Part shown: piece after piece, positions 1 through 64,000 of the stretch
Layout of the letters: each line of letters opens with the position of its first letter
Position numbering within the stretch: the stretch's first letter is position 1
DNA from: Deltaproteobacteria bacterium GWB2_55_19
Lineage (GTDB): Bacteria > Desulfobacterota > GWC2-55-46
Length of the DNA stretch: 64,000 nt
Assembly: GCA_001797465.1 (NCBI GenBank)
Contig: MGPQ01000010.1
Location: forward strand, 248,001-312,000
Reading direction: 5' to 3'
The notes under the pieces: model-generated
Told to the model about the DNA's origin: nothing
Databases searched by the model: none
Seen by the model: the letters and a program-made list of their open reading frames with translations, nothing else
Program-made: the position numbers and the translations under genes

Positions 1-1
1 G

Positions 2-1297
2 CCGCTCGCTGACATTATTGATGCGTTCATAGCCGGCGAGGGCGAGGGCTCGCTCCCTTCGTTCATCGAAAGGTTCAGGGCCCTGAAGGACGGGCCTGCG
101 GTGGCGTTACTTTCCGGCCTCGACGAACTCCCCTGGACTTATATTCCGTCGTTTTATGAGTATTCATACGACGGCCCCGCCATAAAAGATGTAAAGAGGA
201 AGGCAGGGGCAAAGGAGAAGGTCACAGGCAAAAAGGCCTTCGACCTCGGCAACTTCCCGATACCGCAGTCGTTCATTACAACGCCTGATTCCGAGTTCCG
301 GGACACATATCTGATAGAGGTCGAGCGCGGGTGCGGGAGGGGTTGCAGGTTCTGTGCCGCCGGTTTTCTATATTTGCCGCCGCGCTGGAGAAAGACCGAG
401 GATGTTAAAGAGGCGCTCTCGGAAGGCCTCAAGCGCGCTGGAAAGGCAGGGCTCATAGGGACCGCCGTCTCCGAGCACCCCGATATAAATGAGATCATAG
501 GTTTCGGCGTGGAAAAGGAAGGGGGCGTGACGCTCTCGTCCCTGAGGCTCGACATGATAGACGCGGACCTCCTCGCCCTCCTTAAGAAGAGCGGCTATAA
601 GACGATAACGCTCGCCCCGGAGGCCGCTACCGAAAGGATGCGCTCTGTCATTAACAAGGGGATAACTGACGACGAGATAATGGACGCCGTCGCGCTCATA
701 AGGGAGGCGGGGTTTTTAAAGCTCAAGCTCTACTATCTCGTGGGCCTGCCCACTGAGACCGACGAGGACGCGGAGGCCATAGTCGCGCTTACGAAGAGGA
801 TAAAAGCAATGATGGCGAGGGGGCAGATATCTCTAAGCATAAACCCCTTTATCCCCAAGCCCTTCACGCCGTTCCAGTGGATGGAGTTCGAGGACCCCTC
901 TGTAATCGACAGGAGGCTTAAGTCGATCTCAAAGGGGTTGCATAGGGAAAATGGGGTGAGCGTGAATACGATGTCCGCAAAAGAGGCGCTTATACAGGCG
1001 TATGTATCGCGCTCGGACAGGCGCGCGGGGAGCCTCATCGTCGAGGCCTCTCTTACAGGCTGGGCGCGGGTAATGAAGGCGCATGAGGCCTTTATCATGG
1101 AGTCCGTCAGCATGGAGCGTCCAAAGGACGCGATACTCCCGTGGGACATTATCGACCACGGCGTCAGAAAGAGTTATCTATGGAAGGAGTACGGCAAGGC
1201 GCTCGAAGCCCGTACGACGCCGCCATGCGAGGTCGGCGAATGTTTCAGGTGCGGGGTCTGTCTGCCGGAATATTTTGAAAAAGAAGGCTCCCTCTAA
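2..1297 (+). CDS. B12-binding/radical SAM protein (TIGR03960-like), 5' truncated by window edge
   Basis: The reading frame is open to the first base, so the real start lies outside the window. The GTG at 101 is only the first in-frame start-like codon. The radical-SAM cluster motif is visible as GCGRGCRFCAAGF (C-x3-C-x2-C), followed by a TIM-barrel-like region containing LAPEAATERM and YYLVGLPTETDEDAE. The C-terminus carries an extra cysteine cluster, PPCEVGECFRCGVC, shared with the next gene. It is a paralogue of the radical SAM half of the gene at 1606. The family presumably binds SAM and one or more Fe-S clusters in the cytoplasm; its substrate is not known to me. The TAA stop lies inside a dispersed repeat. 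Confidence 0.85.
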   Translation, partial: PLADIIDAFIAGEGEGSLPSFIERFRALKDGPAVALLSGLDELPWTYIPSFYEYSYDGPAIKDVKRKAGAKEKVTGKKAFDLGNFPIPQSFITTPDSEFRDTYLIEVERGCGRGCRFCAAGFLYLPPRWRKTEDVKEALSEGLKRAGKAGLIGTAVSEHPDINEIIGFGVEKEGGVTLSSLRLDMIDADLLALLKKSGYKTITLAPEAATERMRSVINKGITDDEIMDAVALIREAGFLKLKLYYLVGLPTETDEDAEAIVALTKRIKAMMARGQISLSINPFIPKPFTPFQWMEFEDPSVIDRRLKSISKGLHRENGVSVNTMSAKEALIQAYVSRSDRRAGSLIVEASLTGWARVMKAHEAFIMESVSMERPKDAILPWDIIDHGVRKSYLWKEYGKALEARTTPPCEVGECFRCGVCLPEYFEKEGSL

Positions 1298-1507
1298 AAA
1301 TTGTTATTTTTCCCGACTGCTAGGCGCAGGGCCAAAGTTGGTAGGGAGTCTCTGGTCAGACCAGTTCACCAGCCGTTCGATACGGATTTGCCCGTCCGGC
1401 TAGGACTGTGTCAGGCCTGAAATAAAAATGCTCACATATTGCCCATATATGCTGCGCTTTTTATTTCCGTCCTTCCTTGACCTTGGAAAAAATTCCTAAT
1501 TTTTAGA
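1293..1507 (+). repeat. Stop-codon-associated hairpin repeat, copy A (full length)
   Basis: This is a 215-bp element with perfect terminal inverted repeats TCTAAAAATT / AATTTTTAGA. The inverted symmetry runs on into flanking DNA (GCTCCC at 1287-1292 and GGGAGC at 1508-1513), giving 16 matched bases at each end. The left end supplies the TAA stop of the upstream radical SAM gene. Interior blocks (GCTAGGCGCAGGGCC near 1320 and GGATTTGCCCGTCCGGC near 1384) recur in the copies at 28209 and 40788. The right half recurs in the inverted copy at 52714. Confidence 0.85.
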
Positions 1508-1583
1508 GGGAGCTAATAATAAAACGACAGGCGGAGTTTTCGAATCCTGCATTCGTTAACCTCCCCTCCCATAAGAGAGTGGA

Positions 1584-1589
1584 CTATAA
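1584..1589 (+). promoter_or_regulatory. Candidate -10 box upstream of the radical SAM fusion gene
   Basis: TATAAT lies 17 bases before the ATG at 1606. No good -35 hexamer is visible. Its position inside the longer GTG-started reading frame argues that translation starts at 1606, not at 1579. Confidence 0.4.
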
Positions 1590-1605
1590 TATTAAAAGGA
1601 AACCG

Positions 1606-4140
1606 ATGCAGGGCAATATAAAAGATTTTCTCCCGCTCGTAAGAAAGCCTTCGAGGTACATAGGCGGGGAGGTCAACTCGATAAAAAAAGACCTCTCGAA
1701 GGTGCGGCTCACCTTCGCCCTCGCCTTCCCGGACGCCTACGAGGTCGGGATGAGCCATCTGGGCCTTCAGATACTCTACCAGATTTTGAACGCGCGCGAG
1801 GATATCGCCTGCGAGCGCGTCTACGCGCCGTGGATAGATATGGAAGGGCTCCTCAGGGACAAGGGCATGAGGCTCTCCACCCTCGAGTCCTCGATACCGC
1901 TATCCGACCTCGACATACTCGGATTTTCTCTCCAGTACGAGCTCTCTTACACGAACATCCTCCAGATGATGGACTTGGGCGGCGTCCCGTTCTTCTCAAA
2001 GGACAGGAAAGAAGGGGACCCGTTCGTCGTTGGAGGCGGCCCATCGGCCTTTAACCCCGAGCCTGTCTCGGAGTTCTTCGATTTTCTGCTCCTCGGAGAC
2101 GGAGAAGAAGCGGTCCTTGAAATCGCCGACGCGGTCATCGAAGGCAAGGAAAAGGGTTGGAAGAGGCGGGAGGTGCTCGAAAGACTCGCCTCGATACCAG
2201 GCGTCTATGTGCCCGCGTTCTTCGAGCCGCTATATAATGAAGACGGGACGATAAGGGAAGTAAGGCCGTTGAGACCCGGCTACGACAAGGTGACGAAGAG
2301 GACGGTGCCTGACATAAACGCGCTCCCGCTTCCGTCCCGTCCCGTCGTCCCGTACATGGAGACGATACACGACAGGGTAAGTGTCGAGATCGCGCGCGGG
2401 TGCACGCGCGGGTGCAGGTTCTGCCAGGCGGGTTCGATATACAGGCCGGTAAGGGAGAGGACCCCGGCGAATATCTTAAAGATAGTCGAAACGGCGCTAA
2501 AGAACACCGGCTATGACGAGGTCTCCCTGCTTTCCCTCAGCACCGGCGACTATACCCTTATAGAGGAGCTTATAACCGGGCTCATGTCCCGCGTTGAGCG
2601 CGACCGCGTGGCCGTTTCTCTACCGTCGCTACGCGTCGGCACGCTTTCCCTGAGGCTCGCCAACGAGATAAAGAAGGTGAGAAAAACAGGCTTCACGCTC
2701 GCGCCTGAGGCGGGGAGCGAGCGCCTCCGCCAGCTCATAAACAAGGGCATAAAGGAAGAAGACCTCCACGCCGCGGCGCACGACGTCTTTTCCCTCGGAT
2801 GGAAGCTGATGAAGCTCTACTTCATGATAGGTCTGCCGACCGAGACGGACGAAGATATCCTTGAGATCGCACGGATCGCCGAGTGCGTCCGCGCCATAGG
2901 CAAAAGGGCCTCGGGCAAATCCCCGCAGATAAACGTAAGCGTCGCCTCCTTTATCCCCAAGCCCTACACGCCCTTCCAGTGGGAGCCGCAGATAACGCTG
3001 GAAGAGTGCGCGAGAAAGCAGGGGTTGTTGCGCTCTAAGCTCGGGTCCCTGAACCTCGGTTTCAAGTGGCACGACCCGAAGATGTCGATACTCGAAGGGG
3101 TATTCGCGCGGGGCGACAGGCGTCTGGCAAAGGCGATACTGAACGCCTACAAAAAGGGTTGCCGTTTCGACGGCTGGTCCGAGAGGTTTTCATTCGACGC
3201 CTGGAAGGCCGCCTTTATAGAGGAGGGCGTCGATATCGGTTTTTATACTTCGAGGCAGAGGCCCTTAGACGAGGTATTCCCCTGGGACCACCTGAACCCC
3301 GGGGTGACGAAGGGGTTCCTTTTAAAGGAGATGAAGGCCGCGCTTGACCTTGCGCGCACCCCGGACTGCAAGGTCGACAGGTGTTCGAACTGCGGGGTCT
3401 GCGACCATAAGGTAATAAAGAACGTGACTATCGACGACGACGGCACCCTTGAGAAAGTCAGGCCGGTCTCTGTTGCGGAGCCAGAGACGCTCCGCCTGAG
3501 GTTCAGGTTCTCGAAGACCGGGGAACTCCGGTACTTAAGCCACCTTGAGCTTGTAAACACGCTTGTCCGGGCTATAAAGAGGGCGGGCCTGCTCTTTAAG
3601 TACTCGCAGGGTTTCCATCCTCTGCCGAAGGTCTCCTTCTCATCGACCCTCCCTGTCGGGATAGAGTCGCTGGACGAGTATATGGATGTAGAGCTTTTAA
3701 AAAGCGGGTCCGTCGGAGCCGAGGAGGCGGCAGAGCGTCTTAACGCAGTCCTCCCGGACGGGCTTAAAGTATTGGGCGTGGAGGCCTTTTCCTTGAAAGT
3801 TTCCCTCCCCTCTGCTATATTGACAGAGTATTTCATAGATTTGAAGGATTGCCCCCTGGGCTTGAATATAGATTCTGAACGGATTGAAGGGATTGTAAGG
3901 GACTTCCTCAGCAAGGACTCTCTAAAGATACGCGTCGACAAGGGGGAGGAGAAGGCGGCGAAGGAGATAGACATAAGGACTGCGGTCGAAGCGCTCTCGT
4001 TTCATGGTGAGTCCACTTTGAAGCTCGTCCTTAAAAAGGCCGAGGGCGCAACCGCCCGGCCCCACGACATCCTTGCAACCCTCTTCGGCATACCCCGGCA
4101 GGACGCGTCCCTCATCCCCGTCGTCAAGACCAGGGCGTAG
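1606..4140 (+). CDS. TIGR03960 radical SAM protein fused to TIGR03936/DUF2344 domain
   Basis: This is a cytoplasmic protein of about 844 residues. The N-terminal B12-binding-like region opens with LPLVRKPSRYIGGE, typical of the family. The radical SAM motif is ARGCTRGCRFCQAG near residue 265. A cysteine cluster PDCKVDRCSNCGVC follows near residue 590. The last roughly 230 residues (from LRLRFRFSKTGELRYLSHLE) are the DUF2344 domain. I chose ATG 1606 because it follows AAAGGAAA and a TATAAT box; a GTG at 1579 is the alternative. In many anaerobes this fusion sits next to RNase G, as it does here, which hints at a role in RNA or ribosome modification. The function is not established. Confidence 0.9.
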   Translation: MQGNIKDFLPLVRKPSRYIGGEVNSIKKDLSKVRLTFALAFPDAYEVGMSHLGLQILYQILNAREDIACERVYAPWIDMEGLLRDKGMRLSTLESSIPLSDLDILGFSLQYELSYTNILQMMDLGGVPFFSKDRKEGDPFVVGGGPSAFNPEPVSEFFDFLLLGDGEEAVLEIADAVIEGKEKGWKRREVLERLASIPGVYVPAFFEPLYNEDGTIREVRPLRPGYDKVTKRTVPDINALPLPSRPVVPYMETIHDRVSVEIARGCTRGCRFCQAGSIYRPVRERTPANILKIVETALKNTGYDEVSLLSLSTGDYTLIEELITGLMSRVERDRVAVSLPSLRVGTLSLRLANEIKKVRKTGFTLAPEAGSERLRQLINKGIKEEDLHAAAHDVFSLGWKLMKLYFMIGLPTETDEDILEIARIAECVRAIGKRASGKSPQINVSVASFIPKPYTPFQWEPQITLEECARKQGLLRSKLGSLNLGFKWHDPKMSILEGVFARGDRRLAKAILNAYKKGCRFDGWSERFSFDAWKAAFIEEGVDIGFYTSRQRPLDEVFPWDHLNPGVTKGFLLKEMKAALDLARTPDCKVDRCSNCGVCDHKVIKNVTIDDDGTLEKVRPVSVAEPETLRLRFRFSKTGELRYLSHLELVNTLVRAIKRAGLLFKYSQGFHPLPKVSFSSTLPVGIESLDEYMDVELLKSGSVGAEEAAERLNAVLPDGLKVLGVEAFSLKVSLPSAILTEYFIDLKDCPLGLNIDSERIEGIVRDFLSKDSLKIRVDKGEEKAAKEIDIRTAVEALSFHGESTLKLVLKKAEGATARPHDILATLFGIPRQDASLIPVVKTRA

Positions 4141-4141
4141 T

Positions 4142-5668
4142 TTGAGCGCGTCCGTGCATAAAAAATCCGACCAGGAACCGCCTTTGAAGAGCAATAAAAC
4201 CGAGATCATCATCGACGCTAACCCTTTCGAGAGGAGGATCGCCCTCGTAGAGCAGGGGCGGCTCGTCGAGTTCTACGTCGAAAGGAACAAGGACCGGGGC
4301 ATAACCGGGAACATCTACAAGGGCAAGGTCGTAAGGGTGTTGCCGGGCATGCAGTCGGCCTTTGTGGAGATCGGCCTGCAGAGGACCTCCTTCCTCCATG
4401 TATCCGACATAAAGGGCCCGTTCGACGAGCTCGACGAAGACGAAGAGGAAAAAGAGAAGGAACGCGACAGAAAGCTTTCGAAGATACAGGACGTCATTAA
4501 GGAAGGCCAGGAGGTCATGGTCCAGGCCGCCAAGGAGCCTATCGGCACCAAGGGCGCGCGCGTGACCTCGTACATATCTCTCCCCGGCCGCTACCTCGTC
4601 TTCATGCCCACCTACGACAAGGTCGCTATTTCGAGAAGGATATCGAGCGACAAGGAAAGAAGGCGTCTCCGCGACATCGTCTCCGCAGTCCGGAAGGACG
4701 GCTACGGCTACATCATAAGGACCGTCTGCGACGGCATGGGCAAGGATGAGATACAGGCGGACATGTACTTCCTGGAAAAGCTCTGGGACTCGATAGTAAA
4801 GAGAAAGGCCGTGACAAAGACCCCGGCGCTCATATATGAGGAGCTCGACCTCACCTTGCGCACCATCAGGGACTCCTTCACCTCAGACATAGAGAGGCTC
4901 GTCATAGCGTCGCGCGAAGAGTTCGACCGCGCCTCCAGATTTATCGAGGAGTTCATGCCCCACCTGAGCGGCAGGGTCGAGCTCTACGAGGGCGCGGAGG
5001 ACATCTTCGACGCCCACGGCATAGAGATAGAGCTCGCCGACGCCATCGAACGGAAGGTCTGGCTCCGCTCCGGCGGCCACATAGTCCTCGACCAGATGGA
5101 GGCCCTGACCGCCATAGACGTGAACACCGGCAAGTACGTCGGGAAAAAGTCCTCGGACGATACGATACTGAAAACCAACCTCGAGGCCGTAAAGGAGGTC
5201 GTCTACCAGCTCCGGCTCCGCAACATCGGCGGCATAATCGTCATAGACTTTATCGACATGGCCAAGGCCGCGGACCGGGAAAAGGTCTACAACGCCCTTA
5301 AGGAAGCGCTCAAGGAGGACAAGGCAAGGACGAACATCCTTAAGATCTCCGAGCTCGGCATAGTCGAGATGACGAGAAAAAGGACGCGTGAGTCGCTCGC
5401 GCAGTCTCTCTGCGAGCCCTGCCCCTACTGCGACGGCAACGGGATAGTGAAGGCCCGCGACACTATAATAATGGACATATACAGGGAGCTATTAAAGGAG
5501 CTCCCTTCGAGGAAGAAGAAGGTGCTCCTCTACGTCTCCCCGTCGGTCGGAGAGGAGCTCCTCTCCGCTCAGGCCCAGGTCATCGAGGAGCTTGAGAGGA
5601 GGACCGGGAAAACGGTCGTCATAAAGCCGGTCGAGAGGTTTCACCAGGAGAGGTACGAGATCGCCTGA
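4142..5668 (+). CDS. rng: Ribonuclease G/E
   Basis: Endoribonuclease of the RNase E/G family, about 508 residues, acting in the cytoplasm in rRNA maturation and mRNA decay. An N-terminal S1-type domain (GNIYKGKVVRVLPGMQSAFV) is followed by the catalytic half with TAIDVNTGKYVG, which holds the metal-binding Asp residues, and the zinc-link-like CEPCPYCDGNG. There is no C-terminal scaffold, so it is RNase G-like rather than full RNase E. The start is uncertain: TTG 4142, GTG 4154 and TTG 4184 are all in frame, and only 4184 has a weak GGA upstream. It begins right after the stop of the radical SAM fusion and is probably co-transcribed with it. Confidence 0.92.
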   Translation: MSASVHKKSDQEPPLKSNKTEIIIDANPFERRIALVEQGRLVEFYVERNKDRGITGNIYKGKVVRVLPGMQSAFVEIGLQRTSFLHVSDIKGPFDELDEDEEEKEKERDRKLSKIQDVIKEGQEVMVQAAKEPIGTKGARVTSYISLPGRYLVFMPTYDKVAISRRISSDKERRRLRDIVSAVRKDGYGYIIRTVCDGMGKDEIQADMYFLEKLWDSIVKRKAVTKTPALIYEELDLTLRTIRDSFTSDIERLVIASREEFDRASRFIEEFMPHLSGRVELYEGAEDIFDAHGIEIELADAIERKVWLRSGGHIVLDQMEALTAIDVNTGKYVGKKSSDDTILKTNLEAVKEVVYQLRLRNIGGIIVIDFIDMAKAADREKVYNALKEALKEDKARTNILKISELGIVEMTRKRTRESLAQSLCEPCPYCDGNGIVKARDTIIMDIYRELLKELPSRKKKVLLYVSPSVGEELLSAQAQVIEELERRTGKTVVIKPVERFHQERYEIA

Positions 5669-5715
5669 ACGTGCTTTTCCCCATGTTTTTCAACGGGTTT
5701 TCGCGTCGAAATGGC

Positions 5716-5745
5716 TTGACAACAGGCTCCCCCCTAAATTATCAT
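5716..5745 (+). promoter_or_regulatory. Sigma-70-like promoter before the diheme cytochrome
   Basis: TTGACA at 5716-5721 is followed 18 bases later by TATCAT at 5740-5745 (or TTATCA at 17). It lies 31 bases before the ATG at 5777 and probably starts the cytochrome operon. Confidence 0.5.
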
Positions 5746-5776
5746 ATCCCTGTTTTTCTTTCCTGAAGGTGCGTCC

Positions 5777-6445
5777 ATGAGGGTATCCAAAGTAATCGCG
5801 TCGCTCGCGCTCTCCGCGTTTTTTCTCTCCGCCTCCTCCATCCCGGTCCTTGCCGGTCCAGGAGATGGCAGAAAGGCCTTTGAGGCCAAAAAGTGCGGCC
5901 AGTGCCACCAGTCCGAAGGGCCTGCGAGGGAAAAGACGATAAAAGACCAGCTCGCCAAAAAAGGGCCTGAGCTCTGGTACGCCGGGTCGAAGTTCAAAAA
6001 GGAATTTCTGGAAAGGTGGCTCTCTGACCCGAGACCCATAAGGCCCCTCGAATACAATTCCCTTACGAAAAAAAACCCGGCCAACCACCCGAAGCTCGCC
6101 GTTGCCGAGGCCGTCGACATGGCCGCGTATCTAATGACCCTTAAGTCGGTTGATGTGCTGGACGGCGCCGTAGTGCCCCGCGACAACCCCAAGGGCAGGG
6201 CGATATTCATAAAGAAGCAGTCCTGCTACGGTTGCCACGAGGTGACTGTCCGCGGCAACAAGGCCGGAGGCCTATCGGGCCCGGCGCTCACAGGGGCTTC
6301 AAAGAGGCTTAACCCCGACTGGATATACGCGTACATGACAAAACCGAAGATATTCAAGCCCGTCAAGGACATGCCTGACTACACGGGTTATATAAGCGAC
6401 GCGGAGATGAAGGACCTCTCCGCCTATGTAGGGGGCCTTGATTGA
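5777..6445 (+). CDS. Periplasmic diheme cytochrome c
   Basis: 222 residues. A Sec signal peptide (basic start, hydrophobic core, VLAG cleavage region near residue 26) exports it to the periplasm. Two c-type haem sites are visible: CGQCH at residues 40-44 and CYGCH at 150-154. DMPDYTG near the C-terminus contains a candidate axial Met. Two tandem cytochrome c modules are therefore present, and an electron-transfer role is expected. A second, monohaem cytochrome follows 11 bases later. The partner enzyme cannot be told from this locus; the haem-copper-like gene at 33391 is one option. Confidence 0.88.
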   Translation: MRVSKVIASLALSAFFLSASSIPVLAGPGDGRKAFEAKKCGQCHQSEGPAREKTIKDQLAKKGPELWYAGSKFKKEFLERWLSDPRPIRPLEYNSLTKKNPANHPKLAVAEAVDMAAYLMTLKSVDVLDGAVVPRDNPKGRAIFIKKQSCYGCHEVTVRGNKAGGLSGPALTGASKRLNPDWIYAYMTKPKIFKPVKDMPDYTGYISDAEMKDLSAYVGGLD

Positions 6446-6456
6446 CGAGGGATATC

Positions 6457-6900
6457 ATGGGTAAGAAAGCCCTGTTGGCCGTTGTTGCTGTGTTGACGTT
6501 CTTTGCCGGGGCTGGAACGACAAGCGCTTTAGCCGCCACAGCCGAGGAGAACTACAGGTTCTACTGCGCGCAGTGCCACGGGCTTGAGGGCAGGGGCGAC
6601 GGCCCTAACGCGACCGAGAACCAGCCGGTTTCCCCGCGCGACCACACGAGCGCTAAAGAGATGGAGAAGCTAACAGACGAGGACATCATAAACTCGATTA
6701 CCGACGGCGGGACGGCTACGAGCAAGTCGAGCCTCATGCCGCCCTTCGGGAAGACGCTCTCCAGGTCCGAGATATCCGAACTCAAGGGGCTTCTCCGCAA
6801 GCTCTGCAAATGCAAGGGAAAGTGGCTTGGCCGGCAGGGCGTCCTTTTAAAGAAGCGGTCTGATGGAAAGTATCTTCGGCAAAGCGGGCTTGATACTTAG
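6457..6900 (+). CDS. Periplasmic monohaem cytochrome c
   Basis: 147 residues from ATG 6457, preceded by GAGG at a good distance; a TTG at 6442 is in frame but lacks a site. It has a signal peptide of about 27 residues, then CAQCH at residues 37-41. The sixth ligand is probably Met94 in SSLMPPFG. The tail after about residue 115 is basic with a CKCK pair, which is unusual for a small cytochrome c. Its last 38 bases overlap the next gene, so translation of the two is probably coupled. Confidence 0.85.
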   Translation: MGKKALLAVVAVLTFFAGAGTTSALAATAEENYRFYCAQCHGLEGRGDGPNATENQPVSPRDHTSAKEMEKLTDEDIINSITDGGTATSKSSLMPPFGKTLSRSEISELKGLLRKLCKCKGKWLGRQGVLLKKRSDGKYLRQSGLDT

Positions 6901-7072
6901 CGTCCTGGGCGCGCTCCTGGTGCTCGAAGGCATCCCTTACTTCGGCTTCCCAAAGGCGGTAAAGAGGTGGGCGCTGGTCCTTCAGGAGATCGACGAGAGG
7001 ACGCTCCGCATAATGGGCCTGGTCATAATGGCGGTGGGGATAGCACTCCTATTCGCGGTACGCTCCATCTAA
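6863..7072 (+). CDS. Small inner-membrane protein, DUF2065 (YjeT-like)
   Basis: 69 residues with two predicted membrane helices (about residues 7-25 and 47-66) separated by a short basic stretch. The motif LEGIPYFGFPKAVKRW is typical of DUF2065. Its function is unknown. It overlaps the upstream cytochrome by 38 bases, and its TAA stop is part of a dispersed repeat (copy B). Confidence 0.75.
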   Translation: MESIFGKAGLILSVLGALLVLEGIPYFGFPKAVKRWALVLQEIDERTLRIMGLVIMAVGIALLFAVRSI

Positions 7073-7137
7073 AAATTGTTATTTTTCCTGCGCTCTGCTA
7101 TACGCAGGGCGAGGGGTTTTTATCCATAATTTTTATC
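7068..7137 (+). repeat. Stop-codon-associated hairpin repeat, copy B (short or degenerate)
   Basis: It begins TCTAAAAATTGTTATTTTTC exactly like copy A and again overlaps a TAA stop (7070-7072). About 45 bases resemble the left end of copy A, then it ends near ATAATTTTTATC. Most of the interior is missing. Confidence 0.65.
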
Positions 7138-7162
7138 GTTATTAATCTATCATCCGGACCCC

Positions 7163-8254
7163 ATGAAAAACCGCCGCTGGCTCCTGATACTGTTCATAGT
7201 CGTCTGCATCTCCGGGTGTCTACGGATTATCCCGGGCGAGGCGAGGGGGGGCGATAAGATCCGCATCCTCGTCCTTAACGGCCCGACTACGCTTTCGATC
7301 AAGTCGTCGGACAGGGGGTCGTTTACGGTAAAGAGGGAGGGGCCGGATATGATAAAGCTGAACGGCCGCCTTAAGGAACTGCCGGTCAAGGTCTACCCTA
7401 AGGGAGAGTTCATCTATGTTGATGACAGGCCTTACAGGGGCTCCATAGAGATAGCCGAAGGCAGGGCCGGGCTCATGGTAATAAACGAGCTCAACCTCGA
7501 ATCCTACGTCACAGGCATTATCAACAACGAGATATCGTCAAAGTGGCCGGCTGACGTCATAAAGACGCAGGCGGTCGTGGCCAGGACCTACGCCGTTTTC
7601 AACAGGGAGAAGCGCGCCAAAAACAAGTACCATGTCGAGGGGACCGTGATGGGGCAGGTCTACGGAGGGGCCGCCTCCGAGGACCCCGCGGCCAAGAAGG
7701 CCGTCATGGATACCGCCGGGGAGATTCTCACCTTCGGAGGAGAGACAGCGCTTACCGTCTATCATTCGAACGCGGGGGGCACGACGGAAGCGTCGAGCGA
7801 GGTCTGGGCGAACGACTACCCTTACTTACGCTCCGTAAAGAGCCCTTTTGACGAGGAGGCGCCCCAGTATTACTGGGAGCTTCCCATCCACGCAGGGGTG
7901 TTTGCCGCCTACTTGCGAAAGGCCGGGCACCAGATAGGCGCTCCGGTTGAGGTCGATATAATAGAGCGCACCCTGGCCGGGAGGGTGAAGTCGGCTGTAA
8001 TAAGGGACTCGGAAGGGGGCTTCATTAAAATTTCCGGAGAGGACTTGAGAAAGGCCGTCGGATACAGCGGCCTTAAATCCACCATCTTCGAGGTCTCGAA
8101 GTCCGGGGACCTCTTCGTATTCAAGGGCAGGGGCTCGGGACACGGCGTCGGCCTCTCTCAGTGGGGCGCAAAGGGCATGGCAGAGAGCGGGTCCTCTTAC
8201 AGGGAGATACTCAAGCACTACTATCCGGGAACAGACCTCGTGAAGGCGTATTAA
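7163..8254 (+). CDS. SpoIID/LytB domain lipoprotein
   Basis: 363 residues. A lipoprotein signal ends in VCISGC (lipid-anchored Cys near residue 19), so it is probably membrane-anchored in the periplasm. The SpoIID/LytB domain is recognised by YVTGIINNEISSKWPADVIK, KTQAVVARTYAV and GRGSGHGVGLSQWGAKGMA. Family members are peptidoglycan lytic transglycosylases acting on denuded glycans or are amidase enhancers. In non-sporulating Gram-negatives the role is likely cell-wall remodelling. The gene stands before queA, separated from it by a RAYT unit and a second repeat. Confidence 0.9.
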   Translation: MKNRRWLLILFIVVCISGCLRIIPGEARGGDKIRILVLNGPTTLSIKSSDRGSFTVKREGPDMIKLNGRLKELPVKVYPKGEFIYVDDRPYRGSIEIAEGRAGLMVINELNLESYVTGIINNEISSKWPADVIKTQAVVARTYAVFNREKRAKNKYHVEGTVMGQVYGGAASEDPAAKKAVMDTAGEILTFGGETALTVYHSNAGGTTEASSEVWANDYPYLRSVKSPFDEEAPQYYWELPIHAGVFAAYLRKAGHQIGAPVEVDIIERTLAGRVKSAVIRDSEGGFIKISGEDLRKAVGYSGLKSTIFEVSKSGDLFVFKGRGSGHGVGLSQWGAKGMAESGSSYREILKHYYPGTDLVKAY

Positions 8255-8353
8255 CAGGCTGCTCAAAAAATCCATCTGCTTTGTTGTCTTCAAAACGCGA
8301 AACTCAGGCGTACAAAAGAGTACGTCTCGCATCTGGAGCTTATTTGAAGCCTG
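8255..8353 (+). repeat. CAGGCTGCTC-type palindromic repeat, copy 1
   Basis: It starts directly after the spoIID-like stop with CAGGCTGCTCAAAAAATCC and ends near TTATTTGAAGCCTG. The reverse complement of 51574-51697 shares its two ends, CCATCTGCTT and GTCTTC, and the AGTACGTCTCGCAT/CCTCGCAT blocks. The ends are imperfect inverted repeats. Confidence 0.75.
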
Positions 8354-8360
8354 AGCGAAG

Positions 8361-8392
8361 TTAGCCGGGTAGGGTGCGCCGTGCGCACCATT
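8361..8392 (+). repeat. REP palindrome (left end of RAYT unit)
   Basis: GTAGGGTGCGCC-GTGCGCACCATT can form a short hairpin. The whole 32 bp from TTAGCCGG is repeated inverted at 9034-9065. Confidence 0.85.
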
Positions 8393-8422
8393 AAAAATAA
8401 ATTTTCATGATTATGTCTCAAA

Positions 8423-8446
8423 GTTGCGTAGTTGCGTAGTTGCGTA
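8423..8446 (+). repeat. Three tandem copies of GTTGCGTA
   Basis: An 8-bp unit is repeated three times and runs into the REP at 8444. A similar tandem 8-mer (GTCTCGTA) precedes the REP at 55621. Confidence 0.8.
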
Positions 8447-8467
8447 GGGTGCGCCAAGCGCACCATT
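8444..8467 (+). repeat. REP palindrome upstream of the RAYT gene
   Basis: GTAGGGTGCGCC-AAGCGCACCATT, in the same orientation as the REP at 8369, 23 bases before the RAYT start codon. Confidence 0.85.
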
Positions 8468-8489
8468 TAATAACAATTACGGCATCCAT

Positions 8490-9029
8490 ATGTCTGATTA
8501 CATAAGGTCTCGTGATGGACGGGTTTACTTTTTTACCGTTGTGACATACATGCGTCAGCCGGTCTTATGTCTGGATGATTCGATAAGTGCGCTGGCAGAG
8601 GCTATCCTTGAGGTTCAGCAAGACAGGCCTTTTGAAATCAAGGCCTGGGTAATACTGCCGGACCACCTGCATGCGATATGGGAGCTTCCGGAAGGTGATT
8701 CGGATTATTCGACCAGATGGTCCTTGATCAAAAAAGGTTTTACAAAAAGATTCAAAGGGCGCCAGGAGACAGCGGCACTCAGCAGGTCGCGGATAAAAAG
8801 AAGGGAGGCCGGGGTCTGGCAAAGGCGTTTCTGGGAGCATCAGGTCAGGGATGGACCTGATTTCCGTAGCCATGTGGAATATATACATTATAACCCGGTA
8901 AAACACGGGCTGGTCCGTTCGCCCGGGGAGTGGAAACATTCGTCGTTTCATAGATTTGTTGATGAAGGTCTTTACCCTGCGGATTGGGGCGGAGATGTTG
9001 TCGGGTTCGAGGGCATAGGGGCAGAGTAA
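8490..9029 (+). CDS. REP-associated tyrosine transposase (RAYT)
   Basis: 179 residues, a Y1/HUH-type transposase that acts on REP palindromes. The metal-binding HUH motif is HLH in LPDHLHAIWELPEGDSD (near residues 57-60). The probable catalytic Tyr is in VEYIHYNPVKHGLV near residue 135. The length and both motifs are normal, with no frameshift, so the gene looks intact. It is flanked by three REPs of the type scattered through the window, and is the likely source of those repeats. Confidence 0.92.
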   Translation: MSDYIRSRDGRVYFFTVVTYMRQPVLCLDDSISALAEAILEVQQDRPFEIKAWVILPDHLHAIWELPEGDSDYSTRWSLIKKGFTKRFKGRQETAALSRSRIKRREAGVWQRRFWEHQVRDGPDFRSHVEYIHYNPVKHGLVRSPGEWKHSSFHRFVDEGLYPADWGGDVVGFEGIGAE

Positions 9030-9033
9030 ATCA

Positions 9034-9065
9034 AATGGTGCGCACGGCGCACCCTACCCGGCTAA
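9034..9065 (-). repeat. REP palindrome (right end of RAYT unit)
   Basis: Exact reverse complement of 8361-8392. It ends 15 bases before the queA start. Confidence 0.85.
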
Positions 9066-9080
9066 ATTTTAAAGAATCCA

Positions 9081-11266
<2,186 letters not shown>

Positions 11267-11344
11267 GGAAGGCCGCATATCGCCGGATTCACGGACGGGC
11301 CGCAAAAGCGGTGCCGTCTTTTTACATACCAAGGAGGTTTTGAA

Positions 11345-11674
11345 GTGATACTCTTACCCGTTGCCCTTGCTTTTGCCGAAGACGCCCCGGCCCAGTCATC
11401 GGGCGGTCCTTTCGGCAGTCTCATGTCCATAGCCCCGCTCGTCATACTCTTCGTCATATTCTACTTCCTCCTCATAAGGCCCCAGCAGAAGAAGGCCAAG
11501 GAGCACAAGCAGATGCTCTCGGAGGTGCAGAAAGGGGATAACGTCGTCACCAACAGCGGCATATACGGCAGGGTCATCTCCGTACAGGACGAGACCTTGA
11601 CCGTTGAGATAGCCGAGAACGTAAAGGTAAAGGTCGCCAAGGAGGCGATAGCCATAAGGAAGCCCCAGAGTTAA
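11345..11674 (+). CDS. yajC: Sec translocon accessory subunit YajC
   Basis: 109 residues from GTG 11345, with AAGGAGG just upstream. One membrane helix (about residues 27-45) is followed by LIRPQQKKAKEHKQML and a cytoplasmic tail with VVTNSGIYGRVISV. It forms a complex with SecD and SecF, which follow. Confidence 0.95.
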   Translation: MILLPVALAFAEDAPAQSSGGPFGSLMSIAPLVILFVIFYFLLIRPQQKKAKEHKQMLSEVQKGDNVVTNSGIYGRVISVQDETLTVEIAENVKVKVAKEAIAIRKPQS

Positions 11675-11770
11675 GAAAGGGCGGCGAGGCTTTTTCGTTT
11701 TGAGCGCATCGCATTTTTACGCGCCCTTTCGGCGCGGTCGTTATTTGACAAGGAGTCGACAGACCAACTG

Positions 11771-13357
11771 ATGAGAAGTATTTTCTGGCGCATCTTCCTT
11801 CTGGCGGCATTCACGCTTATCGCGGTAGTGCTCTTCCTGCCTTCCACCCCGGCGGTGAGGCACCTGCCGAGGCTCTGGGGCGATAACATCCCGAAGATAG
11901 TCCTCGGGCTCGACCTCCAGGGCGGCATGCACCTCGTCTTGAACGTCGACCAGGAGAAGGCCGTCGAGAACCATGTTCATAGGCTCTCCGGCTCCCTCGA
12001 GGACGAGTTCAAGAGAAAGAACGTAGCCTACGGGACGGTCTCCAGGGAGGGGGCGACCTCCATCGGCGTCACCTATCCCGACGAGAAGTCCAAAGAGGCC
12101 ATAACGAAGACCGTCGCCGACGAGTTCGGGGTATTCAGCACGCCCGCGCAAGCCGACGGAAAGCTCGTCTTCAAGCTCATCGACCAGGAGGCCGAGAGGA
12201 TAAGGGACTGGGCGCGTTCGCAGGCGCTCGAGACGATAAGGAACAGGATAGACAAGTTCGGCGTTGCCGAGCCTGTCATACAGAAACAGGGCGAGAGCGA
12301 GGTCGTCATACAGTTGCCGGGGCTTAAAGACCCGGAGAGGGCGATCCAGCTCATAGGAAAGACCGCGGTCCTCGAGTTCAGGCTCGTTGATGAATCGATG
12401 GAGGCGCAGAAGGCATTGACAACAGGGGCGCCCCCCGGTTCCGAGATACTCTACCAGCTGACCCGCGACAAACAGACCGGCGCTCTCCAGAAGACGCCTT
12501 ATCTGATCAAGAAAGAGGTCCTCCTCTCCGGCGATTCCCTCTCTGACGCGAGGGTCGCCATCGACAGCCAGTACAACGAGCCATACGTGTCGATCACATT
12601 CGACTCCAACGGAGCGCGCATCTTCGAGCGCGTTACGAGCGAGAGCGTCGGCAAAAGGCTCGCGATCGTCCTCGACGGTAACGTCCACTCCGCCCCGCAG
12701 ATACGCGAAGCCATAGCCGGGGGCAAGGCGCAGATAACCGGCGGCTTCGCCTACGAAGAGGCGACGGACCTCGCCATTGTGCTCCGCGCAGGCGCCCTAC
12801 CCGCGCCTGTCAGCATCATCCAGAACGTAACCGTCGGCCCTACCCTCGGCGGGGATTCCATTAAGGCGGGCGTGCGCGCGGCGGTGCTCGGCGCGCTCTT
12901 CGTCCTTGTCTTCATGGCGATCTATTACAAGGTCTCGGGGCTTGCCGCGGACTTCGCGATATTACTTAACATCGTCATGTTGCTTGGAGCGATGGCGTGG
13001 CTGAATTCCACGCTCACGCTCCCGGGCATCGCCGGCATAATACTCACCATAGGCATGGGGGTCGACTCCAACGTCCTCATATTCGAGAGGGTCAAGGAGG
13101 AGCTCCGGTCCGGAAGGACCCCGCGTTCGGCCATAAGCGCCGGGTACGACCACGCCTGGTACACGGTCATCGACTCGCACGTAACGACGCTCATAACCGC
13201 CGCCGTGCTCTTCCAGTTCGGCTCTGGGCCGATAAAGGGCTTCGCCGTCTCCTTGAGCCTCGGCATACTCATAAACCTCTTTACCTCGCTCGTAGGCACA
13301 AAGGTCTTCTTCGACATACAGAGCGAGAAGTTCAGACTGCAGAAGTTGAGCATATAG
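11771..13357 (+). CDS. secD: Protein translocase subunit SecD
   Basis: 528 residues, an inner-membrane RND-type protein that uses the proton gradient to assist Sec export. It has an N-terminal helix, then the D1 signature GLDLQGGMHLVLNVD, a long periplasmic region, and a six-helix C-terminal bundle from about residue 355 (GALFVLVFMAIYYKVSG; GIAGIILTIGMGVDSNVLIF). Of normal length. It is expressed with yajC and secF. Confidence 0.97.
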   Translation: MRSIFWRIFLLAAFTLIAVVLFLPSTPAVRHLPRLWGDNIPKIVLGLDLQGGMHLVLNVDQEKAVENHVHRLSGSLEDEFKRKNVAYGTVSREGATSIGVTYPDEKSKEAITKTVADEFGVFSTPAQADGKLVFKLIDQEAERIRDWARSQALETIRNRIDKFGVAEPVIQKQGESEVVIQLPGLKDPERAIQLIGKTAVLEFRLVDESMEAQKALTTGAPPGSEILYQLTRDKQTGALQKTPYLIKKEVLLSGDSLSDARVAIDSQYNEPYVSITFDSNGARIFERVTSESVGKRLAIVLDGNVHSAPQIREAIAGGKAQITGGFAYEEATDLAIVLRAGALPAPVSIIQNVTVGPTLGGDSIKAGVRAAVLGALFVLVFMAIYYKVSGLAADFAILLNIVMLLGAMAWLNSTLTLPGIAGIILTIGMGVDSNVLIFERVKEELRSGRTPRSAISAGYDHAWYTVIDSHVTTLITAAVLFQFGSGPIKGFAVSLSLGILINLFTSLVGTKVFFDIQSEKFRLQKLSI

Positions 13358-13378
13358 GTTCAAGGCTTTGGAGGATTG

Positions 13379-14314
13379 ATGGACATCTGGGGTGAAACAA
13401 AGATCGACTTTTTAGGCAAGCGCTGGATACTCTTCATAATATCCGGCATCTTCGCCGTAATAGGTCTTATAGCGATAGTAGCGATCCCGCTCGGAAAAGC
13501 GAACTTAAGCACCGATTTCGAGGGCGGCGTCGCCATCCAGTTCAGGTTTGAAAAGCCGCTCGAGATAGACAACGTGAGGAATATCCTCGCGGGCAACGGC
13601 TTCAAGGACGCGAACCTCCAGGAGTTCTCGGAGCCTAATAAACTCCTCGTAAAGCTCAAGAGGACCGAGGGGGACCTCGCCGGGGCATCGAAAGCGTTGG
13701 GAGACGTCATCGCCAAGGGCATTCCGGAGAACCCGTTCACGATCGACTCCACCTCGGAAGTCGGCCCTGCCGTCGGCAGGAAGCTCCAGAAGGACGCCCT
13801 CTGGGCGATCCTCATATCGCTCGTTGGCATACTCATCTACGTGGCGTGGAGGTTCGAGTTCAGGTTCGGGGTCGCGGCGGTCATAGCGACCTTCCACGAT
13901 GTCCTCTTTGTCATGGGCTTCATGTGGATTTTGAACAAGGAGTTTTCGCTCCTTATCGTGACCGCGCTCCTTACGCTCGCCGGGTACTCCCTGACCGACA
14001 CCGTCGTCGTATTCGATAGGATAAGGGAGAACCTCCGGAAGAGGACGAAGGAGGCGGTCATCCCCCTCATAAACAGGTCGATAAACGAGGTCCTCCGCAG
14101 GACCATAGTCACTTCCCTTACGACCTTTCTTGCCCTTGTTGCGCTCTTTTTCTTCGGCGGCGAGGTCATACACGACTTCTCGCTCGCCCTCCTCGTGGGG
14201 GTGCTCGTCGGCACCTATTCGTCGATATTTATCGCATCCCCTATACTCCTTTTCTGGAAGGGGAGCAAGGCGAGGCCCGTTGCCGAGGCAAAGGCCCCCG
14301 GGACAGCTCTTTAG
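13379..14314 (+). CDS. secF: Protein translocase subunit SecF
   Basis: 311 residues. ATG 13379 is preferred over TTG 13376 because GGAGG ends at 13374. It has a first helix near residues 17-38, the periplasmic STDFEGGVAIQFRF motif, and the C-terminal membrane bundle with GYSLTDTVVVFDRIRENL. It is 21 bases after secD and completes the translocon operon. Confidence 0.97.
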   Translation: MDIWGETKIDFLGKRWILFIISGIFAVIGLIAIVAIPLGKANLSTDFEGGVAIQFRFEKPLEIDNVRNILAGNGFKDANLQEFSEPNKLLVKLKRTEGDLAGASKALGDVIAKGIPENPFTIDSTSEVGPAVGRKLQKDALWAILISLVGILIYVAWRFEFRFGVAAVIATFHDVLFVMGFMWILNKEFSLLIVTALLTLAGYSLTDTVVVFDRIRENLRKRTKEAVIPLINRSINEVLRRTIVTSLTTFLALVALFFFGGEVIHDFSLALLVGVLVGTYSSIFIASPILLFWKGSKARPVAEAKAPGTAL

Positions 14315-14605
14315 CTAACCTGCTGTTTTATAAGGTTTTTCCCTCCGCACACCCTCCCCAGTTCATCTTTTCTTTAAATTAGGTATTGTTTTTTTTGTCT
14401 GTTTGTGCTATTTAAAAAGGTACAATCAGCGACTTTTTTCTCCAAAGACTTCAATTTTTCTACGCTTTTTTTTAAAGGCCCGTAGAAGGCCCAATCCTCT
14501 GGAATCTGGACTATCTGGACTCATGGCGGGTCTCGAAGGGCAAAGGTGCCCCTGTACCTTAATTCGGTATCGGCGGCATTTTTTTTGTAATTTCGAAGGT
14601 TGGAT
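14315..14605 (+). other. Intergenic leader of the signalling operon
   Basis: About 290 bases, AT-richer than its surroundings, with several T-runs. It contains a GGGCAAAGGTGCCC hairpin near 14538 and TACC-N7-GGTA before a T-run near 14557. I checked for a c-di-GMP riboswitch because of the downstream cyclase and do not see its conserved core. A weak TACAAT lies near 14422. Nothing firm can be called. Confidence 0.35.
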
Positions 14606-16198
14606 GTGATAGCACCGGCCATGGAAAATAGTATCGAACCGTTGAGACCCTCAGTGGTTTCCCCTGAGTCCCTGGACCTTTCGCCCTGGCGCGAGTTCCA
14701 GGAAGGGCTCTCGTCGCTCCTCGGCCTCTCTTTCTCACTGTACGACGGCGACGGGGAACCGCTCGTGCCGCCTTCCAGCGAAAATCAGGTCTGTTCCTCC
14801 GTAAAATGCACCCAGAAAGGCGGAGTGCTCTGCCGGGAGACATACGTGAACGCCGCAAGGCAGGTGCTTGAGAAAAAGAAGCCCTATATATACAAGTGCC
14901 ACATGAACCAGTACATATTCGCCGTCCCCGCCCGCCTCGACAAGGGGAGGCCCGTCGTCGTCGTCGGCGGCAGGGCCTACATCGAGGGCAGGGAGCTAAG
15001 AGACTTCTATGAGGCGATAGCCCCGTACGGGTTCAGCGACAACTCGCTTGAGTCCCTCAGGTCCGCCCTCGTCACCATCCCGGCAAAGTCCGTATTCACG
15101 GTCCCGGCCATCATCGAGAACCTCGCCGGGTCGTTTTTGAAGTGCCTAGCCTCGAGCGGGGCCGCAGAGGCGGAGGATTCAAGGCCCGCGCTAGCCGTTA
15201 AAGGTTTTAAAGCCCTCGAAGAGGTCTATAAATCCCTTGCCCCGGTCCTCGACCGCGAAGAGCTCTACGAGATGATACTTTCCAAGTCCTCCGAGCTTGT
15301 CAGGGCCGAGAGGGGCTCGCTCATGATACTCGACAGCAAGAGCAGGGTCCTTTCCGTCAAGGCCTCGAAGGGCATAGACAGGAGGATAGTCGACAACCTC
15401 CGGATCAGGCTCGGTGAGGGGATCTCCGGGGCGATAGCGGCCAAGGGGCTCCCTGTGGTCGTGAGGAACATAGAGTCCGAAGTCCCGTCCTGGCGAAACA
15501 GGCCGGTATACAAGACCAAGTCTTTCATCTCCATCCCGTTGAAGCTCGACACGCGCGTCATCGGAGTAATAAACGTCTCAGACAAGATATCCGGGGAAGT
15601 CTTCTCAGATGACGACCTCCAGCTCCTTTTGTCGTTTGCCAACTACGCCTCGATCGCGCTCGAGCGCGGCGCCTATTACTCGATGAGCGAAGAGCTTAAG
15701 ATGCTCTCCATGACCGACCCGCTTACCTCCCTTTTCAACAGGAGGTACTTCAGGGAGCGGCTCTTCGAGGAGGTAGAGAGGGTCAAAAGGCACAGCGAGT
15801 GCTTCTCCTCCTTTATGATAGACATAGACGATTTCAAGACGTATAACGACACGTACGGCCACATCATGGGGGACGAGGTCCTTAAGGGGGTCGCCCGCGC
15901 CATAAGGGACGCGGTCCGCTCAATGGACGTTGTCGCGAGGTACGGGGGCGAGGAATTCGCGGTGATACTGCCGCATACTAACAAAAAGGACTCCTACGTC
16001 ATAGCCGAGAGGATAAGGAAGGGTGTCGAGGAGCTGAGGCTTCCCGGGACCTTCGGCAAGACCCCGACCATAAGCCTCGGGGTCGCCGAGTTCCCGACCG
16101 ACGCGAGCCACATAGACGAGCTCATACACAGGGCGGACTCCGCCATGTACGGCGCCAAGAGGATGGGAAAGAACAGGGTAGTGGTGTATGAAAAATAG
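14606..16198 (+). CDS. PocR-GAF-GGDEF diguanylate cyclase
   Basis: About 530 residues from GTG 14606 (GAAGG six bases upstream; TTG 14600 and ATG 14621 are alternatives). Domain order is: a PocR sensory domain with its Cys set (NQVCSSVKCTQKGGVLC, then YKCHMN) at about residues 40-195; a GAF domain at about 215-355; and GGDEF at about 370-528. The active site RYGGEEFAVILP is intact, so it should make c-di-GMP from GTP. There is no signal peptide or membrane helix, so it is cytosolic. It overlaps the next gene by 11 bases. PocR domains are thought to bind small ligands such as hydrocarbon derivatives; the ligand here is unknown. Confidence 0.9.
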   Translation: MIAPAMENSIEPLRPSVVSPESLDLSPWREFQEGLSSLLGLSFSLYDGDGEPLVPPSSENQVCSSVKCTQKGGVLCRETYVNAARQVLEKKKPYIYKCHMNQYIFAVPARLDKGRPVVVVGGRAYIEGRELRDFYEAIAPYGFSDNSLESLRSALVTIPAKSVFTVPAIIENLAGSFLKCLASSGAAEAEDSRPALAVKGFKALEEVYKSLAPVLDREELYEMILSKSSELVRAERGSLMILDSKSRVLSVKASKGIDRRIVDNLRIRLGEGISGAIAAKGLPVVVRNIESEVPSWRNRPVYKTKSFISIPLKLDTRVIGVINVSDKISGEVFSDDDLQLLLSFANYASIALERGAYYSMSEELKMLSMTDPLTSLFNRRYFRERLFEEVERVKRHSECFSSFMIDIDDFKTYNDTYGHIMGDEVLKGVARAIRDAVRSMDVVARYGGEEFAVILPHTNKKDSYVIAERIRKGVEELRLPGTFGKTPTISLGVAEFPTDASHIDELIHRADSAMYGAKRMGKNRVVVYEK

Positions 16199-18389
16199 GA
16201 CGCTCTTCTCCGTATGCCCCGACGCCGAGTTCTTCGGAAGGACGCGGGAGATAGGGGCAATCCTCGAGAGGGCCAAGGGCCTCAGGCGCATCCCCAACGT
16301 ATTCCTCGCCGGCAAGCGCTGGACGGGCAAGACAGAGGTCTTGAGGCGCGTCCACAGGGAGCTCTTCTGGTCCCAGGCGCGCGTCGTGCCGGTCTATTAC
16401 CAGTTCAAGGGGGCCGTTGACGCGGAGGCCTTTGCCGAGGACTACCTTAAGGAGTTCATCAAGCAATACCTCGCCTTCAGGAAAAGGGAGCCTGACCTCG
16501 TAAGGAACGAGACCTCGCTTGAGAGGCTTGAGAAGCTCCTCTTCGACGAGGACGCGTTCGGCCTGCTGGATTTCACACTCATACACAGGGAGGCGAAGAG
16601 GAGCGGGGACAAGACCGCTGTCTTAAGGAACGCGCTCGGGGCCATGGAGCTCATGACGAGGCGCACGGGGACCCCCGTCTACCTCATGCTCGACGATATA
16701 GGCTCCCCTTCGCACACGGTCGAAAGGGAGCTCGCCGCCTCGCTGAATGCCGGCTCGTTCCCGTTTATCGCGGCGAGCTCGACAAGGGCCTTTCTCGAGG
16801 GCGGGTTTTTAAGCTCCTCGGTCGAGCAGATGACGCTCGGCGGGCTCGACCCGGATACGTCGGTTGCGATGATGGCGGAGCTCTGCCGGTCCCACGATAT
16901 AGGGTTTGATACCGAGATGCTCTCGCTTGCCGCGATGAAGCTCGGCGGCAACCCCATGTACATGAAGTCGATAGTCTGGGCCGCGCACAGGGAGGGGAGG
17001 GACCTTAAGGACCTTAAGTCCTTCGTGGAACTCTACTCCGGCGAGGTCTTCGAGGGCAACATCGCCTTCGCGCTCCAATCCTCGCTGAGGCTCAAAAACC
17101 CCTCCGAGCTCCGTATGCTCTGCGCGCTCATGGGCGCGCCCGGTGGAGGCGCGATCCCGGGAGAGGAGCTCCGTGAGAGGTTCAGGCTCTCTGAGAGCGA
17201 GTTCTCGAAGACGGCCTCGTCGCTATTCGCGGAAGGTCTCGCGGAGTACGCATTGGGGTCCGTCAAGTGGGCGGGCGACGCGGTAACGGCCGACTTCGTC
17301 TCATACATGTTTGAGACGAGGATAAAGGGGAGGTCCGCGGACGAGGCGAGGACCGCGTTCGCGAGGGAGGCGCTGAAGGAGGGCTTCATTGCCCGGGGGG
17401 CGCGGGTTCAGGGGCGGTTGAGGGAGGACGCGGCGTCGGCGCTCAAATCCTTCAACGGCCAGAAGCTCGTGAAGATACTATTCAGGAACCAGGCGTTCTC
17501 ATCCATGAACAGGGGCGGCGCCACAAGGCCCGGCGAGAGGAAGGACTCCGAGGAGGTCGTCGTCCCGGAGACGATAGGCTCATTCGAGAGCACCAGGTGG
17601 GAGAAGGGCGAGACAGGCCCTCCCATAATAATCGCCCACGGGTTCGCCAACGGCAGATACGACGCCGGCAACGAGGTCGTCTGGATTACGGCGGTCAAGG
17701 ACACTCCGTCTCCGGTGAACATCGGGGACGTCGAAAACTTCCTGCGGAGATCCCAGATTCTCAAGGAGAACTTCAGGACAACGAGGATAGTCCGCTGGTT
17801 CGTCGGCAGGGACGGCTTTACAGCCGAGGCGCAGAAAAGGCTCGATGGAGAAGGGGCCTTTTCGAGCGATACCGTACAGCTGAACCTTATAAGGGATTCC
17901 CTCGAGGACGCCTCAGTCTCCGAGAGGCTCAAACGCGAGGACAACGCACTGCCGTTAAAGGAGTTCGAGGTGATACTTCCCGCCTCTACAAAGGCGGAGC
18001 TCGTGGCGGTCAAGGCGGTCGAGGAGATAGGCACCGAGATGGGTTTCGGCGACAACGCCATAGGCCAGATAAAGGCCGCTCTCGTGGAGGCCTGCATAAA
18101 CGCCTTTGAGCACAGCAAGGTGAAGGCCGGCAAGGTCTTCCTCCGGTTCGTCGCCGGAGGCGACAGATTGACCATCCACGTCCAGAACGGCGGAGTGGAC
18201 TTCGACAGCCCAGCTGGCCTCGTTGCCACGGCTGAGACCGAGGCCCTCCCGAGGAAGCGCGGCTGGGGTTTCGAGCTTATGAAGGGGCTCATGGACGAGG
18301 TCAGGCTGGAGCGCATCAGCGGAGGGGCCAGGATAGTCCTCGTAAAATATCTCATCAAAAAAGGAGAGACAGGTGGCAGGGAGGCATAG
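16188..18389 (+). CDS. AAA/STAND-like ATPase fused to RsbW-type HATPase domain
   Basis: 733 residues. The N-terminal P-loop ATPase has Walker A GKRWTGKT (42-49) and Walker B VYLMLDD (164-170), followed by a winged-helix-like region. Residues of about 440-600 (EVVWITAVKDTPSPVN, then WFVGRDGFTAEAQKRL) resemble the PD-(D/E)XK-like module attached to some AAA proteins, but the E-x-K core is not intact. The C-terminus (about 610-725) is a GHKL/HATPase_c_2 domain with N-box EACINAFEHS and G-box-like KRGWGFELMKGL, as in anti-sigma kinases. It lies directly before a STAS gene, so it is probably the kinase that controls it. I know no named family with this architecture. Confidence 0.82.
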   Translation: MKNRTLFSVCPDAEFFGRTREIGAILERAKGLRRIPNVFLAGKRWTGKTEVLRRVHRELFWSQARVVPVYYQFKGAVDAEAFAEDYLKEFIKQYLAFRKREPDLVRNETSLERLEKLLFDEDAFGLLDFTLIHREAKRSGDKTAVLRNALGAMELMTRRTGTPVYLMLDDIGSPSHTVERELAASLNAGSFPFIAASSTRAFLEGGFLSSSVEQMTLGGLDPDTSVAMMAELCRSHDIGFDTEMLSLAAMKLGGNPMYMKSIVWAAHREGRDLKDLKSFVELYSGEVFEGNIAFALQSSLRLKNPSELRMLCALMGAPGGGAIPGEELRERFRLSESEFSKTASSLFAEGLAEYALGSVKWAGDAVTADFVSYMFETRIKGRSADEARTAFAREALKEGFIARGARVQGRLREDAASALKSFNGQKLVKILFRNQAFSSMNRGGATRPGERKDSEEVVVPETIGSFESTRWEKGETGPPIIIAHGFANGRYDAGNEVVWITAVKDTPSPVNIGDVENFLRRSQILKENFRTTRIVRWFVGRDGFTAEAQKRLDGEGAFSSDTVQLNLIRDSLEDASVSERLKREDNALPLKEFEVILPASTKAELVAVKAVEEIGTEMGFGDNAIGQIKAALVEACINAFEHSKVKAGKVFLRFVAGGDRLTIHVQNGGVDFDSPAGLVATAETEALPRKRGWGFELMKGLMDEVRLERISGGARIVLVKYLIKKGETGGREA

Positions 18390-18732
18390 GCACAGGGAGA
18401 CCGGCACAAGCGTTGTGGTTTACGCGGACAACTACATAAACGACATAGAAGGCGAGAAGCTCGAGGAGATGTGCGACGCCTTCCTCGCAAAGGGATTCAA
18501 GAAGATAGTGATAGACTTTTCCGGGACGGACCTCGTCAACTCCATAGGCGTATCCATCCTCATAGGCATAATAGAGAAGATAAAGGGCAAGGGCGCGGTC
18601 GTCTTTTCCGGGCTGAAGGACGTAAACTTCCAGATATTCCACATAGTGGGGCTCACGAGGCACATACGGGTCTTTAATAACGAGGAAGACGCGCTGAAAG
18701 GCAGCGCATCATGCGACGGGGCGTCTTTATAG
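18373..18732 (+). CDS. STAS-domain anti-sigma-factor antagonist
   Basis: 119 residues from a GTG start with AGGAGA four bases upstream, overlapping the ATPase gene by 17 bases. The STAS fold is recognised by KIVIDFSGTDLVNSIGVS. Ser57 matches the serine phosphorylated in SpoIIAA/RsbV proteins. The basic N-terminus (AGRHRHRE) is unusual. By analogy with partner-switching systems, the upstream HATPase domain should phosphorylate it. The target sigma factor or effector is not in the window. Confidence 0.88.
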   Translation: MAGRHRHRETGTSVVVYADNYINDIEGEKLEEMCDAFLAKGFKKIVIDFSGTDLVNSIGVSILIGIIEKIKGKGAVVFSGLKDVNFQIFHIVGLTRHIRVFNNEEDALKGSASCDGASL

Positions 18733-18771
18733 CCTGGTCCCGCGGTTTGACGATCTTACGGAGGAGTCTGG

Positions 18772-19998
18772 ATGTCAGGAGTAGACTTAAGCCTCGAGAG
18801 GCTTCTTTTCAATCTCAACACCCTCGCCGAGCTCGGCGAGGAGATAACGTCGCCGAAGGACTTTACGAGGGTCGTAAAGTCCTCGCTCTATATGGTAATG
18901 GGGACGTTCTCGGCGTCAAAAGGGATAGTCTTCCAGTACGACCAGGGCGACGGCCTTTTTACGCAGATAGCCTCAAAAGGTCTCACGGACGTCAGGGGCG
19001 CCGGGTTGAAGATCGGCAAGGACGCGGCAAGCGCGATAATAAGGAACAATAAGCCGGTAGACCTTAAGTCAGCGGACCCCATAATCGCCCTTCTCGGCCC
19101 GGGTAGAGAGTTCCTGGAGCGGCTCGGTGCGAGGGTCTTGGCGTTCCTCATAGTAAAGGACGAGCTCCTGGGCTTGATCGCCATCAGCGACAAGTTTTCA
19201 GGCGAGGACTATACCCTGTATGACTACCAGCTCCTCTCAGTCATGGGCCAGCACATCTCTTTCAGCCTCCACAGCCACACGCTCCTTATGAGGCTCATGT
19301 ACAGGTACAACGAGAACAAGGGGTTATATGAGAATTTAAGGCGCATATACTACGACACCATCCACGCATTCGCCGCGGCGATAGACGCCAAGGACGCATA
19401 CACCAAGGGGCACTCGCACAGGGTTTCTTCCTACTCGGCGGCCGTGGCGAGAGAAATGGGCTGGTCGGCAGACGATATAGAGGGCATAAGGATCTCCGGG
19501 CTCCTCCACGACATCGGGAAGATCGCGGTAGATAAATCCATCATAAACAAGGCCTCCCCCCTGACGTCGAACGAGTGCAAGGAGCTTAACTCCCACCCGG
19601 TCATCGGCTACGAGATACTCTCCAGGATAAAGTTCCCCTGGAAGGGCATACCGATGATGACGAGGAACCACCACGAGAAGGTCGATGGGTCCGGCTACCC
19701 GGACAGGCTCAAGAAACACGACATCCCGATGGGGGCGAGGATAATGGCGCTTGTCGACGCCTTCGACGCAATGACGACCGACAGGCCATACAGGCCGCGC
19801 CTCTCCTTCAGGGAGGCGATAGACGAGGTCAAGGACCACTACAACAGGCAGTTCGACCCGGAGGTGGTCCGTCCCTTCATCTCGGTAATAAGGAAAGAGG
19901 TCTTGTCAGAGGTCGAGAACCCGACGATAGTGCCTTTGATGCACGAGCACCTCGACCCGGTGACCCTCTCCAGGATACTCGAGGGCTTCCCGCATTAG
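18772..19998 (+). CDS. GAF-HD-GYP c-di-GMP phosphodiesterase
   Basis: 408 residues, cytosolic. An N-terminal GAF-like sensor covers about residues 20-170, and an HD-GYP domain follows from about 195. The catalytic motifs are intact: HSHRVSSYS at 214-222, LLHDIGKI with H246/D247, and NHHEKVDGSGYP ending at 310. It should hydrolyse c-di-GMP and so opposes the GGDEF protein that opens the operon. Its stop codon sits in the loop of a 13-bp hairpin that probably ends the transcript. Confidence 0.92.
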   Translation: MSGVDLSLERLLFNLNTLAELGEEITSPKDFTRVVKSSLYMVMGTFSASKGIVFQYDQGDGLFTQIASKGLTDVRGAGLKIGKDAASAIIRNNKPVDLKSADPIIALLGPGREFLERLGARVLAFLIVKDELLGLIAISDKFSGEDYTLYDYQLLSVMGQHISFSLHSHTLLMRLMYRYNENKGLYENLRRIYYDTIHAFAAAIDAKDAYTKGHSHRVSSYSAAVAREMGWSADDIEGIRISGLLHDIGKIAVDKSIINKASPLTSNECKELNSHPVIGYEILSRIKFPWKGIPMMTRNHHEKVDGSGYPDRLKKHDIPMGARIMALVDAFDAMTTDRPYRPRLSFREAIDEVKDHYNRQFDPEVVRPFISVIRKEVLSEVENPTIVPLMHEHLDPVTLSRILEGFPH

Positions 19999-20010
19999 CG
20001 GGAAGCCCTC
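19981..20010 (+). terminator. 13-bp perfect hairpin enclosing the HD-GYP stop codon
   Basis: GAGGGCTTCCCGC and its exact complement flank a four-base ATTA loop. The TAG stop (19996-19998) runs from the loop into the right arm. No long T-run follows, so it may act as a 3'-end stabiliser rather than a simple intrinsic terminator. Confidence 0.6.
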
Positions 20011-20267
20011 ATGTCATCGCGCGCGCGGGCGGGGGGGCGGCGGTGCGGGACAAGGCAAGCCGTCAGTTTTTCGTTGCTTTTTACGGTCTTATGAAAAGAG
20101 GCCATGCGTTCATGGGGAAAATGAATGCTTGACCTCTTTTTTGTTTGACTTTATAATATTCACACCTTGAATAAGCCTTGCTGATATTCTTTTGCACGCG
20201 AAAAGCGCCTCGGAAAACGGCCTTTTCCCCAGGGCAGGGTATTCGGAGGCGCGGGGCTGGACGGATA

Positions 20268-21974
20268 ATGAAGAAGCGTTGGAAGATAAGCCCGGCCAAC
20301 ATAGAGTTACAGGAGGTCCTCGGTAGGGAGCTTGACATACTGCCCCTTACCGCGCAGCTGTTGATAAACAGGGGCCTTGTCGAACCTGACAAGGCCTCTT
20401 CTTTTTTGAGGCCGGAGTTGAAGGACCTCCACGAGCCATTCCTCATGAAGGACATGGGCAAGGCCGTCGACCGCATATTGAAGGCGCTCGAGGGGGGAGA
20501 AAAGATAGCCGTCTACGGCGACTACGATGTGGACGGCACGACCTCGACCGCCCTCCTCCACCTCTTTTTCAAGGAGATCGGAGGCGTGTCCGAGTGCTAC
20601 ATACCATGCAGGCGGACCGAAGGCTACGGCCTGAATTCCGCGGCCCTGAAAAAGCTCAAAGACGCCGGCGTCTCCCTCGTCATAACCGTCGACTGCGGGG
20701 TATCCAACCACGAGGAGCTCGCATACGCGCGCTCCATAGGGCTCGACTGCATAGTATCAGACCACCACGAGCTCGAAATGGGCGCGCCCGAAGGGGCCCT
20801 TGCAGTCCTTAACCCAAAGCAGAACGGGTGCGCGTTCCCTTTCAAGTCCCTGGCGGGCGTAGGCGTCGCCTTCAACCTCGCTATCGCCCTTCGGGCGCGT
20901 CTCCGGGAGACAGGCTGGTTTGTGAAGAGGGAGGAGCCGAACCTCAGGCGCTACCTCGACCTCGTAGCCGTCGGCACGATAGCGGACCTCGTCCCCCTCG
21001 TGGACGAGAACAGGATACTCGTAAGCCACGGCCTTAAGGAGCTCTCAGGAGGGGCAAGGCTGGGTTTAAAGGCCCTTGTCGAGGCCTCAGGGGTCAAGCC
21101 CGGAAGGCTTGACGCCGACTCGGTGGCATTCCAGCTCGCGCCGAGGATAAACGCCGCCGGAAGGCTCGGCAGCGCCATGACCGCTCTAAGGCTCCTCATC
21201 ACCGACGACGCGAAGGAGGCGGCCTCTCTCGCCGGAGAGCTCAACAGGGAGAACTCCCTCAGGCAACGGATAGAGGAGGAGACGCTCCTTGAGGCTTTAG
21301 AGCTTATGAAGGTCGAATCCGGCCTGGGCATAGTGCTCGCTAAAGAGGGCTGGAACCCAGGGGTCATCGGGATAGTAGCCTCCAGGCTCGCCGACAGGTT
21401 CGGGCAACCGACGGTCATGATAGCCCTCGAAGGAGAGACCGGCAAGGGCTCGGCAAGGGGCGTTAAGTCCTTTAACATGCTCGAAGGGCTTAAAGCCTGC
21501 TCTCTGCTCCTCCATAAATACGGCGGGCACAAGGCCGCGGCGGGCCTTACCATCGCCAGAGAGAATATTGACAGCTTCCGGGATGAGTTCCAGGCGCACA
21601 TCAGCGAGAGGCTGAACGAGGACGACCTCACCCCTGAGATAGTCCTCGACGCCGTAGTAAGGCTCGACGATCTCGACCCAAGGTTCATTTCCGAAATCGA
21701 GAGGCTCGCGCCGTTCGGGGCATCGAACCGCGAGCCGCTTCTGGCCGTCGCCGACGCGGAGATACTGGCGACAGAGGTAGTCGGTAGCCGGCACTTGAGG
21801 TTAAAGGTCTCCCGGAAGGGGCTCTCCGCGTTAAGCGCCATAGGCTTCGGGCTCGCGCCCCTGCACCCCATGAAGGGCACAGGCTTCGGCATAGCCTTCT
21901 CGCCTTACATGGACGAGTGGCAGGGGACAAGGAACCTTAAGCTCCGCGTCAAGGACGTGCGGCCGAGTGTGTAA
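20268..21974 (+). CDS. recJ: Single-stranded-DNA-specific exonuclease RecJ
   Basis: About 568 residues, a 5'-3' ssDNA exonuclease in recombination and repair. DHH-family motifs are present: AVYGDYDVDGTTSTALL (motif I), TVDCGVSNHEE, VSDHHELE (the DHH motif) and, in DHHA1, KYGGHKAAAGLTI. I chose ATG 20268, where homology begins (MKKRWKISPANIE); no strong ribosome site is visible, and the frame is open upstream to 20178. It is followed by its own short gap and a new promoter. Confidence 0.94.
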   Translation: MKKRWKISPANIELQEVLGRELDILPLTAQLLINRGLVEPDKASSFLRPELKDLHEPFLMKDMGKAVDRILKALEGGEKIAVYGDYDVDGTTSTALLHLFFKEIGGVSECYIPCRRTEGYGLNSAALKKLKDAGVSLVITVDCGVSNHEELAYARSIGLDCIVSDHHELEMGAPEGALAVLNPKQNGCAFPFKSLAGVGVAFNLAIALRARLRETGWFVKREEPNLRRYLDLVAVGTIADLVPLVDENRILVSHGLKELSGGARLGLKALVEASGVKPGRLDADSVAFQLAPRINAAGRLGSAMTALRLLITDDAKEAASLAGELNRENSLRQRIEEETLLEALELMKVESGLGIVLAKEGWNPGVIGIVASRLADRFGQPTVMIALEGETGKGSARGVKSFNMLEGLKACSLLLHKYGGHKAAAGLTIARENIDSFRDEFQAHISERLNEDDLTPEIVLDAVVRLDDLDPRFISEIERLAPFGASNREPLLAVADAEILATEVVGSRHLRLKVSRKGLSALSAIGFGLAPLHPMKGTGFGIAFSPYMDEWQGTRNLKLRVKDVRPSV

Positions 21975-21979
21975 AATTC

Positions 21980-22008
21980 TTGACATGAGCTTCAAAAGAA
22001 AATATATT
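21980..22008 (+). promoter_or_regulatory. Sigma-70-type promoter before the transglycosylase
   Basis: TTGACA (21980-21985), 17-base spacer, TATATT (22003-22008). It lies 32 bases before ATG 22041, with AGGAG between. Confidence 0.65.
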
Positions 22009-22040
22009 AACACGTTGCGGAATTCAGGAGTATCCTCTTG

Positions 22041-22658
22041 ATGTTGCTGGGAAAATTTACAAGGACGGGTTTCAGGAAGGCGCTCGTCGCGCTCGTAGCG
22101 GCCTTTGCCGCGGAGGCCTTCGTCTATCCGTCCCTCAGGGACGTGGACTTATGGTATGCGAGGCCGGAAAAGACCCTCACCTATGTCCGCGACGTCCTTA
22201 AGGAGAGCAGGACGGGTCTCGGCTCGCTCGAAGAGTTCAAGCTCGCCGAGGTCATCCTCTTCGAGTCCGTCTCCCACAGGATCGACCCGCTCTTCGTCCT
22301 CGCGCTCATAAAGACCGAGTCTACCTTCTATAACTGGTCGAGGTCCGATAACGGGGCCGTGGGTCTCATGCAGATAAGGCCGTCCACGGGTGAAGCGCTC
22401 GCCGAAGAGCTCGACCTTAAGTGGAAGGGCGAGGCGACGCTCTTGAACCCGTACCTGAACGTCAAGATGGGAGTCCATTACTTCTCGAACCTCATGGAGA
22501 GGTACGACGACGACAAGGAAGTGACGCTTGCGGCCTACAACGTAGGCCCAGGCATAGTAACCTCCCGTATGAAGCTCGACGAAGGCTGGGGGCAGGAGTT
22601 CGTCGGAAGGGTCTTGCACAACTACAATGATTTCAAGGAAAGGGCGGAATACTACTAA
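22041..22658 (+). CDS. Soluble-lytic-transglycosylase-like (SLT domain) protein
   Basis: 205 residues from ATG 22041 (AGGAG nine bases upstream). An N-terminal hydrophobic segment (about residues 10-28) anchors or exports it. The SLT domain has catalytic Glu in ALIKTESTFYNW, then NGAVGLMQIRPSTGE, and YNVGPG. It cleaves peptidoglycan glycan strands in the periplasm. The gene ends three bases before the deoxyhypusine-synthase-like gene but is probably not linked to it in function. Confidence 0.92.
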   Translation: MLLGKFTRTGFRKALVALVAAFAAEAFVYPSLRDVDLWYARPEKTLTYVRDVLKESRTGLGSLEEFKLAEVILFESVSHRIDPLFVLALIKTESTFYNWSRSDNGAVGLMQIRPSTGEALAEELDLKWKGEATLLNPYLNVKMGVHYFSNLMERYDDDKEVTLAAYNVGPGIVTSRMKLDEGWGQEFVGRVLHNYNDFKERAEYY

Positions 22659-22661
22659 AAG

Positions 22662-23696
22662 ATGGCAGACAGGAAAAAGTACCTAAAAAAAGCAGTAAAG
22701 CCGGTCGAGATAAAGGCAGGCGCGGGTGTTGAAGACCTCGTAAGGCGTATGGGTGAGACCGCCTTCCAGGGCCGGAACCTCTCTACGGCCGTAGATATCT
22801 GGGAGGAGATGCTCAAAACCCGCACCACGATATTCTTCGGCCTCGCCGGCGCGATGGTCCCGGCGGGCATGAGGGAGGTACTCGTATTCCTCCTCAAGAA
22901 CAGGTATATCGACTGCCTCGTATCCACCGGCGCGAACCTCTTCCACGACATACACGAGACATTAGGCAGGCACCACTGGCAGGGTAGCCACCAGATGTGC
23001 GACACGGACCTTAAAGACGCCGGAATCGACCGCATCTACGACGTCTTCGCCGTCGAAGAGGAGTTCAATATCGCGGACAGGTACATCTACGAGTTCTCCG
23101 AAGGCCTTGAGAACCGCCCCTACACCACGCGCGAGTTCTTCTCCCTGATGGGCAAGGACTTGTCCAAGAGGGGCAAGGCCGAAGGGATAGTCACCGCCGC
23201 GTACAAGGCCGGAGTGCCTGTTTATTGCCCGGCTGTCGCCGACTCGTCCATCGGCATTTCCCTTGCCCTCAAGAACGGCCCCGACCACTTCATCTTCGAC
23301 CTCATCGGCGACGTCAAGGAGACCGCCGAGATCGCCGCGCGCGCAAAGGCGACAGGCGTCGTATACGTCGGCGGCGGCACGCCGAAAAACTTCATACAGC
23401 AGACCGAGGTCACGGCTACTCTCCAGTGCAAAAATGTGGAGGGGCATAAGTACGCGATACAGGTGACAGCCGACGCCCCGCACTGGGGAGGCCTTTCCGG
23501 ATGCACCTTCGAAGAGGCGCAGTCCTGGGGAAAGATAGCCAAGAAGTCGAGCCACACGACCGTGAACTCGGACGCGACGATCGCTCTCCCCATGATAGTG
23601 ACCGCGCTCGCCACGCGCATGAAGGGCCGCAAGCGCGCGCTCCCGGACTTGGACCTCAAATCCTCGAACAAGATCGCGAAGAGGATATGGGAATGA
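22662..23696 (+). CDS. Deoxyhypusine-synthase-like protein (polyamine aminopropyl/aminobutyl transferase)
   Basis: 344 residues, NAD-dependent DHS fold. FFGLAGAMVPAGMRE and STGANLFHDIHE are family motifs. Lys291 in QSWGKIAKK matches the active-site Lys that forms the enzyme-imine intermediate. Bacteria lack eIF5A, so members of this clade are thought to transfer the spermidine-derived aminobutyl group to a polyamine instead, e.g. homospermidine synthesis. The arginine decarboxylase two genes on supports a polyamine role. The exact acceptor cannot be read from sequence. Confidence 0.88.
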   Translation: MADRKKYLKKAVKPVEIKAGAGVEDLVRRMGETAFQGRNLSTAVDIWEEMLKTRTTIFFGLAGAMVPAGMREVLVFLLKNRYIDCLVSTGANLFHDIHETLGRHHWQGSHQMCDTDLKDAGIDRIYDVFAVEEEFNIADRYIYEFSEGLENRPYTTREFFSLMGKDLSKRGKAEGIVTAAYKAGVPVYCPAVADSSIGISLALKNGPDHFIFDLIGDVKETAEIAARAKATGVVYVGGGTPKNFIQQTEVTATLQCKNVEGHKYAIQVTADAPHWGGLSGCTFEEAQSWGKIAKKSSHTTVNSDATIALPMIVTALATRMKGRKRALPDLDLKSSNKIAKRIWE

Positions 23697-23830
23697 GCGG
23701 CGTAAAGGCCGCCCGGCGTCCCGCTCACCGCGGAGCCCGCTTCCAGGGACATGCGCGGCATGAACGGAAGGCGCATGACGAGATGGGTATAAGGAGGAGG
23801 CGCCTGTACCTACTGGGGCTCAAGCTTTAG
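23693..23830 (+). CDS. Possible small Arg-rich protein (uncertain)
   Basis: A 45-residue frame whose ATG overlaps the preceding stop (ATGA), as in translational coupling. The product is very basic ([24 protein letters not shown]) and matches nothing I know. The only support is the coupling and that it fills most of the 198-base gap before the decarboxylase. GC-rich DNA easily gives such frames, so it may be spurious. Confidence 0.25.
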
Positions 23831-23894
23831 CCGCCTTTGGCAACGGGATCGTCTCAAGGCTTCCATCCATAATTCGAAATCGGGGGTAATTGAA

Positions 23895-24440
23895 ATGTTC
23901 GTTCCTAAAAGGGTATTCTTCACCAAAGGCGTCGGCACTCATAAAGAAGAGCTTACTTCCTTCGAGCTCGCGCTCCGAGACGCCGGCATAGAGAAGTTCA
24001 ACCTCGTACAGGTATCAAGCATATTCCCTCCCGCGGCAAAGGTGGTCCCCAAGTCCGTGGGCATAAAGAAGCTCTCGCCCGGCCAGGTCGTATTCTGCGT
24101 GATGAGCAAGCTCTCGAGCAACGAGCCGAGAAGGCTCATGGCCGCCTCAGTAGGCTGCGCCATACCGACCGACAGAAAGCTCTACGGCTATCTTAGCGAA
24201 CACCACGCCTACGGCCAGACCGACGCGCTCGCCGGAGACTACTCCGAAGACCTCGCCGCCGCCATGCTCGCCTCCACACTCGGCATAGAGCTCGACGAGA
24301 ACCTCGGGTGGGACGAGAAAAAGGAGATATACCGCATAAGCGACAAGATAGTAAAGACTACCAATGTCACGCAGTCGGCGATTGTCAAGGGCGACGGCAA
24401 ATTCACGACCGTCGTCGCCGCGGCGGTCCTTATCCTTTAA
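23895..24440 (+). CDS. Pyruvoyl-dependent arginine decarboxylase
   Basis: 181 residues. It makes agmatine and CO2 from arginine. The proenzyme self-cleaves between Ser41 and Ser42 in [14 protein letters not shown], turning Ser42 into the pyruvoyl cofactor. [19 protein letters not shown] and [10 protein letters not shown] are family motifs. Enzymes of this class are best known from archaea and some bacteria. Together with the DHS-like protein it forms a polyamine pathway. A strong G/C hairpin follows the stop. Confidence 0.93.
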
Positions 24441-24446
24441 CGGACT

Positions 24447-24480
24447 CTGGGGGGGACTTTTTATAATAAGTTCCCCCCAG
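24447..24480 (+). terminator. 11-bp G/C hairpin after the arginine decarboxylase
   Basis: CTGGGGGGGAC pairs with GTTCCCCCCAG (one G-T pair) across a 12-base AT loop. No T-run follows, so it may attenuate rather than end transcription into the ATP-grasp genes. Confidence 0.5.
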
Positions 24481-24494
24481 GCCCCCTTTCACCT

Positions 24495-25508
24495 ATGAGA
24501 GTCGGCCTTACATACAACCTTAAGAGAGAGATGAAGGGGGACGAAGGTCTTCCCGAGGACTTCTACGCCGAGTGCGACGACCTCGATACCATCGAGGCCG
24601 TCAGGGACGCCATCCTTGAGAGGCACGGGGAGGTCGTCATGATCGAGGCCGACGAGGACGCCTACGAGAGGCTCCGGAAGGAGAGGCCCGAGCTCGTCTT
24701 CAACATGGCCGAGGGCGTTTGGGGGGATTCACGCGAGTCCCACATGCCGGCGATCATGGAGATGCTCCGCATCCCCTACACTGGCTCAGGCCCTCTCTCG
24801 CTCGCCCTGTGTTTGAACAAGGCCCGCGCCAAAGAGATACTCTCCCACTACGGCATACCCACCGCGCGGTTCGTCGTCGCAACCGACGCCGAGACCGATA
24901 TCGGCAAATTCCTCAACTTCCCCATGATAGTAAAGCCGCTCCTCGAGGGCTCAAGCAAGGGCATAAAGAACGATTCCATAGTCCACGACCCGGAAGGGCT
25001 CAAGAAAAAGGTCTCGTCGGTGCTTGATGAATACAAACAACCCGCGCTCGTCGAGGAGTTCCTCTCAGGGCGCGAGTTCACGGTCGCGCTCATCGGGAAC
25101 GGCGAGAAGCTCAAGACCCTCCCGATAGTCGAGATAAATTATGCGTCGCTCCCTGAAGGCGTGAACCACATCTACTCGTATGAGGCCAAGTGGATACTCG
25201 ACAGGCCAGAGGCCCCGCTCGACATATTCAACTGCCCGGCGGAGCTCACGGCGCGCCTCAAGAAGGCGATAGACAACGTCGCGATTGACGCCTTCCGCGC
25301 CCTCGACGTCAGGGACTGGTGCAGGATAGACATAAGGCTCGACGGCTCCGGCGTGCCGCACATAATCGAGCTTAACCCCCTGCCGGGGATACTCATGGAC
25401 CCGGACTGCAACTCGTGCTTTCCGAAGGCCGCGAGGGCGGCCGGGATGAGTTTTGGCGATCTCGTCAATTCGGTCATAGACGCCGCCCGCGAGAGGTACG
25501 GCATATGA
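24495..25508 (+). CDS. ATP-grasp ligase, D-Ala-D-Ala ligase-like (first of a pair)
   Basis: 337 residues. The Ddl-like N-terminal domain has LVFNMAEGVWGDSRESHMPA and RIPYTGSGPLSLAL. The ATP-grasp core has FPMIVKPLLEGSSKGIK and VEEFLSGREFTVAL. The metal site is HIIELNPLPGILMDPD. It forms an amide bond using ATP. Classic Ddl enzymes have a different loop after the metal site, so a substrate other than D-Ala is possible. The stop overlaps the start of the second ATP-grasp gene, so the two are translated together. Confidence 0.85.
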   Translation: MRVGLTYNLKREMKGDEGLPEDFYAECDDLDTIEAVRDAILERHGEVVMIEADEDAYERLRKERPELVFNMAEGVWGDSRESHMPAIMEMLRIPYTGSGPLSLALCLNKARAKEILSHYGIPTARFVVATDAETDIGKFLNFPMIVKPLLEGSSKGIKNDSIVHDPEGLKKKVSSVLDEYKQPALVEEFLSGREFTVALIGNGEKLKTLPIVEINYASLPEGVNHIYSYEAKWILDRPEAPLDIFNCPAELTARLKKAIDNVAIDAFRALDVRDWCRIDIRLDGSGVPHIIELNPLPGILMDPDCNSCFPKAARAAGMSFGDLVNSVIDAARERYGI

Positions 25509-26557
25509 GCATGAGGAAGGTCAAGGTCATCTTCAACGACGACGGGTCGGACAAGTACCTTTTCGACGGCAAGGAGATAAAGCTCGAGAACGTCTCCGGG
25601 ACCGCCGAGGAGGTCGTAGCGGCGCTCTCATCCGGCGGGTTTTCAACGGAGTGCATCCCGCTCAAATCCTCCCAGCGCGGGAAGATAGACGAGTTCATCA
25701 ACAGGGTTGCTTCCGATGACGCGATAGTCTTCAACCTCTGCGAGGGCGCCTTCGGCAAGAGCTCCTTCGAGATGCACATAGCCGCCCTCCTCGACCTCTA
25801 CGGGGTGAAGTACACGGGGAGCGGCCCCCTGACGCTCGGGCTTTCGCTGGACAAGGGGCTCACCAAGGACATACTCCACAGCAGGGACATCCCGACCCCC
25901 GGGTACTGCGTCATGAACGAGCCGCCGTCGAGGCTAAAGAGGGGGCTTAAGTTCCCCTTGATAGTGAAGCCCTTGAAAGAGGACGCCTCCTTAGGCATAG
26001 ATTCTGGCGCGGTGGTCAACACCATGAAGGATCTCAAAAAGAGGGTCGAGTACATCATAACGAAGTTCATTCAGCCGGCGATAGTGGAGGAGTACGTCGA
26101 GGGCAGGGAGTTCAACATAGCGGTTATCGGGAACAACGGGTCGCTGAGGGCGCTCCCCCCCTCGGAGATAGAGTTCATAGACTTCCCTGAGGGCATCCCG
26201 AAGATATGCTGTTACGAGGCGAAGTGGGTGACGCAGAGCCCGCTTTATAAAAAGACCGTACCGTCGTGCCCGGCGAACGTGCCGGAGAGCCTTAAGGACG
26301 AGCTCCAGGCCGTGGCCTTGAAGGCCTACGGGGCGATGGGGTGCAGGGACTACGCGAGAGTAGACATGAGGCTCGGAGAGGACGGGAATTTGAAGGTCCT
26401 CGAGGTCAACCCAAACCCGGACATATCGTCGGACGCCGGGCTCGCCAGGGCCGCCAGCGCCGTCGGGCTCGACTACGCCGGGCTTATCCACAATATCGTC
26501 GGGAGCGCCGCTACGCGCTACGGGGTCGCGGGCTTCACGGCAAAGGAAGCGGGTTGA
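25505..26557 (+). CDS. ATP-grasp ligase, D-Ala-D-Ala ligase-like (second of a pair)
   Basis: 350 residues from ATG 25505, overlapping the previous stop. It is a diverged paralogue of the first: VFNLCEGAFGKSSFEMHIAA, KYTGSGPLTLGLSLDKG, KFPLIVKPLKEDASLGID, VEEYVEGREFNIAVIG and LEVNPNPDISSDAG. The N-terminus (RKVKVIFNDDGSDKYLFDGK) is unlike Ddl. Two adjacent, diverged ATP-grasp enzymes suggest two successive ligations in one pathway. The substrate is unknown. Confidence 0.83.
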   Translation: MSMRKVKVIFNDDGSDKYLFDGKEIKLENVSGTAEEVVAALSSGGFSTECIPLKSSQRGKIDEFINRVASDDAIVFNLCEGAFGKSSFEMHIAALLDLYGVKYTGSGPLTLGLSLDKGLTKDILHSRDIPTPGYCVMNEPPSRLKRGLKFPLIVKPLKEDASLGIDSGAVVNTMKDLKKRVEYIITKFIQPAIVEEYVEGREFNIAVIGNNGSLRALPPSEIEFIDFPEGIPKICCYEAKWVTQSPLYKKTVPSCPANVPESLKDELQAVALKAYGAMGCRDYARVDMRLGEDGNLKVLEVNPNPDISSDAGLARAASAVGLDYAGLIHNIVGSAATRYGVAGFTAKEAG

Positions 26558-27054
26558 GCGCAATCACTTTAAGAGAAAAAATGGCGGTAAGGGAGGCGAC
26601 AACCTCCGACAGGGGCGGCCTTGTCCGCATCATCGAAGGGACCGGGAACCTCACGAGGGAGGAGAAGGATTGCGCCCTGGAGCTACTTGATATATACTTG
26701 GGCAATCCACTGCAAAAGGACTATTTTTTCATCGCCGCAGTTGCAAATTCCGGCATGCCCGCCGGATACGCGTGTTACGGGAAGACGCCGCTTACGGACG
26801 CCGTCTACGACCTCTACTGGGTCCTCGTTGACGGCGGCGTCCGGGGGCAGGGGATCGGGAGCCTCCTCCTTGAGAATGTGGAGGCGCTCATAGGCAAAGA
26901 GGGCGCGCGCCTCCTCGTCGCCGAGACCTCAGGCCTTCCGGCCTACGAGGCGGCGAGGGAGTTTTACCTTAAGCGCGGCTTCACCGTTGAGTCAAGGATA
27001 AAGGACTTTTACAAGCCGGGTGATGACCTTATCACATACGTCAAAAGATATTAA
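26554..27054 (+). CDS. GNAT N-acetyltransferase
   Basis: About 166 residues from TTG 26554 (AAGGAAG upstream, overlapping the previous stop); ATG 26581 is the alternative. The GNAT acetyl-CoA loop is VDGGVRGQGIGSLLLENVE, followed by AREFYLKRGFTVE. It transfers an acyl group from acyl-CoA to an amine. Tight coupling to the ATP-grasp pair points to the same unknown pathway. Confidence 0.85.
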   Translation: MSAITLREKMAVREATTSDRGGLVRIIEGTGNLTREEKDCALELLDIYLGNPLQKDYFFIAAVANSGMPAGYACYGKTPLTDAVYDLYWVLVDGGVRGQGIGSLLLENVEALIGKEGARLLVAETSGLPAYEAAREFYLKRGFTVESRIKDFYKPGDDLITYVKRY

Positions 27055-27073
27055 GAAAAAGAGAGGGCATCAA

Positions 27074-27691
27074 TTGGAGCTGGAGAGCATAAGGAAGATA
27101 TATGCCGGGTACTCGAGCGTCTATGACGCCCTTTTCAAGAGGTTTTTCTACCCGAGGATACAGTACGCCGTAAAGTACATGGACATAAGGCCCGGCGACA
27201 GGATACTCGACGTCGGCGTCGGCACCGGGCTTTCGCTCCGCGAGTACCCGCGCCACTGCAAGGTCGTCGGCATCGACCTCTCCCCGGAGATGCTCAAACT
27301 GGCCAGGGAGAAGATCAGGGAGCACAGGCTCGAGAACATTAGGGTCTTGAGCATGGACGCGATGAAGACGGCCTTCAAGGACGACTCCTTTGACAAGGTC
27401 TTCATCTCCCACGTCGTTAGCGTCGTCCCCGACCCGTACAAGCTCATGAGCGAGGTGAGAAGGGTCTGCAAAAAGGGCGGCCAGGTCGTCATAGTCAACC
27501 ACTTCAAGTCCAAGAACAAGCTCATCGAGACGGTAGAGAAGATCATAAACCCGGTCTGCAAGAAGATCGGCTGGAGGTCGGACCTCTGCCTTAACGAGTT
27601 CATCCACCGCTCTGGTCTGCATGTAAAAAGGAAGTACACGCTGAAAAAGCTCGATTTCTGGCATATTCTCTTTGCCACGAACGAAAAGTAG
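27074..27691 (+). CDS. SAM-dependent methyltransferase (PmtA/UbiE-like)
   Basis: About 205 residues. TTG 27074 is likely (GAGGG six bases upstream); the frame is open to 27020. Motif I is ILDVGVGTGLSL, with VGIDLSPEMLKLAR next. The region FFYPRIQYAVKYMDIRPGDR and the C-terminal length resemble bacterial phosphatidylethanolamine N-methyltransferases (PmtA), so a phospholipid substrate is one option. It could also act on the product of the ATP-grasp genes just upstream. Confidence 0.8.
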   Translation: MELESIRKIYAGYSSVYDALFKRFFYPRIQYAVKYMDIRPGDRILDVGVGTGLSLREYPRHCKVVGIDLSPEMLKLAREKIREHRLENIRVLSMDAMKTAFKDDSFDKVFISHVVSVVPDPYKLMSEVRRVCKKGGQVVIVNHFKSKNKLIETVEKIINPVCKKIGWRSDLCLNEFIHRSGLHVKRKYTLKKLDFWHILFATNEK

Positions 27692-27742
27692 ACTGCCCGG
27701 CGCGTAAGCCCCTCGCGGCGGCAGAACCCCTGAAGGCCACGA

Positions 27743-28213
27743 TTGCACCCCGAAAAAGAAATCCTCCCCGGCCTTGATATGCGGCCCATGGCCATCGGCG
27801 ACCTCGAAGAGGCGCTCAAAATTGAGAAGGCCTCTTTCCCGAACCCGTGGTCTTACGGCCAGTTCGAAAGCGAGCTTAAGAACCCCGTATCAAACGCGCT
27901 TGTCGCAAGTGCGCCCTTCGAGGGGAGCGAGGTCCTCGCCGGCTATATAATCTACTGGACGGTGCACGGGGAGGCGCATATACTGAACATCGCGGTGAAC
28001 CCGCTCCTCAGGAGAAGGGGGATCGCCGCCTTTCTCCTGCGAGAGTCGCTGGCGCGCATGAGACGGACCCTCGTATTTGAGGTGTTCCTTGAGGTCAGGA
28101 AGTCGAACGCCGCCGCGCGCGCCCTTTACAGGCGCTTCGGCTTCAGGGAGGCCTACGAGAGGAAGAACTACTACGGGGACGAGGACGCGATAGTGATGAC
28201 GCTGGTGTTCTAA
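27743..28213 (+). CDS. rimI: Ribosomal protein S18 alanine N-acetyltransferase-like GNAT
   Basis: 156 residues from TTG 27743 (AAGG six bases upstream); ATG 27779 is an alternative. RimI-type features are KIEKASFPNPWS, HILNIAVNPLLRRRGIAAFL, VFLEVRKSNAAARALYRRFG and YERKNYYGDEDA. It acetylates protein N-termini in the cytoplasm. The TAA stop lies inside repeat copy C. Confidence 0.88.
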   Translation: MHPEKEILPGLDMRPMAIGDLEEALKIEKASFPNPWSYGQFESELKNPVSNALVASAPFEGSEVLAGYIIYWTVHGEAHILNIAVNPLLRRRGIAAFLLRESLARMRRTLVFEVFLEVRKSNAAARALYRRFGFREAYERKNYYGDEDAIVMTLVF

Positions 28214-28415
28214 AAATTGTTATTTCTCCTGATTGCTCGGCGCAGGGCCAAAGCCTCTATGGAGTCTTTGGGATGAATCAATTCCCAGCCGTTCCGATAC
28301 GGATTTGCCAGTCCGGCTAGGACTGCGTCAGGGCGGAAATAAGAATGTATTCATATATGCTCCGCTTTTTATTTCCACCCTTCCTTGACCTCAGAAAAAT
28401 CTTCTAATTTTTAGA
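28209..28415 (+). repeat. Stop-codon-associated hairpin repeat, copy C (full length)
   Basis: 207 bp with the same perfect TCTAAAAATT / AATTTTTAGA ends as copy A and the same interior blocks (GCTCGGCGCAGGGCC; GGATTTGCCAGTCCGGC). The left end provides the TAA stop of rimI (28211-28213). Unlike copies A and D, the inverted symmetry does not extend into the flanks. Confidence 0.85.
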
Positions 28416-28473
28416 GATATCCTTATAGGGCTAAGAATTGACCGTCACCAATATTTTCCAAAAGGCTTATTGA

Positions 28474-29271
28474 ATGCAGGAACAGAGAGTCGAAATACTC
28501 TATAACGAGCCCGTCTCGTCGAGGTACTTCAGGCTTGGTCTTAAGTGGAAGACCTCTGTAATAGTCCCCGGCCACTTCGTGATGCTCCGCGTCTCCGACG
28601 GCCTCGACCCGCTCCTCCGGAGGCCCTTCGGGGTCTACAAGGTCCTGAACGCAAAAGGCAGGGATAAGCTCAAGGGCGACGGCATCGAGCTCATCTATCA
28701 GGTCGTCGGCAAGGGCACCGGGATACTCTCCGGCAAGACACCCGGCGAAGTACTCTCGGTATTAGGCCCGCTCGGAAACGGCTTCCCCGTGCCTCATCCT
28801 TCGCAGGATATTGTGATGATAGCCGGAGGCATGGGCATCGTGCCGCTCTACCTCTTCGCGTCCACCATAAAAAGAGGTTCCCTCCTTTTCGGAGCGAGAG
28901 GAAAGGCGCAGACGCTTGTCGCAAAGGACTTCAAGGCCTTGGGCCTCAAGGTAAGGTTCGCGACCGAGGACGGGTCCCTCGGCCACAAGGGCTATGTTAC
29001 CGACCTCTTGAGCGGAGCCATAACCCCTGGAACAATCGTCTACGCCTGCGGCCCGGCGCCGATGCTCAAGAAGGCCGCGGAGATATGCGCGAAAGAGGGC
29101 GCGCAGTGTTATGTCTCGCTTGAGCGGGCGATGGCATGCGGCATAGGGGTCTGCCTCGGGTGTGCGGTAAAGGCGTCTGCGCACAATGAAAGAGAAAACA
29201 AAAACTATGTAATGGTCTGTTCCGACGGGCCTGTGTTCGAGAGCGCCCTCATAGACTGGGACCGCATCTGA
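28474..29271 (+). CDS. pyrK: Dihydroorotate dehydrogenase electron-transfer subunit
   Basis: 265 residues. FAD-binding (RRPFGVYKV) and NAD-binding ([15 protein letters not shown]) modules of the ferredoxin-reductase fold are followed by a C-terminal [2Fe-2S] site ([14 protein letters not shown], with a later VMVCSDGP). It passes electrons from PyrD to NAD+ in pyrimidine synthesis. Its stop overlaps the pyrD start. Confidence 0.95.
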
Positions 29272-30197
29272 TGAAGAAGACAAAAGAAAACCCGCTCGCC
29301 ATAGTCGTCGCGGGCATAAGGCTAAAAAACCCTGTCATGACCGCCTCCGGCACCTTCGGCTACGGGAGCGAGTTCATGCCGTATACCGATCTCTCGAAGC
29401 TCGGCGGCATAGTCGTAAAGGGCCTCTCTCTAAAGCCCAGGCAGGGTAACCCGTCGCCCCGGATAGTTGAGACGCCATGCGGGATGCTGAACGCCATAGG
29501 GCTTCAGAACGTCGGTGTCGAAGCCTTTATAACGGACAAGCTCCCGAAGCTCAAAGGGGTCGATACCGCCGTTGTCGCGAATATATTCGGCGAGACGGTC
29601 GACGAATACATCGAGGTCGCAAAGAGGCTCGACGACACAGAAGGGGTCTCTGCCCTTGAGATAAACATATCGTGCCCCAATGTGAAGAAGGGGGGCATTG
29701 TCTTCGGCACAGACCCGTTTGAAGCGGCGCGGGTCGTCTCCGCCGTTAAGAAGGCGACGAGGCTCCCGGTCATAACTAAGCTCTCGCCGAACGTAACGGA
29801 TATAAGGGTAATGGCAAAGGCCGTCGAGGACGCAGGGACCGACGCCGTCTCTCTTATAAACACGATAACCGGCATGGTCATCGATATAGAAAAGAGGCGC
29901 CCGGTGCTTGCCACATCCACAGGCGGGCTCTCAGGCCCCGCGATAAGGCCGATAGCCGTCCGCATGGTCTGGCAGGTAAGCCAGGCTGTGCGCGTGCCGA
30001 TCATCGGCATGGGCGGCATAATGAGCGCAAAGGACGCGCTCGAATTCATCATAGCCGGGGCCTCTGCCGTACAGGTAGGCACAGCCAACTTCGTAGACCC
30101 GGACATCTCAGTGAAGGTCGTTAGCGGGATAGCCGAGTATGTGGAGAGGCACGGGACTACGGTCAAGGACCTCGTCGGTTCTTTAACGACAGGGTAG
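29271..30197 (+). CDS. pyrD: Dihydroorotate dehydrogenase catalytic subunit (class 1B)
   Basis: 308 residues, an FMN TIM barrel that oxidises dihydroorotate to orotate. Motifs include [30 protein letters not shown] with the class 1 catalytic Cys, and [16 protein letters not shown]. Class 1B needs PyrK, encoded directly upstream. Confidence 0.97.
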
Positions 30198-30238
30198 GCC
30201 GAGGCGGGTTAAGAGAGCGTCCGTTCGCGGAGGTGAGC

Positions 30239-30454
30239 ATGAAATGGAAAGGCGTAGCTATTTGTCTCGTATCCTTTATCGCCTTGAGCGGATGCACGGT
30301 TGCGCAACTCAAGCGAGGGGCTTACGGTGCGGCGTATCAAAAACAATGCATAGACCGCGAAGGCACTACGGATTGCGACCCCGCGCACAAGAGTTACGAA
30401 GAGTATGACCGCGAGAGAGAGGAATTTTTGAACAGGGAAGACAAAAGAGATTAA
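30239..30454 (+). CDS. Small lipoprotein of unknown function
   Basis: 71 residues from ATG 30239, with GGAGG five bases upstream. The lipobox IALSGC predicts a lipid-anchored Cys near residue 19. The mature part is short, polar and highly charged at the end (YEEYDREREEFLNREDKRD) with two Cys (KQCIDREGTTDC). I do not recognise the family. A strong terminator follows. Confidence 0.65.
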   Translation: MKWKGVAICLVSFIALSGCTVAQLKRGAYGAAYQKQCIDREGTTDCDPAHKSYEEYDREREEFLNREDKRD

Positions 30455-30464
30455 GCAAAAAAAA

Positions 30465-30494
30465 GGCCGGAGGGTTTTTCCTCCGGCCTTTTTT
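30465..30494 (+). terminator. Bidirectional intrinsic terminator
   Basis: GGCCGGAGG / CCTCCGGCC stem with a six-base loop, an A-run before it and TTTTTT after. It serves the lipoprotein gene on + and the Mrp-type gene on -. Confidence 0.9.
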
Positions 30495-30527
30495 GTACTT
30501 CAGTGGTCTTTTTTCTCGAATCATAGT

Positions 30528-31589
30528 TTAGCAGAGGTCGAGTACGCTTATCCTGCTTGCGACCGACTCGGCTATTTTCACAAACGATACGGAGTGGACT
30601 GAGCCGGGGTCAGCCTCCACTATGGGCCTTCCCGCGTCTCCGCCTTCCCTTATAGCGATGTCTATCGGGATCTTGCCGAGGAACGGCACCTGGTACCTCT
30701 CGCTCGTCTTCTCGCCCCCGCCGTGGCTGAATATCTCGGTAGTCTCGTTGCAGTGCGGGCAGACGAAGAAGCTCATGTTCTCGATTATGCCGAGCACAGG
30801 GACCTTGACCTCGTGGAACATCTTTATCGCGCGCCTGGCGTCTATCAGCGCCACGTCCTGCGGGGTCGTGACGATTACGGCCCCGGTCAAAGGGATCGTC
30901 TGCACGAGCGTTAATTGTACGTCCCCGGTCCCGGGAGGAAGGTCTATGACAAGGTAGTCGAGCTCTCCCCACTCGACACCCATGAGGAACTGCTTCACCA
31001 ACTGCATGATAAGAGGCCCCCTCCATATGAGCGGCGTCTCCTCGTCGAGCATGAAACCGACGGATACGAGCTTCACCCCGTACTTTTCAAGGGGCACGAG
31101 CTTTTCGTCAGGGGTCGCCAGGAGCGGCTCGTGTATGCCGAGCATCGTCGGGATGGACGGCCCGTAGATGTCGGTGTCGAGTAAGCCGACCTTCGCCCCG
31201 GACTTTGCGAGCGCGAGTGCGAGGTTCACGGCTACTGTTGATTTTCCGACCCCGCCCTTGCCGCTCGCGACGGCTATGGTGTTCCTGACGCCCGGGATAG
31301 GCGCCTTGTCAGGGAGCTTCTTCGCATGAGGGACGTCCGCGCCTGTCGTGAGGACGACGTCTGTAACGCCGGGTATGGCCTTTACGGCGTTTATGGAATT
31401 CGCTTCGAGCTCTTTTTTTAAAGGGCAGGCCATGGTCGTGAGCATCAGGCTGAACTTTACGACCGTGCCTTCTATTTTTACGTCCCTTATCATGTTGAGG
31501 GTGACGAGGTCCTTGCCGAGCTCAGGGTCCATTACGGCCTTGAGCGCGTCCAGGACCTGCTCCACCGTTATCATTGTTGTCTTGGCCAA
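30528..31589 (-). CDS. mrp: Mrp/NBP35-type Fe-S carrier ATPase
   Basis: 353 residues from TTG 31589, with AAAGGAGG six bases upstream. An N-terminal MIP18/DUF59 domain (about residues 5-80) precedes the P-loop ATPase with deviant Walker A VASGKGGVGKSTVAVNLA. The FVCPHCN CxxC binds a bridging Fe-S cluster. It loads Fe-S clusters onto apoproteins in the cytosol. It is the last gene of a minus-strand group rich in Fe-S and redox proteins. Confidence 0.94.
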   Translation of the reverse strand: MAKTTMITVEQVLDALKAVMDPELGKDLVTLNMIRDVKIEGTVVKFSLMLTTMACPLKKELEANSINAVKAIPGVTDVVLTTGADVPHAKKLPDKAPIPGVRNTIAVASGKGGVGKSTVAVNLALALAKSGAKVGLLDTDIYGPSIPTMLGIHEPLLATPDEKLVPLEKYGVKLVSVGFMLDEETPLIWRGPLIMQLVKQFLMGVEWGELDYLVIDLPPGTGDVQLTLVQTIPLTGAVIVTTPQDVALIDARRAIKMFHEVKVPVLGIIENMSFFVCPHCNETTEIFSHGGGEKTSERYQVPFLGKIPIDIAIREGGDAGRPIVEADPGSVHSVSFVKIAESVASRISVLDLC

Positions 31590-31688
31590 CTTTGACCTCC
31601 TTTGGGAAGGGTTTTCTTGAATGGGTTTAGAGGGCCCCGGCAAAGGCATTGAGGCATTCCGCCGGAAGGCGCGACCCAGCGTCGCGTG

Positions 31689-31877
31689 TTACTGCCCGGC
31701 CGCCCTATCGAGCGCGGCCATGAGCTCGTCAATGGGCGCGCCGTCGCGTGTTGCCGCGGCCTCTATGGATACCGCGCCTCCGCAACATGAGTCTATCTTG
31801 AACTGCGTGAATACGCCGATCGTCTTCGGATACGCCTTTATGCAGTCGTTTACCACCATCTCTTTTGATATCGCCAT
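31689..31877 (-). CDS. DUF542/ScdA-N domain protein
   Basis: 62 residues. CIKAYPKTIGVFTQFKIDSC followed by CGG matches the N-terminal domain of RIC/ScdA di-iron proteins that repair Fe-S centres after nitrosative or oxidative stress. Here it stands alone without the hemerythrin domain. The Cys pair and the neighbouring DUF1858 protein suggest a small redox or NO-stress partner. Confidence 0.78.
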   Translation of the reverse strand: MAISKEMVVNDCIKAYPKTIGVFTQFKIDSCCGGAVSIEAAATRDGAPIDELMAALDRAAGQ

Positions 31878-31881
31878 TTCA

Positions 31882-32103
31882 TTATCCTCTCGTCTTTTTC
31901 CTGTTTACGGCCTCGTTCAGCTCCCTTACGACTGCCTCGACGTCGGCGTTGTGCATCATCGCGCCAAAGGCGATGTCTTCGTTGTTCGAGCCCGGGCATG
32001 TGAAACAGCCCTTGCCGAAGTGCTTTTTGAAGACCGGCTCGGTCGACGGGTACTTGCCGATGACCTCGCCGATGATCATGTCCTTGTCGATCGGGCCGTC
32101 CAT
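31882..32103 (-). CDS. DUF1858 domain protein
   Basis: 73 residues. IIGEVIGKYPSTEPVFKKHF followed by GKGCFTCPG is the DUF1858 signature with a C-x2-C. The family often occurs beside or within redox and hybrid-cluster proteins. It is distantly similar to its downstream neighbour DUF542, so the two may be an old tandem duplication. Confidence 0.8.
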   Translation of the reverse strand: MDGPIDKDMIIGEVIGKYPSTEPVFKKHFGKGCFTCPGSNNEDIAFGAMMHNADVEAVVRELNEAVNRKKTRG

Positions 32104-32107
32104 CGGC

Positions 32108-32521
32108 TTATTTCTTCGCCGGGGCCGGCGGCGGGGCCGGTTTTATGGTGAGCATCATGTTGAGGAAGAAAAAGGAGACCGCGACCCCCTCGACTATTGA
32201 AAACGCGAGGAGCACGATTGATTCGCCGGTCGAGGTGCGCACCCACCAGCCGACAGCCATGCCTATTAGGCCGATGTTAGCGAGCCACAACTGCCAGTAA
32301 GAGAGCTTGTCGCTCCAGAGGGGCTTGCCGCTGAACCTCGGGAGTATGTGGTAGCCGACCCCGTAGATCATCATCGACATCCAGCCCAAAAGGTTGAAGT
32401 GGACGTGTATCGGCATCCAGGGGTAGACGGGGCCGGCTACACTCATCTGAAGCCCGAGGAGTACCGCGAGCAGGAAGTAAATCATCGCGCATCTGATAAA
32501 CCAGACTGTAATAGTGCTCAT
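32108..32521 (-). CDS. Small haem-copper-oxidase-subunit-I-like membrane protein
   Basis: 137 residues with four predicted membrane helices; GGAGG lies eight bases upstream of the ATG. PIHVHFNLLGWMSMMIYGVG carries an H-x-H pair of the type that binds haem in cbb3 or NO-reductase subunit I, and GYHILPRFSGKPL follows. It is far too short for a full subunit I. It may be a haem-binding membrane fragment family linked to NO or O2 respiration. Confidence 0.7.
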   Translation of the reverse strand: MSTITVWFIRCAMIYFLLAVLLGLQMSVAGPVYPWMPIHVHFNLLGWMSMMIYGVGYHILPRFSGKPLWSDKLSYWQLWLANIGLIGMAVGWWVRTSTGESIVLLAFSIVEGVAVSFFFLNMMLTIKPAPPPAPAKK

Positions 32522-32645
32522 TAAAAGTTCCTCCGGTTATTTTTTCTCAAGGGAAGGGGTTTCAAGTCCTTTTAGGTTTAAATGAGGGGCGGCTTTATCT
32601 TGCGGACCGGTTTTACCCTCCGTATATATTGACCACGCCATTTAG

Positions 32646-32668
32646 CCCTCCCCCTCGACAAGGGAGGG
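32646..32668 (-). terminator. Hairpin downstream of the ferredoxin gene
   Basis: CCCTCCC / GGGAGGG stem with a nine-base loop, 14 bases beyond the ferredoxin stop. There is no clear T-run. It also resembles the CCCCTCCC boilerplate found elsewhere in the window. Confidence 0.4.
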
Positions 32669-32681
32669 TATAGTATTTTAG

Positions 32682-32966
<285 letters not shown>

Positions 32967-33194
32967 TTATATCGAAAGGACCTGCTTTACCTCAGGCACC
33001 CTTTCCTTTATGGCCCTCTCTACACCCATCGCGAGCGTTATCTGGGCAGAGGGACAGCCCGAGCAAGCGCCCTGGAGCTGGACCCTGACGATGCCTTCGG
33101 CTTCGTCGATATCGACGAGTTCCACGTCTCCGCCGTCAGCCTGGAGCGCTGGCCTGATGCCGTTCAAGGCCTCTTCTATTCTTTCCCTAAGCAT
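32967..33194 (-). CDS. NifU-like C-terminal-domain Fe-S scaffold (Nfu type)
   Basis: 75 residues, just the Nfu domain. RPALQADGGDVELVDIDE and the cluster-binding CSGCPSA (CxxC) are diagnostic. It assembles or carries [4Fe-4S] clusters. GGAGG lies eight bases upstream. It opens the minus-strand group and faces an AT-rich inverted repeat. Confidence 0.92.
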   Translation of the reverse strand: MLRERIEEALNGIRPALQADGGDVELVDIDEAEGIVRVQLQGACSGCPSAQITLAMGVERAIKERVPEVKQVLSI

Positions 33195-33208
33195 TTTAGA
33201 TTTCCTCC

Positions 33209-33234
33209 ATAATATATTAAGAACAATATATTAT
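33209..33234. promoter_or_regulatory. AT-rich 10-bp inverted repeat (candidate operator) in a divergent promoter region
   Basis: ATAATATATT-AAGAAC-AATATATTAT: perfect 10-bp arms with a six-base spacer, 15 bases before the Nfu start and about 155 before the haem-copper-like gene. It looks like a dimeric regulator site or an AT-rich promoter core. The regulator is unknown. Confidence 0.45.
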
Positions 33235-33390
33235 ATAATGAGTATAAAGTCCTTTCAAGCGATAATAAATGATTTCCGTCATGTTATAAGGGCGGGGTTT
33301 GGGTTATTCATGTACCACACCGGATAGAAAAAGGGGTGGCGTGCCCGGGGGCCTGTGAAAGGCCGCCTTTTCCCGCAGGTTCCACAAAAA

Positions 33391-34788
33391 ATGAATTTAA
33401 GCATGACAATGGACAAAGGGACCTCCAGACTCATATACGGCTGGCTGATACTCTCGGTATTCTCGCTCGTATTCGCGGGGATATTCGCGCTTATGGTGGC
33501 GCTCGCCCGGACGCCGGTGATAGAGGATATGTTGCCTCTGGGACGCGACTATATATATGTCGCGCTCGTGGGGCACGTGGTACTCGCCGTCGTCATCTGG
33601 TTCCTCGCCTTCGAGGGCTTCCTCTGGATGTATACTACTACAATCAGGCTCGGCAGGGGTGTGGCGAGCGTCGGGCTCGGCTGGGCCTCGCTCGCCTTTG
33701 CTGGGACCGGCATGGCGCTCATTGTCGCGGCCTCTCTCTTCGGCCTCGGCACCGCCGAGCTCGCCAACTATGTCCCGGTCCTTTTATCCCCCGTATTCTA
33801 CGCGGGGCTCATACTCTTTGCCGCGGGTATCGCCCTTAACCTCATAAACACGTTCCTTACCGCCCTTTCGGCGCGGAAGGACGGGGTCGCGCTCCCTGTC
33901 CTCACAGTCGGCATGCTCTCGGCCGGGGCCGCCGTATTCATGGCGTTCGTATGCTTCGCCTTATCGGCTTACTTCCAGTTATATACCGGGAAGATATTCC
34001 TCGATTTTGAGCGTCTCTTCTGGGGGGGCGGCCACATACTCCAGTTCGCCAACACCATTTCGATGGTCACGGTATGGCTCTATCTCGCCTCCCTTACGTT
34101 CAGGAACGAGCCGATAGGCAAGGGGTTCGCCAAGCTCCTCTACGCCTTTTACCTCGTCTTCATAATACCGGCGCCGTTCATATTCTTCATGTACGATACG
34201 TCCTCTCAGGCCTATAAGGACAGCTTTACGACCCTCATGAGGTGGGGGCTCGGGCCCTCGACGACGATTTTCACGCTCGCGGTCCTCTCGGTCTTCTCAA
34301 CGGGCAAGAGGCCCTGGAAGGAGCCCGGGTTCTCGTCCCTCGTCTTGTCCATCGCGATATTTTTCCTCGGCGGTCTCATCGCCCTTGACATTAGCGGGGT
34401 GAATACCAAGATACCGGCCCACTACCACTGCGTCATCGGGGCTGTCACCATAGCCTTTATGGGGCTCTTCTATGAGCTCATGCCGAGGCTCGGGCGCGCG
34501 ATTTACAGCAGGAGGCTCGCTACTATCCAGCCGTACCTGTATTCCGCGGGGATCGTCCTCTTCGCCATCGGCCTCTACATGGCCGGGGCGCACGGGGTCG
34601 CGAGAAAGACCTACGGGAGCGAGCAGAACCTCAATAACGCCTGGAAGCTCCTCGGGATGTCGATTATGGGCGTCGGCGGGCTGGTCGCCATAGCGGGAGG
34701 GATTGCGTTTGTATGGAACGCGCTCTTTACGCTCTTAGGCAAAGAGAGGGCCGTTGTCAGTAGCGGGGGCACTGAGCCCGTTGCCTGA
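33391..34788 (+). CDS. Haem-copper oxidase subunit I-like membrane protein
   Basis: About 465 residues with roughly 12 membrane helices. ATG 33391 is a guess; 33403, 33409 and GTG 33355 are in frame. Candidate haem ligands are His62 in VGHVVLAVVIWFLAF, His215 in WGGGHILQF and His344/His346 in PAHYHCVIGAV, similar to the H-x-H of cbb3 and NO-reductase subunit I. The His-His pair expected in the intervening helix for CuB is not visible (PAPFIFFMYDTS instead). It could be a divergent NO reductase or oxidase lacking normal CuB. ctaB and a cytochrome c follow. Confidence 0.72.
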   Translation: MNLSMTMDKGTSRLIYGWLILSVFSLVFAGIFALMVALARTPVIEDMLPLGRDYIYVALVGHVVLAVVIWFLAFEGFLWMYTTTIRLGRGVASVGLGWASLAFAGTGMALIVAASLFGLGTAELANYVPVLLSPVFYAGLILFAAGIALNLINTFLTALSARKDGVALPVLTVGMLSAGAAVFMAFVCFALSAYFQLYTGKIFLDFERLFWGGGHILQFANTISMVTVWLYLASLTFRNEPIGKGFAKLLYAFYLVFIIPAPFIFFMYDTSSQAYKDSFTTLMRWGLGPSTTIFTLAVLSVFSTGKRPWKEPGFSSLVLSIAIFFLGGLIALDISGVNTKIPAHYHCVIGAVTIAFMGLFYELMPRLGRAIYSRRLATIQPYLYSAGIVLFAIGLYMAGAHGVARKTYGSEQNLNNAWKLLGMSIMGVGGLVAIAGGIAFVWNALFTLLGKERAVVSSGGTEPVA

Positions 34789-34891
34789 GGGCAATATTCA
34801 AGCTATACTCTTTACAACGCACCGTTTCTCTGATGATTGCGGCGGGATGCCGCCTGCATCTATTACATAAACGCAGAGGTGAGGACCAAGT

Positions 34892-35758
34892 ATGTGGATA
34901 AAAAGCTACCTGCCTCTTTTCAAGCTCCGGATCTGCAGTCTCATCACGTTCAGCGCCATAGTGGGGCTCATAGCCGCGGAGTCGTTTTCCGTAGGGAAGA
35001 TGGGCTTTCTCATAATAGCGACTATGCTCGCCTCGGCGTCCGCCTCGGCCTTCAACCACTACTTTGACAGCGACATAGACGCGGTCATGAAGAGGACTTC
35101 GAAGCGCCCGCTCCCCTCCGGAGCGGTCATATCGGGGAGGACGGTACTCCTCCTTGCCGCCGCGCTCTTCCTCTTATCCCTTTTTGTGACATTCAGTACC
35201 CTGAACGCGATGGTAGCCCTCCACCTCGCGCTCGGCGCGTTTGTTTATGCTATAATATATACGGTATGGCTCAAGCGGCGCTCCTGGGTGAACATCATCA
35301 TAGGCGGGCTCGCGGGGTCCTTCGCGGTACTCGCCGGCGGGGCATCGGTCAACCCGGGTTTCTGTCTGCCGCCGGTCCTCCTTGCCATCATCATGTTCTT
35401 CTGGACGCCGTCGCACTTCTGGTCCTTCGCGATATATCACAAGGAGGAGTATGAAAAGGCCGGCGTGCCGATGCTCCCGGTAGTCATAGGCGACGGGAGG
35501 ACCGCGTTATACATACTCATAAACACCGTACTCCTTGTCGCGTCTTCCTTAATACCGTTCTTTATGGGCTACAACGGCTGGATATATCTCGTGGCCGCGG
35601 CGTCGGTCGGCGCGTACTTCCTCCTCTGGAATGTAAGGCTAATCCGGGACCCTTCGAAGGATATCGCATGGAAGAACTTCAAGATATCCATGATGTACCT
35701 CGGGGTGCTGTTTACGGCCGTGATAGCGGATGTGGCCTTGAAACCGTTTGTTTTTTAA
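34892..35758 (+). CDS. ctaB: Protohaem IX farnesyltransferase (haem O synthase)
   Basis: 288 residues, an inner-membrane UbiA-type prenyltransferase with about nine helices. The Asp-rich motif is FNHYFDSDIDAVMKRTSKRP, and a second conserved region is WTPSHFWSFAIYHKEEYEKAG. It makes haem O from haem B and farnesyl-PP. Its place after the haem-copper-like gene suggests that protein, or another oxidase in the cell, uses haem O or A. Confidence 0.95.
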   Translation: MWIKSYLPLFKLRICSLITFSAIVGLIAAESFSVGKMGFLIIATMLASASASAFNHYFDSDIDAVMKRTSKRPLPSGAVISGRTVLLLAAALFLLSLFVTFSTLNAMVALHLALGAFVYAIIYTVWLKRRSWVNIIIGGLAGSFAVLAGGASVNPGFCLPPVLLAIIMFFWTPSHFWSFAIYHKEEYEKAGVPMLPVVIGDGRTALYILINTVLLVASSLIPFFMGYNGWIYLVAAASVGAYFLLWNVRLIRDPSKDIAWKNFKISMMYLGVLFTAVIADVALKPFVF

Positions 35759-35795
35759 GGGAAATTATGTCTTACAAGGTTTGTTTTAAAAAAAC

Positions 35796-35824
35796 TTGAC
35801 AAGGTGGTTTTTTGATTGTAATCT
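35796..35824 (+). promoter_or_regulatory. Promoter of the small cytochrome c gene
   Basis: TTGACA (35796-35801), 17-base spacer, TAATCT (35819-35824). It lies 40 bases before the ATG, with AGGAGG close to the start. Confidence 0.6.
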
Positions 35825-35864
35825 CTGAGTTCAAATTCTTTTACTAAAAAGGAGGAATTGACAA

Positions 35865-36197
35865 ATGAAGAAATTGATAGGGATGGGTATACTTGCTTTA
35901 GGCGTGGCTTTCTCGGGCTCCGCTCTTGCCGCTGACGGCGCGGCTATCTTCAAGGCGAAGTGCGCGGCCTGCCACGGCGCCGACGGCCAGGGCACCGCTA
36001 TGGCGCCTGCCTTCCAGGGCAATGCGTTCATAAAGGACAGCAAGGACGCCGACATCTCCGCAGTCATCACCACCGGCCGCGACGGCGCCGCGAAGAAGTA
36101 CAAGAACTTCGCCATCGGCATGCCGAAGCAGACCCTCGCCGGCGACGACTTAAGCGCCGTCATCACGCACCTCAAGTCCCTTGGCGCGAAGAAGTAA
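35865..36197 (+). CDS. Small periplasmic cytochrome c (class I)
   Basis: 110 residues. The signal peptide ends GSALAAD near residue 24. One haem site, CAACHGADGQG, starts near residue 34. The probable axial Met is in AIGMPKQTL. It is a typical cytochrome c6/c553-size electron shuttle. It has its own promoter and a strong terminator, so it is probably abundant, and may donate electrons to the haem-copper-like protein upstream. Confidence 0.92.
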   Translation: MKKLIGMGILALGVAFSGSALAADGAAIFKAKCAACHGADGQGTAMAPAFQGNAFIKDSKDADISAVITTGRDGAAKKYKNFAIGMPKQTLAGDDLSAVITHLKSLGAKK

Positions 36198-36228
36198 TTA
36201 AAGCCTCAAGGCACAATTATTATTCAGA

Positions 36229-36265
36229 GAAAGGCCCGGAAGAGATTCCGGGCCTTTCTTGTTTT
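36229..36265 (+). terminator. Intrinsic terminator of the cytochrome c gene
   Basis: 13-bp perfect stem GAAAGGCCCGGAA / TTCCGGGCCTTTC with a GAGA loop, then TTGTTTT. Confidence 0.92.
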
Positions 36266-36386
36266 AAGAGGGCCTGCCGTCCGTCCGGCCTGTTTTAAGG
36301 GTTGCGCTAACCAGGCCGCAGGTTACAAAAATGCTAAAAAACAGGCCAAAAATGCGCTTTTTTCCGCCCCGCCCCCAATGACATTA

Positions 36387-36415
36387 TTGACAAAGCAAGC
36401 GAAATAGACGATAAT
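36387..36415 (+). promoter_or_regulatory. Promoter of the giant activase gene
   Basis: TTGACA (36387-36392), 17-base spacer, GATAAT (36410-36415). The leader to the TTG start is about 155 bases. The rest of the 316-base gap (36261-36576) holds no other feature I can support. Confidence 0.6.
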
Positions 36416-36576
36416 AACATCCGTTTTTTCGATACCCTTTTCAGGCCCCCTTTCTAAAGATTCTTTTGATCCATCTGTTGTTGTTCTGCCCGCGCGCCGG
36501 ATCCGATGAGGGCCCGGCAATGCGAGCGTTATTGCTTTTTAATTTTTCAGTCCATGTTCAATCCCGGAGGTGCAAG

Positions 36577-39500
36577 TTGTCTGGAAGAAAGATTTTCGTA
36601 GGCATAGATATCGGCTCCGTGAGCGCCAATACCGTGGTGCTCGATGAAAATAAGAATCTCCTAGAAGAGCATTATACCCGCACAAAGGGGGAGCCACTTG
36701 AAACCTCTTACGCGGTCTTGAGCGAGATAATAATGCGCTACGGCCAAGGCTCCATCGGGCTCGTGGCGGCGACCGGCTCCGGCGGAAAGCTTATCGCGCC
36801 GTTGATAGGCGCGGGTTTTACGAATGAGGTCATAGCCCAGGCCAGGGCGACCGAGGTCTATCACCCAGAGGCGCGGACCGTAATCGAGATGGGCGGCCAG
36901 GACGCGAAACTCATCTTCCTCGCACCCGACGGCGACTCTGAAAAGCTCAGGATCGCCGACTTCCAGATGAACTCTGTCTGCGCCGCGGGCACCGGCTCGT
37001 TCCTCGACCAGCAGGCGTACAGGCTGGGGCTCACTATCGAAGAGTTTGGCCATCTGGCCTTGAAGAGCGAGCACCCGCCACGCGTCGCGGGCAGGTGCTC
37101 GGTCTTCGCCAAGAGCGACATGATACACCTCCAGCAGATAGCCACCCCCGACTACGACATAGTCGCGGGCCTCTGCTACGCCGTCGCGAGGAACTTTAAG
37201 GCCACGATAGGCAAGGGCAAGGAGTTCATCGCGCCAGTCGCCTTCCAGGGCGGGGTAGCCGCGAACCTCGGCGTCAGAAAGGCATTCAAGGACGTGCTCG
37301 AGCTTGACGAAAAGGACTACATCATCCCCGCGCACTTCGCGTCAATGGGCGCCATAGGCGCCATATACACCTGTCTCGAGCTCGGGAAGGGCATCGGCAA
37401 GTTCAAAGGGGTCGAAGAGCTCCACGCCTATATAAACTCCGGCAGGAAGAACGACAGGTCCCTTGAAAAACTCACCCGTCCGGAAAACCACCCGTCCCAG
37501 AGAAGGTCAGCCGTCGGCTACGCCCTCGACAAGGAGAAAAAGGTAGAGTGCTATCTGGGTATAGACGTCGGCTCCACCTCCACGAACGTCATCCTCATTG
37601 ATAAGGACCTTAAGCTCATAACCAAACGCTACCTCGCGACCGCCGGACGCCCGCTTGAGGCCGTAAGGAAGGGCTTGAGCGAGGTGGCCGAAGAGTGCGG
37701 AGACGCGGTCACGGTACTCGGCGTCGGCACCACCGGCTCCGGCAGGTACCTCTCGGGCGACTTCGTCGGCGCCGACATCGTAAGGAACGAGATAACCGCG
37801 CAGGCCGTAGCCGCCGCCGTCATAGACCCCGGGGTCGACACCATCTTCGAGATAGGCGGGCAGGACTCCAAGTACATCGCGTTGAAGGACGGCGTCGTCG
37901 TGGATTTTGAGATGAACAAGGTCTGCGCGGCGGGCACGGGCTCGTTCCTCGAAGAGCAGGCGGAAAGGCTCGGCATAAGCATAAAGGGGGAGTTCAGCGA
38001 GCTTGCGCTCGGATGCTCTTCGCCGCCGCCGATGGGCGAGAGGTGCACCGTTTTCATCGAGTCCGACATGGTGCACTTCCAGCAGAGGGGCGTAGAAAAA
38101 GACGGGCTTGTCGCCGGCCTCTCATACTCGATAGTCCAGAACTACCTTAACAGGGTCGTCGGCGACAGGCGCATCGGCAACAGGATATTCTTCCAGGGCG
38201 GGACCGCGGCGAACCTCGGCGTCGTCGCGGCCTTCGAGCAGGTCACCGGAAAACCGATAACCGTCCCTGAGCACCACGACGTCACCGGCGCCATAGGCGC
38301 GGCGATACTCGCGTTCCGCGAGATGGCCCCCGGCTCGAAGACGCGTTTCAAGGGCTTTGACTTAAGCAAGAAGAAGTACGAGCTCCAGTCCTTCGAGTGC
38401 AGGGACTGCTCGAACGTCTGCGAGGTCCGCAAGGTCGTAATGGAGGGCGAGGCCCCGCTCTATTACGGCGGCAGGTGCGAAAAATATGACGTAAAGAGGG
38501 AAGACAACAAGCACGGCCATCTCCCGGACCTCTTCAAGGACAGAGAGAAGATACTCTACGGCACCTACACCGGCAAGGTCGCCGGAAAGGACGCGCCGGT
38601 CATAGGCATGCCGAGGATGCTCTTCGTCCACGAGATGTTCCCGTTCTGGAAGGCGTTCTTCGATCAACTGGGCTTCAGGCTCCAGCTCTCCTCGCCGACG
38701 AACAAGGACATCATCAAGAACGGCCTTGAGAAGGTCGTCACCGAGACCTGCTTCCCGGTAAAGGTCGCCCACGGCCATCTGAATGAGCTTATCGCGAAGG
38801 GCGTAAAGAGGATATTCCTTCCCTCTATAATAAATTTGAGACCCACGAAGCAGGGGCAGAACTTCACTGTCCTTTGCCCCTACGTGCAGTCGATCCCGTA
38901 CCTTACAAGGTCGGCCTTCGACTACAAGGCGCTCGGCGTCGAGGTCCTCTCTCCCATAGTTCACTTCAACCAGAAGGACGCCGGCCTTAAGAAGGAATTC
39001 CACGAGATAGGCAGGCTCCTGGGCAGGGACAAGGCGAGTGTAGAGAAGGCGCTTAAAGCCGCGATGGAGGCGTGGGACGAGTTCGGAAGGAAGCTCCGCG
39101 AGCGCGGCAAAGAGGTCATAGACGGCCTTAAAAAAGAGGACACGGCCCTCGTTATAGTCGGCAGGGCCTACAACACGACGGATTCCGGCATAAACCTTGA
39201 GCTCCCGCAGAAGCTCCGCGATATGGGCACCGTCGCGATACCCTACGACATGCTCCCGGTCGATGACGCCATAGACGAAGCGCTCGCCGAAGACATGTAC
39301 TGGAAGAGCGGGCAGAGGATACTCGCGGTCGCCAAGCTCATAAGGAACGACGACCGCCTCTTCTCCGTCTACATCACGAACTTCGGTTGCGGCCCTGACT
39401 CCCTCATCACGCATTTTTATAAGGAAGCCGCGGCGGGGAAACCCTTCCTCCAGCTCGAAATAGATGAGCACTCGGCGGACGCCGGGGCCATAACCCGGTG

Positions 39501-40776
39501 CGAGGCCTTCCTTGACAGCATAAAGAACATCAAGGGGAAGATAAAGATAGACGCCAGGGACAAGGGTATACTCAAGAGGACTAATATCAAGAAGAAGATA
39601 TACCTCCCGTACATGGCCGACGGCGCGTACGCCATAGCCGCGGCCTTCCAGTCCGCGGGCATAGACGCCGAGGTCATGGACATGCCGGACGAGGAGTCCC
39701 TCAAGTGGGGGAGGCGCTACACATCGGGGCGCGAGTGCTACCCCTGCATCATAACGACCGGCGACATGGTCAAGAAGATAAAGGACAAGGACTTCGACCG
39801 CGAGGGGTCCGCCTTCTTCATGCCCTCGGGCAACGGCCCATGCAGGTTCGGCCAGTATAACCGCTACCAGAGGCTCATACTCGACGAGCTTGACTTCAAG
39901 GACGTCCCGGTATTCGCACCGGACCAGGACGGGAACTTCTACAAGGAGCTCGGCGCCGTCGGAGGCAACTTCGACAGGCTCGCGTGGTGGGGCATCCTCG
40001 CCATCGACCTCTTGTACAAGCGGCTCCTTGAGACCCGCCCCTACGAGAAGAACACCGGCGAGTCCGACAAGGTCTACTGGGAGAGCGTCTGGGCCGTCTG
40101 CGACGCCGTAAAGAACAAGAGGTTCCCGGAAAAGGAGCTCAAGGCCGCCAAGGCGGCGTTCAAGCGCGTCCCGGTGAACGCACCGACCGGCAGGCCCGTC
40201 ATAGGCGTAGTCGGCGAGATATATGTCCGTTCAAACCGCTTCACCAACGAGAACCTCGTCGGAAAGCTCGAGGCATTGGGCGCCGAAGTCCGCATGCCGA
40301 CGATCTCGGAGTGGATCTACTACACCAACTTCTGCGCCAAGAGGAAGAACTGGGACAGGAGGAGCTACGGCGACTACTTCCGCACCCTCACCAGCGACTT
40401 CTTCCAGCACAAGGACGAGAAGAAGATGGAGAACATCCTTAACGGCGACCTCAGGAGCGGACACGAGCCCCGCGTCGAGGAGATCATCAAAAAGGCCGAG
40501 GGTTACATACACGACTCCTTTGAGGGCGAGGCCGTACTCAGCGTCGGCAAGGCGCTCGATTACATCGGCAAAGGGGCCCACGGCCTCGTGAACGCCATGC
40601 CATTCACCTGCATGCCAGGCACCATAGTCAACGCCGTATTAAAGAGGCTCCGCGAGGAGAACAGGAACATCCCCTATCTCAACATGGTCTACGAGGGGAT
40701 AGAAGACTCCAACTCCATGACCCGCATGGAGGCGTTCGTCCACCAGGCCCGCGAATTCATGCAGAGAAAGTCATAA
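36577..40776 (+). CDS. Giant fused BadF/HgdC-type activase-dehydratase-like protein (DUF2229)
   Basis: 1399 residues from TTG 36577 (GGAGG seven bases upstream). Two tandem ASKHA ATPase domains start at FVGIDIGSVSANTV and CYLGIDVGSTSTNV (about residue 325). Each has both Fe-S Cys motifs (VCAAGTGSF; GRCSVF and GERCTVF). These resemble activators that inject electrons into 2-hydroxyacyl-CoA dehydratases and benzoyl-CoA reductases. The C-terminal 800 residues are DUF2229 plus a HgdB-like region (FGCGPDSLITHF; SGRECYPCIITTGD; SGNGPCRFGQYNRYQR). The fused family is widespread in anaerobes; its reaction is unknown to me. It is a single-gene unit with its own promoter. Confidence 0.9.
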   Translation: MSGRKIFVGIDIGSVSANTVVLDENKNLLEEHYTRTKGEPLETSYAVLSEIIMRYGQGSIGLVAATGSGGKLIAPLIGAGFTNEVIAQARATEVYHPEARTVIEMGGQDAKLIFLAPDGDSEKLRIADFQMNSVCAAGTGSFLDQQAYRLGLTIEEFGHLALKSEHPPRVAGRCSVFAKSDMIHLQQIATPDYDIVAGLCYAVARNFKATIGKGKEFIAPVAFQGGVAANLGVRKAFKDVLELDEKDYIIPAHFASMGAIGAIYTCLELGKGIGKFKGVEELHAYINSGRKNDRSLEKLTRPENHPSQRRSAVGYALDKEKKVECYLGIDVGSTSTNVILIDKDLKLITKRYLATAGRPLEAVRKGLSEVAEECGDAVTVLGVGTTGSGRYLSGDFVGADIVRNEITAQAVAAAVIDPGVDTIFEIGGQDSKYIALKDGVVVDFEMNKVCAAGTGSFLEEQAERLGISIKGEFSELALGCSSPPPMGERCTVFIESDMVHFQQRGVEKDGLVAGLSYSIVQNYLNRVVGDRRIGNRIFFQGGTAANLGVVAAFEQVTGKPITVPEHHDVTGAIGAAILAFREMAPGSKTRFKGFDLSKKKYELQSFECRDCSNVCEVRKVVMEGEAPLYYGGRCEKYDVKREDNKHGHLPDLFKDREKILYGTYTGKVAGKDAPVIGMPRMLFVHEMFPFWKAFFDQLGFRLQLSSPTNKDIIKNGLEKVVTETCFPVKVAHGHLNELIAKGVKRIFLPSIINLRPTKQGQNFTVLCPYVQSIPYLTRSAFDYKALGVEVLSPIVHFNQKDAGLKKEFHEIGRLLGRDKASVEKALKAAMEAWDEFGRKLRERGKEVIDGLKKEDTALVIVGRAYNTTDSGINLELPQKLRDMGTVAIPYDMLPVDDAIDEALAEDMYWKSGQRILAVAKLIRNDDRLFSVYITNFGCGPDSLITHFYKEAAAGKPFLQLEIDEHSADAGAITRCEAFLDSIKNIKGKIKIDARDKGILKRTNIKKKIYLPYMADGAYAIAAAFQSAGIDAEVMDMPDEESLKWGRRYTSGRECYPCIITTGDMVKKIKDKDFDREGSAFFMPSGNGPCRFGQYNRYQRLILDELDFKDVPVFAPDQDGNFYKELGAVGGNFDRLAWWGILAIDLLYKRLLETRPYEKNTGESDKVYWESVWAVCDAVKNKRFPEKELKAAKAAFKRVPVNAPTGRPVIGVVGEIYVRSNRFTNENLVGKLEALGAEVRMPTISEWIYYTNFCAKRKNWDRRSYGDYFRTLTSDFFQHKDEKKMENILNGDLRSGHEPRVEEIIKKAEGYIHDSFEGEAVLSVGKALDYIGKGAHGLVNAMPFTCMPGTIVNAVLKRLREENRNIPYLNMVYEGIEDSNSMTRMEAFVHQAREFMQRKS

Positions 40777-40787
40777 AGGATATTGGG

Positions 40788-41016
40788 AGGACCTTTTTAT
40801 AAAAAGTGTGCTCGGCGCACGGCCGGTATCAATCGGGGCCATTGAGGCAAAACAGTCCTGAGTCGAAAATTCCGATTTTGCCCGTCCGTCGAGGACCCCA
40901 AACCTTCTCCAAAAATTTTCAGTTCTTCCGCGAAGGCCCCCAATTGAAACCTCCGGGGGCCTTCGCGGAACTAAAAACCACGAAGCGGGCTTGAAAGGTC
41001 CTTTATATAAAGGACC
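40788..41016 (+). repeat. Divergent relative of the hairpin repeat (copy E)
   Basis: About 229 bp with different ends (AGGACCTTT / AAAGGTCCT, the right end forming a perfect 20-bp palindrome at 40997-41016). The interior shares GCTCGGCGCA-GGCC and GATTTTGCCCGTCCG-C-AGGAC with copies A and C. It also contains a perfect 16-bp stem, TTCCGCGAAGGCCCCC and its complement, between about 40926 and 40970. It fills the gap between the activase gene and rmuC. Confidence 0.65.
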
Positions 41017-41059
41017 ATAATATTTTAACTCCCGTTCCCTACTGTCCCTCTGCTGAAAA

Positions 41060-42172
41060 ATGCAACTGCCCCTGACAGCCGTTTTCGTCCTCATCCTTCT
41101 TGCCTTTGCGGGGCTTGTCGTTGCGTTGTGGGCTGTGTTGCGTAAAAGCGGCAATACCAGCGACCTTCAGGTATTACTCGGACAGCAGGACGCGCTCAGG
41201 GCGGAGTTGCAGAGCTCCCTCCAGTCTACCACCAGGCTCGTCACAGGCCAGTTGAACGCTGTAACTACGCAGGTCAACGACCAGCTCTCACGAGTATCAA
41301 GCCAGCTTGACGCCTCCACCGGGCAGATGTCGGCGCGCATGGACAACGCGGCCCGCGCCGTAAGCGATGTAAGGCAGGGGCTCGGCGAGCTGTCGAAGAC
41401 GGCGGAGCGGATATTCGACGTCGGCCGCGACATTTCGAGCCTCCAGGAGATATTGAGGGCCCCGAAGCTCCGCGGCGTCCTCGGCGAGCTCTTCCTGGGC
41501 GATATCTTGAGCCAGTGCATCCCCGGAAGCTATTACGAACTCCAGTATTCGTTCAAGACAGGGGCGCGCGTCGACGCGATCGTAAAGCTCAAGGACGGGC
41601 TCGTGCCCATTGACGCCAAGTTCCCGCTCGAGAACTTCAGGAAGACGCTTGAAGGGACCGAGGAGGCGAGGGCGTCGGCCAAAAAGAGGTTTACGACCGA
41701 CTGCAAGAGGCACATAGACGCGATAGCCTCCTCCTATATACTGCCGGATGAAGGCACGCTCTCCTTTGCCCTCATGTACATCCCCGCCGAGAACGTCTAT
41801 TACGAGACGATAATCAGGGACGAGCCCGGAGAGGATAACCGCCTCCTCGGCTACGCGTTCTCGAAAAGGGTCATCCCGGTGTCCCCGAACAGCTTCTATG
41901 CCTATCTCCAGACTGTCCTCCTGGGCCTCCGCGGAATGGAGACGACAAAAGAGGCGCTCGCGCTCGTCTCCCAGATAGAGGGGTTGAAGGGGGATTTCGA
42001 GAGGTTTACGGCAGAGTTCGACACGCTCGGCAGACACATCACGAATTCCAAGTCCAAGTACGACGAGGCCGCGAGACGCGCCGAGCGGTTCGGCGACCGC
42101 CTCTCGTCGCTTAACGGGCCCGCCGAGTCCATCACGGCCCCGCCCCAGGCGACCATCGCAAAGACCGATTGA
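41060..42172 (+). CDS. rmuC: RmuC family DNA recombination protein
   Basis: 370 residues. One N-terminal membrane helix (about residues 2-27) is followed by a coiled coil and the RmuC nuclease-like domain (GELFLGDILSQCIPGSYYE; RVDAIVKLKDGLVPIDAKFP; AYLQTVLLGLRGMETTKEA). It limits inversions and other DNA rearrangements. PD-(D/E)XK-type residues D and K are in IDAKFPLENF. Of normal length. Confidence 0.92.
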   Translation: MQLPLTAVFVLILLAFAGLVVALWAVLRKSGNTSDLQVLLGQQDALRAELQSSLQSTTRLVTGQLNAVTTQVNDQLSRVSSQLDASTGQMSARMDNAARAVSDVRQGLGELSKTAERIFDVGRDISSLQEILRAPKLRGVLGELFLGDILSQCIPGSYYELQYSFKTGARVDAIVKLKDGLVPIDAKFPLENFRKTLEGTEEARASAKKRFTTDCKRHIDAIASSYILPDEGTLSFALMYIPAENVYYETIIRDEPGEDNRLLGYAFSKRVIPVSPNSFYAYLQTVLLGLRGMETTKEALALVSQIEGLKGDFERFTAEFDTLGRHITNSKSKYDEAARRAERFGDRLSSLNGPAESITAPPQATIAKTD

Positions 42173-42247
42173 CTTGCCTTCGCCTTTTGCATTAATATAA
42201 AAAGTACTGAAGCGGCTGAACAATATTTCCAGAAAAGGGACACGACA

Positions 42248-43270
42248 GTGAAGAAGAAGGCGTACAACGTAGCGATAGTCGGGGCCACCGGGGTCGTCGG
42301 CAAGGAGTTCATCAAAATCCTCGAAGAGAGGAAGTTCCCGGTAGGCGAGTTGAGACTGCTCGCCTCCGAAAGGAGCGCGGGGTCCAGGATCGAGTTCAAG
42401 GGCGTCTACGAGCCCGTCCGTCTGCTTGATGAAGAGACGTTCGAGGGCGTCGACATCGCCTTATTCTCGCCCGGCGCGAGTGTGAGCGCCGTATACGCGC
42501 CCAAGGCCGCAAAGGCAGGCTGCATAGTCGTAGACAACACGAGCCAGTTCCGCATGGACCCGGACGTCCCGCTCGTCGTCCCGGAGGTCAACCCAGGGGC
42601 GATCGCCGGGTATAAAAAGAAGAACATCATCGCCAACCCGAACTGCTCCACCATTCAGATGGTCGTGGCGTTAAAGCCCCTGCATGACAAGTACAGGATA
42701 AAGAGGATAGTGGTATCGACCTACCAGTCGGTCTCAGGCGCGGGCAAGGAGGCGATGGAAGAGCTCTCCGAGCAGGTAAGAAAGCTCTTCAACATGCAGG
42801 AGCCCGAGTCAAAGGTCTTCCCGCACAGGATCGCCTTCAACTGCCTCCCGCAGATAGACTCCTTCCTCGATAACGGCTACACCAAGGAAGAGATGAAGAT
42901 GGTGAACGAGACGAGGAAGATATTCGGCGACGATTCGGTCATGGTGACGGCGACGACCGTCCGCGTGCCTGTTTTCGTAAGCCACTCGGAATCCGTGAAC
43001 ATCGAGACGGAAAAGCCATGTACCCCGGAGGCGGCGAAAAAGCTCCTTTCCAAGGCCCCTGGCGTAACGTTAATGGACGACCCGCAGAAGGGGATATACC
43101 CCATGCCGGTAGACGCCGCGAACCAGGACGACGTATTCGTCGGGCGCATAAGGAAGGACGAGTCCATCGAGAACGGGCTGAATATGTGGATAGTCTCCGA
43201 TAACCTCCGGAAGGGCGCGGCCCTTAACGCGGTGCAGATAGCCGAGGTCCTTATAAAGGACTACATTTAA
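42248..43270 (+). CDS. asd: Aspartate-semialdehyde dehydrogenase
   Basis: 340 residues from a GTG start. It reduces aspartyl phosphate in the Lys/Thr/Met/DAP pathway. The NADP motif is VAIVGATGVVGKEFI; the catalytic Cys is in NPNCSTIQMV, and the catalytic His lies in HSESVNIE. An intrinsic terminator follows. Confidence 0.97.
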   Translation: MKKKAYNVAIVGATGVVGKEFIKILEERKFPVGELRLLASERSAGSRIEFKGVYEPVRLLDEETFEGVDIALFSPGASVSAVYAPKAAKAGCIVVDNTSQFRMDPDVPLVVPEVNPGAIAGYKKKNIIANPNCSTIQMVVALKPLHDKYRIKRIVVSTYQSVSGAGKEAMEELSEQVRKLFNMQEPESKVFPHRIAFNCLPQIDSFLDNGYTKEEMKMVNETRKIFGDDSVMVTATTVRVPVFVSHSESVNIETEKPCTPEAAKKLLSKAPGVTLMDDPQKGIYPMPVDAANQDDVFVGRIRKDESIENGLNMWIVSDNLRKGAALNAVQIAEVLIKDYI

Positions 43271-43287
43271 TCGCTTCAGTATTTTTG

Positions 43288-43317
43288 AATCCCCTCCCTT
43301 TGGGGAGGGGATTTTTT
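43288..43317 (+). terminator. Intrinsic terminator after asd
   Basis: AATCCCCTCC / GGAGGGGATT stem with a short loop, then TTTTTTG. Confidence 0.85.
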
Positions 43318-43338
43318 GTTTAAGAGGTTCCTAATGCC

Positions 43339-43425
43339 CCCTCCCCCTTGATGGGGGAGGGGGTGAAAAACCGATCCCCTCCCATCACTCCCCTCCCGCT
43401 TATCGGATGGGAAGGAGAAAATTTT
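43339..43425 (+). repeat. CCCCTCCC/GGGAGGGG boilerplate repeat
   Basis: C-rich and G-rich blocks around TTGATGGGGGAGGGGGTGAAAA. Variants occur at 49962-50032, 54580-54630 and 55014-55048. Confidence 0.5.
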
Positions 43426-43440
43426 CGAGATGGCCATTTT

Positions 43441-44178
43441 ATGCGGAACATAAGGCTCTTAATAGAGTACGAAGGCACGAACTACTCCGGGTGGCAGGCG
43501 CAGGCCGGGCTACCGACGATCCAAGGCGAGCTCATGAAGGCCGTAAAGGCCCTGACAGGAGAGGACGCGGAGGTCCGGGGCGCGTCCCGTACAGACGCGG
43601 GCGTTCACGCCTGGGCGCAGGTCGCGTGCTTCAATACGGAGTCCCGGATAACCCCGTACGGCATCCTTCAGGGGCTCAACTCCTTTCTCCCCAAAGACAT
43701 CGTGATCAAGGAATCCGAGGACGCCGACGCCTCTTTCGACCCCCGGAGGCGCTCGAAGTCCAAGACATATATCTACAGGATCATAAACCGCAAGTACCCT
43801 TCCGCCATCATGAGGGACTTCTCCTGGTTCGTATTCAAGCCGCTCGACGTCGTGCAGATGAGGCGGGCCTCCTTCCATATGCTCGGCGAAAAGGACTTCT
43901 CGTCCTTCATGGCCGCTGATTCGGACGCGCTCCACTATAAAAGAGAGGTGACCGCCGTCGAGATAGAGGAAAAGGGCGACGGCCTCATCGAGATAGAGGT
44001 AAAGGGGACGGCCTTCCTGAGGCACATGGTGAGGATTATGGCCGGCACTCTCGTAGCCGTCGGCAAGGGGAAGATAGCGCCGGAGGCGGTCGCGCGCATA
44101 ATCGCGGCCAAAGACAGGACGGCCGCGCCCATGACCGCCCCTTCGCAGGGACTATTCCTCAAGAAGATTGAGTATTAA
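43441..44178 (+). CDS. truA: tRNA pseudouridine(38-40) synthase
   Basis: 245 residues from ATG 43441, where homology begins (RLLIEYEGTNYSGWQ). The catalytic Asp is in GASRTDAGVHAWAQVA. FLRHMVRIMAGTLVAVGKG is a further family motif. The longer frame from 43348 runs through repeat DNA and is not needed. Confidence 0.96.
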   Translation: MRNIRLLIEYEGTNYSGWQAQAGLPTIQGELMKAVKALTGEDAEVRGASRTDAGVHAWAQVACFNTESRITPYGILQGLNSFLPKDIVIKESEDADASFDPRRRSKSKTYIYRIINRKYPSAIMRDFSWFVFKPLDVVQMRRASFHMLGEKDFSSFMAADSDALHYKREVTAVEIEEKGDGLIEIEVKGTAFLRHMVRIMAGTLVAVGKGKIAPEAVARIIAAKDRTAAPMTAPSQGLFLKKIEY

Positions 44179-44293
44179 CGCCTATTCCCTCCGCTTCAGG
44201 AATAAAAATACACTTGTTTTTCGCCTCCCCATATAGCATACTTTATACTTGCAAAAAGCCTGAAAAACCCTTTATTTCAACCAGGAAAGTCGC

Positions 44294-45208
44294 ATGGAGA
44301 GGATGGAGCTGACGCTCGGCCCCATATTGTTCGACTGGGGGCGCGGCGAGGTATTGAGGTTCTACGACGAGGTTGCGGACCTTCCAGTCGACCGCGTCTA
44401 CGTCGGCGAGGTCGTCTGCGTTAAAAAGCTCGGGCTCAATCTCGATGACGTTGCGGCCATCATAAAAAAGCTCGAATCCGCAGGCAAGAAGGTGACGCTC
44501 TCATCCCTCGCCGTCGTCTCTAACGAGGACGAGCTCGCCTTCACCCGTCGGCTCGCCGGTCTCCACGGGTCGATTGAGGCGAACGATATGTCGGTCCTTA
44601 ATATCGCTGACGCCTCCGTTAAAGAGGTATTCGCGGGCCCGCATATCACGTCCTACAACGCGCCGTCGATAGAGTTCCTGAAATCCATCGGTGTGGCGCG
44701 CGTCACTTTCCCGGTTGAGCTATCAAGGGAGTCGATGGCCTCTGCGATAAGGGAGACGGGAGTATTCGGCGAGGCCTTCGCCCACGGCAAGGTCCCTCTC
44801 GCCTTTTCCTGGCGGTGCTATACGTCGAGGGCACATGGTTTATCTAAAACCGAGTGCAGGCACCACTGCGCCAAATACCCGGACGGCATGGAGCTTAAGA
44901 CAGTTGACAATGGGCCGGTCTTCACAATAAACGGGACCTCCCTTTTGAGCGCGGACGTATACACGCTCGTGGAGTTCGTCGAGGACTTGAACGAGATAGG
45001 CGTGAGGGCGCTACGCGTCTCGCCCCAGAAGGAAGGGACGAGGGCGATAACCGAGGTGTTTAGAAAAAGGATAGAGGGGCGCCTCGGCCCGGATGAAGGG
45101 CTTGAGAAACTGAAGGCGCTCGGCGATCGTTTCTGCAACGGCTGGTACTCGGGGTCGGCGGGCAAGGACTATATAGAGAGGGCGAGGGAATTGAGCAAGA
45201 CACTCTAA
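44294..45208 (+). CDS. ubiV: Peptidase-U32-family O2-independent ubiquinone hydroxylation protein UbiV
   Basis: 304 residues. The N-terminus LTLGPILFDWGRGEVLRFYD and YVGEVVCVKK are UbiV-like. Four Cys (42, 175, 188, 192) have the C-x12-C-x3-C spacing of the E. coli UbiV [4Fe-4S] ligands (FSWRCYTSRAHGLSKTECRH, then HCAKYPDG). UbiV works with UbiU to hydroxylate the ubiquinone ring without O2. No UbiU is visible in this window. It opens a cluster with UbiK-like, UbiB, UbiE and UbiT proteins. Confidence 0.92.
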   Translation: MERMELTLGPILFDWGRGEVLRFYDEVADLPVDRVYVGEVVCVKKLGLNLDDVAAIIKKLESAGKKVTLSSLAVVSNEDELAFTRRLAGLHGSIEANDMSVLNIADASVKEVFAGPHITSYNAPSIEFLKSIGVARVTFPVELSRESMASAIRETGVFGEAFAHGKVPLAFSWRCYTSRAHGLSKTECRHHCAKYPDGMELKTVDNGPVFTINGTSLLSADVYTLVEFVEDLNEIGVRALRVSPQKEGTRAITEVFRKRIEGRLGPDEGLEKLKALGDRFCNGWYSGSAGKDYIERARELSKTL

Positions 45209-45219
45209 AGGAGGCTACC

Positions 45220-45636
45220 ATGGCTGACATCTTTGACAAGGCAATTTTAATCGGAATGGGCCTTGAGAAGAAGGCGAGAGAGATGCTCGAAGAGCTCCAG
45301 CGGGCCGGCAAGCAGGGGACGGATGAGCGCGCGGGCGTAAAGGCGGAAGAGACAGGCGCGCCTTCTTCCGAGGGGCTCCCCCCGAGGCAGGCGGTAGAGA
45401 ACAAGCTCGTGGAAGACGGCGTTGCCGTATTGAAAGAGTTCCTCGCCTTCGTAAAGGCCGGCAAGGAGAAGCTCGAAAAAGAGGTCTCTTCGTCATCCGG
45501 CAAGGTCTTCGAGAAGCTCCACGTCGCCTCTCAGGACGATATCGACATAATAAAAGAAATGGCGAGGACCGCGAGGGAGAAGGTAGACAAGCTGGAGAAA
45601 AGGGTAGAGGAGCTGGAAGCGAGGCTCGCGAAGTAA
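45220..45636 (+). CDS. Phasin/UbiK-like coiled-coil protein
   Basis: 138 residues. The N-terminal part is helical and charged (LIGMGLEKKAREMLEELQ), the middle is disordered. The C-terminal 40 residues (ASQDDIDIIKEMARTAREKV, then DKLEKRVEELEARL) follow the pattern of the BMFP/YqiC (UbiK) family coiled coil. UbiK assists the Ubi complex in E. coli, and the position between ubiV and ubiB fits such a role. It could equally be a phasin-like protein. It has a clear AGGAGG eight bases before the ATG. Confidence 0.62.
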   Translation: MADIFDKAILIGMGLEKKAREMLEELQRAGKQGTDERAGVKAEETGAPSSEGLPPRQAVENKLVEDGVAVLKEFLAFVKAGKEKLEKEVSSSSGKVFEKLHVASQDDIDIIKEMARTAREKVDKLEKRVEELEARLAK

Positions 45637-45651
45637 CCCCCGCGTCTTAAA

Positions 45652-47313
45652 ATGGCCAACAACGCCTTCAAGAACATCCGCCGCATCAACGAGATAGCGG
45701 TAACTCTCATCAGGTACGGCTTCGGCGGGCTCGTCTCCGAGCTCCACCTGTTTCCCCGCGCGCTCGCGCGGATAGAGCGCATATTCGTATCCAAAAAAAA
45801 GACCGAAGGGCTCTCGGTACCCGAGCGGATACGGATGGTCCTTGAGGAGCTCGGCCCGACCTACATAAAGCTCGGGCAGATCGCCTCGACAAGGGCCGAC
45901 CTCCTCCCGCCCGACTGGGTCGATGAGTTCAAGAAGCTCCAGGACATGGTCACGCCCATCCCTTTCGAGGACGTGAAGGCGGTGATTGAATCATCCCTTA
46001 AAGCGCCCCTCTCAACCAAGTTCAGCTCCTTTAACCCAGAGCCGGTCGCCTCGGCCTCTATCGCGCAGGTCCATTACGCGGAGCTTCAGGACGGCACGAA
46101 GGTCGCCGTCAAGGTGAAGCGCCCCGGCATAGACCGCATAATCGAGTCCGACATGTCGGTCATGAATACGGTCGCGGGTCTGCTGGACAAGTATGTCCCG
46201 GCCTCCCGGAGGTACCGCACCAGGGAGGTAGTAGCCGAGTTCGAGAGGGTCATAAAAAAAGAGCAGGACCTTTCCATCGAGGGCGTCAACATCAACCGCT
46301 TCTACAACCTCTTCAAGGGCGACCCGACGATACAGATACCGTTGGTCTACTGGGACTATACGGCCCAGGAAGTCCTTACGATGGAGCGCGTTTACGGCAC
46401 CCCGATAGACGAGGTTGAAAAGTTAAGGGCAAAGGGGTTGGACGTAAAGCCGATAGCCATCCGCGGCATAGAGTTATTCTTCAAGCAGGTCTTCGAGTTC
46501 GGCGTATTCCACGCCGACCTTCACCCCGGCAATATCTTCGTCCGCGACGACGGGGTGATCATATATCTGGACTTCGGCATCATAGGCAGGCTCGACCGGG
46601 ACTTGAGAAAGTACCTTGCCTCCATGCTCTATTACCTTGTCCGCGGCGATTACATGAGGATGGCCGCGGTCCACAGGGAGATGGGGCTCATCGGGGATGA
46701 TGTGAGCCTCGCAGAGTTCGAGGACGCGCTCCGGGACATATCCGAGCCGATATTCGGCAAATCCCTTGAGGATATCGACATCCCCGGGCTCCTTATGAAG
46801 CTCATACAGACGGCGCGTCAATTCAACATGACTTTACAGCCGAACCTCCTCCTCCTCCAGAAATCGATGGTCATCATAGAGGGCGTGGGCAGACAATTAT
46901 ACCCGGATGTGAATATGTGGGAGGTCGCCAGACCCCTCATCTACAAGTGGATGGCTAAGGAGAAGTTCTCCCCGAAGCAGATATTGGAGAGGGGGAGGGA
47001 AGGGATCGAGGAGCTTGCCGGAGCGGCGCTGGAGTTGCCCATCCAGGCTCACGCGCTCTTAAAGAGGGCGCTACGCGAGGAGTTGCGGATAGGTTTCGTC
47101 CACCACAGGCTCGAGAACGTAACCGAGGAGCTAAAAAACGCCGGTAAGAGGATAGGCGGGGGCATCATCGTCGCCTCGCTCGTCATCGGGGCCTCGATGG
47201 TCGCGGTATATTCCGGGCCTGAGGCTGTGCGCCTTCTCGGCCTGCCGGTCTTGAGCGACATAGGCTTCGTGCTCGCCGTAATATTCGGTTACAGGCTATT
47301 TTCGGAAAGGTAA
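45652..47313 (+). CDS. ubiB: ABC1/AarF atypical kinase family protein UbiB
   Basis: 553 residues. Kinase-like motifs are LGPTYIKLGQIASTRADLLP (KxGQ), ASASIAQVHYAEL (Ala-rich loop), VFHADLHPGNIFVRDDG and IYLDFGIIGRLDRD. Two C-terminal helices (IIVASLVIGASMVAVYSG; a second near the end) anchor it in the membrane. It has ATPase activity needed for ubiquinone assembly. The cluster context supports UbiB over other ADCK members. Confidence 0.93.
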   Translation: MANNAFKNIRRINEIAVTLIRYGFGGLVSELHLFPRALARIERIFVSKKKTEGLSVPERIRMVLEELGPTYIKLGQIASTRADLLPPDWVDEFKKLQDMVTPIPFEDVKAVIESSLKAPLSTKFSSFNPEPVASASIAQVHYAELQDGTKVAVKVKRPGIDRIIESDMSVMNTVAGLLDKYVPASRRYRTREVVAEFERVIKKEQDLSIEGVNINRFYNLFKGDPTIQIPLVYWDYTAQEVLTMERVYGTPIDEVEKLRAKGLDVKPIAIRGIELFFKQVFEFGVFHADLHPGNIFVRDDGVIIYLDFGIIGRLDRDLRKYLASMLYYLVRGDYMRMAAVHREMGLIGDDVSLAEFEDALRDISEPIFGKSLEDIDIPGLLMKLIQTARQFNMTLQPNLLLLQKSMVIIEGVGRQLYPDVNMWEVARPLIYKWMAKEKFSPKQILERGREGIEELAGAALELPIQAHALLKRALREELRIGFVHHRLENVTEELKNAGKRIGGGIIVASLVIGASMVAVYSGPEAVRLLGLPVLSDIGFVLAVIFGYRLFSER

Positions 47314-47314
47314 G

Positions 47315-47749
47315 ATGGAAAACGGGAAGATAAGGATAATCGGCGTCATACAGTGCGACTTCGCCCGCGAGAGGTGCAGCGGCTTCGGGTGCATGAACTC
47401 GTTCACCCAGAGGATAGACGCATTCGCGAGGTATAAGGACAACGACAAGATAATGCTCGTCCCCTTCAACTGCGGCGGGTGCCCCGGCAGGCGCATAAGC
47501 CGGGTAGCCGCGAACCTCATAAAGAGGGCGCAGAAAAAGGCTGAGGTGGAAAAAGACGAGATAGTGATACACCTGGCTTCATGCATAGTGACCGACAACG
47601 GCCATTATCCCCCGTGCCCGCACATAGATTACATAGAAAAGATATTGAAGAGGAAGGGGCTTAAGGTCAAGAAGGGTAGTTACAAGTCGAAGACCGCCAC
47701 AAGGCGTAGGGAAGAAGGCCTCTACGAGCCTTTTGATTGGGATGAGTAA
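47315..47749 (+). CDS. CGGC-domain putative metal-binding protein
   Basis: 144 residues, starting one base after ubiB. Cys-rich: VIQCDFARERCSGFGCMNSF, PFNCGGCPGRR (the CGGC motif), LASCIVT and PPCPHIDY. The family is thought to bind metal or an Fe-S cluster; its function is unknown. The basic C-terminus (KVKKGSYKSKTATRRREEG) is notable. It may help Fe-S supply for UbiV, but that is inference from position only. Confidence 0.85.
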   Translation: MENGKIRIIGVIQCDFARERCSGFGCMNSFTQRIDAFARYKDNDKIMLVPFNCGGCPGRRISRVAANLIKRAQKKAEVEKDEIVIHLASCIVTDNGHYPPCPHIDYIEKILKRKGLKVKKGSYKSKTATRRREEGLYEPFDWDE

Positions 47750-47777
47750 GGCGCCCTTTTATAAGGGCAGGGCGCCT
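47749..47777. terminator. Convergent hairpin between the CGGC gene and micropeptide 1
   Basis: AGGCGCCCT / AGGGCGCCT, a perfect 9-bp stem with an 11-base loop. It touches the stop codons of both converging genes. Confidence 0.6.
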
Positions 47778-47865
47778 ACGCGAGGAGGTTAAGGGCGCTT
47801 ACGGCTACGATTACGGCTATTACGGCAACACTTGCGGCTATCTCGAATACGGTCTTCTTTTTCAT
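47776..47865 (-). CDS. Hydrophobic micropeptide 1 (29 aa), tandem family
   Basis: 29 codons from ATG to TAG, with AGGAGAGG seven bases upstream on the minus strand. It begins MKKKTVFEIAASVAVIAVIV and ends VSALNLLA, giving a short basic start, one predicted membrane helix and a small polar tail. It is a clear paralogue of the next three frames, with conserved TVFE/TIFET and AVSALNL blocks. Conservation across four copies, each with its own ribosome site, supports coding. I do not recognise the family. An inner-membrane location is predicted. Confidence 0.75.
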   Translation of the reverse strand: MKKKTVFEIAASVAVIAVIVAVSALNLLA

Positions 47866-47889
47866 CGTTCCTCTCCTGGGCTTTGACTG

Positions 47890-47976
47890 TTAGATTACGA
47901 GGTTAAGGGCGCTTACGGCTACGACGGTCACTATCACGGCGAGGCTGGCAACGGTTTCGAATATCGTTTTTTTCAT
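47890..47976 (-). CDS. Hydrophobic micropeptide 2 (28 aa), tandem family
   Basis: 28 codons, ATG to TAA. It starts MKKTIFETVASLAVIVTVV and ends VSALNLVI. GAAAGGGG lies upstream as a weaker ribosome site. The gap to micropeptide 3 upstream is only 28 bases and to micropeptide 1 downstream 24 bases, so copies 3, 2 and 1 are probably one transcript. Confidence 0.78.
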   Translation of the reverse strand: MKKTIFETVASLAVIVTVVAVSALNLVI

Positions 47977-48004
47977 CTTTTTGCCCCTTTCGGTTTAAGG
48001 TTGC

Positions 48005-48088
48005 CTACATTACGAAGTTTACAGCGCTTACGGCTACGAGGGTCACTATTACGGCAAGGCTTGCAACGGTCTCGAAGATTCTGGTCAT
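48005..48088 (-). CDS. Hydrophobic micropeptide 3 (27 aa), tandem family
   Basis: 27 codons, ATG to TAG. It starts MTRIFETVASLAVIVTLVAV and ends SAVNFVM. AAGGAGAA is upstream. It differs from micropeptide 4 in only two residues near the C-terminus. A TATAAT box lies 46 bases upstream in a segment that is itself duplicated in front of copy 4. Confidence 0.8.
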   Translation of the reverse strand: MTRIFETVASLAVIVTLVAVSAVNFVM

Positions 48089-48133
48089 TTTGTTTTCTCC
48101 TTTTTTTTGGTTTGTGTTGCGTCTTATGTAGCT

Positions 48134-48139
48134 ATTATA
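48134..48139 (-). promoter_or_regulatory. -10 box of micropeptides 3-2-1
   Basis: TATAAT on the minus strand. The surrounding roughly 75 bases closely match those at 48290-48365. No -35 consensus is visible, so another sigma factor or an activator is possible. Confidence 0.5.
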
Positions 48140-48189
48140 CTTGAACGAGTATTAGAGGATTATTAGACCGGGGACCCGGCCCCTGAAAC

Positions 48190-48273
48190 CTACATCACCA
48201 AGTTCGACGCGCTTACTGCTACGAGGGTGACTATTACGGCAAGGCTGGCAACGGTTTCGAATATTCTGGTCAT
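48190..48273 (-). CDS. Hydrophobic micropeptide 4 (27 aa), tandem family
   Basis: 27 codons, ATG to TAG. It has the same start and core as copy 3 (FETVASLAVIVTLVAVSA) and the tail SNLVM. AGGAGAG is upstream. Synonymous third-base differences between copies 3 and 4 (GCA/GCC, ATC/ATA, GTG/GTC) with nearly unchanged protein suggest purifying selection at the amino-acid level. Confidence 0.8.
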   Translation of the reverse strand: MTRIFETVASLAVIVTLVAVSASNLVM

Positions 48274-48320
48274 TTTGTTCTCTCCTTTTGTTTTTGGTTT
48301 GTGTTGCATCTTATGGTTCC

Positions 48321-48326
48321 ATTATA
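48321..48326 (-). promoter_or_regulatory. -10 box of micropeptide 4
   Basis: TATAAT on the minus strand, 48 bases before the ATG, inside the duplicated upstream segment. It lies divergent to ubiE (start 48448). Confidence 0.5.
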
Positions 48327-48447
48327 CTCAGTCGATATTAGAGGATTATTAAACCGGGGACCCGGCGGCTTGAAATAATTACATAGGATAGAAGTTAAGC
48401 AAAATCAAGAAGTTAGGCTCGTCGCCCTTTCGGGGCTGGAGGCGGAT

Positions 48448-49194
48448 ATGTCCGAGAAGATGACCCATTTCGGGAACAGAACAGTCCCTGAGGAGAAAAA
48501 AGAAGAGCTCGTAAGGGAGGTCTTTGATTCCGTCGCGTCCAAGTACGACCTCATGAACGACCTCATGTCCATGGGGACGCACAGGATCTGGAAGAGGCTC
48601 GTTGCTGAGGAGACCGGGTTGAAGCCCGGAGAGTGCGCCATAGACGTCGCAGGCGGCACGGCGGATATCTCTCTCCTGATGGCCGAGAGGGTCGGGGAGG
48701 CCGGGTCTATCGTCGTCTTCGACATAAACCACGAGATGCTAAAAGTCGGACAAGAGAAGTGCATCGACCGGGGGTATCTCAAGAACATCAGGTTCGTCCA
48801 GGGAAACGCCGAGGAGATAGCCTTCGAGGACAATACCTTCCACTGCGCGACCGTCGGCTTCGGCATAAGGAACGTGACGCACCTCGACAGGGCCTTTGCC
48901 GAGATGGCCCGCGTCGTCAAACCCGGCGGCAAGGTGATTTGCCTCGAGTTCTCTCACCCGGAGAGCAAGCTCTTCGGCAAGCTCTACGACATGTATTCAT
49001 TTTCTTTTCTGCCAGCCGTGGGCGAGTTTATTACCGGTAACAGGTCCGCGTACGAGTATTTGCCGGAATCCATCAGGAAGTTCCCCCCGCAGGAGGAGTT
49101 GAAGAAGATAATGGAGGGTGTCGGGCTCTTTAAGGTCAGGTACTACAACCTCTTTAACGGCATCGCCGCGGTCCACATAGGAGTGAAGGTGTAG
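48448..49194 (+). CDS. ubiE: Demethylubiquinone/demethylmenaquinone methyltransferase
   Basis: 248 residues, class I SAM methyltransferase. SKYDLMNDLMSMGTHRIWKR and AIDVAGGTADISLLMAE are family motifs, as is GFGIRNVTHLDRAF. It methylates the quinone ring carbon. Sequence alone does not tell ubiquinone from menaquinone use, but flanking ubiV, ubiB and ubiT favour ubiquinone. It is followed one base later by ubiT. Confidence 0.96.
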   Translation: MSEKMTHFGNRTVPEEKKEELVREVFDSVASKYDLMNDLMSMGTHRIWKRLVAEETGLKPGECAIDVAGGTADISLLMAERVGEAGSIVVFDINHEMLKVGQEKCIDRGYLKNIRFVQGNAEEIAFEDNTFHCATVGFGIRNVTHLDRAFAEMARVVKPGGKVICLEFSHPESKLFGKLYDMYSFSFLPAVGEFITGNRSAYEYLPESIRKFPPQEELKKIMEGVGLFKVRYYNLFNGIAAVHIGVKV

Positions 49195-49195
49195 G

Positions 49196-49618
49196 ATGGA
49201 AAGGGAAGAGCTCAAAGAGAAGATAAGGGAGAAGTTCGTTAAATCCATGAGAGCGCCCTTGAAGGCGATCCCGCTCTGGATGGAGGCGATAGGCGTCGGC
49301 GTTTTCATCGCGCAGATTGTGGATGCGCACCCGAATTTCAAGGAACGCCTCGGAGAGATAGATGACAAGGTCTTTATGTTCGAGGCGATGGACATTGGGA
49401 AAAAGTTCTTCCTCCATATAAAGGACAGGGAAGTAAAGGTCGTCCCGCATATGCTTAGAACGCCGGACGTTGAAATGCGGGGGGAGGTAAAGGTGCTGGT
49501 CGATGTGCTGACAGGCAAGGAAGACCCGGACACGGTCTTCTTCTCAAGAAAGTTGGAAATAAGCGGGGACACGGCTGTGGCCATACACTTTAAAAATATA
49601 TTGGCGGGGTTGGGGTAG
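49196..49618 (+). CDS. ubiT: SCP2-domain ubiquinone accessory protein (UbiT-like)
   Basis: 140 residues with an SCP2 lipid-binding domain: MRTPDVEMRGEVKVLVDVL is replaced here by LRTPDVEMRGEVKVLVDVLT, then KEDPDTVFFSRKLEISGDTA and AIHFKNIL. UbiT binds the hydrophobic quinone intermediate in the O2-independent pathway with UbiU and UbiV. It starts one base after ubiE. UbiJ is the aerobic counterpart and is the main alternative, but it is longer. Confidence 0.85.
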   Translation: MEREELKEKIREKFVKSMRAPLKAIPLWMEAIGVGVFIAQIVDAHPNFKERLGEIDDKVFMFEAMDIGKKFFLHIKDREVKVVPHMLRTPDVEMRGEVKVLVDVLTGKEDPDTVFFSRKLEISGDTAVAIHFKNILAGLG

Positions 49619-49632
49619 GAGGAGGGCAGGGG

Positions 49633-49656
49633 GTAGGGTGCGCGTTGTGCGCACCT
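49633..49656 (+). repeat. REP palindrome
   Basis: GTAGGGTGCGCGTTGTGCGC then ACCT, the same family as the RAYT-flanking repeats, 15 bases after ubiT. Confidence 0.75.
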
Positions 49657-49672
49657 TATATGGCGCCTTGCT

Positions 49673-49695
49673 GGTTCAGGTTTGTACCCTGAACC
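49673..49695. repeat. Short palindrome GGTTCAGG/CCTGAACC
   Basis: 8-bp arms around a seven-base loop. A similar palindrome occurs at 57741-57763, in both cases beside the large two-armed repeat. Confidence 0.6.
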
Positions 49696-49743
49696 CTTTG
49701 ATTCGTGCCCCGAATAATGCTTGCTGGCCTATTTAAATTCTCT

Positions 49744-50229
49744 GCCAAAGCCCTTTTGCGCGCTCCGCACGCTTTCGCGCAGGGGCTCCTAACGCTTCCT
49801 TCCTCCCCTTCCCGCTCGCGCGCCCCTTAGAGCGCTACGCGTCTAATTTCCCTCGGCGCGCTCGCCTCTTCCTCCCTTATGCGTTCTCCGCCCTGCGCCT
49901 GTGTGTTTGTAAAGACAGAACAAAAGCTAGTCTTTTACTTTCCCGCCCCATATAACAGATGGGAGGGGATTGAGGGGAGGGTGAAAAACTCCCCCCTTCA
50001 CCCCGGCCCTCTCCCACAAGGGGAGAGGGGGAACTTCTTGCGGCTTTTTTGTTTTTCAAAACACCCCAGGCATGGGGTGAGCGACCTTAAGGGAGGAAGC
50101 CATATGAGCGAGCCGGGGAAGTAAAAAGGCGCGACAGCGCCCTAAGGGGCGAGCGAATGGGAGGGGGAGGGCGGAGGGAGCGAAGCCCCATGCCGAAAAA
50201 AAGCCCGGCAGGGCGCTAAAGGCTTTTGA
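49744..50229. repeat. Two-armed GC-rich repeat, copy X
   Basis: The left arm starts AAAGCCCTTTTGCGCGCTCC and runs to a GTGTGTTTGTAAAGACAGAA block near 49925. The right arm runs from CCCCAGGCATGGGGTGAGCG near 50064 to GCAGGGCGCTAAAGGCTTTT. The arms are roughly inverted copies of each other. Compared with copy Y (57320) it carries about 130 extra central bases of CCCCTCCC-type repeat. No gene is credible in the 748-base gap 49619-50367. Confidence 0.7.
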
Positions 50230-50269
50230 GCAACAGCTTTTGCCGATCTGGTCTTTTTGGCGGGGCATC

Positions 50270-50299
50270 GTTGGGTTTCTCTGCGCTCAGCCCAACCTA
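50270..50299. repeat. REP-like palindrome (GTTGGG type)
   Basis: GTTGGGTT-TCTCTGCGCTC-AGCCCAACC. Related copies are at 54918 and 54979. Confidence 0.55.
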
Positions 50300-50307
50300 T
50301 GACCGCA

Positions 50308-50339
50308 AAAAAAAGCCCGCCGGCTTCTATCCGGCGGGC
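50308..50339 (-). terminator. Intrinsic terminator of the 50368 gene
   Basis: On the minus strand GCCCGCCGG / CCGGCGGGC with a seven-base loop, then TTTTTTTT. Confidence 0.9.
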
Positions 50340-50367
50340 GGTTTGTTTTTAAAGGCGAAAGCAAACC

Positions 50368-50772
50368 CTACTCGAACACTATCTCCTTTATGTTCTTCGC
50401 CGCTATCCTGTAAGTACCGAAGCTCGTGACCCCGAGGAGCCTCTCGTCGCTCTCCAGGCTCACGGCGACGACGTCGCCGTTCTTGAGCGTTACCTGAAAG
50501 TCCGACCTGTTGCCGTTGCCGCTGTTCATGGAGGAGAGCTTCTTCACCTTCTCGAAGGAGATGGTGACCAGCCCCTTGCCTCTGACCCCGGTAAAAAAGA
50601 CGTTCCCCTCCCAGCTCGCGTGCGAGACCTTGGTCGCGACGTCCTGGTCGTCCCTGACCGTGGCCTTGAAGTCTATATCCGGCGTCGGCACCTCCGGCCC
50701 CGGCGGCTTTGCCATAGCCACCAGCAGTACCCAGAAAAAAAGAAGGGGGGCGATCTTAAGGACTCTCCTCAT
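50368..50772 (-). CDS. Exported protein of unknown function
   Basis: 134 residues. A signal peptide (basic RRVLK start, hydrophobic core, AMA-K cleavage region near residue 21) sends it to the periplasm. The mature part looks beta-rich, with KNGDVVAVSLESDERLLGVT and TSFGTYRIAAKNIKEIVF, a layout seen in small secreted beta-barrel-like proteins. No catalytic residues are evident. It is a single gene with its own terminator, and GGAGG lies before the ATG. Confidence 0.72.
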   Translation of the reverse strand: MRRVLKIAPLLFFWVLLVAMAKPPGPEVPTPDIDFKATVRDDQDVATKVSHASWEGNVFFTGVRGKGLVTISFEKVKKLSSMNSGNGNRSDFQVTLKNGDVVAVSLESDERLLGVTSFGTYRIAAKNIKEIVFE

Positions 50773-50909
50773 CAGGAAACCTCCGCGTATTAAGTCATTG
50801 TCAAGAGTCAGTGTTAAATGGAGAGCACAATACTCCTATTATTATCAGGCAGAAGGGCGAAAAGTCAAGGGATAAAGGCCGCGTCCCGCTTCGAAAGGCC
50901 TTGTAATCG

Positions 50910-50938
50910 TTGACAAACAGCCATATCTGGCTTATAAT
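50910..50938 (+). promoter_or_regulatory. Consensus sigma-70 promoter directly abutting a start codon
   Basis: TTGACA (50910-50915), 17-base spacer, TATAAT (50933-50938): perfect in both hexamers and spacing. The ATG at 50947 begins eight bases after the -10 box, about where transcription should start. Confidence 0.85.
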
Positions 50939-50946
50939 TTTGATCT

Positions 50947-51207
50947 ATGGCCTCGCGAATCAACTTTGTAGACCTATACTCCTTCTTTAACGAGCTCGAC
51001 GCATCCGTCATCGAGACGCTTCTGGAGGACTACAGCATAAGCTGTTCCATAAGGACGCTCGGCCCCATCCGCTTCTCGACGGACACCTCCAATTATCAGG
51101 AAAAGCGAATCTCGGTCGAGTCGGAAAAGATCGAGAACGCGAGGAAGATCATAATCGACGCCATAAGGAGCGGGGTCATATCGAGAGAGGGCAAGTTCAG
51201 GGCCTGA
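50947..51207 (+). CDS. Small DUF2007-like protein, predicted leaderless
   Basis: 86 residues, cytosolic. FVDLYSFFNELDASVIETLL and the later RISVESEKIENARKIIIDAI resemble DUF2007-type putative signalling or metal-binding proteins, but the match is weak. There is no second start codon nearby and no ribosome site, because the ATG sits right at the predicted transcription start. It stands alone between repeat-rich gaps. Confidence 0.65.
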   Translation: MASRINFVDLYSFFNELDASVIETLLEDYSISCSIRTLGPIRFSTDTSNYQEKRISVESEKIENARKIIIDAIRSGVISREGKFRA

Positions 51208-51573
51208 CAAGCCAGGGCTCTCGCCGGATACCGCAGTTTTACCTGAGGACGCCTCGCGCGCGCCGTATTAAATCATAAAATTCCCTATGGCAGGACAGCC
51301 CCCTCTCCCCTTGTGGGAGCAAATCCAGCCTTCACGCTCGTCACCCGGAACGTAGACGGCCCCCATTCGCTCGCCGGAAGCCGGAAACGTCCTTGAGATA
51401 CACGGCTCTATCTGGTGATTGCTGTGTGCCGTTTGCGGAAATTCAAGCGAGAAGAGGGATGTGCCGATAGAAATATTACCGCATTTCGTAGTTGTGGAAT
51501 TTGCTTCTTCAAATAAGTATAATATCAAGGCCCCGGAGAGGGCCTGTGGTTGTTAAAAAATACAGCATTTGTT
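51208..51573 (+). other. Intergenic region without credible genes
   Basis: About 365 bases before the next repeat. A minus-strand frame (51268-51528, 86 codons) is present but has no family resemblance, no ribosome site and mixed composition. A TAAGTATAATATC stretch near 51515 could be a plus-strand -10 region. Confidence 0.4.
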
Positions 51574-51697
51574 CAGGTTGCTCAAAAAGCTCCCGATGCG
51601 AGGCGTCGAGGAACGAGGCATGAGGCGTACTGTAGTATGTACGTCGCAGTGACGAGCGACGAAGACAGCGAAGCAGATGGACTTTTTCAGCAGCCTG
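51574..51697 (-). repeat. CAGGCTGCTC-type palindromic repeat, copy 2
   Basis: Inverted relative to copy 1 at 8255. Ends are CAGGTTGCTCAAAAAG and CTTTTTCAGCAGCCTG, imperfect inverted repeats. The interior has a TACTGTAGTATGTACGTCGC palindrome-rich centre and CATCTGCTTCGCTGTCTTCG on the minus strand. Confidence 0.75.
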
Positions 51698-51726
51698 CCT
51701 AAAATCGAAGGACCCGAGGAGGACAG

Positions 51727-52164
51727 ATGAAGGTCTTCACCACCGCCATAAGGATCAAATCGAGCGCCAAGACAGCAGAGGTTAATATCACCAACCAGGT
51801 CGAGGCGGTAATCCTTGAGAGCAACGTCTACGAGGGCATGGCGCTGGTATTCACGGGGCATACGACGGCAAGCATACACCTCTCCAACGCGGACCGCGAC
51901 CTCGAAGAGGACTTTCACAACCTCTTGAAGGAGATCGTCCCGAATAAGCCGGACTTCAGGCACAACAAGGGCGATTACGGCAGGAACGCCGACGCGCACT
52001 TGAAGTCCGTGCTCGTCGGAAATAGCGTCACCGTCCCGGTTACCAAGGGGAGGCTCGCCCTCGGCCAGTGGCAGGCGATATACTTCTCCGAGTTCGACGG
52101 GCCGCGCTCAAGGCTCATCTCCATAAAGGTCTTCGGCGCCGCAGAGCCCGGAACGAACCCGTAG
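51727..52164 (+). CDS. YjbQ/UPF0047 family protein
   Basis: 145 residues. HTTASIHLSNADRDLEEDFH, HNKGDYGRNADAHLKSVLVG and RLALGQWQAIYFSEFDGPR are the family motifs; clustered His/Asp/Glu residues could bind metal. Members have been linked to weak thiamine-phosphate synthase activity. It ends immediately before rsmD (stop and next start adjacent), so the two are co-translated. Confidence 0.93.
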   Translation: MKVFTTAIRIKSSAKTAEVNITNQVEAVILESNVYEGMALVFTGHTTASIHLSNADRDLEEDFHNLLKEIVPNKPDFRHNKGDYGRNADAHLKSVLVGNSVTVPVTKGRLALGQWQAIYFSEFDGPRSRLISIKVFGAAEPGTNP

Positions 52165-52725
52165 ATGAGGGTCGTCGGGGGGAGCCTCAAGGGCAGGAGG
52201 CTCGCCTCCATAAAGGGCGCTCCGATAAGGCCGACCTCCGACAAGGTAAGAGAGGCGATATTCAACATCCTCCCGAGGGAGTTTCCTTTCAGAAGGGTAC
52301 TCGACCTCTTCGCCGGGACCGGCGCGATGGGCATAGAGGCGATGAGCCGCGGGGGCGACGCTGTCACGTTCGTTGACGCGGACGCCGGTTCTGTCAATGT
52401 CATAAGGAAGAACCTCGGTGCCTGCGGCATAAAAGAGGGGGCGCGGGTCTTGAAGGGCGACGCGTTAAGGGAGCTTAACGCCCTTTCCCGTTGGGGTGAG
52501 GAGTTTGACCTGATATTCGTCGACCCGCCGTATAATACCGCGTTATTCGAAGAGAGCTTGAATGAGATAGGGAGGCTCGGCCTGCTTCGCGCCGAAGGCG
52601 CGCTCGTCGCCGAGACCTCGAAACGCGCCCCGTGGAAGGCGGAAGTCCCCGGACTCGTCTTGTACGACGAGAGAAGGTACGGGGATACTCTCGTATATTT
52701 TTTTAAGGCCACCTCTAAAAATTAG
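52165..52725 (+). CDS. rsmD: 16S rRNA (guanine966-N2)-methyltransferase
   Basis: 186 residues. VRVVGGSLKGRRL-type N-terminus, RPTSDKVREAIFNIL, DLFAGTGAMGIEAMSRG (SAM motif I) and the catalytic FVDPPYN. It methylates 16S rRNA of the 30S subunit. Its last codons and TAG stop lie inside repeat copy D, so the C-terminus (ATSKN) is partly repeat-derived. coaD normally follows rsmD and does so here after the repeat. Confidence 0.95.
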   Translation: MRVVGGSLKGRRLASIKGAPIRPTSDKVREAIFNILPREFPFRRVLDLFAGTGAMGIEAMSRGGDAVTFVDADAGSVNVIRKNLGACGIKEGARVLKGDALRELNALSRWGEEFDLIFVDPPYNTALFEESLNEIGRLGLLRAEGALVAETSKRAPWKAEVPGLVLYDERRYGDTLVYFFKATSKN

Positions 52726-52849
52726 GAATTTTTTCTGAGGTCAAGGAAGGGCGGAAATAAAAAGCGGAGCATATATGTTAATATGTGAGCACTTTTATTT
52801 ACGCCTTGACGCAGAGATTAGGAAAAATAACAATTTTTAGCGGTGGCCT
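52706..52849 (-). repeat. Stop-codon-associated hairpin repeat, copy D (inverted, internally deleted)
   Basis: The core is 52714-52841, inverted relative to copies A and C and lacking their left-interior block. TCTAAAAATT carries the rsmD TAG stop. The symmetry continues into both flanks (AGGCCACC / GGTGGCCT), giving 17 matched positions with one mismatch. Nested inner arms (GAGGTCAAGGAAGGGCGG against CGCCTTGAC; AAATAAAAAG against CTTTTATTT) make the whole element a long hairpin. Confidence 0.85.
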
Positions 52850-52862
52850 CAAGAGGAATTGA

Positions 52863-53381
52863 ATGGCCATAAAGCACATAGGCGTATACCCCGGCACATT
52901 CGACCCTATTACAAGGGGCCACCTCGATATCATAGAGAGGGGCTTAAGGCTTTTCGACCTCCTCATCGTCGCGGTCGCCGAGAGCCAGTCAAAGGCCCCG
53001 CTCTTCGATACAGAGGAGAGGCTCGAAATATTAAAAGGGGAGCTTAAACGCTACAAAAACATAAAGGTCGAGTCCTTCGACTGCCTCCTCATCGACTACG
53101 TGCGGCAGAAGAAGGCGACGACGGTCCTCCGGGGCCTCCGGGTCATATCGGACTTTGAGTACGAGTTCCAGATGGCGCTCATAAACAGGAAGCTCGACCC
53201 GTCGATTGAAACGGTCTTCATGATGACCAGTGAGAGCTATGCGCCGTTGAGCTCGCGCTTCATTAAAGAGATAGCGAGGCTCGGCGGCGACCTCAACGCC
53301 TTTGTAACGCCGAATGTCGCAAAGAGATTGAGGGAAAAGTTTGGCCTCTCAAAAAAGAGGCAAAAAGGAGCTCTTAAATGA
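52863..53381 (+). CDS. coaD: Phosphopantetheine adenylyltransferase
   Basis: 172 residues. It catalyses the penultimate step of CoA synthesis. The nucleotidyltransferase motif is VYPGTFDPITRGHLDI; RGLRVISDFEYEFQMALINR and APLSSRFIKEIA are also diagnostic. It overlaps the next gene by four bases (ATGA). Confidence 0.97.
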   Translation: MAIKHIGVYPGTFDPITRGHLDIIERGLRLFDLLIVAVAESQSKAPLFDTEERLEILKGELKRYKNIKVESFDCLLIDYVRQKKATTVLRGLRVISDFEYEFQMALINRKLDPSIETVFMMTSESYAPLSSRFIKEIARLGGDLNAFVTPNVAKRLREKFGLSKKRQKGALK

Positions 53382-54574
53382 TCAGGCTTTCTGAGAGGCT
53401 TTCAGGGTGCGAGGAATCCGTCACGCTCGCCATTACCGCCAAGGCCAAGGCGCTTAAGGCCTCGGGCAAGGACATAATAGGCTTCGGCGCTGGCGAGCCG
53501 GACTTTGACACGCCCGAGAATATAAAAGAGGCGGCGATAAAGGCGATAAGGGACGGCCAGACCAAGTACACGGCCGTCGGCGGCATTAACGAGCTCAAGG
53601 ATGCTGTGATCGCAAAATTCAAGCGTGATAACGACCTCGCCTACGGCAGGGACGAGATACTCGTATCCTGCGGTGGCAAGCACTCGATATACAACCTCTT
53701 CCAGGCGATATTGAACCCCGGCGACGAGGTCATCGTCCCCGCGCCCTTCTGGGTCTCTTACCCGGTCATGGTCTATCTCGGGGGCGGCACGGCAAAGATA
53801 GTGAATACCACGGAAAAAGATGGTTTCAAGATGTCGCCCGAGGCCTTCAGGGCCGCGATAACGGATAAGACAAAGGCGGTCGTCATAAACAGCCCTTCGA
53901 ACCCGACAGGCGCGGCGTACACGGCTAAGGAGCTTGAAGAGATTGCGAAGGTCGCGCTTGAGAAAGACCTCCTCATCATATCCGACGAGATTTACGAGAA
54001 GCTCACATACGACGGGTTCCGTTCGTCATCCATCGCCTCCATCTCCGATGATGTAAAGAAGAACACCGTTGTATTGAACGGCGTATCGAAGACCTATTCG
54101 ATGACAGGCTGGAGGATAGGGTATGCCGCCGGCCCCAAGGCGATAATACAGGGCATGACGAACATACAGAGCCAGTCGACCTCGAACCCGACCTCCATCA
54201 GCCAGTGGGCGGCGGTCGAGGCGTTGAACGGCCCGCAGGGGATACTGGATGCGATGGTAAAGGAGTTCGAAAAGAGAAGGGACGCGATGGTCGACGGGCT
54301 TAATGCCATAAAGGGCGTAGGCGCGCGGAGACCCGAGGGCGCGTTTTATGTCTTCGCCAATATCGGCGGCACGCTCGGCAAGAGGGCCGGTGAGAAGACC
54401 GTAAAGGGCTCGGCAGATCTGGCGAACTTTCTTTTGGACGGCGTGGGCGTGGCGGTAGTGCCCGGCGAGCCCTTTGGCGACGACTCGTTCATAAGGCTCT
54501 CCTACGCAACCTCGATGCAGAACATTGTGAAGGGTGTGGAGAGGATAAAGCAGGCGATAGAGGGGCTTAAGTAG
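53378..54574 (+). CDS. aspC: Class I aspartate aminotransferase
   Basis: 398 residues, a PLP enzyme of the Iγ/1b aspartate aminotransferase type. FGAGEPDFDTPENIKEA, VVINSPSNPTGAAYT, ISDEIYEKLTYDG and the PLP Lys in GVSKTYSMTGWRIGY are visible. It swaps amino groups between aspartate and glutamate; a prephenate role is possible in this subgroup. It overlaps coaD. The terminator is at 54640. Confidence 0.93.
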   Translation: MIRLSERLSGCEESVTLAITAKAKALKASGKDIIGFGAGEPDFDTPENIKEAAIKAIRDGQTKYTAVGGINELKDAVIAKFKRDNDLAYGRDEILVSCGGKHSIYNLFQAILNPGDEVIVPAPFWVSYPVMVYLGGGTAKIVNTTEKDGFKMSPEAFRAAITDKTKAVVINSPSNPTGAAYTAKELEEIAKVALEKDLLIISDEIYEKLTYDGFRSSSIASISDDVKKNTVVLNGVSKTYSMTGWRIGYAAGPKAIIQGMTNIQSQSTSNPTSISQWAAVEALNGPQGILDAMVKEFEKRRDAMVDGLNAIKGVGARRPEGAFYVFANIGGTLGKRAGEKTVKGSADLANFLLDGVGVAVVPGEPFGDDSFIRLSYATSMQNIVKGVERIKQAIEGLK

Positions 54575-54579
54575 GCAAG

Positions 54580-54630
54580 TAGTAAGCCCCTCCCCTCCCT
54601 CGATGGGAGGGGATTGAGGGGAGGGTGAAA
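54580..54630 (+). repeat. CCCCTCCC/GGGAGGGG boilerplate repeat
   Basis: CCCCTCCCCTCCCTCGATGG then GAGGGGATTGAGGGGAGGGTGA. The right half is nearly identical to 49962-49983. Confidence 0.6.
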
Positions 54631-54639
54631 TATATTTAA

Positions 54640-54666
54640 GGCGGAGCCAATGGCCCCGCCTTTTTT
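54640..54666 (+). terminator. Intrinsic terminator after the aminotransferase
   Basis: GGCGGAGCC / GGCCCCGCC stem (one mismatch), AAT loop, then TTTTTT. Confidence 0.8.
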
Positions 54667-54688
54667 ATTTTTGAATACGATGTAGCTG

Positions 54689-54712
54689 GTAGGGTGGGCT
54701 CCGCCCACCATT
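54689..54712 (+). repeat. REP palindrome (GGGC variant)
   Basis: GTAGGGTGGGC-TCC-GCCCACCATT: compensatory changes keep the stem relative to the RAYT-linked REPs. Confidence 0.8.
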
Positions 54713-54731
54713 TAATTATTTTGATGTCTTT

Positions 54732-54900
54732 ACCAAAAACCTTTTTGCGCGCTCCGCGCGCTTTGGCGATGGCTCCAAGCGCTTCCTTCCTCCCCTTCCT
54801 CGTTCGCTCGCCCCCTGAGCGCTTCGCGTCTATCCTCCCTCGGCTCGCTCACCCCGGCCGCCCTGAGGCGCTCTCCGCCATGCGCCCGTGTGTTTAAAAA
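54732..54900 (+). repeat. Two-armed GC-rich repeat, copy Z (left arm only)
   Basis: It matches the left arms of copies X and Y: CTTTTTGCGCGCTCCGCGCG, then the GCTCGC/GAGCGCTTCGCGTCTA blocks and GCGCTCTCCGCCATGCGCC. The right arm is absent. Confidence 0.7.
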
Positions 54901-54917
54901 ACAAAAACGAAAAAAAC

Positions 54918-55008
54918 GTAGGTTGGGCTGAGCGCAGCGAAGCCCAACAATTTAATATTTTAGACCATGCAAGACAGCGTTGGGTTACACTTCGCTAACC
55001 CAACCTAC
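54918..55008. repeat. Two REP-like GTTGGG palindromes
   Basis: GGTTGGGCT...AGCCCAAC at 54918-54950 and GTTGGGTTA...TAACCCAACC at 54979-55008. The stems are conserved while the sequence varies. The gap 54575-55164 holds only repeats and a terminator. Confidence 0.7.
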
Positions 55009-55145
55009 AATACTCCTCCCCTCTTTACAAGGGGAGGTTGGGGAGGGGTGGTTTTGTGCGCATGGCCGAACCTGCTCTCTGACCGTTTTTGTCATTGCGA
55101 GGAGCGCAAGCGACAAAGCAATCTCAGGCCTTCAAAAATATAGAA

Positions 55146-55167
55146 CGGTGCGCACCGCGCACCCTTA
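55146..55167 (-). repeat. REP palindrome touching a stop codon
   Basis: GGTGCGCACCGCGCACCCTTA. It abuts the stop codon of the minus-strand lipoprotein gene. Confidence 0.65.
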
Positions 55168-55590
55168 CTTTACCCTCCTATACCTTATCCGTCCATCCTC
55201 GATGGAAACTATCTCAAACTCATAATCCTTGAAGGTTATTTTTTTGCCGAGAGGGTATTCAAACTTTTTAGTAAACCCCGGCTTGATAGCCCAACCGGAA
55301 CGGGCATAGGCACTTGTGCTTAGGTTGTAAAAGTATTCATCATACTGCAACCCTATCTTTGAATCGGACAGCTCTGTGATGGTAAGGTCGAACCGGATGG
55401 AATCGGAGCGAGGAGTGTCACCTAAGATAGGGTCTTTAACAACAGATCCCTCGACATGGTGAAAGAAGATGTCGCCTATCCCGGCAGTTACCTCTTTATC
55501 CGGGGTAAGGGAACTTTTATTAATCGGTTCAATTGTCATGCAACCAACCAGACTCACAAGCGCAACCAAAAAAATGAATATATTTCTCAT
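55165..55590 (-). CDS. Lipoprotein of unknown function
   Basis: 141 residues from ATG 55590 (GGGAGG upstream). The lipobox LVSLVGC gives a lipid-anchored Cys near residue 17. The mature part is beta-rich, with alternating polar and hydrophobic strands (DSIRFDLTITELSDSKIGLQ; ITFKDYEFEIVSIEDGRIRY). I do not recognise the family. It is less GC-rich than its neighbours and bounded by REPs on both sides, which suggests it may be a recent arrival. Confidence 0.68.
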   Translation of the reverse strand: MRNIFIFLVALVSLVGCMTIEPINKSSLTPDKEVTAGIGDIFFHHVEGSVVKDPILGDTPRSDSIRFDLTITELSDSKIGLQYDEYFYNLSTSAYARSGWAIKPGFTKKFEYPLGKKITFKDYEFEIVSIEDGRIRYRRVK

Positions 55591-55606
55591 CACACCCTCC
55601 CTTTAT

Positions 55607-55644
55607 AGTCTCGTAGTCTCGTAGGGTGCGCCCCGCGCACCATT
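55607..55644 (+). repeat. Tandem AGTCTCGT 8-mers leading into a REP palindrome
   Basis: Two copies of the 8-mer run directly into GTAGGGTGCGCCCCGCGCAC then CATT (55621-55644). The layout mirrors 8423-8467. Confidence 0.75.
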
Positions 55645-55668
55645 GATTACTTCTTCAAGCCGCGCCTA

Positions 55669-56214
55669 TTATCTCTCTTCTCTGAATATCTCCGCCTCGA
55701 AGGTGAAGATCGTCGCCCCTTCCTTCCAGGCGTCGGGTCTTAACCCCGCTTTCAAGCATGTATTCCTGAGAAACTCAACTCGATCGAACCCGCATTCCGT
55801 TGCGACCTGCGGGAGCAAGACTCCACGGCTCTGCCCCTTTATGATGTAGAGCCCGTGCCTGCCGACCTCTATATCGGCAACGTCCGATATTTCTTTTAAC
55901 GGCGACAATACCGATATCTCAATCCATACCCCGTTGAGCTCTGTCTTATCAAGCCGGACGAATCGCGGGTCATTGAAGGCCGCGGCCACTGCCATGTCCG
56001 TGATCGTCTTGAAGAGAGGGTTCGGTGAGGCGAAGGTGCCTATACAGCCCCGGAGGCTGCCGTCCGCATTGTGTATGGTGACGAACGCTCCGCTATCAAC
56101 GGAGAGAGCGCCGTGGTTGCCGTCGAACGACGGCTTCGACGTGCCCATTACACGGGCCTCAATCGTCGAGCGCGCAAGCTCAAGGAGGGTCTTTTTTTCT
56201 GCGTCGGTCAGCAT
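55669..56214 (-). CDS. amrA: AMMECR1 domain protein (AmmeMemoRadiSam system protein A)
   Basis: About 181 residues. ATG 56214 fits the family start (MLTDAEKKTLLELARSTIEA); the frame is open further upstream but non-homologous. GAFVTIHNADGSLRGCIGTF and DPRF are the conserved core. The family usually co-occurs with MEMO1 and a radical SAM protein; neither is adjacent here. Its function is unknown; a nucleic-acid or modification role has been suggested. Confidence 0.9.
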   Translation of the reverse strand: MLTDAEKKTLLELARSTIEARVMGTSKPSFDGNHGALSVDSGAFVTIHNADGSLRGCIGTFASPNPLFKTITDMAVAAAFNDPRFVRLDKTELNGVWIEISVLSPLKEISDVADIEVGRHGLYIIKGQSRGVLLPQVATECGFDRVEFLRNTCLKAGLRPDAWKEGATIFTFEAEIFREER

Positions 56215-56254
56215 TTCATTTCTTGCCTGGGTCTTATTTTTCCTGATATTATCA

Positions 56255-56260
56255 TATAAT
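56255..56260 (+). promoter_or_regulatory. Candidate -10 box of nadA
   Basis: TATAAT 32 bases before the nadA ATG, in the 78-base divergent gap. There is no strong -35. Confidence 0.45.
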
Positions 56261-56292
56261 ATTCGATCAAAGCAAACGCCCAAGGGAAACTG

Positions 56293-57213
56293 ATGAAAGA
56301 CAGAGAAGGTCTTAAAAATGAGATACGGGCGCTTCTGAAAGAGCGCGACGCGATCATGCTCGCCCACAACTACCAGAGGGACGAGATTCAGGAGATAGCC
56401 GACGTTACCGGCGATTCACTCGCTCTTAGCCAGACCGCGGCGGAGTCCCCTAAAAAGGTGATAGTCTTCTGCGGCGTGCATTTCATGGCTGAAAGCGCGG
56501 CGATACTCTCCCCTCAAAAGACCGTGATACTCCCGAGGATGGACGCGGGTTGCCCCATGGCGGAGATGATAACGCCGGAAGACCTCGTAAAGGAAAAGGC
56601 GAAGCGGCCCGGAGTTCCTGTCGTCGCGTATGTGAACACGAGCGCGGCCGTAAAGGCCTTGAGCGACATCTGCTGTACCTCGGCGAACGCGGTGAGCGTC
56701 GTGAACTCTCTTCCGGAAGAGCGCGTCTACATGATACCGGATAAGAACCTCTCCCACTATGTGTCGCTCACCGCGAAGAAGAAGATGGAGTGGTGGAACG
56801 GATTTTGCCCCACGCACGAGAGGCTAAAGCCCTCTGAAGTCATAAAGGCGAAGGAAAAAAACCCCGGCGCGGTCTTCGTTTGCCACCCGGAGTGCAACCC
56901 CGAGGTCGTCAAACTCGCGGACCACGTATGCTCGACCTCCGGGATGTACAAGTACGCGCAGAAGACGAACGCAAGGACGATAATCGTCGGGACTGAAGTG
57001 GGGATACTCTACAAACTCCGCAAGGAGAACCCGGATAAGAATTTTATAATGCCGTCCAAGTCCCTCATCTGCCCGAACATGAAGCTCACGGCGCTTGAGG
57101 ACGTTCTTGAAGCCTTAAAGGAGATGAAGAATATCGTGACGGTTCCGGAGGACGTCCGCGCAAAGGCCAAGGCTACGCTTGACAGGATGCTGAAGGTGCC
57201 GAGGGATTTCTGA
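56293..57213 (+). CDS. nadA: Quinolinate synthase A
   Basis: 306 residues, a [4Fe-4S] enzyme of NAD synthesis that condenses iminoaspartate with [36 protein letters not shown], and the cluster Cys in [19 protein letters not shown] and [10 protein letters not shown] are visible. No nadB or nadC is present in the window. AAGGGAA precedes the ATG. Confidence 0.97.
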
Positions 57214-57319
57214 GGAGGATTGGGCAGGGCAGGTTTTTTTCTTACAATTCAGACTTGTAATCTAAATCCTTAATTCGTAACTTACATAGACTCGCCTGAT
57301 TTATCCGGACCTTCAGCCT

Positions 57320-57692
57320 GAAGCCCTTTTGCGCGCTCCGCGCGCTTATTCGCATGGGCTCCAAGCGCTTTCTTCCTCCCCCCGCCCGCTCGCGCACCCC
57401 TTAGAGCGCTTCGCGTCTAATCCACCCCGGTGCGCTCGCCTCTCCCTCCCTTAGGCGCTCTCCGCCATGCGCCAGTGTGTTTGTAAAGACAGAACAAGAC
57501 AAGAAATTCTTTTTTGTTTTTCAAAACCCCCCAGGCATGGGGTGAGCGACCTTAAGGGAGGAAGTGACGCGCGAGCCGGAGGGAGGATAGACGCGAAGCG
57601 CGCTCAGGGGAGGCGAGCGCGTGGGCCGGGGAGGGCGGAGGGAGCGAATCCCTATGCCGAAAAAAGCCCGGCAGGGCGCTAAAGGCTTTTAG
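57320..57692. repeat. Two-armed GC-rich repeat, copy Y
   Basis: The left arm (AAGCCCTTTTGCGCGCTCCG to GTGTGTTTGTAAAGACAGAA) and right arm (CCCCAGGCATGGGGTGAGCG to GCGCTAAAGGCTTTT) match copy X, but here only about 45 bases separate them. Frames inside are not credible genes. It accounts for most of the 557-base gap 57214-57770. Confidence 0.72.
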
Positions 57693-57740
57693 CAGAAAAT
57701 TGGGATTGCCCATCAAGCCTATATCGAGTCACAAATTAAG

Positions 57741-57763
57741 GGTTCAGGTTGCAAATCTGAACC
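57741..57763. repeat. Short palindrome GGTTCAG/CTGAACC
   Basis: 7-bp arms, similar to 49673-49695. It lies beside the P-ATPase stop. Confidence 0.55.
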
Positions 57764-57770
57764 AGCCTGT

Positions 57771-60458
57771 TCATCCCTTTTTCGACGCACTTCTCACAAA
57801 CTTCACCACCTCCATCAGCACCAGCGGCTGAATGGACGCCGCTACCACTATCACCCAGTCAAAGGCCGAGAGCGGCACGACCTTGAATATCCCTTCGAGC
57901 GCCGGGATGTAGATGAGGAGGAGCTGGGTCGAGAGTATCACGAGGACCGATAAGTTCAGCATCTTGTTCGAGAATACGCCGATCTTGAAGACCGACTCCC
58001 ACGCGCTACGACAGTTGAATACATGGAACTTCTGGCAGAATACGAGTACCGTAAAGGCCATTGTCTGCGCCTTTATGGTGGACGACTCGAAGTAATAAAG
58101 CTCGAGCGTATATACCCCGAGCGTGCAGATCGCGATGAATACGCCCTGCACGAGCATTATCCAGATGAGCGCGTTCGTGACTATGCCCTCGGTCTTTGCC
58201 CTGGGCTTTCTTTCCATCACCCCGGAGTCGACCGGCTCCATCGCGAGCCCGAGCGCGGGCAACCCGTCCGTTACAAGGTTCGTCCAGAGTATCTGCACCG
58301 GAAGGAGCGGCAGAGGCATTCCGGTCAAGGACGCTATGAGGAGCACGAATATCTCCCCGATGTTGCAAGATAGCAAAAAGTGGACGACCCTACGGATGTT
58401 ATCGAATATGCCGCGCCCCTCCTCGACGGCGGAGACGATGGAGGCGAAGTTGTCGTCGGTCAAGACCATGTCCGCGGCCTCTTTCGTGACGTCCGTCCCT
58501 GTGATGCCCATCGCTATACCTATATCGGCCTCTTTAAGGGCGGGCGCGTCGTTTACGCCGTCCCCTGTCATGGCGATGATCTCCCCGCGCGCCCTCCATG
58601 CCTTTACTACTTTAAGCTTGTGCTCCGGGTTTACCCTCGCGTAGACCTTTATCCTCGGTAATTCCCTGCCGAACTCGTCGGCGGACATGGCGTCGAGCTC
58701 CTCGCCCGTGACCGCCCTGTCGCCTTCGTGGAATATGCCGAGCTCCCGCGCAATGGCAACGGCCGTTGCCCTGTGGTCGCCGGTTATCATGATGGGTGTG
58801 ATGCCGGCTGTCCGCGCCTTCTCGACGGCTTTAAAGACCTCTTCTCTCGGCGGGTCTATCATGCCGACGAGCGCGATGAAGGTGAGATCTTTTTCGAGCT
58901 CGTGTACCCTGTGTAGGTTGAAGGGCTCCTTCTGTTTCCTGAAGGCTATTGCGAGGACGCGTAGCGCGGAGTTCGAAAACTCGTCGTTCGCGTGCGCGAT
59001 GGATGCGCGGTCGGCCTCGGTTACAGGCGCGGCCCCTGAATCTTTGAGAACGCCGGTGTATAGCGGCAACATCCTGTCAGGCGCGCCTTTTACGAACGCG
59101 TAGTGATATTCGCCGTCGGTAAATACCGTAGTCATCATCTTTCGCTCGGCGTCGAACGGCACCTCGCCAAGGAACTTATATCTTTTTAGCAACTCCGTTT
59201 TCCTGAGCCCCGCCTTCTCTCCGAGCGTCAGGAACGCGCCCTCTGTCGGGTCTCCAATGACCGAGTAGACCCCCTTGTCGTCCCTCTTAAGCTCCGCGCT
59301 GTTGCAGAGGAGGCCCGCAACGAGCGCCTCGTTAAGGACGGCGTCCTTCAAGGGGTCGATCTCGTCCTTGCCTTTTACGAACCTTCCCACCGGCGCGTAA
59401 CCCGTGCCCGTGACGCCAAGGGACTCACCATTCCCAAGGTGTATCCTCTTTACCGTCATCTGGTTCTGCGTCAGCGTGCCGGTCTTGTCCGATGCGATGA
59501 TGGTGGCGGAGCCGAGCGTCTCGACAGACGGGAGCTTTCTTATTAGCGCGTGCCTCTTGACCATCCTCTGAACGCCGAGCGCGAGGACGATTGTTACGAC
59601 CGCCGGGAGCCCCTCGGGTATGGCCGCGACCGCGAGGCTTACGGCTACAAGGAACATGTCGAGTACCGCCTCGCCCCTGAATACACCTATGGCGAATATG
59701 AGCGCGCAGACGACCCCTGCCGCGTAGACGAGGAGGCGGCCGAACTCGGCGAGTCTCTTCTGCAGAGGCGTCGGCTCGGCTTTCACCTCTTGCAACATCC
59801 GTGCGATCTTGCCCATCTCGGTCGCCATGCCCGTCGCGACGACCACGGCCCTGCCCCTGCCGTAAACGACGGTCGTGCCGAGGTATGCCATGTTCGTCCT
59901 GTCGGCGAGAGGCACGGTGTTATCAAGCTCGTCAATCGATTTTTCTATGGCCTGGGACTCGCCAGTAAGCGCCGCCTCCTGGACCTTCAAAAACTGGGAC
60001 TCGATTATCCTTACGTCCGCCGGGATGTGGTCGCCGCTCTCAAGCGCTATAATGTCGCCGGCGACGAGGTCTGAGGCCGGGACGGTTGAGAGCGAGCCAT
60101 CCCTCAAGACCTTTGCCGAAGGCGCGGAGAGCTTTTTGAGCGCTTCCATTACCTTCTCGGCCTTTTCTTCCTGAATGAACCCTATGACGCCGTTAAGTAC
60201 GACTATCGACATGATGGCGAGGGAATCTACCCACTCGCCGAGCACCCCGGCGATGACGGCGGAGCCAATGAGGACGAGTATTATAAATTCAGTGAACTGC
60301 TTGGCGAATTTTTTGAGGCGAGACTCCCTCTCGGCTTCGGTCAGCCTGTTCGCCCCCCATTTTTCAAGCCTTCCGCGCGCCTCGGCCTCCGAGAGCCCGT
60401 CTAAAGAGGCGTTTAATTCCTTTAATACCTCTTCGGTCTTTTGCTGGTACCATTCCAT
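57771..60458 (-). CDS. Calcium-type (P2A) cation-transporting P-type ATPase
   Basis: 895 residues, inner membrane, about ten helices. It has the N-terminal cation ATPase domain, the TGES loop (QEAALTGESQAIEK), the phosphorylation site ASDKTGTLTQNQMTV, and the hinge MTGDGVNDAPALKEADIG. The M4 ion motif AAIPEGLPAVVTI with PEGL is typical of SERCA/PacL pumps. Export of Ca2+ (possibly Mn2+) from the cytoplasm is expected. It stands alone, divergent from the heptosyltransferase operon. Confidence 0.93.
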   Translation of the reverse strand: MEWYQQKTEEVLKELNASLDGLSEAEARGRLEKWGANRLTEAERESRLKKFAKQFTEFIILVLIGSAVIAGVLGEWVDSLAIMSIVVLNGVIGFIQEEKAEKVMEALKKLSAPSAKVLRDGSLSTVPASDLVAGDIIALESGDHIPADVRIIESQFLKVQEAALTGESQAIEKSIDELDNTVPLADRTNMAYLGTTVVYGRGRAVVVATGMATEMGKIARMLQEVKAEPTPLQKRLAEFGRLLVYAAGVVCALIFAIGVFRGEAVLDMFLVAVSLAVAAIPEGLPAVVTIVLALGVQRMVKRHALIRKLPSVETLGSATIIASDKTGTLTQNQMTVKRIHLGNGESLGVTGTGYAPVGRFVKGKDEIDPLKDAVLNEALVAGLLCNSAELKRDDKGVYSVIGDPTEGAFLTLGEKAGLRKTELLKRYKFLGEVPFDAERKMMTTVFTDGEYHYAFVKGAPDRMLPLYTGVLKDSGAAPVTEADRASIAHANDEFSNSALRVLAIAFRKQKEPFNLHRVHELEKDLTFIALVGMIDPPREEVFKAVEKARTAGITPIMITGDHRATAVAIARELGIFHEGDRAVTGEELDAMSADEFGRELPRIKVYARVNPEHKLKVVKAWRARGEIIAMTGDGVNDAPALKEADIGIAMGITGTDVTKEAADMVLTDDNFASIVSAVEEGRGIFDNIRRVVHFLLSCNIGEIFVLLIASLTGMPLPLLPVQILWTNLVTDGLPALGLAMEPVDSGVMERKPRAKTEGIVTNALIWIMLVQGVFIAICTLGVYTLELYYFESSTIKAQTMAFTVLVFCQKFHVFNCRSAWESVFKIGVFSNKMLNLSVLVILSTQLLLIYIPALEGIFKVVPLSAFDWVIVVAASIQPLVLMEVVKFVRSASKKG

Positions 60459-60528
60459 TGCGGTTTCCTCCGGTGATGATTATACCAAAAGGCTTTTTAA
60501 TTTAAAGCGCCGTTAAAATCCATTTAAT

Positions 60529-60559
60529 TTGACAATCCCCGCGTTAATTATACTATAAT
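60529..60559 (+). promoter_or_regulatory. Promoter of the LPS heptose operon
   Basis: TTGACA (60529-60534) and TATAAT (60554-60559), with a 19-base spacer that is longer than optimal. It lies 66 bases before ATG 60626. Confidence 0.5.
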
Positions 60560-60625
60560 ATCCTATTGAGGTTTGCGCGTTTTCGGGCCGGGCCTCATAT
60601 CGAGCCTATCTTAACTCAAGGGAAT

Positions 60626-61687
60626 ATGGCGGGAAAAGACGCAAAAAAGATACTTGTCAGGGCCCCTAACTGGATAGGCGACGCCGTAATGGCCCTGCCA
60701 GCGCTCGAGGCATTGAAGGCCCTGTACAGGAAGGCCGATATAACCGTTCTCGCGAAGGGCAGGACCGTGCCTGTATTCCAGAACAACCCGCACATAAGCG
60801 AGATAATAGAGTACGACGACAAGAGGAGGCATAGCGGCATCTCCGGGAGGCTAAAGCTCGGCGGAGAAATAAAGCGGCGCGGGTTCGACACAGCCGTGCT
60901 CTTCCAGAACGCCTTTGACGCGGCCTTCCTGTCGTTCATCTCCGGGATACCGAAGCGCATAGGATACGCGCGGGACTTCAGGTCCAGGCTCTTGACCAAC
61001 GCCATCCCGGTGACGGATGAGATAAAGAAGGTCCACCAGGCATTCTATTACCTCAATATCGTAAAGACGCTCGGCGGGGAGGTCCCTCCAAGGCCCCTGC
61101 CGAGGATATACATATCTCCAGCCGAGAGGTCCTGGGTCGAGGAGTTCGTCTCTGACAACGGCCTCAAGCGCGCCTTTCTCATAGGAGCGGCGCCTGGTGC
61201 GAGCTACGGCCCGGCAAAGAGGTGGCCGCCGGAGAAGTTCGCCGAGGCGCTCACGATTTTATGCGAGGGTCGGAACGGCTTCCCGCTCATATTCGGAGGC
61301 CCAGAGGACAAGGAGGCGTGCAGAGAGGTCTCGAAGATGCTCAAGATGAGGCACCTCGACCTCTCCGGCAAGGTCTATCTCAGGCAGTTCATGGCCCTTG
61401 TCGCGAGGCTTAACCTCTTTATCACGAACGATTCGGGGCCCATGCACGTAGGCTCGGCCTTGTCCACATCGACGGTTGCGATATTCGGCTCGACGGACGC
61501 CACACTTACCGGGCCGCTCGGGCCTTTTGCGAAGGTCATCAAAAGGGAGATAGATTGTTCGCCCTGTTTCGAGCGGACGTGCAAATTTAAACACTACAGG
61601 TGCCTTGAAGTAGAGCCCAAAGAGGTAGCGAGGGCGGCAGAGGCGCTTTTGAAGGAAAAAGAGGGTGCGGGTAAAGGCAGGAAGTAA
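60626..61687 (+). CDS. waaF: LPS heptosyltransferase II
   Basis: 353 residues from ATG 60626 (AAGGGAAT upstream), glycosyltransferase family 9. ILVRAPNWIGDAVMALPALE, GAAPGASYGPAKRWPPEKFA and NDSGPMHVGSALSTSTVAIFG are family motifs. It adds the second heptose to the LPS inner core on the cytoplasmic face. It overlaps gmhB by 23 bases. Confidence 0.94.
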   Translation: MAGKDAKKILVRAPNWIGDAVMALPALEALKALYRKADITVLAKGRTVPVFQNNPHISEIIEYDDKRRHSGISGRLKLGGEIKRRGFDTAVLFQNAFDAAFLSFISGIPKRIGYARDFRSRLLTNAIPVTDEIKKVHQAFYYLNIVKTLGGEVPPRPLPRIYISPAERSWVEEFVSDNGLKRAFLIGAAPGASYGPAKRWPPEKFAEALTILCEGRNGFPLIFGGPEDKEACREVSKMLKMRHLDLSGKVYLRQFMALVARLNLFITNDSGPMHVGSALSTSTVAIFGSTDATLTGPLGPFAKVIKREIDCSPCFERTCKFKHYRCLEVEPKEVARAAEALLKEKEGAGKGRK

Positions 61688-62252
61688 TATAGCCGTATTC
61701 CTCGACAGGGACGGCACGATAAACGAGGACACCGGGTATCTCCATGAGCCGGAAGAGCTCGTTATTATAAATGGCGCGGCAGAGGCGATAAGGAGGCTTA
61801 ACGCGGCCTCTGTAATGGTCGTAGTCGTCAGCAACCAGTCGGGCGTGGGCAGGGGGTTTTTTACCGATTCGGACGTAGAGGCGGTAAACAAAAGGCTCAT
61901 TGACGTTATCAAGGCCGATGGCGCAAAGGTAGACGCCATCTACTACTGCAACCACCACCCGGACGAGGACTGCGAATGCAGGAAGCCATCGCCCGGGATG
62001 ATTATGAAGGCCTCAGCAGAGCACGGGATCGATCTTAATTTTTCGTATGTCGTAGGCGACAAGGGGTCTGATATCGAGCTTGCGTTTAACGCCGGGGCAA
62101 AAGGCGTCCTCGTCCTTACCGGCAAGGGGAAGGGCGAATTGCAGAAGCTTAAACGCCCCGCCGGGTTCGTAGCCGAAGACCTTACGGGCGCGGTCCTCTG
62201 GATACTCGACGACCTTAAAAGGCGGGGCGCGTCCTTGCCGAACTCCGGATGA
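61665..62252 (+). CDS. gmhB: D-glycero-D-manno-heptose 1,7-bisphosphate 7-phosphatase
   Basis: 195 residues from a GTG start. HAD-family motifs are AVFLDRDGTINEDTGYLHEP (nucleophile Asp), VVSNQSGVGRG, and VVGDKGSDIELA. The zinc loop CNHHPDEDCECRKPSPG is diagnostic of GmhB. It supplies heptose for the flanking transferases. Confidence 0.95.
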   Translation: MRVKAGSNIAVFLDRDGTINEDTGYLHEPEELVIINGAAEAIRRLNAASVMVVVVSNQSGVGRGFFTDSDVEAVNKRLIDVIKADGAKVDAIYYCNHHPDEDCECRKPSPGMIMKASAEHGIDLNFSYVVGDKGSDIELAFNAGAKGVLVLTGKGKGELQKLKRPAGFVAEDLTGAVLWILDDLKRRGASLPNSG

Positions 62253-62261
62253 GCCTTGAAT

Positions 62262-63269
62262 ATGAAGGTCCTTATCATAAAGCTCTCATCTATCGGCGAC
62301 TGCGTCCAGACGCTTCCGGCGCTTTATTCCTTGAGAAAAGGGCTCGGGTCCAAGGGGGCGAAGGCGCGTGTAGACTGGCTTGTGGAGGAGGCGGCAAGCT
62401 CGGTACTTAAGGACAACCCGCTCCTCGACAACCTCATTGTGGTAAAGCGGGGCTGGCTCAGGAATTTCAGGGAGAACCTCAAGGCCGCAAGACGCATCAA
62501 AAAAGAGGGCTACGACATAGTCGTCGATTTTCAGGGGCTCCTTAAGAGCGGCGTATGGGTAATGCTCTCCGGCGGCAGGCGAAAGGTCGGCTTCAGGAAC
62601 GGGAGGGAGTTGAGCCGCCTGTTCCTGAACGAAAAGCTCCCGCCGTTTGACATAGAGAGGCACGCGGTCGACAGGTACCTTGACCTCGCCCGTTATCTCG
62701 GCGGGGAAAAAGGGGAGGCGGTCTTTCCGCTCGACGTGGAGCGAGAAAAGGCCGTTGTAAAAAGAAAGGTCGAAAAGTCGGGGATAAAAGGCCCGTTCTT
62801 CGTCATCGTCCCCCGCGCCAGGTGGGAGACCAAACTATGGAAGGACGACAGGTTCATAGAGCTCTCGAAGAGGCTTATTGAAAAGACCGGCCTCTCGGTT
62901 GTGATAGCCGGCGGCGCCGTGGATAAAAAGAGCCTCGGAGATATGGCCGGGGCCATAGGGGAAAAAGCGGCAAGCCTCGCCGGAGCGACGGACTTAAAGG
63001 AGCTCGCCGCGCTCTTCAGGCTCTCCAAGGGTGTCGTCACGGTGGACTCAGGCCCCATGCACCTCGCCTCCGCCTCCGGGGCGAAGGTAGTCGCCCTGTT
63101 CGGCCCAACGGCCCCGTGGCGGACCGGCCCCTTCGGGGCCGGTCACGTCGTCATAAGAAAGGGGATAGAGTGCAGTCCGTGTTTCAAGCGGGCTTGCAAT
63201 GACCCCAAGTGCATGACCGGGATAACGGTAGACGAGGCGCTCGAAGGGGCGCTTAAAATCCTTAAATAG
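62262..63269 (+). CDS. waaC: LPS heptosyltransferase I
   Basis: 335 residues from ATG 62262 (TTG 62256 also in frame), glycosyltransferase family 9. VLIIKLSSIGDCVQTLPALY, VPRARWETKLWKDDRFIELS and VTVDSGPMHLASASGAKVV are present. It attaches the first heptose to Kdo2-lipid A. Product assignment as I rather than II rests on the SSIGD N-terminus and the position in the operon. Confidence 0.9.
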   Translation: MKVLIIKLSSIGDCVQTLPALYSLRKGLGSKGAKARVDWLVEEAASSVLKDNPLLDNLIVVKRGWLRNFRENLKAARRIKKEGYDIVVDFQGLLKSGVWVMLSGGRRKVGFRNGRELSRLFLNEKLPPFDIERHAVDRYLDLARYLGGEKGEAVFPLDVEREKAVVKRKVEKSGIKGPFFVIVPRARWETKLWKDDRFIELSKRLIEKTGLSVVIAGGAVDKKSLGDMAGAIGEKAASLAGATDLKELAALFRLSKGVVTVDSGPMHLASASGAKVVALFGPTAPWRTGPFGAGHVVIRKGIECSPCFKRACNDPKCMTGITVDEALEGALKILK

Positions 63270-63275
63270 GGCGAT

Positions 63276-63869
63276 ATGGAATTTTTTTCAAATATTGACA
63301 GGGAGGTCTTTCTCCTTGTAAACCACGGGTTCACATCAGGCGCCCTTGACTCGGTCATGGTCTATGTGACCGATAAGTTCAATTTTCTGGGTGCGATTAT
63401 CGTCGCGGCCATATTGATACTCGTCCTCGGGAAGAGAAAAGACAGGGTCGGCCTCATCCTCCTCGTAGTCCTCGTGCTTTTGAGCGACCTCGCCTCGAAC
63501 CTCTTGAAGCATGCCTTCATGAGGGTGCGGCCGTGCGACGCGATAGAGGGGGTGCGCCTCCTTGTCGGGTGCGGAGGCTCGTACTCGCTCCCTTCCGGGC
63601 ATGCCACCAACATATTCTCCGCGATGGTCTTTCTGACATTGAGGTACAAAAAATTCGCCCCTGCCTTCCTCGTTATGGCGGTGGTGGTATCGTATTCAAG
63701 GGTCTACGTCGGGGTCCATTATCCCTTTGATGTGTTTTCCGGCGCGCTCCTCGGCTCCCTCATGGCCTATGGGTTCACGATCGCGGAGAATAGGTTCATC
63801 ACAGGGAAGTTCAAGCCGCTTGAGGCCCCCAGGGACGAAGACAAGGAGAGGGGCCGGTTTGAGGCATAG
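63276..63869 (+). CDS. PAP2-family membrane phosphatase
   Basis: 197 residues with about five membrane helices. The lipid-phosphatase triad is complete: KHAFMRVRP, SLPSGHAT and SRVYVGVHYPFDV. It may dephosphorylate undecaprenyl-PP or lipid A; sequence does not decide. It follows waaC by six bases and overlaps the next gene, so an envelope-lipid role fits. Confidence 0.9.
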   Translation: MEFFSNIDREVFLLVNHGFTSGALDSVMVYVTDKFNFLGAIIVAAILILVLGKRKDRVGLILLVVLVLLSDLASNLLKHAFMRVRPCDAIEGVRLLVGCGGSYSLPSGHATNIFSAMVFLTLRYKKFAPAFLVMAVVVSYSRVYVGVHYPFDVFSGALLGSLMAYGFTIAENRFITGKFKPLEAPRDEDKERGRFEA

Positions 63870-64000
63870 GAACCTTACCCTCTGCCTCATCGCGGTCCTC
63901 GCGGTCTCAAGGGTCCTCTACATCGTCTACGGCCCCTTTGACGTCTCGCCTGACGAGGCGCACTACTGGGAGTGGTCGAGGAGGCTCGACCTCTCGTATT
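63859..64000 (+). CDS. ArnT/PMT-like membrane glycosyltransferase, 3' truncated by window edge
   Basis: At least 47 codons from TTG 63859 (AGGAG upstream), overlapping the PAP2 stop. A first helix (NLTLCLIAVLAVSRVLYIVY) is followed by SPDEAHYWEWSRRLDLSY, the catalytic DE motif of GT39/GT83 dolichyl- or undecaprenyl-phosphate-sugar transferases. It probably moves a sugar from a lipid carrier to lipid A or another envelope molecule. Confidence 0.8.
   Translation, partial: MRHRNLTLCLIAVLAVSRVLYIVYGPFDVSPDEAHYWEWSRRLDLSY

What the first reader, a model, noticed from the sequence alone, without database searches (positions are those of the whole stretch)
47776..48273. Four tandem genes for 27-29 residue hydrophobic micropeptides inside a ubiquinone cluster
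Four minus-strand frames (47776-47865, 47890-47976, 48005-48088, 48190-48273) encode near-identical single-helix peptides sharing FETVASLAVIV and AVSA-N blocks. Each has an ATG and a stop at matching positions, and three have a clear AGGAG-type ribosome site. Copies 3 and 4 differ mainly at third codon positions, which points to protein-level selection. They are shorter than usual ORF cut-offs and so would be missed by normal annotation. They could be subunits or regulators of a membrane complex (for example with UbiB), or type I toxin-like peptides, which also occur as tandem hydrophobic copies.
Basis: partly seen in the sequence, partly recalled or inferred. Interest (0 to 1): 0.88.

Follow-up and report, generated by a model that had tools for sequence, protein, structure and literature searches.

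The report
Signal-controlled membrane micropeptide genes
The four tiny genes are real: they encode 27-29 residue membrane peptides and share an on-switch DNA box that, across related groundwater bacteria, precedes dozens of other unannotated tiny membrane-peptide genes and a two-component sensing system that is probably their regulator.

Summary
Confirmed: four minus-strand ORFs of 27-29 codons with ribosome sites, under purifying selection (pooled pN/pS 0.26), conserved in the genus and in about 18 of 30 genomes of the family. The UbiB-subunit and toxin readings are not supported.

Copies 3 and 4 are each preceded by YTAAT-N6-YTAAT-N10/11-TATAAT, an 11-bp direct repeat in place of a -35, resembling PmrA and BqsR operators. 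The same box precedes homologues at unrelated loci and many other micropeptides: 60 of 127 box sites in 30 genomes are followed by an RBS and a 20-50 aa hydrophobic ORF, against 1 of 245 control -10 sites. It also precedes a cytochrome b561/OmpR-family regulator/kinase operon (23 of 24 loci). In one genus, species lacking this regulator have no strict boxes and, where testable, no micropeptides at a shared locus; the sister with it has both.

Best reading: an autoregulated two-component system activates a battery of membrane micropeptides, working like PmrR, MgrB or YohP. Binding, signal and target are untested. The regulator locus is missing from this assembly, inside a stretch of about 35 kb in which no orthologue of any probed gene was found.

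The parts
48321..48352 (-). activator box + -10 for copy 4: TTAAT-AATCCT-CTAAT-N10-TATAAT, 47 bp before the ATG
   Evidence: same box before homologues in other genera
48190..48273 (-). micropeptide gene copy 4 (27 aa, single hydrophobic segment)
48134..48166 (-). activator box + -10 for copy 3: CTAAT-AATCCT-CTAAT-N11-TATAAT, 45 bp before the ATG
48005..48088 (-). micropeptide gene copy 3 (27 aa)
47890..47976 (-). micropeptide gene copy 2 (28 aa), no box of its own, presumably co-transcribed behind copy 3
47776..47865 (-). micropeptide gene copy 1 (29 aa), most divergent copy, orthologous in G002, G003, G004
47750..47776 (-). GC-rich hairpin between the array and the convergent CGGC-domain gene; possible terminator but without a U run
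   Evidence: z -4.4; not reported by the terminator scan

Best explanation
The array is one output of an autoregulated two-component system whose targets include many single-transmembrane micropeptides. [quoted passage not shown] The regulator dimer binds an 11-bp direct repeat, YTAAT-N6-YTAAT, placed where a -35 element would be, and recruits RNA polymerase to TATAAT. This makes short mRNAs for 25-45 residue hydrophobic peptides that insert in the inner membrane, where they most likely tune or protect membrane proteins or the membrane itself under an envelope or redox signal, as PmrR, MgrB or YohP do in enterobacteria. Shown by computation: genes, selection, box, association of box with micropeptides, box on the regulator's own operon, joint absence of box and regulator. 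Inferred: that this regulator binds the box, membrane insertion, the signal and the target.
For: Coding: intact frames and purifying selection. Distribution: profile hits with strong E-values across family f1, only chance-like hits outside. Box: seen upstream of nearly every homologue that heads a transcription unit (exception L029, where only the second half-site remains), then by strict pattern in 26 of 30 genomes with 2 control hits. 60 of 127 box sites vs 1 of 245 control TATAMT sites are followed by RBS + ATG + 20-50 aa hydrophobic ORF, mostly 30-70 bp downstream (Fisher p 4e-32). Regulator: box upstream of the b561-RR-HK operon on the coding strand in 23 of 24 loci located, 0 on the opposite strand. 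Strict box counts are higher in genomes with the RR orthologue (mean 3.4 vs 0.8 in 59 genomes, Mann-Whitney p 1e-5, not corrected for phylogeny). Natural loss: in genus g6, G009, G018, G024, G026 and G028 lack the RR orthologue and have no strict box; G029 has both. Upstream of the same DEAD-box helicase gene G029 has 2 boxes and 2 micropeptides, while G009, G018, G024 and G028 have none. Operator likeness: PmrA half-sites CTTAAT/CTTAAG-type 5 bp apart (PMC3973317); BqsR TTAAG-N6-TTAAG (PMC4682146). Precedent: PmrR, a membrane peptide expressed from a PmrA box (PMC8129183).
Against: No expression, binding or protein data. Orthologues of the RR, HK and b561 genes are absent from the window's own assembly; however, no orthologue of AKR, RNase J, DUF362 or any other gene probed along about 35 kb of G001:C66 was found either, so a missing stretch is more likely than loss. 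G016 also has boxes without a detected RR (about 600 contigs). G008 has the RR but no micropeptide at the helicase locus, and some outer class members have the RR but few or no boxes. About half of the strict box sites are not followed by a recognisable micropeptide. Sites are not phylogenetically independent.
Confidence: 0.74

Rival explanations
1. Type I toxin-like hydrophobic peptides kept silent by antisense RNA, in tandem copies as in Ibs or TisB.
For: Size, hydrophobicity and tandem copies.
Against: No Rfam family, no consensus promoter on either strand in the region, no unusual mRNA folding of copy 4 (z +1.6), a conserved activator box with short A-rich leader and good RBS, and linkage of presence to a chromosomal response regulator.
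Confidence: 0.07
2. Small subunits or regulators of the UbiB/UbiE ubiquinone machinery.
For: The array lies between a CGGC/UbiB block and ubiE and appears to keep a similar position beside the CGGC gene in several other genomes (judged from shared flanking reading frames).
Against: Homologues with the same box lie at many unrelated places; the array is opposite in strand to its neighbours with its own promoters.
Confidence: 0.06
3. The box belongs to another OmpR/PhoB-family regulator (for example PhoB), and the b561 operon is only one more target.
For: Many family members use 11-bp direct repeats near -35; one strict site in G035 (L134) precedes micropeptides and then a gene that looks by eye like PsiE.
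Against: Near-universal box on the b561-RR-HK operon and joint absence of boxes and that RR in genus g6, whose members keep a more distant RR at about 57% identity.
Confidence: 0.13

Closest known systems
PmrR (enterobacterial membrane peptide expressed from a PmrA box; inhibits LpxT)
   Same: very small membrane peptide, expressed from a response-regulator box of CTTAAT/CTTAAG direct-repeat type (PMC8129183, PMC3973317)
   Different: single gene overlapping pmrB in E. coli; here many genes, tandem arrays and several sequence families; no sequence match shown
BqsRS and QseBC/PmrAB-type two-component systems
   Same: OmpR-family RR and HK; here linked to cytochrome b561 and, in one genome, a PepSY-like gene; BqsR operator TTAAG-N6-TTAAG (PMC4682146) has the same period
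   Different: RR here is nearest to the CzcR/SilR/CopR subfamily model, just below its cut-off (266 vs 279 bits); half-site ends in T; regulon rich in micropeptides
MgrB (membrane peptide, feedback inhibitor of PhoQ; PMC2789325)
   Same: small membrane peptide induced by a two-component system
   Different: no sequence match tested here; tens of divergent peptides rather than one; feedback on the kinase untested
YohP (27 aa E. coli membrane protein; PMC12719787)
   Same: same size and hydrophobic single-span character; stress-linked
   Different: no tandem array or such box known to me; homology not shown
Type I toxins (Ibs, TisB, DinQ)
   Same: hydrophobic peptides of about 20-30 aa, sometimes in tandem
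   Different: no antisense RNA evidence here; activator box instead

Membership tests
PmrA/BqsR-type regulon | 11-bp direct repeat of TTAA-type half-sites next to a -10 | tested here: met
   compared with PMC3973317 and PMC4682146
PmrA/BqsR-type regulon | regulator belongs to the PmrA equivalog | tested here: not met
   PmrA model 188.5 bits vs cut-off 330; best model CzcR/SilR/CopR 266 vs 279
PmrA/BqsR-type regulon | operator upstream of the regulator's own operon | tested here: met
   box upstream in 23 of 24 loci; binding itself not tested
PmrR-like peptides | very short peptide with a single hydrophobic segment | tested here: met
   (Kyte-Doolittle mean over 17 residues above 1.9)
PmrR-like peptides | binds and inhibits an LPS-modifying enzyme (LpxT) | not testable with these tools
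   needs experiment
Type I toxin | antisense RNA antitoxin on the opposite strand or nearby | tested here: inconclusive
   no Rfam match and no consensus promoter, but no transcript data
Known small-protein families (Pfam, NCBIfam, PHROGs) | match to a curated profile | tested here: not met
   no match for the window peptides tested in each
Ubiquinone cluster subunit | restricted to the ubi locus | tested here: not met
   homologues with the box at unrelated loci

The most novel reading that the evidence does not exclude
A two-component system in a lineage of uncultured Deltaproteobacteria whose main output is a set of about ten or more unannotated single-TM micropeptides per genome, in several unrelated families and tandem arrays: a micropeptide regulon, with the peptides acting as a combinatorial membrane-tuning layer.
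Probability: 0.5. Interest if true: 0.88.

Novelty: new variant of a known kind. Interest (0 to 1): 0.8.

Why it matters
Membrane micropeptides under two-component control (PmrR, MgrB) are known one at a time. Here one operator appears to control many of them, most too short for standard gene callers. That gives a way to find micropeptides by their promoter instead of by coding signal, and the natural presence or absence of the regulator within one genus gives a ready comparison for asking what such peptides do. It also shows how far genome annotation may undercount small membrane proteins.

Tried and rejected
Rfam scan of the window: no match. tRNA/tmRNA: none. Consensus sigma-70 promoter scan: none, as expected if the -35 is replaced by the box. 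Pfam, NCBIfam and PHROGs on the peptides: nothing. The search for related loci in named genomes gave only two congeners. The PhoB idea, from the 11-bp repeat and a PsiE-like gene near one box, was set aside for the b561-linked regulator because. A role in ubiquinone synthesis was set aside because most homologues are elsewhere. No structure prediction was run: a 27-29 aa hydrophobic helix would add little. Literature searches for a described micropeptide regulon found none in the held library.

Full report
Observation. The four ORFs exist as described. They form a 105-nt repeat family. The repeat extends upstream for copies 3 and 4 into a shared leader and promoter, so the true duplicated unit is about 186 bp. 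Copies 2 and 1 follow copy 3 closely and have only a ribosome site, so I read the array as two transcription units: one starting at copy 4, one at copy 3 and running through copies 2 and 1. A stable hairpin fills the gap to the convergent CGGC-domain gene; it has no U run and is only a possible terminator.

Protein-level selection. Over 20 aligned codons, 13 copies from the window, G002 and G003 give pooled pS 0.53 and pN 0.14. Orthologous copies differ almost only synonymously: copy 1 vs G002 2/0 and vs G003 4/0, copy 3 vs G003 5/0. No frame-breaking indel was seen.

Distribution. With a four-row profile, then an 18-row profile, homologues were found in all genus members searched and in about 18 of 30 genomes of the family, several with two or more loci. 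Hits outside the family are weak and mostly inside long frames. In the window's own genome relatives or similar micropeptides occur at C12:153093, C12:161739-162144 and C16:24043-24770, and relaxed boxes give two more at C5 and C19. Together with the array that is about a dozen or more single-span micropeptides under or next to the box in this genome.

The box. Reading upstream of the homologues showed YTAAT-N6-YTAAT-N10/11-TATAAT in front of nearly all that head a transcription unit, in several genera. As a pattern it occurs in 26 of 30 relatives against two reversed-control hits. I fetched the strict sites. 60 of 127 are followed by RBS, ATG and a 20-50 residue hydrophobic peptide, mostly 30-70 bp after the -10, against 1 of 245 TATAMT hexamers more than 700 bp from any box in the same loci (Fisher 4e-32). 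The 60 peptides fall into a large FE..A.LAVIV-type cluster (23), a second cluster (8), four pairs and many singletons. The box is therefore not a by-product of one duplicated gene. Outside the class it is at background.

The regulator. Several non-micropeptide targets are one operon: cytochrome b561 (PF01292), an OmpR-family regulator and a CzcS-like histidine kinase, often followed by a HAD-like gene with its own box. The regulator scores just below the CzcR/SilR/CopR cut-off and far below the PmrA equivalog cut-off. Of 24 operons in which the regulator start could be located, 23 have the box upstream on the coding strand and none on the other strand (the -10 was relaxed to TANNNT in this test). 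Genomes with the orthologue have more strict boxes (mean 3.4 vs 0.8). The sharpest case is genus g6. Five species, one of them a single-contig genome, lack the orthologue and have no strict box; G029 has both. Upstream of the same DEAD-box helicase, G029 carries two boxes and two micropeptides. G009, G018, G024 and G028 carry none; G026 had only 332 bp available there.

The gap. The window's own assembly has no orthologue of the regulator, kinase or b561 gene. Of seven further genes probed along G001:C66, five, including RNase J and DUF362, have no match and two have only paralogue-level matches of 33-42% identity. A missing stretch of about 35 kb explains this better than loss of the regulator with its boxes kept, but it is an inference.

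How it probably works. PmrA binds head-to-tail CTTAAT/CTTAAG-type half-sites 5 bp apart (PMC3973317). BqsR uses TTAAG-N6-TTAAG (PMC4682146). The box here has the same 11-bp period, and no -35 is found, as in an activator-dependent promoter. PmrR, a membrane peptide that inhibits LpxT, is expressed from a PmrA box (PMC8129183), and MgrB (PMC2789325) and YohP (27 aa, PMC12719787) show what such peptides can do. I therefore propose that an envelope signal, perhaps thiol or heme redox given DsbD_TM/CcdA, TlpA-like and dihaem cytochrome genes near relaxed boxes, turns on peptides that tune membrane proteins or the membrane. The target is unknown.

Limits. All evidence is from sequence. The statistics are not corrected for shared descent. 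The relaxed -10 search in the own genome has 15 hits to 4 control hits, so individual relaxed sites are uncertain. Hydrophobicity was scored with a simple scale, and membrane insertion is inferred.

Noticed in passing
G000:C16:24043-24770 (L100); L105, L112, L115, L309: Arrays of different micropeptides with boxes directly upstream of a DEAD-box RNA helicase gene in several genera; absent in g6 species without the regulator.
   Followed up: yes
G006:C9:95700-97300 (L115): Five boxes in 1.4 kb, most with their own micropeptide gene.
   Followed up: partly
window 44294-49618: U32 peptidase, UbiB (ABC1), CGGC-domain, UbiE and SCP2 genes: by gene content looks like an oxygen-independent (UbiTUV-like) ubiquinone cluster; my reading.
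   Followed up: no
G000:C12:82282, C12:147562, C12:150919, C1:48510 (L305, L307, L300): Relaxed boxes near DsbD_TM/CcdA, dihaem cytochrome c, TlpA-like thioredoxin and a BlaI-type repressor gene.
   Followed up: partly
G000 compared with G001:C66:8000-47900 (L253, L254): No orthologue of any gene probed over about 35 kb, including RNase J, is found in the window's assembly although it is rated 100% complete.
   Followed up: partly
L119:3869-4234, L127:2987-3418, L254: HAD-like gene directly downstream of the kinase, usually with its own box; function unknown.
   Followed up: no
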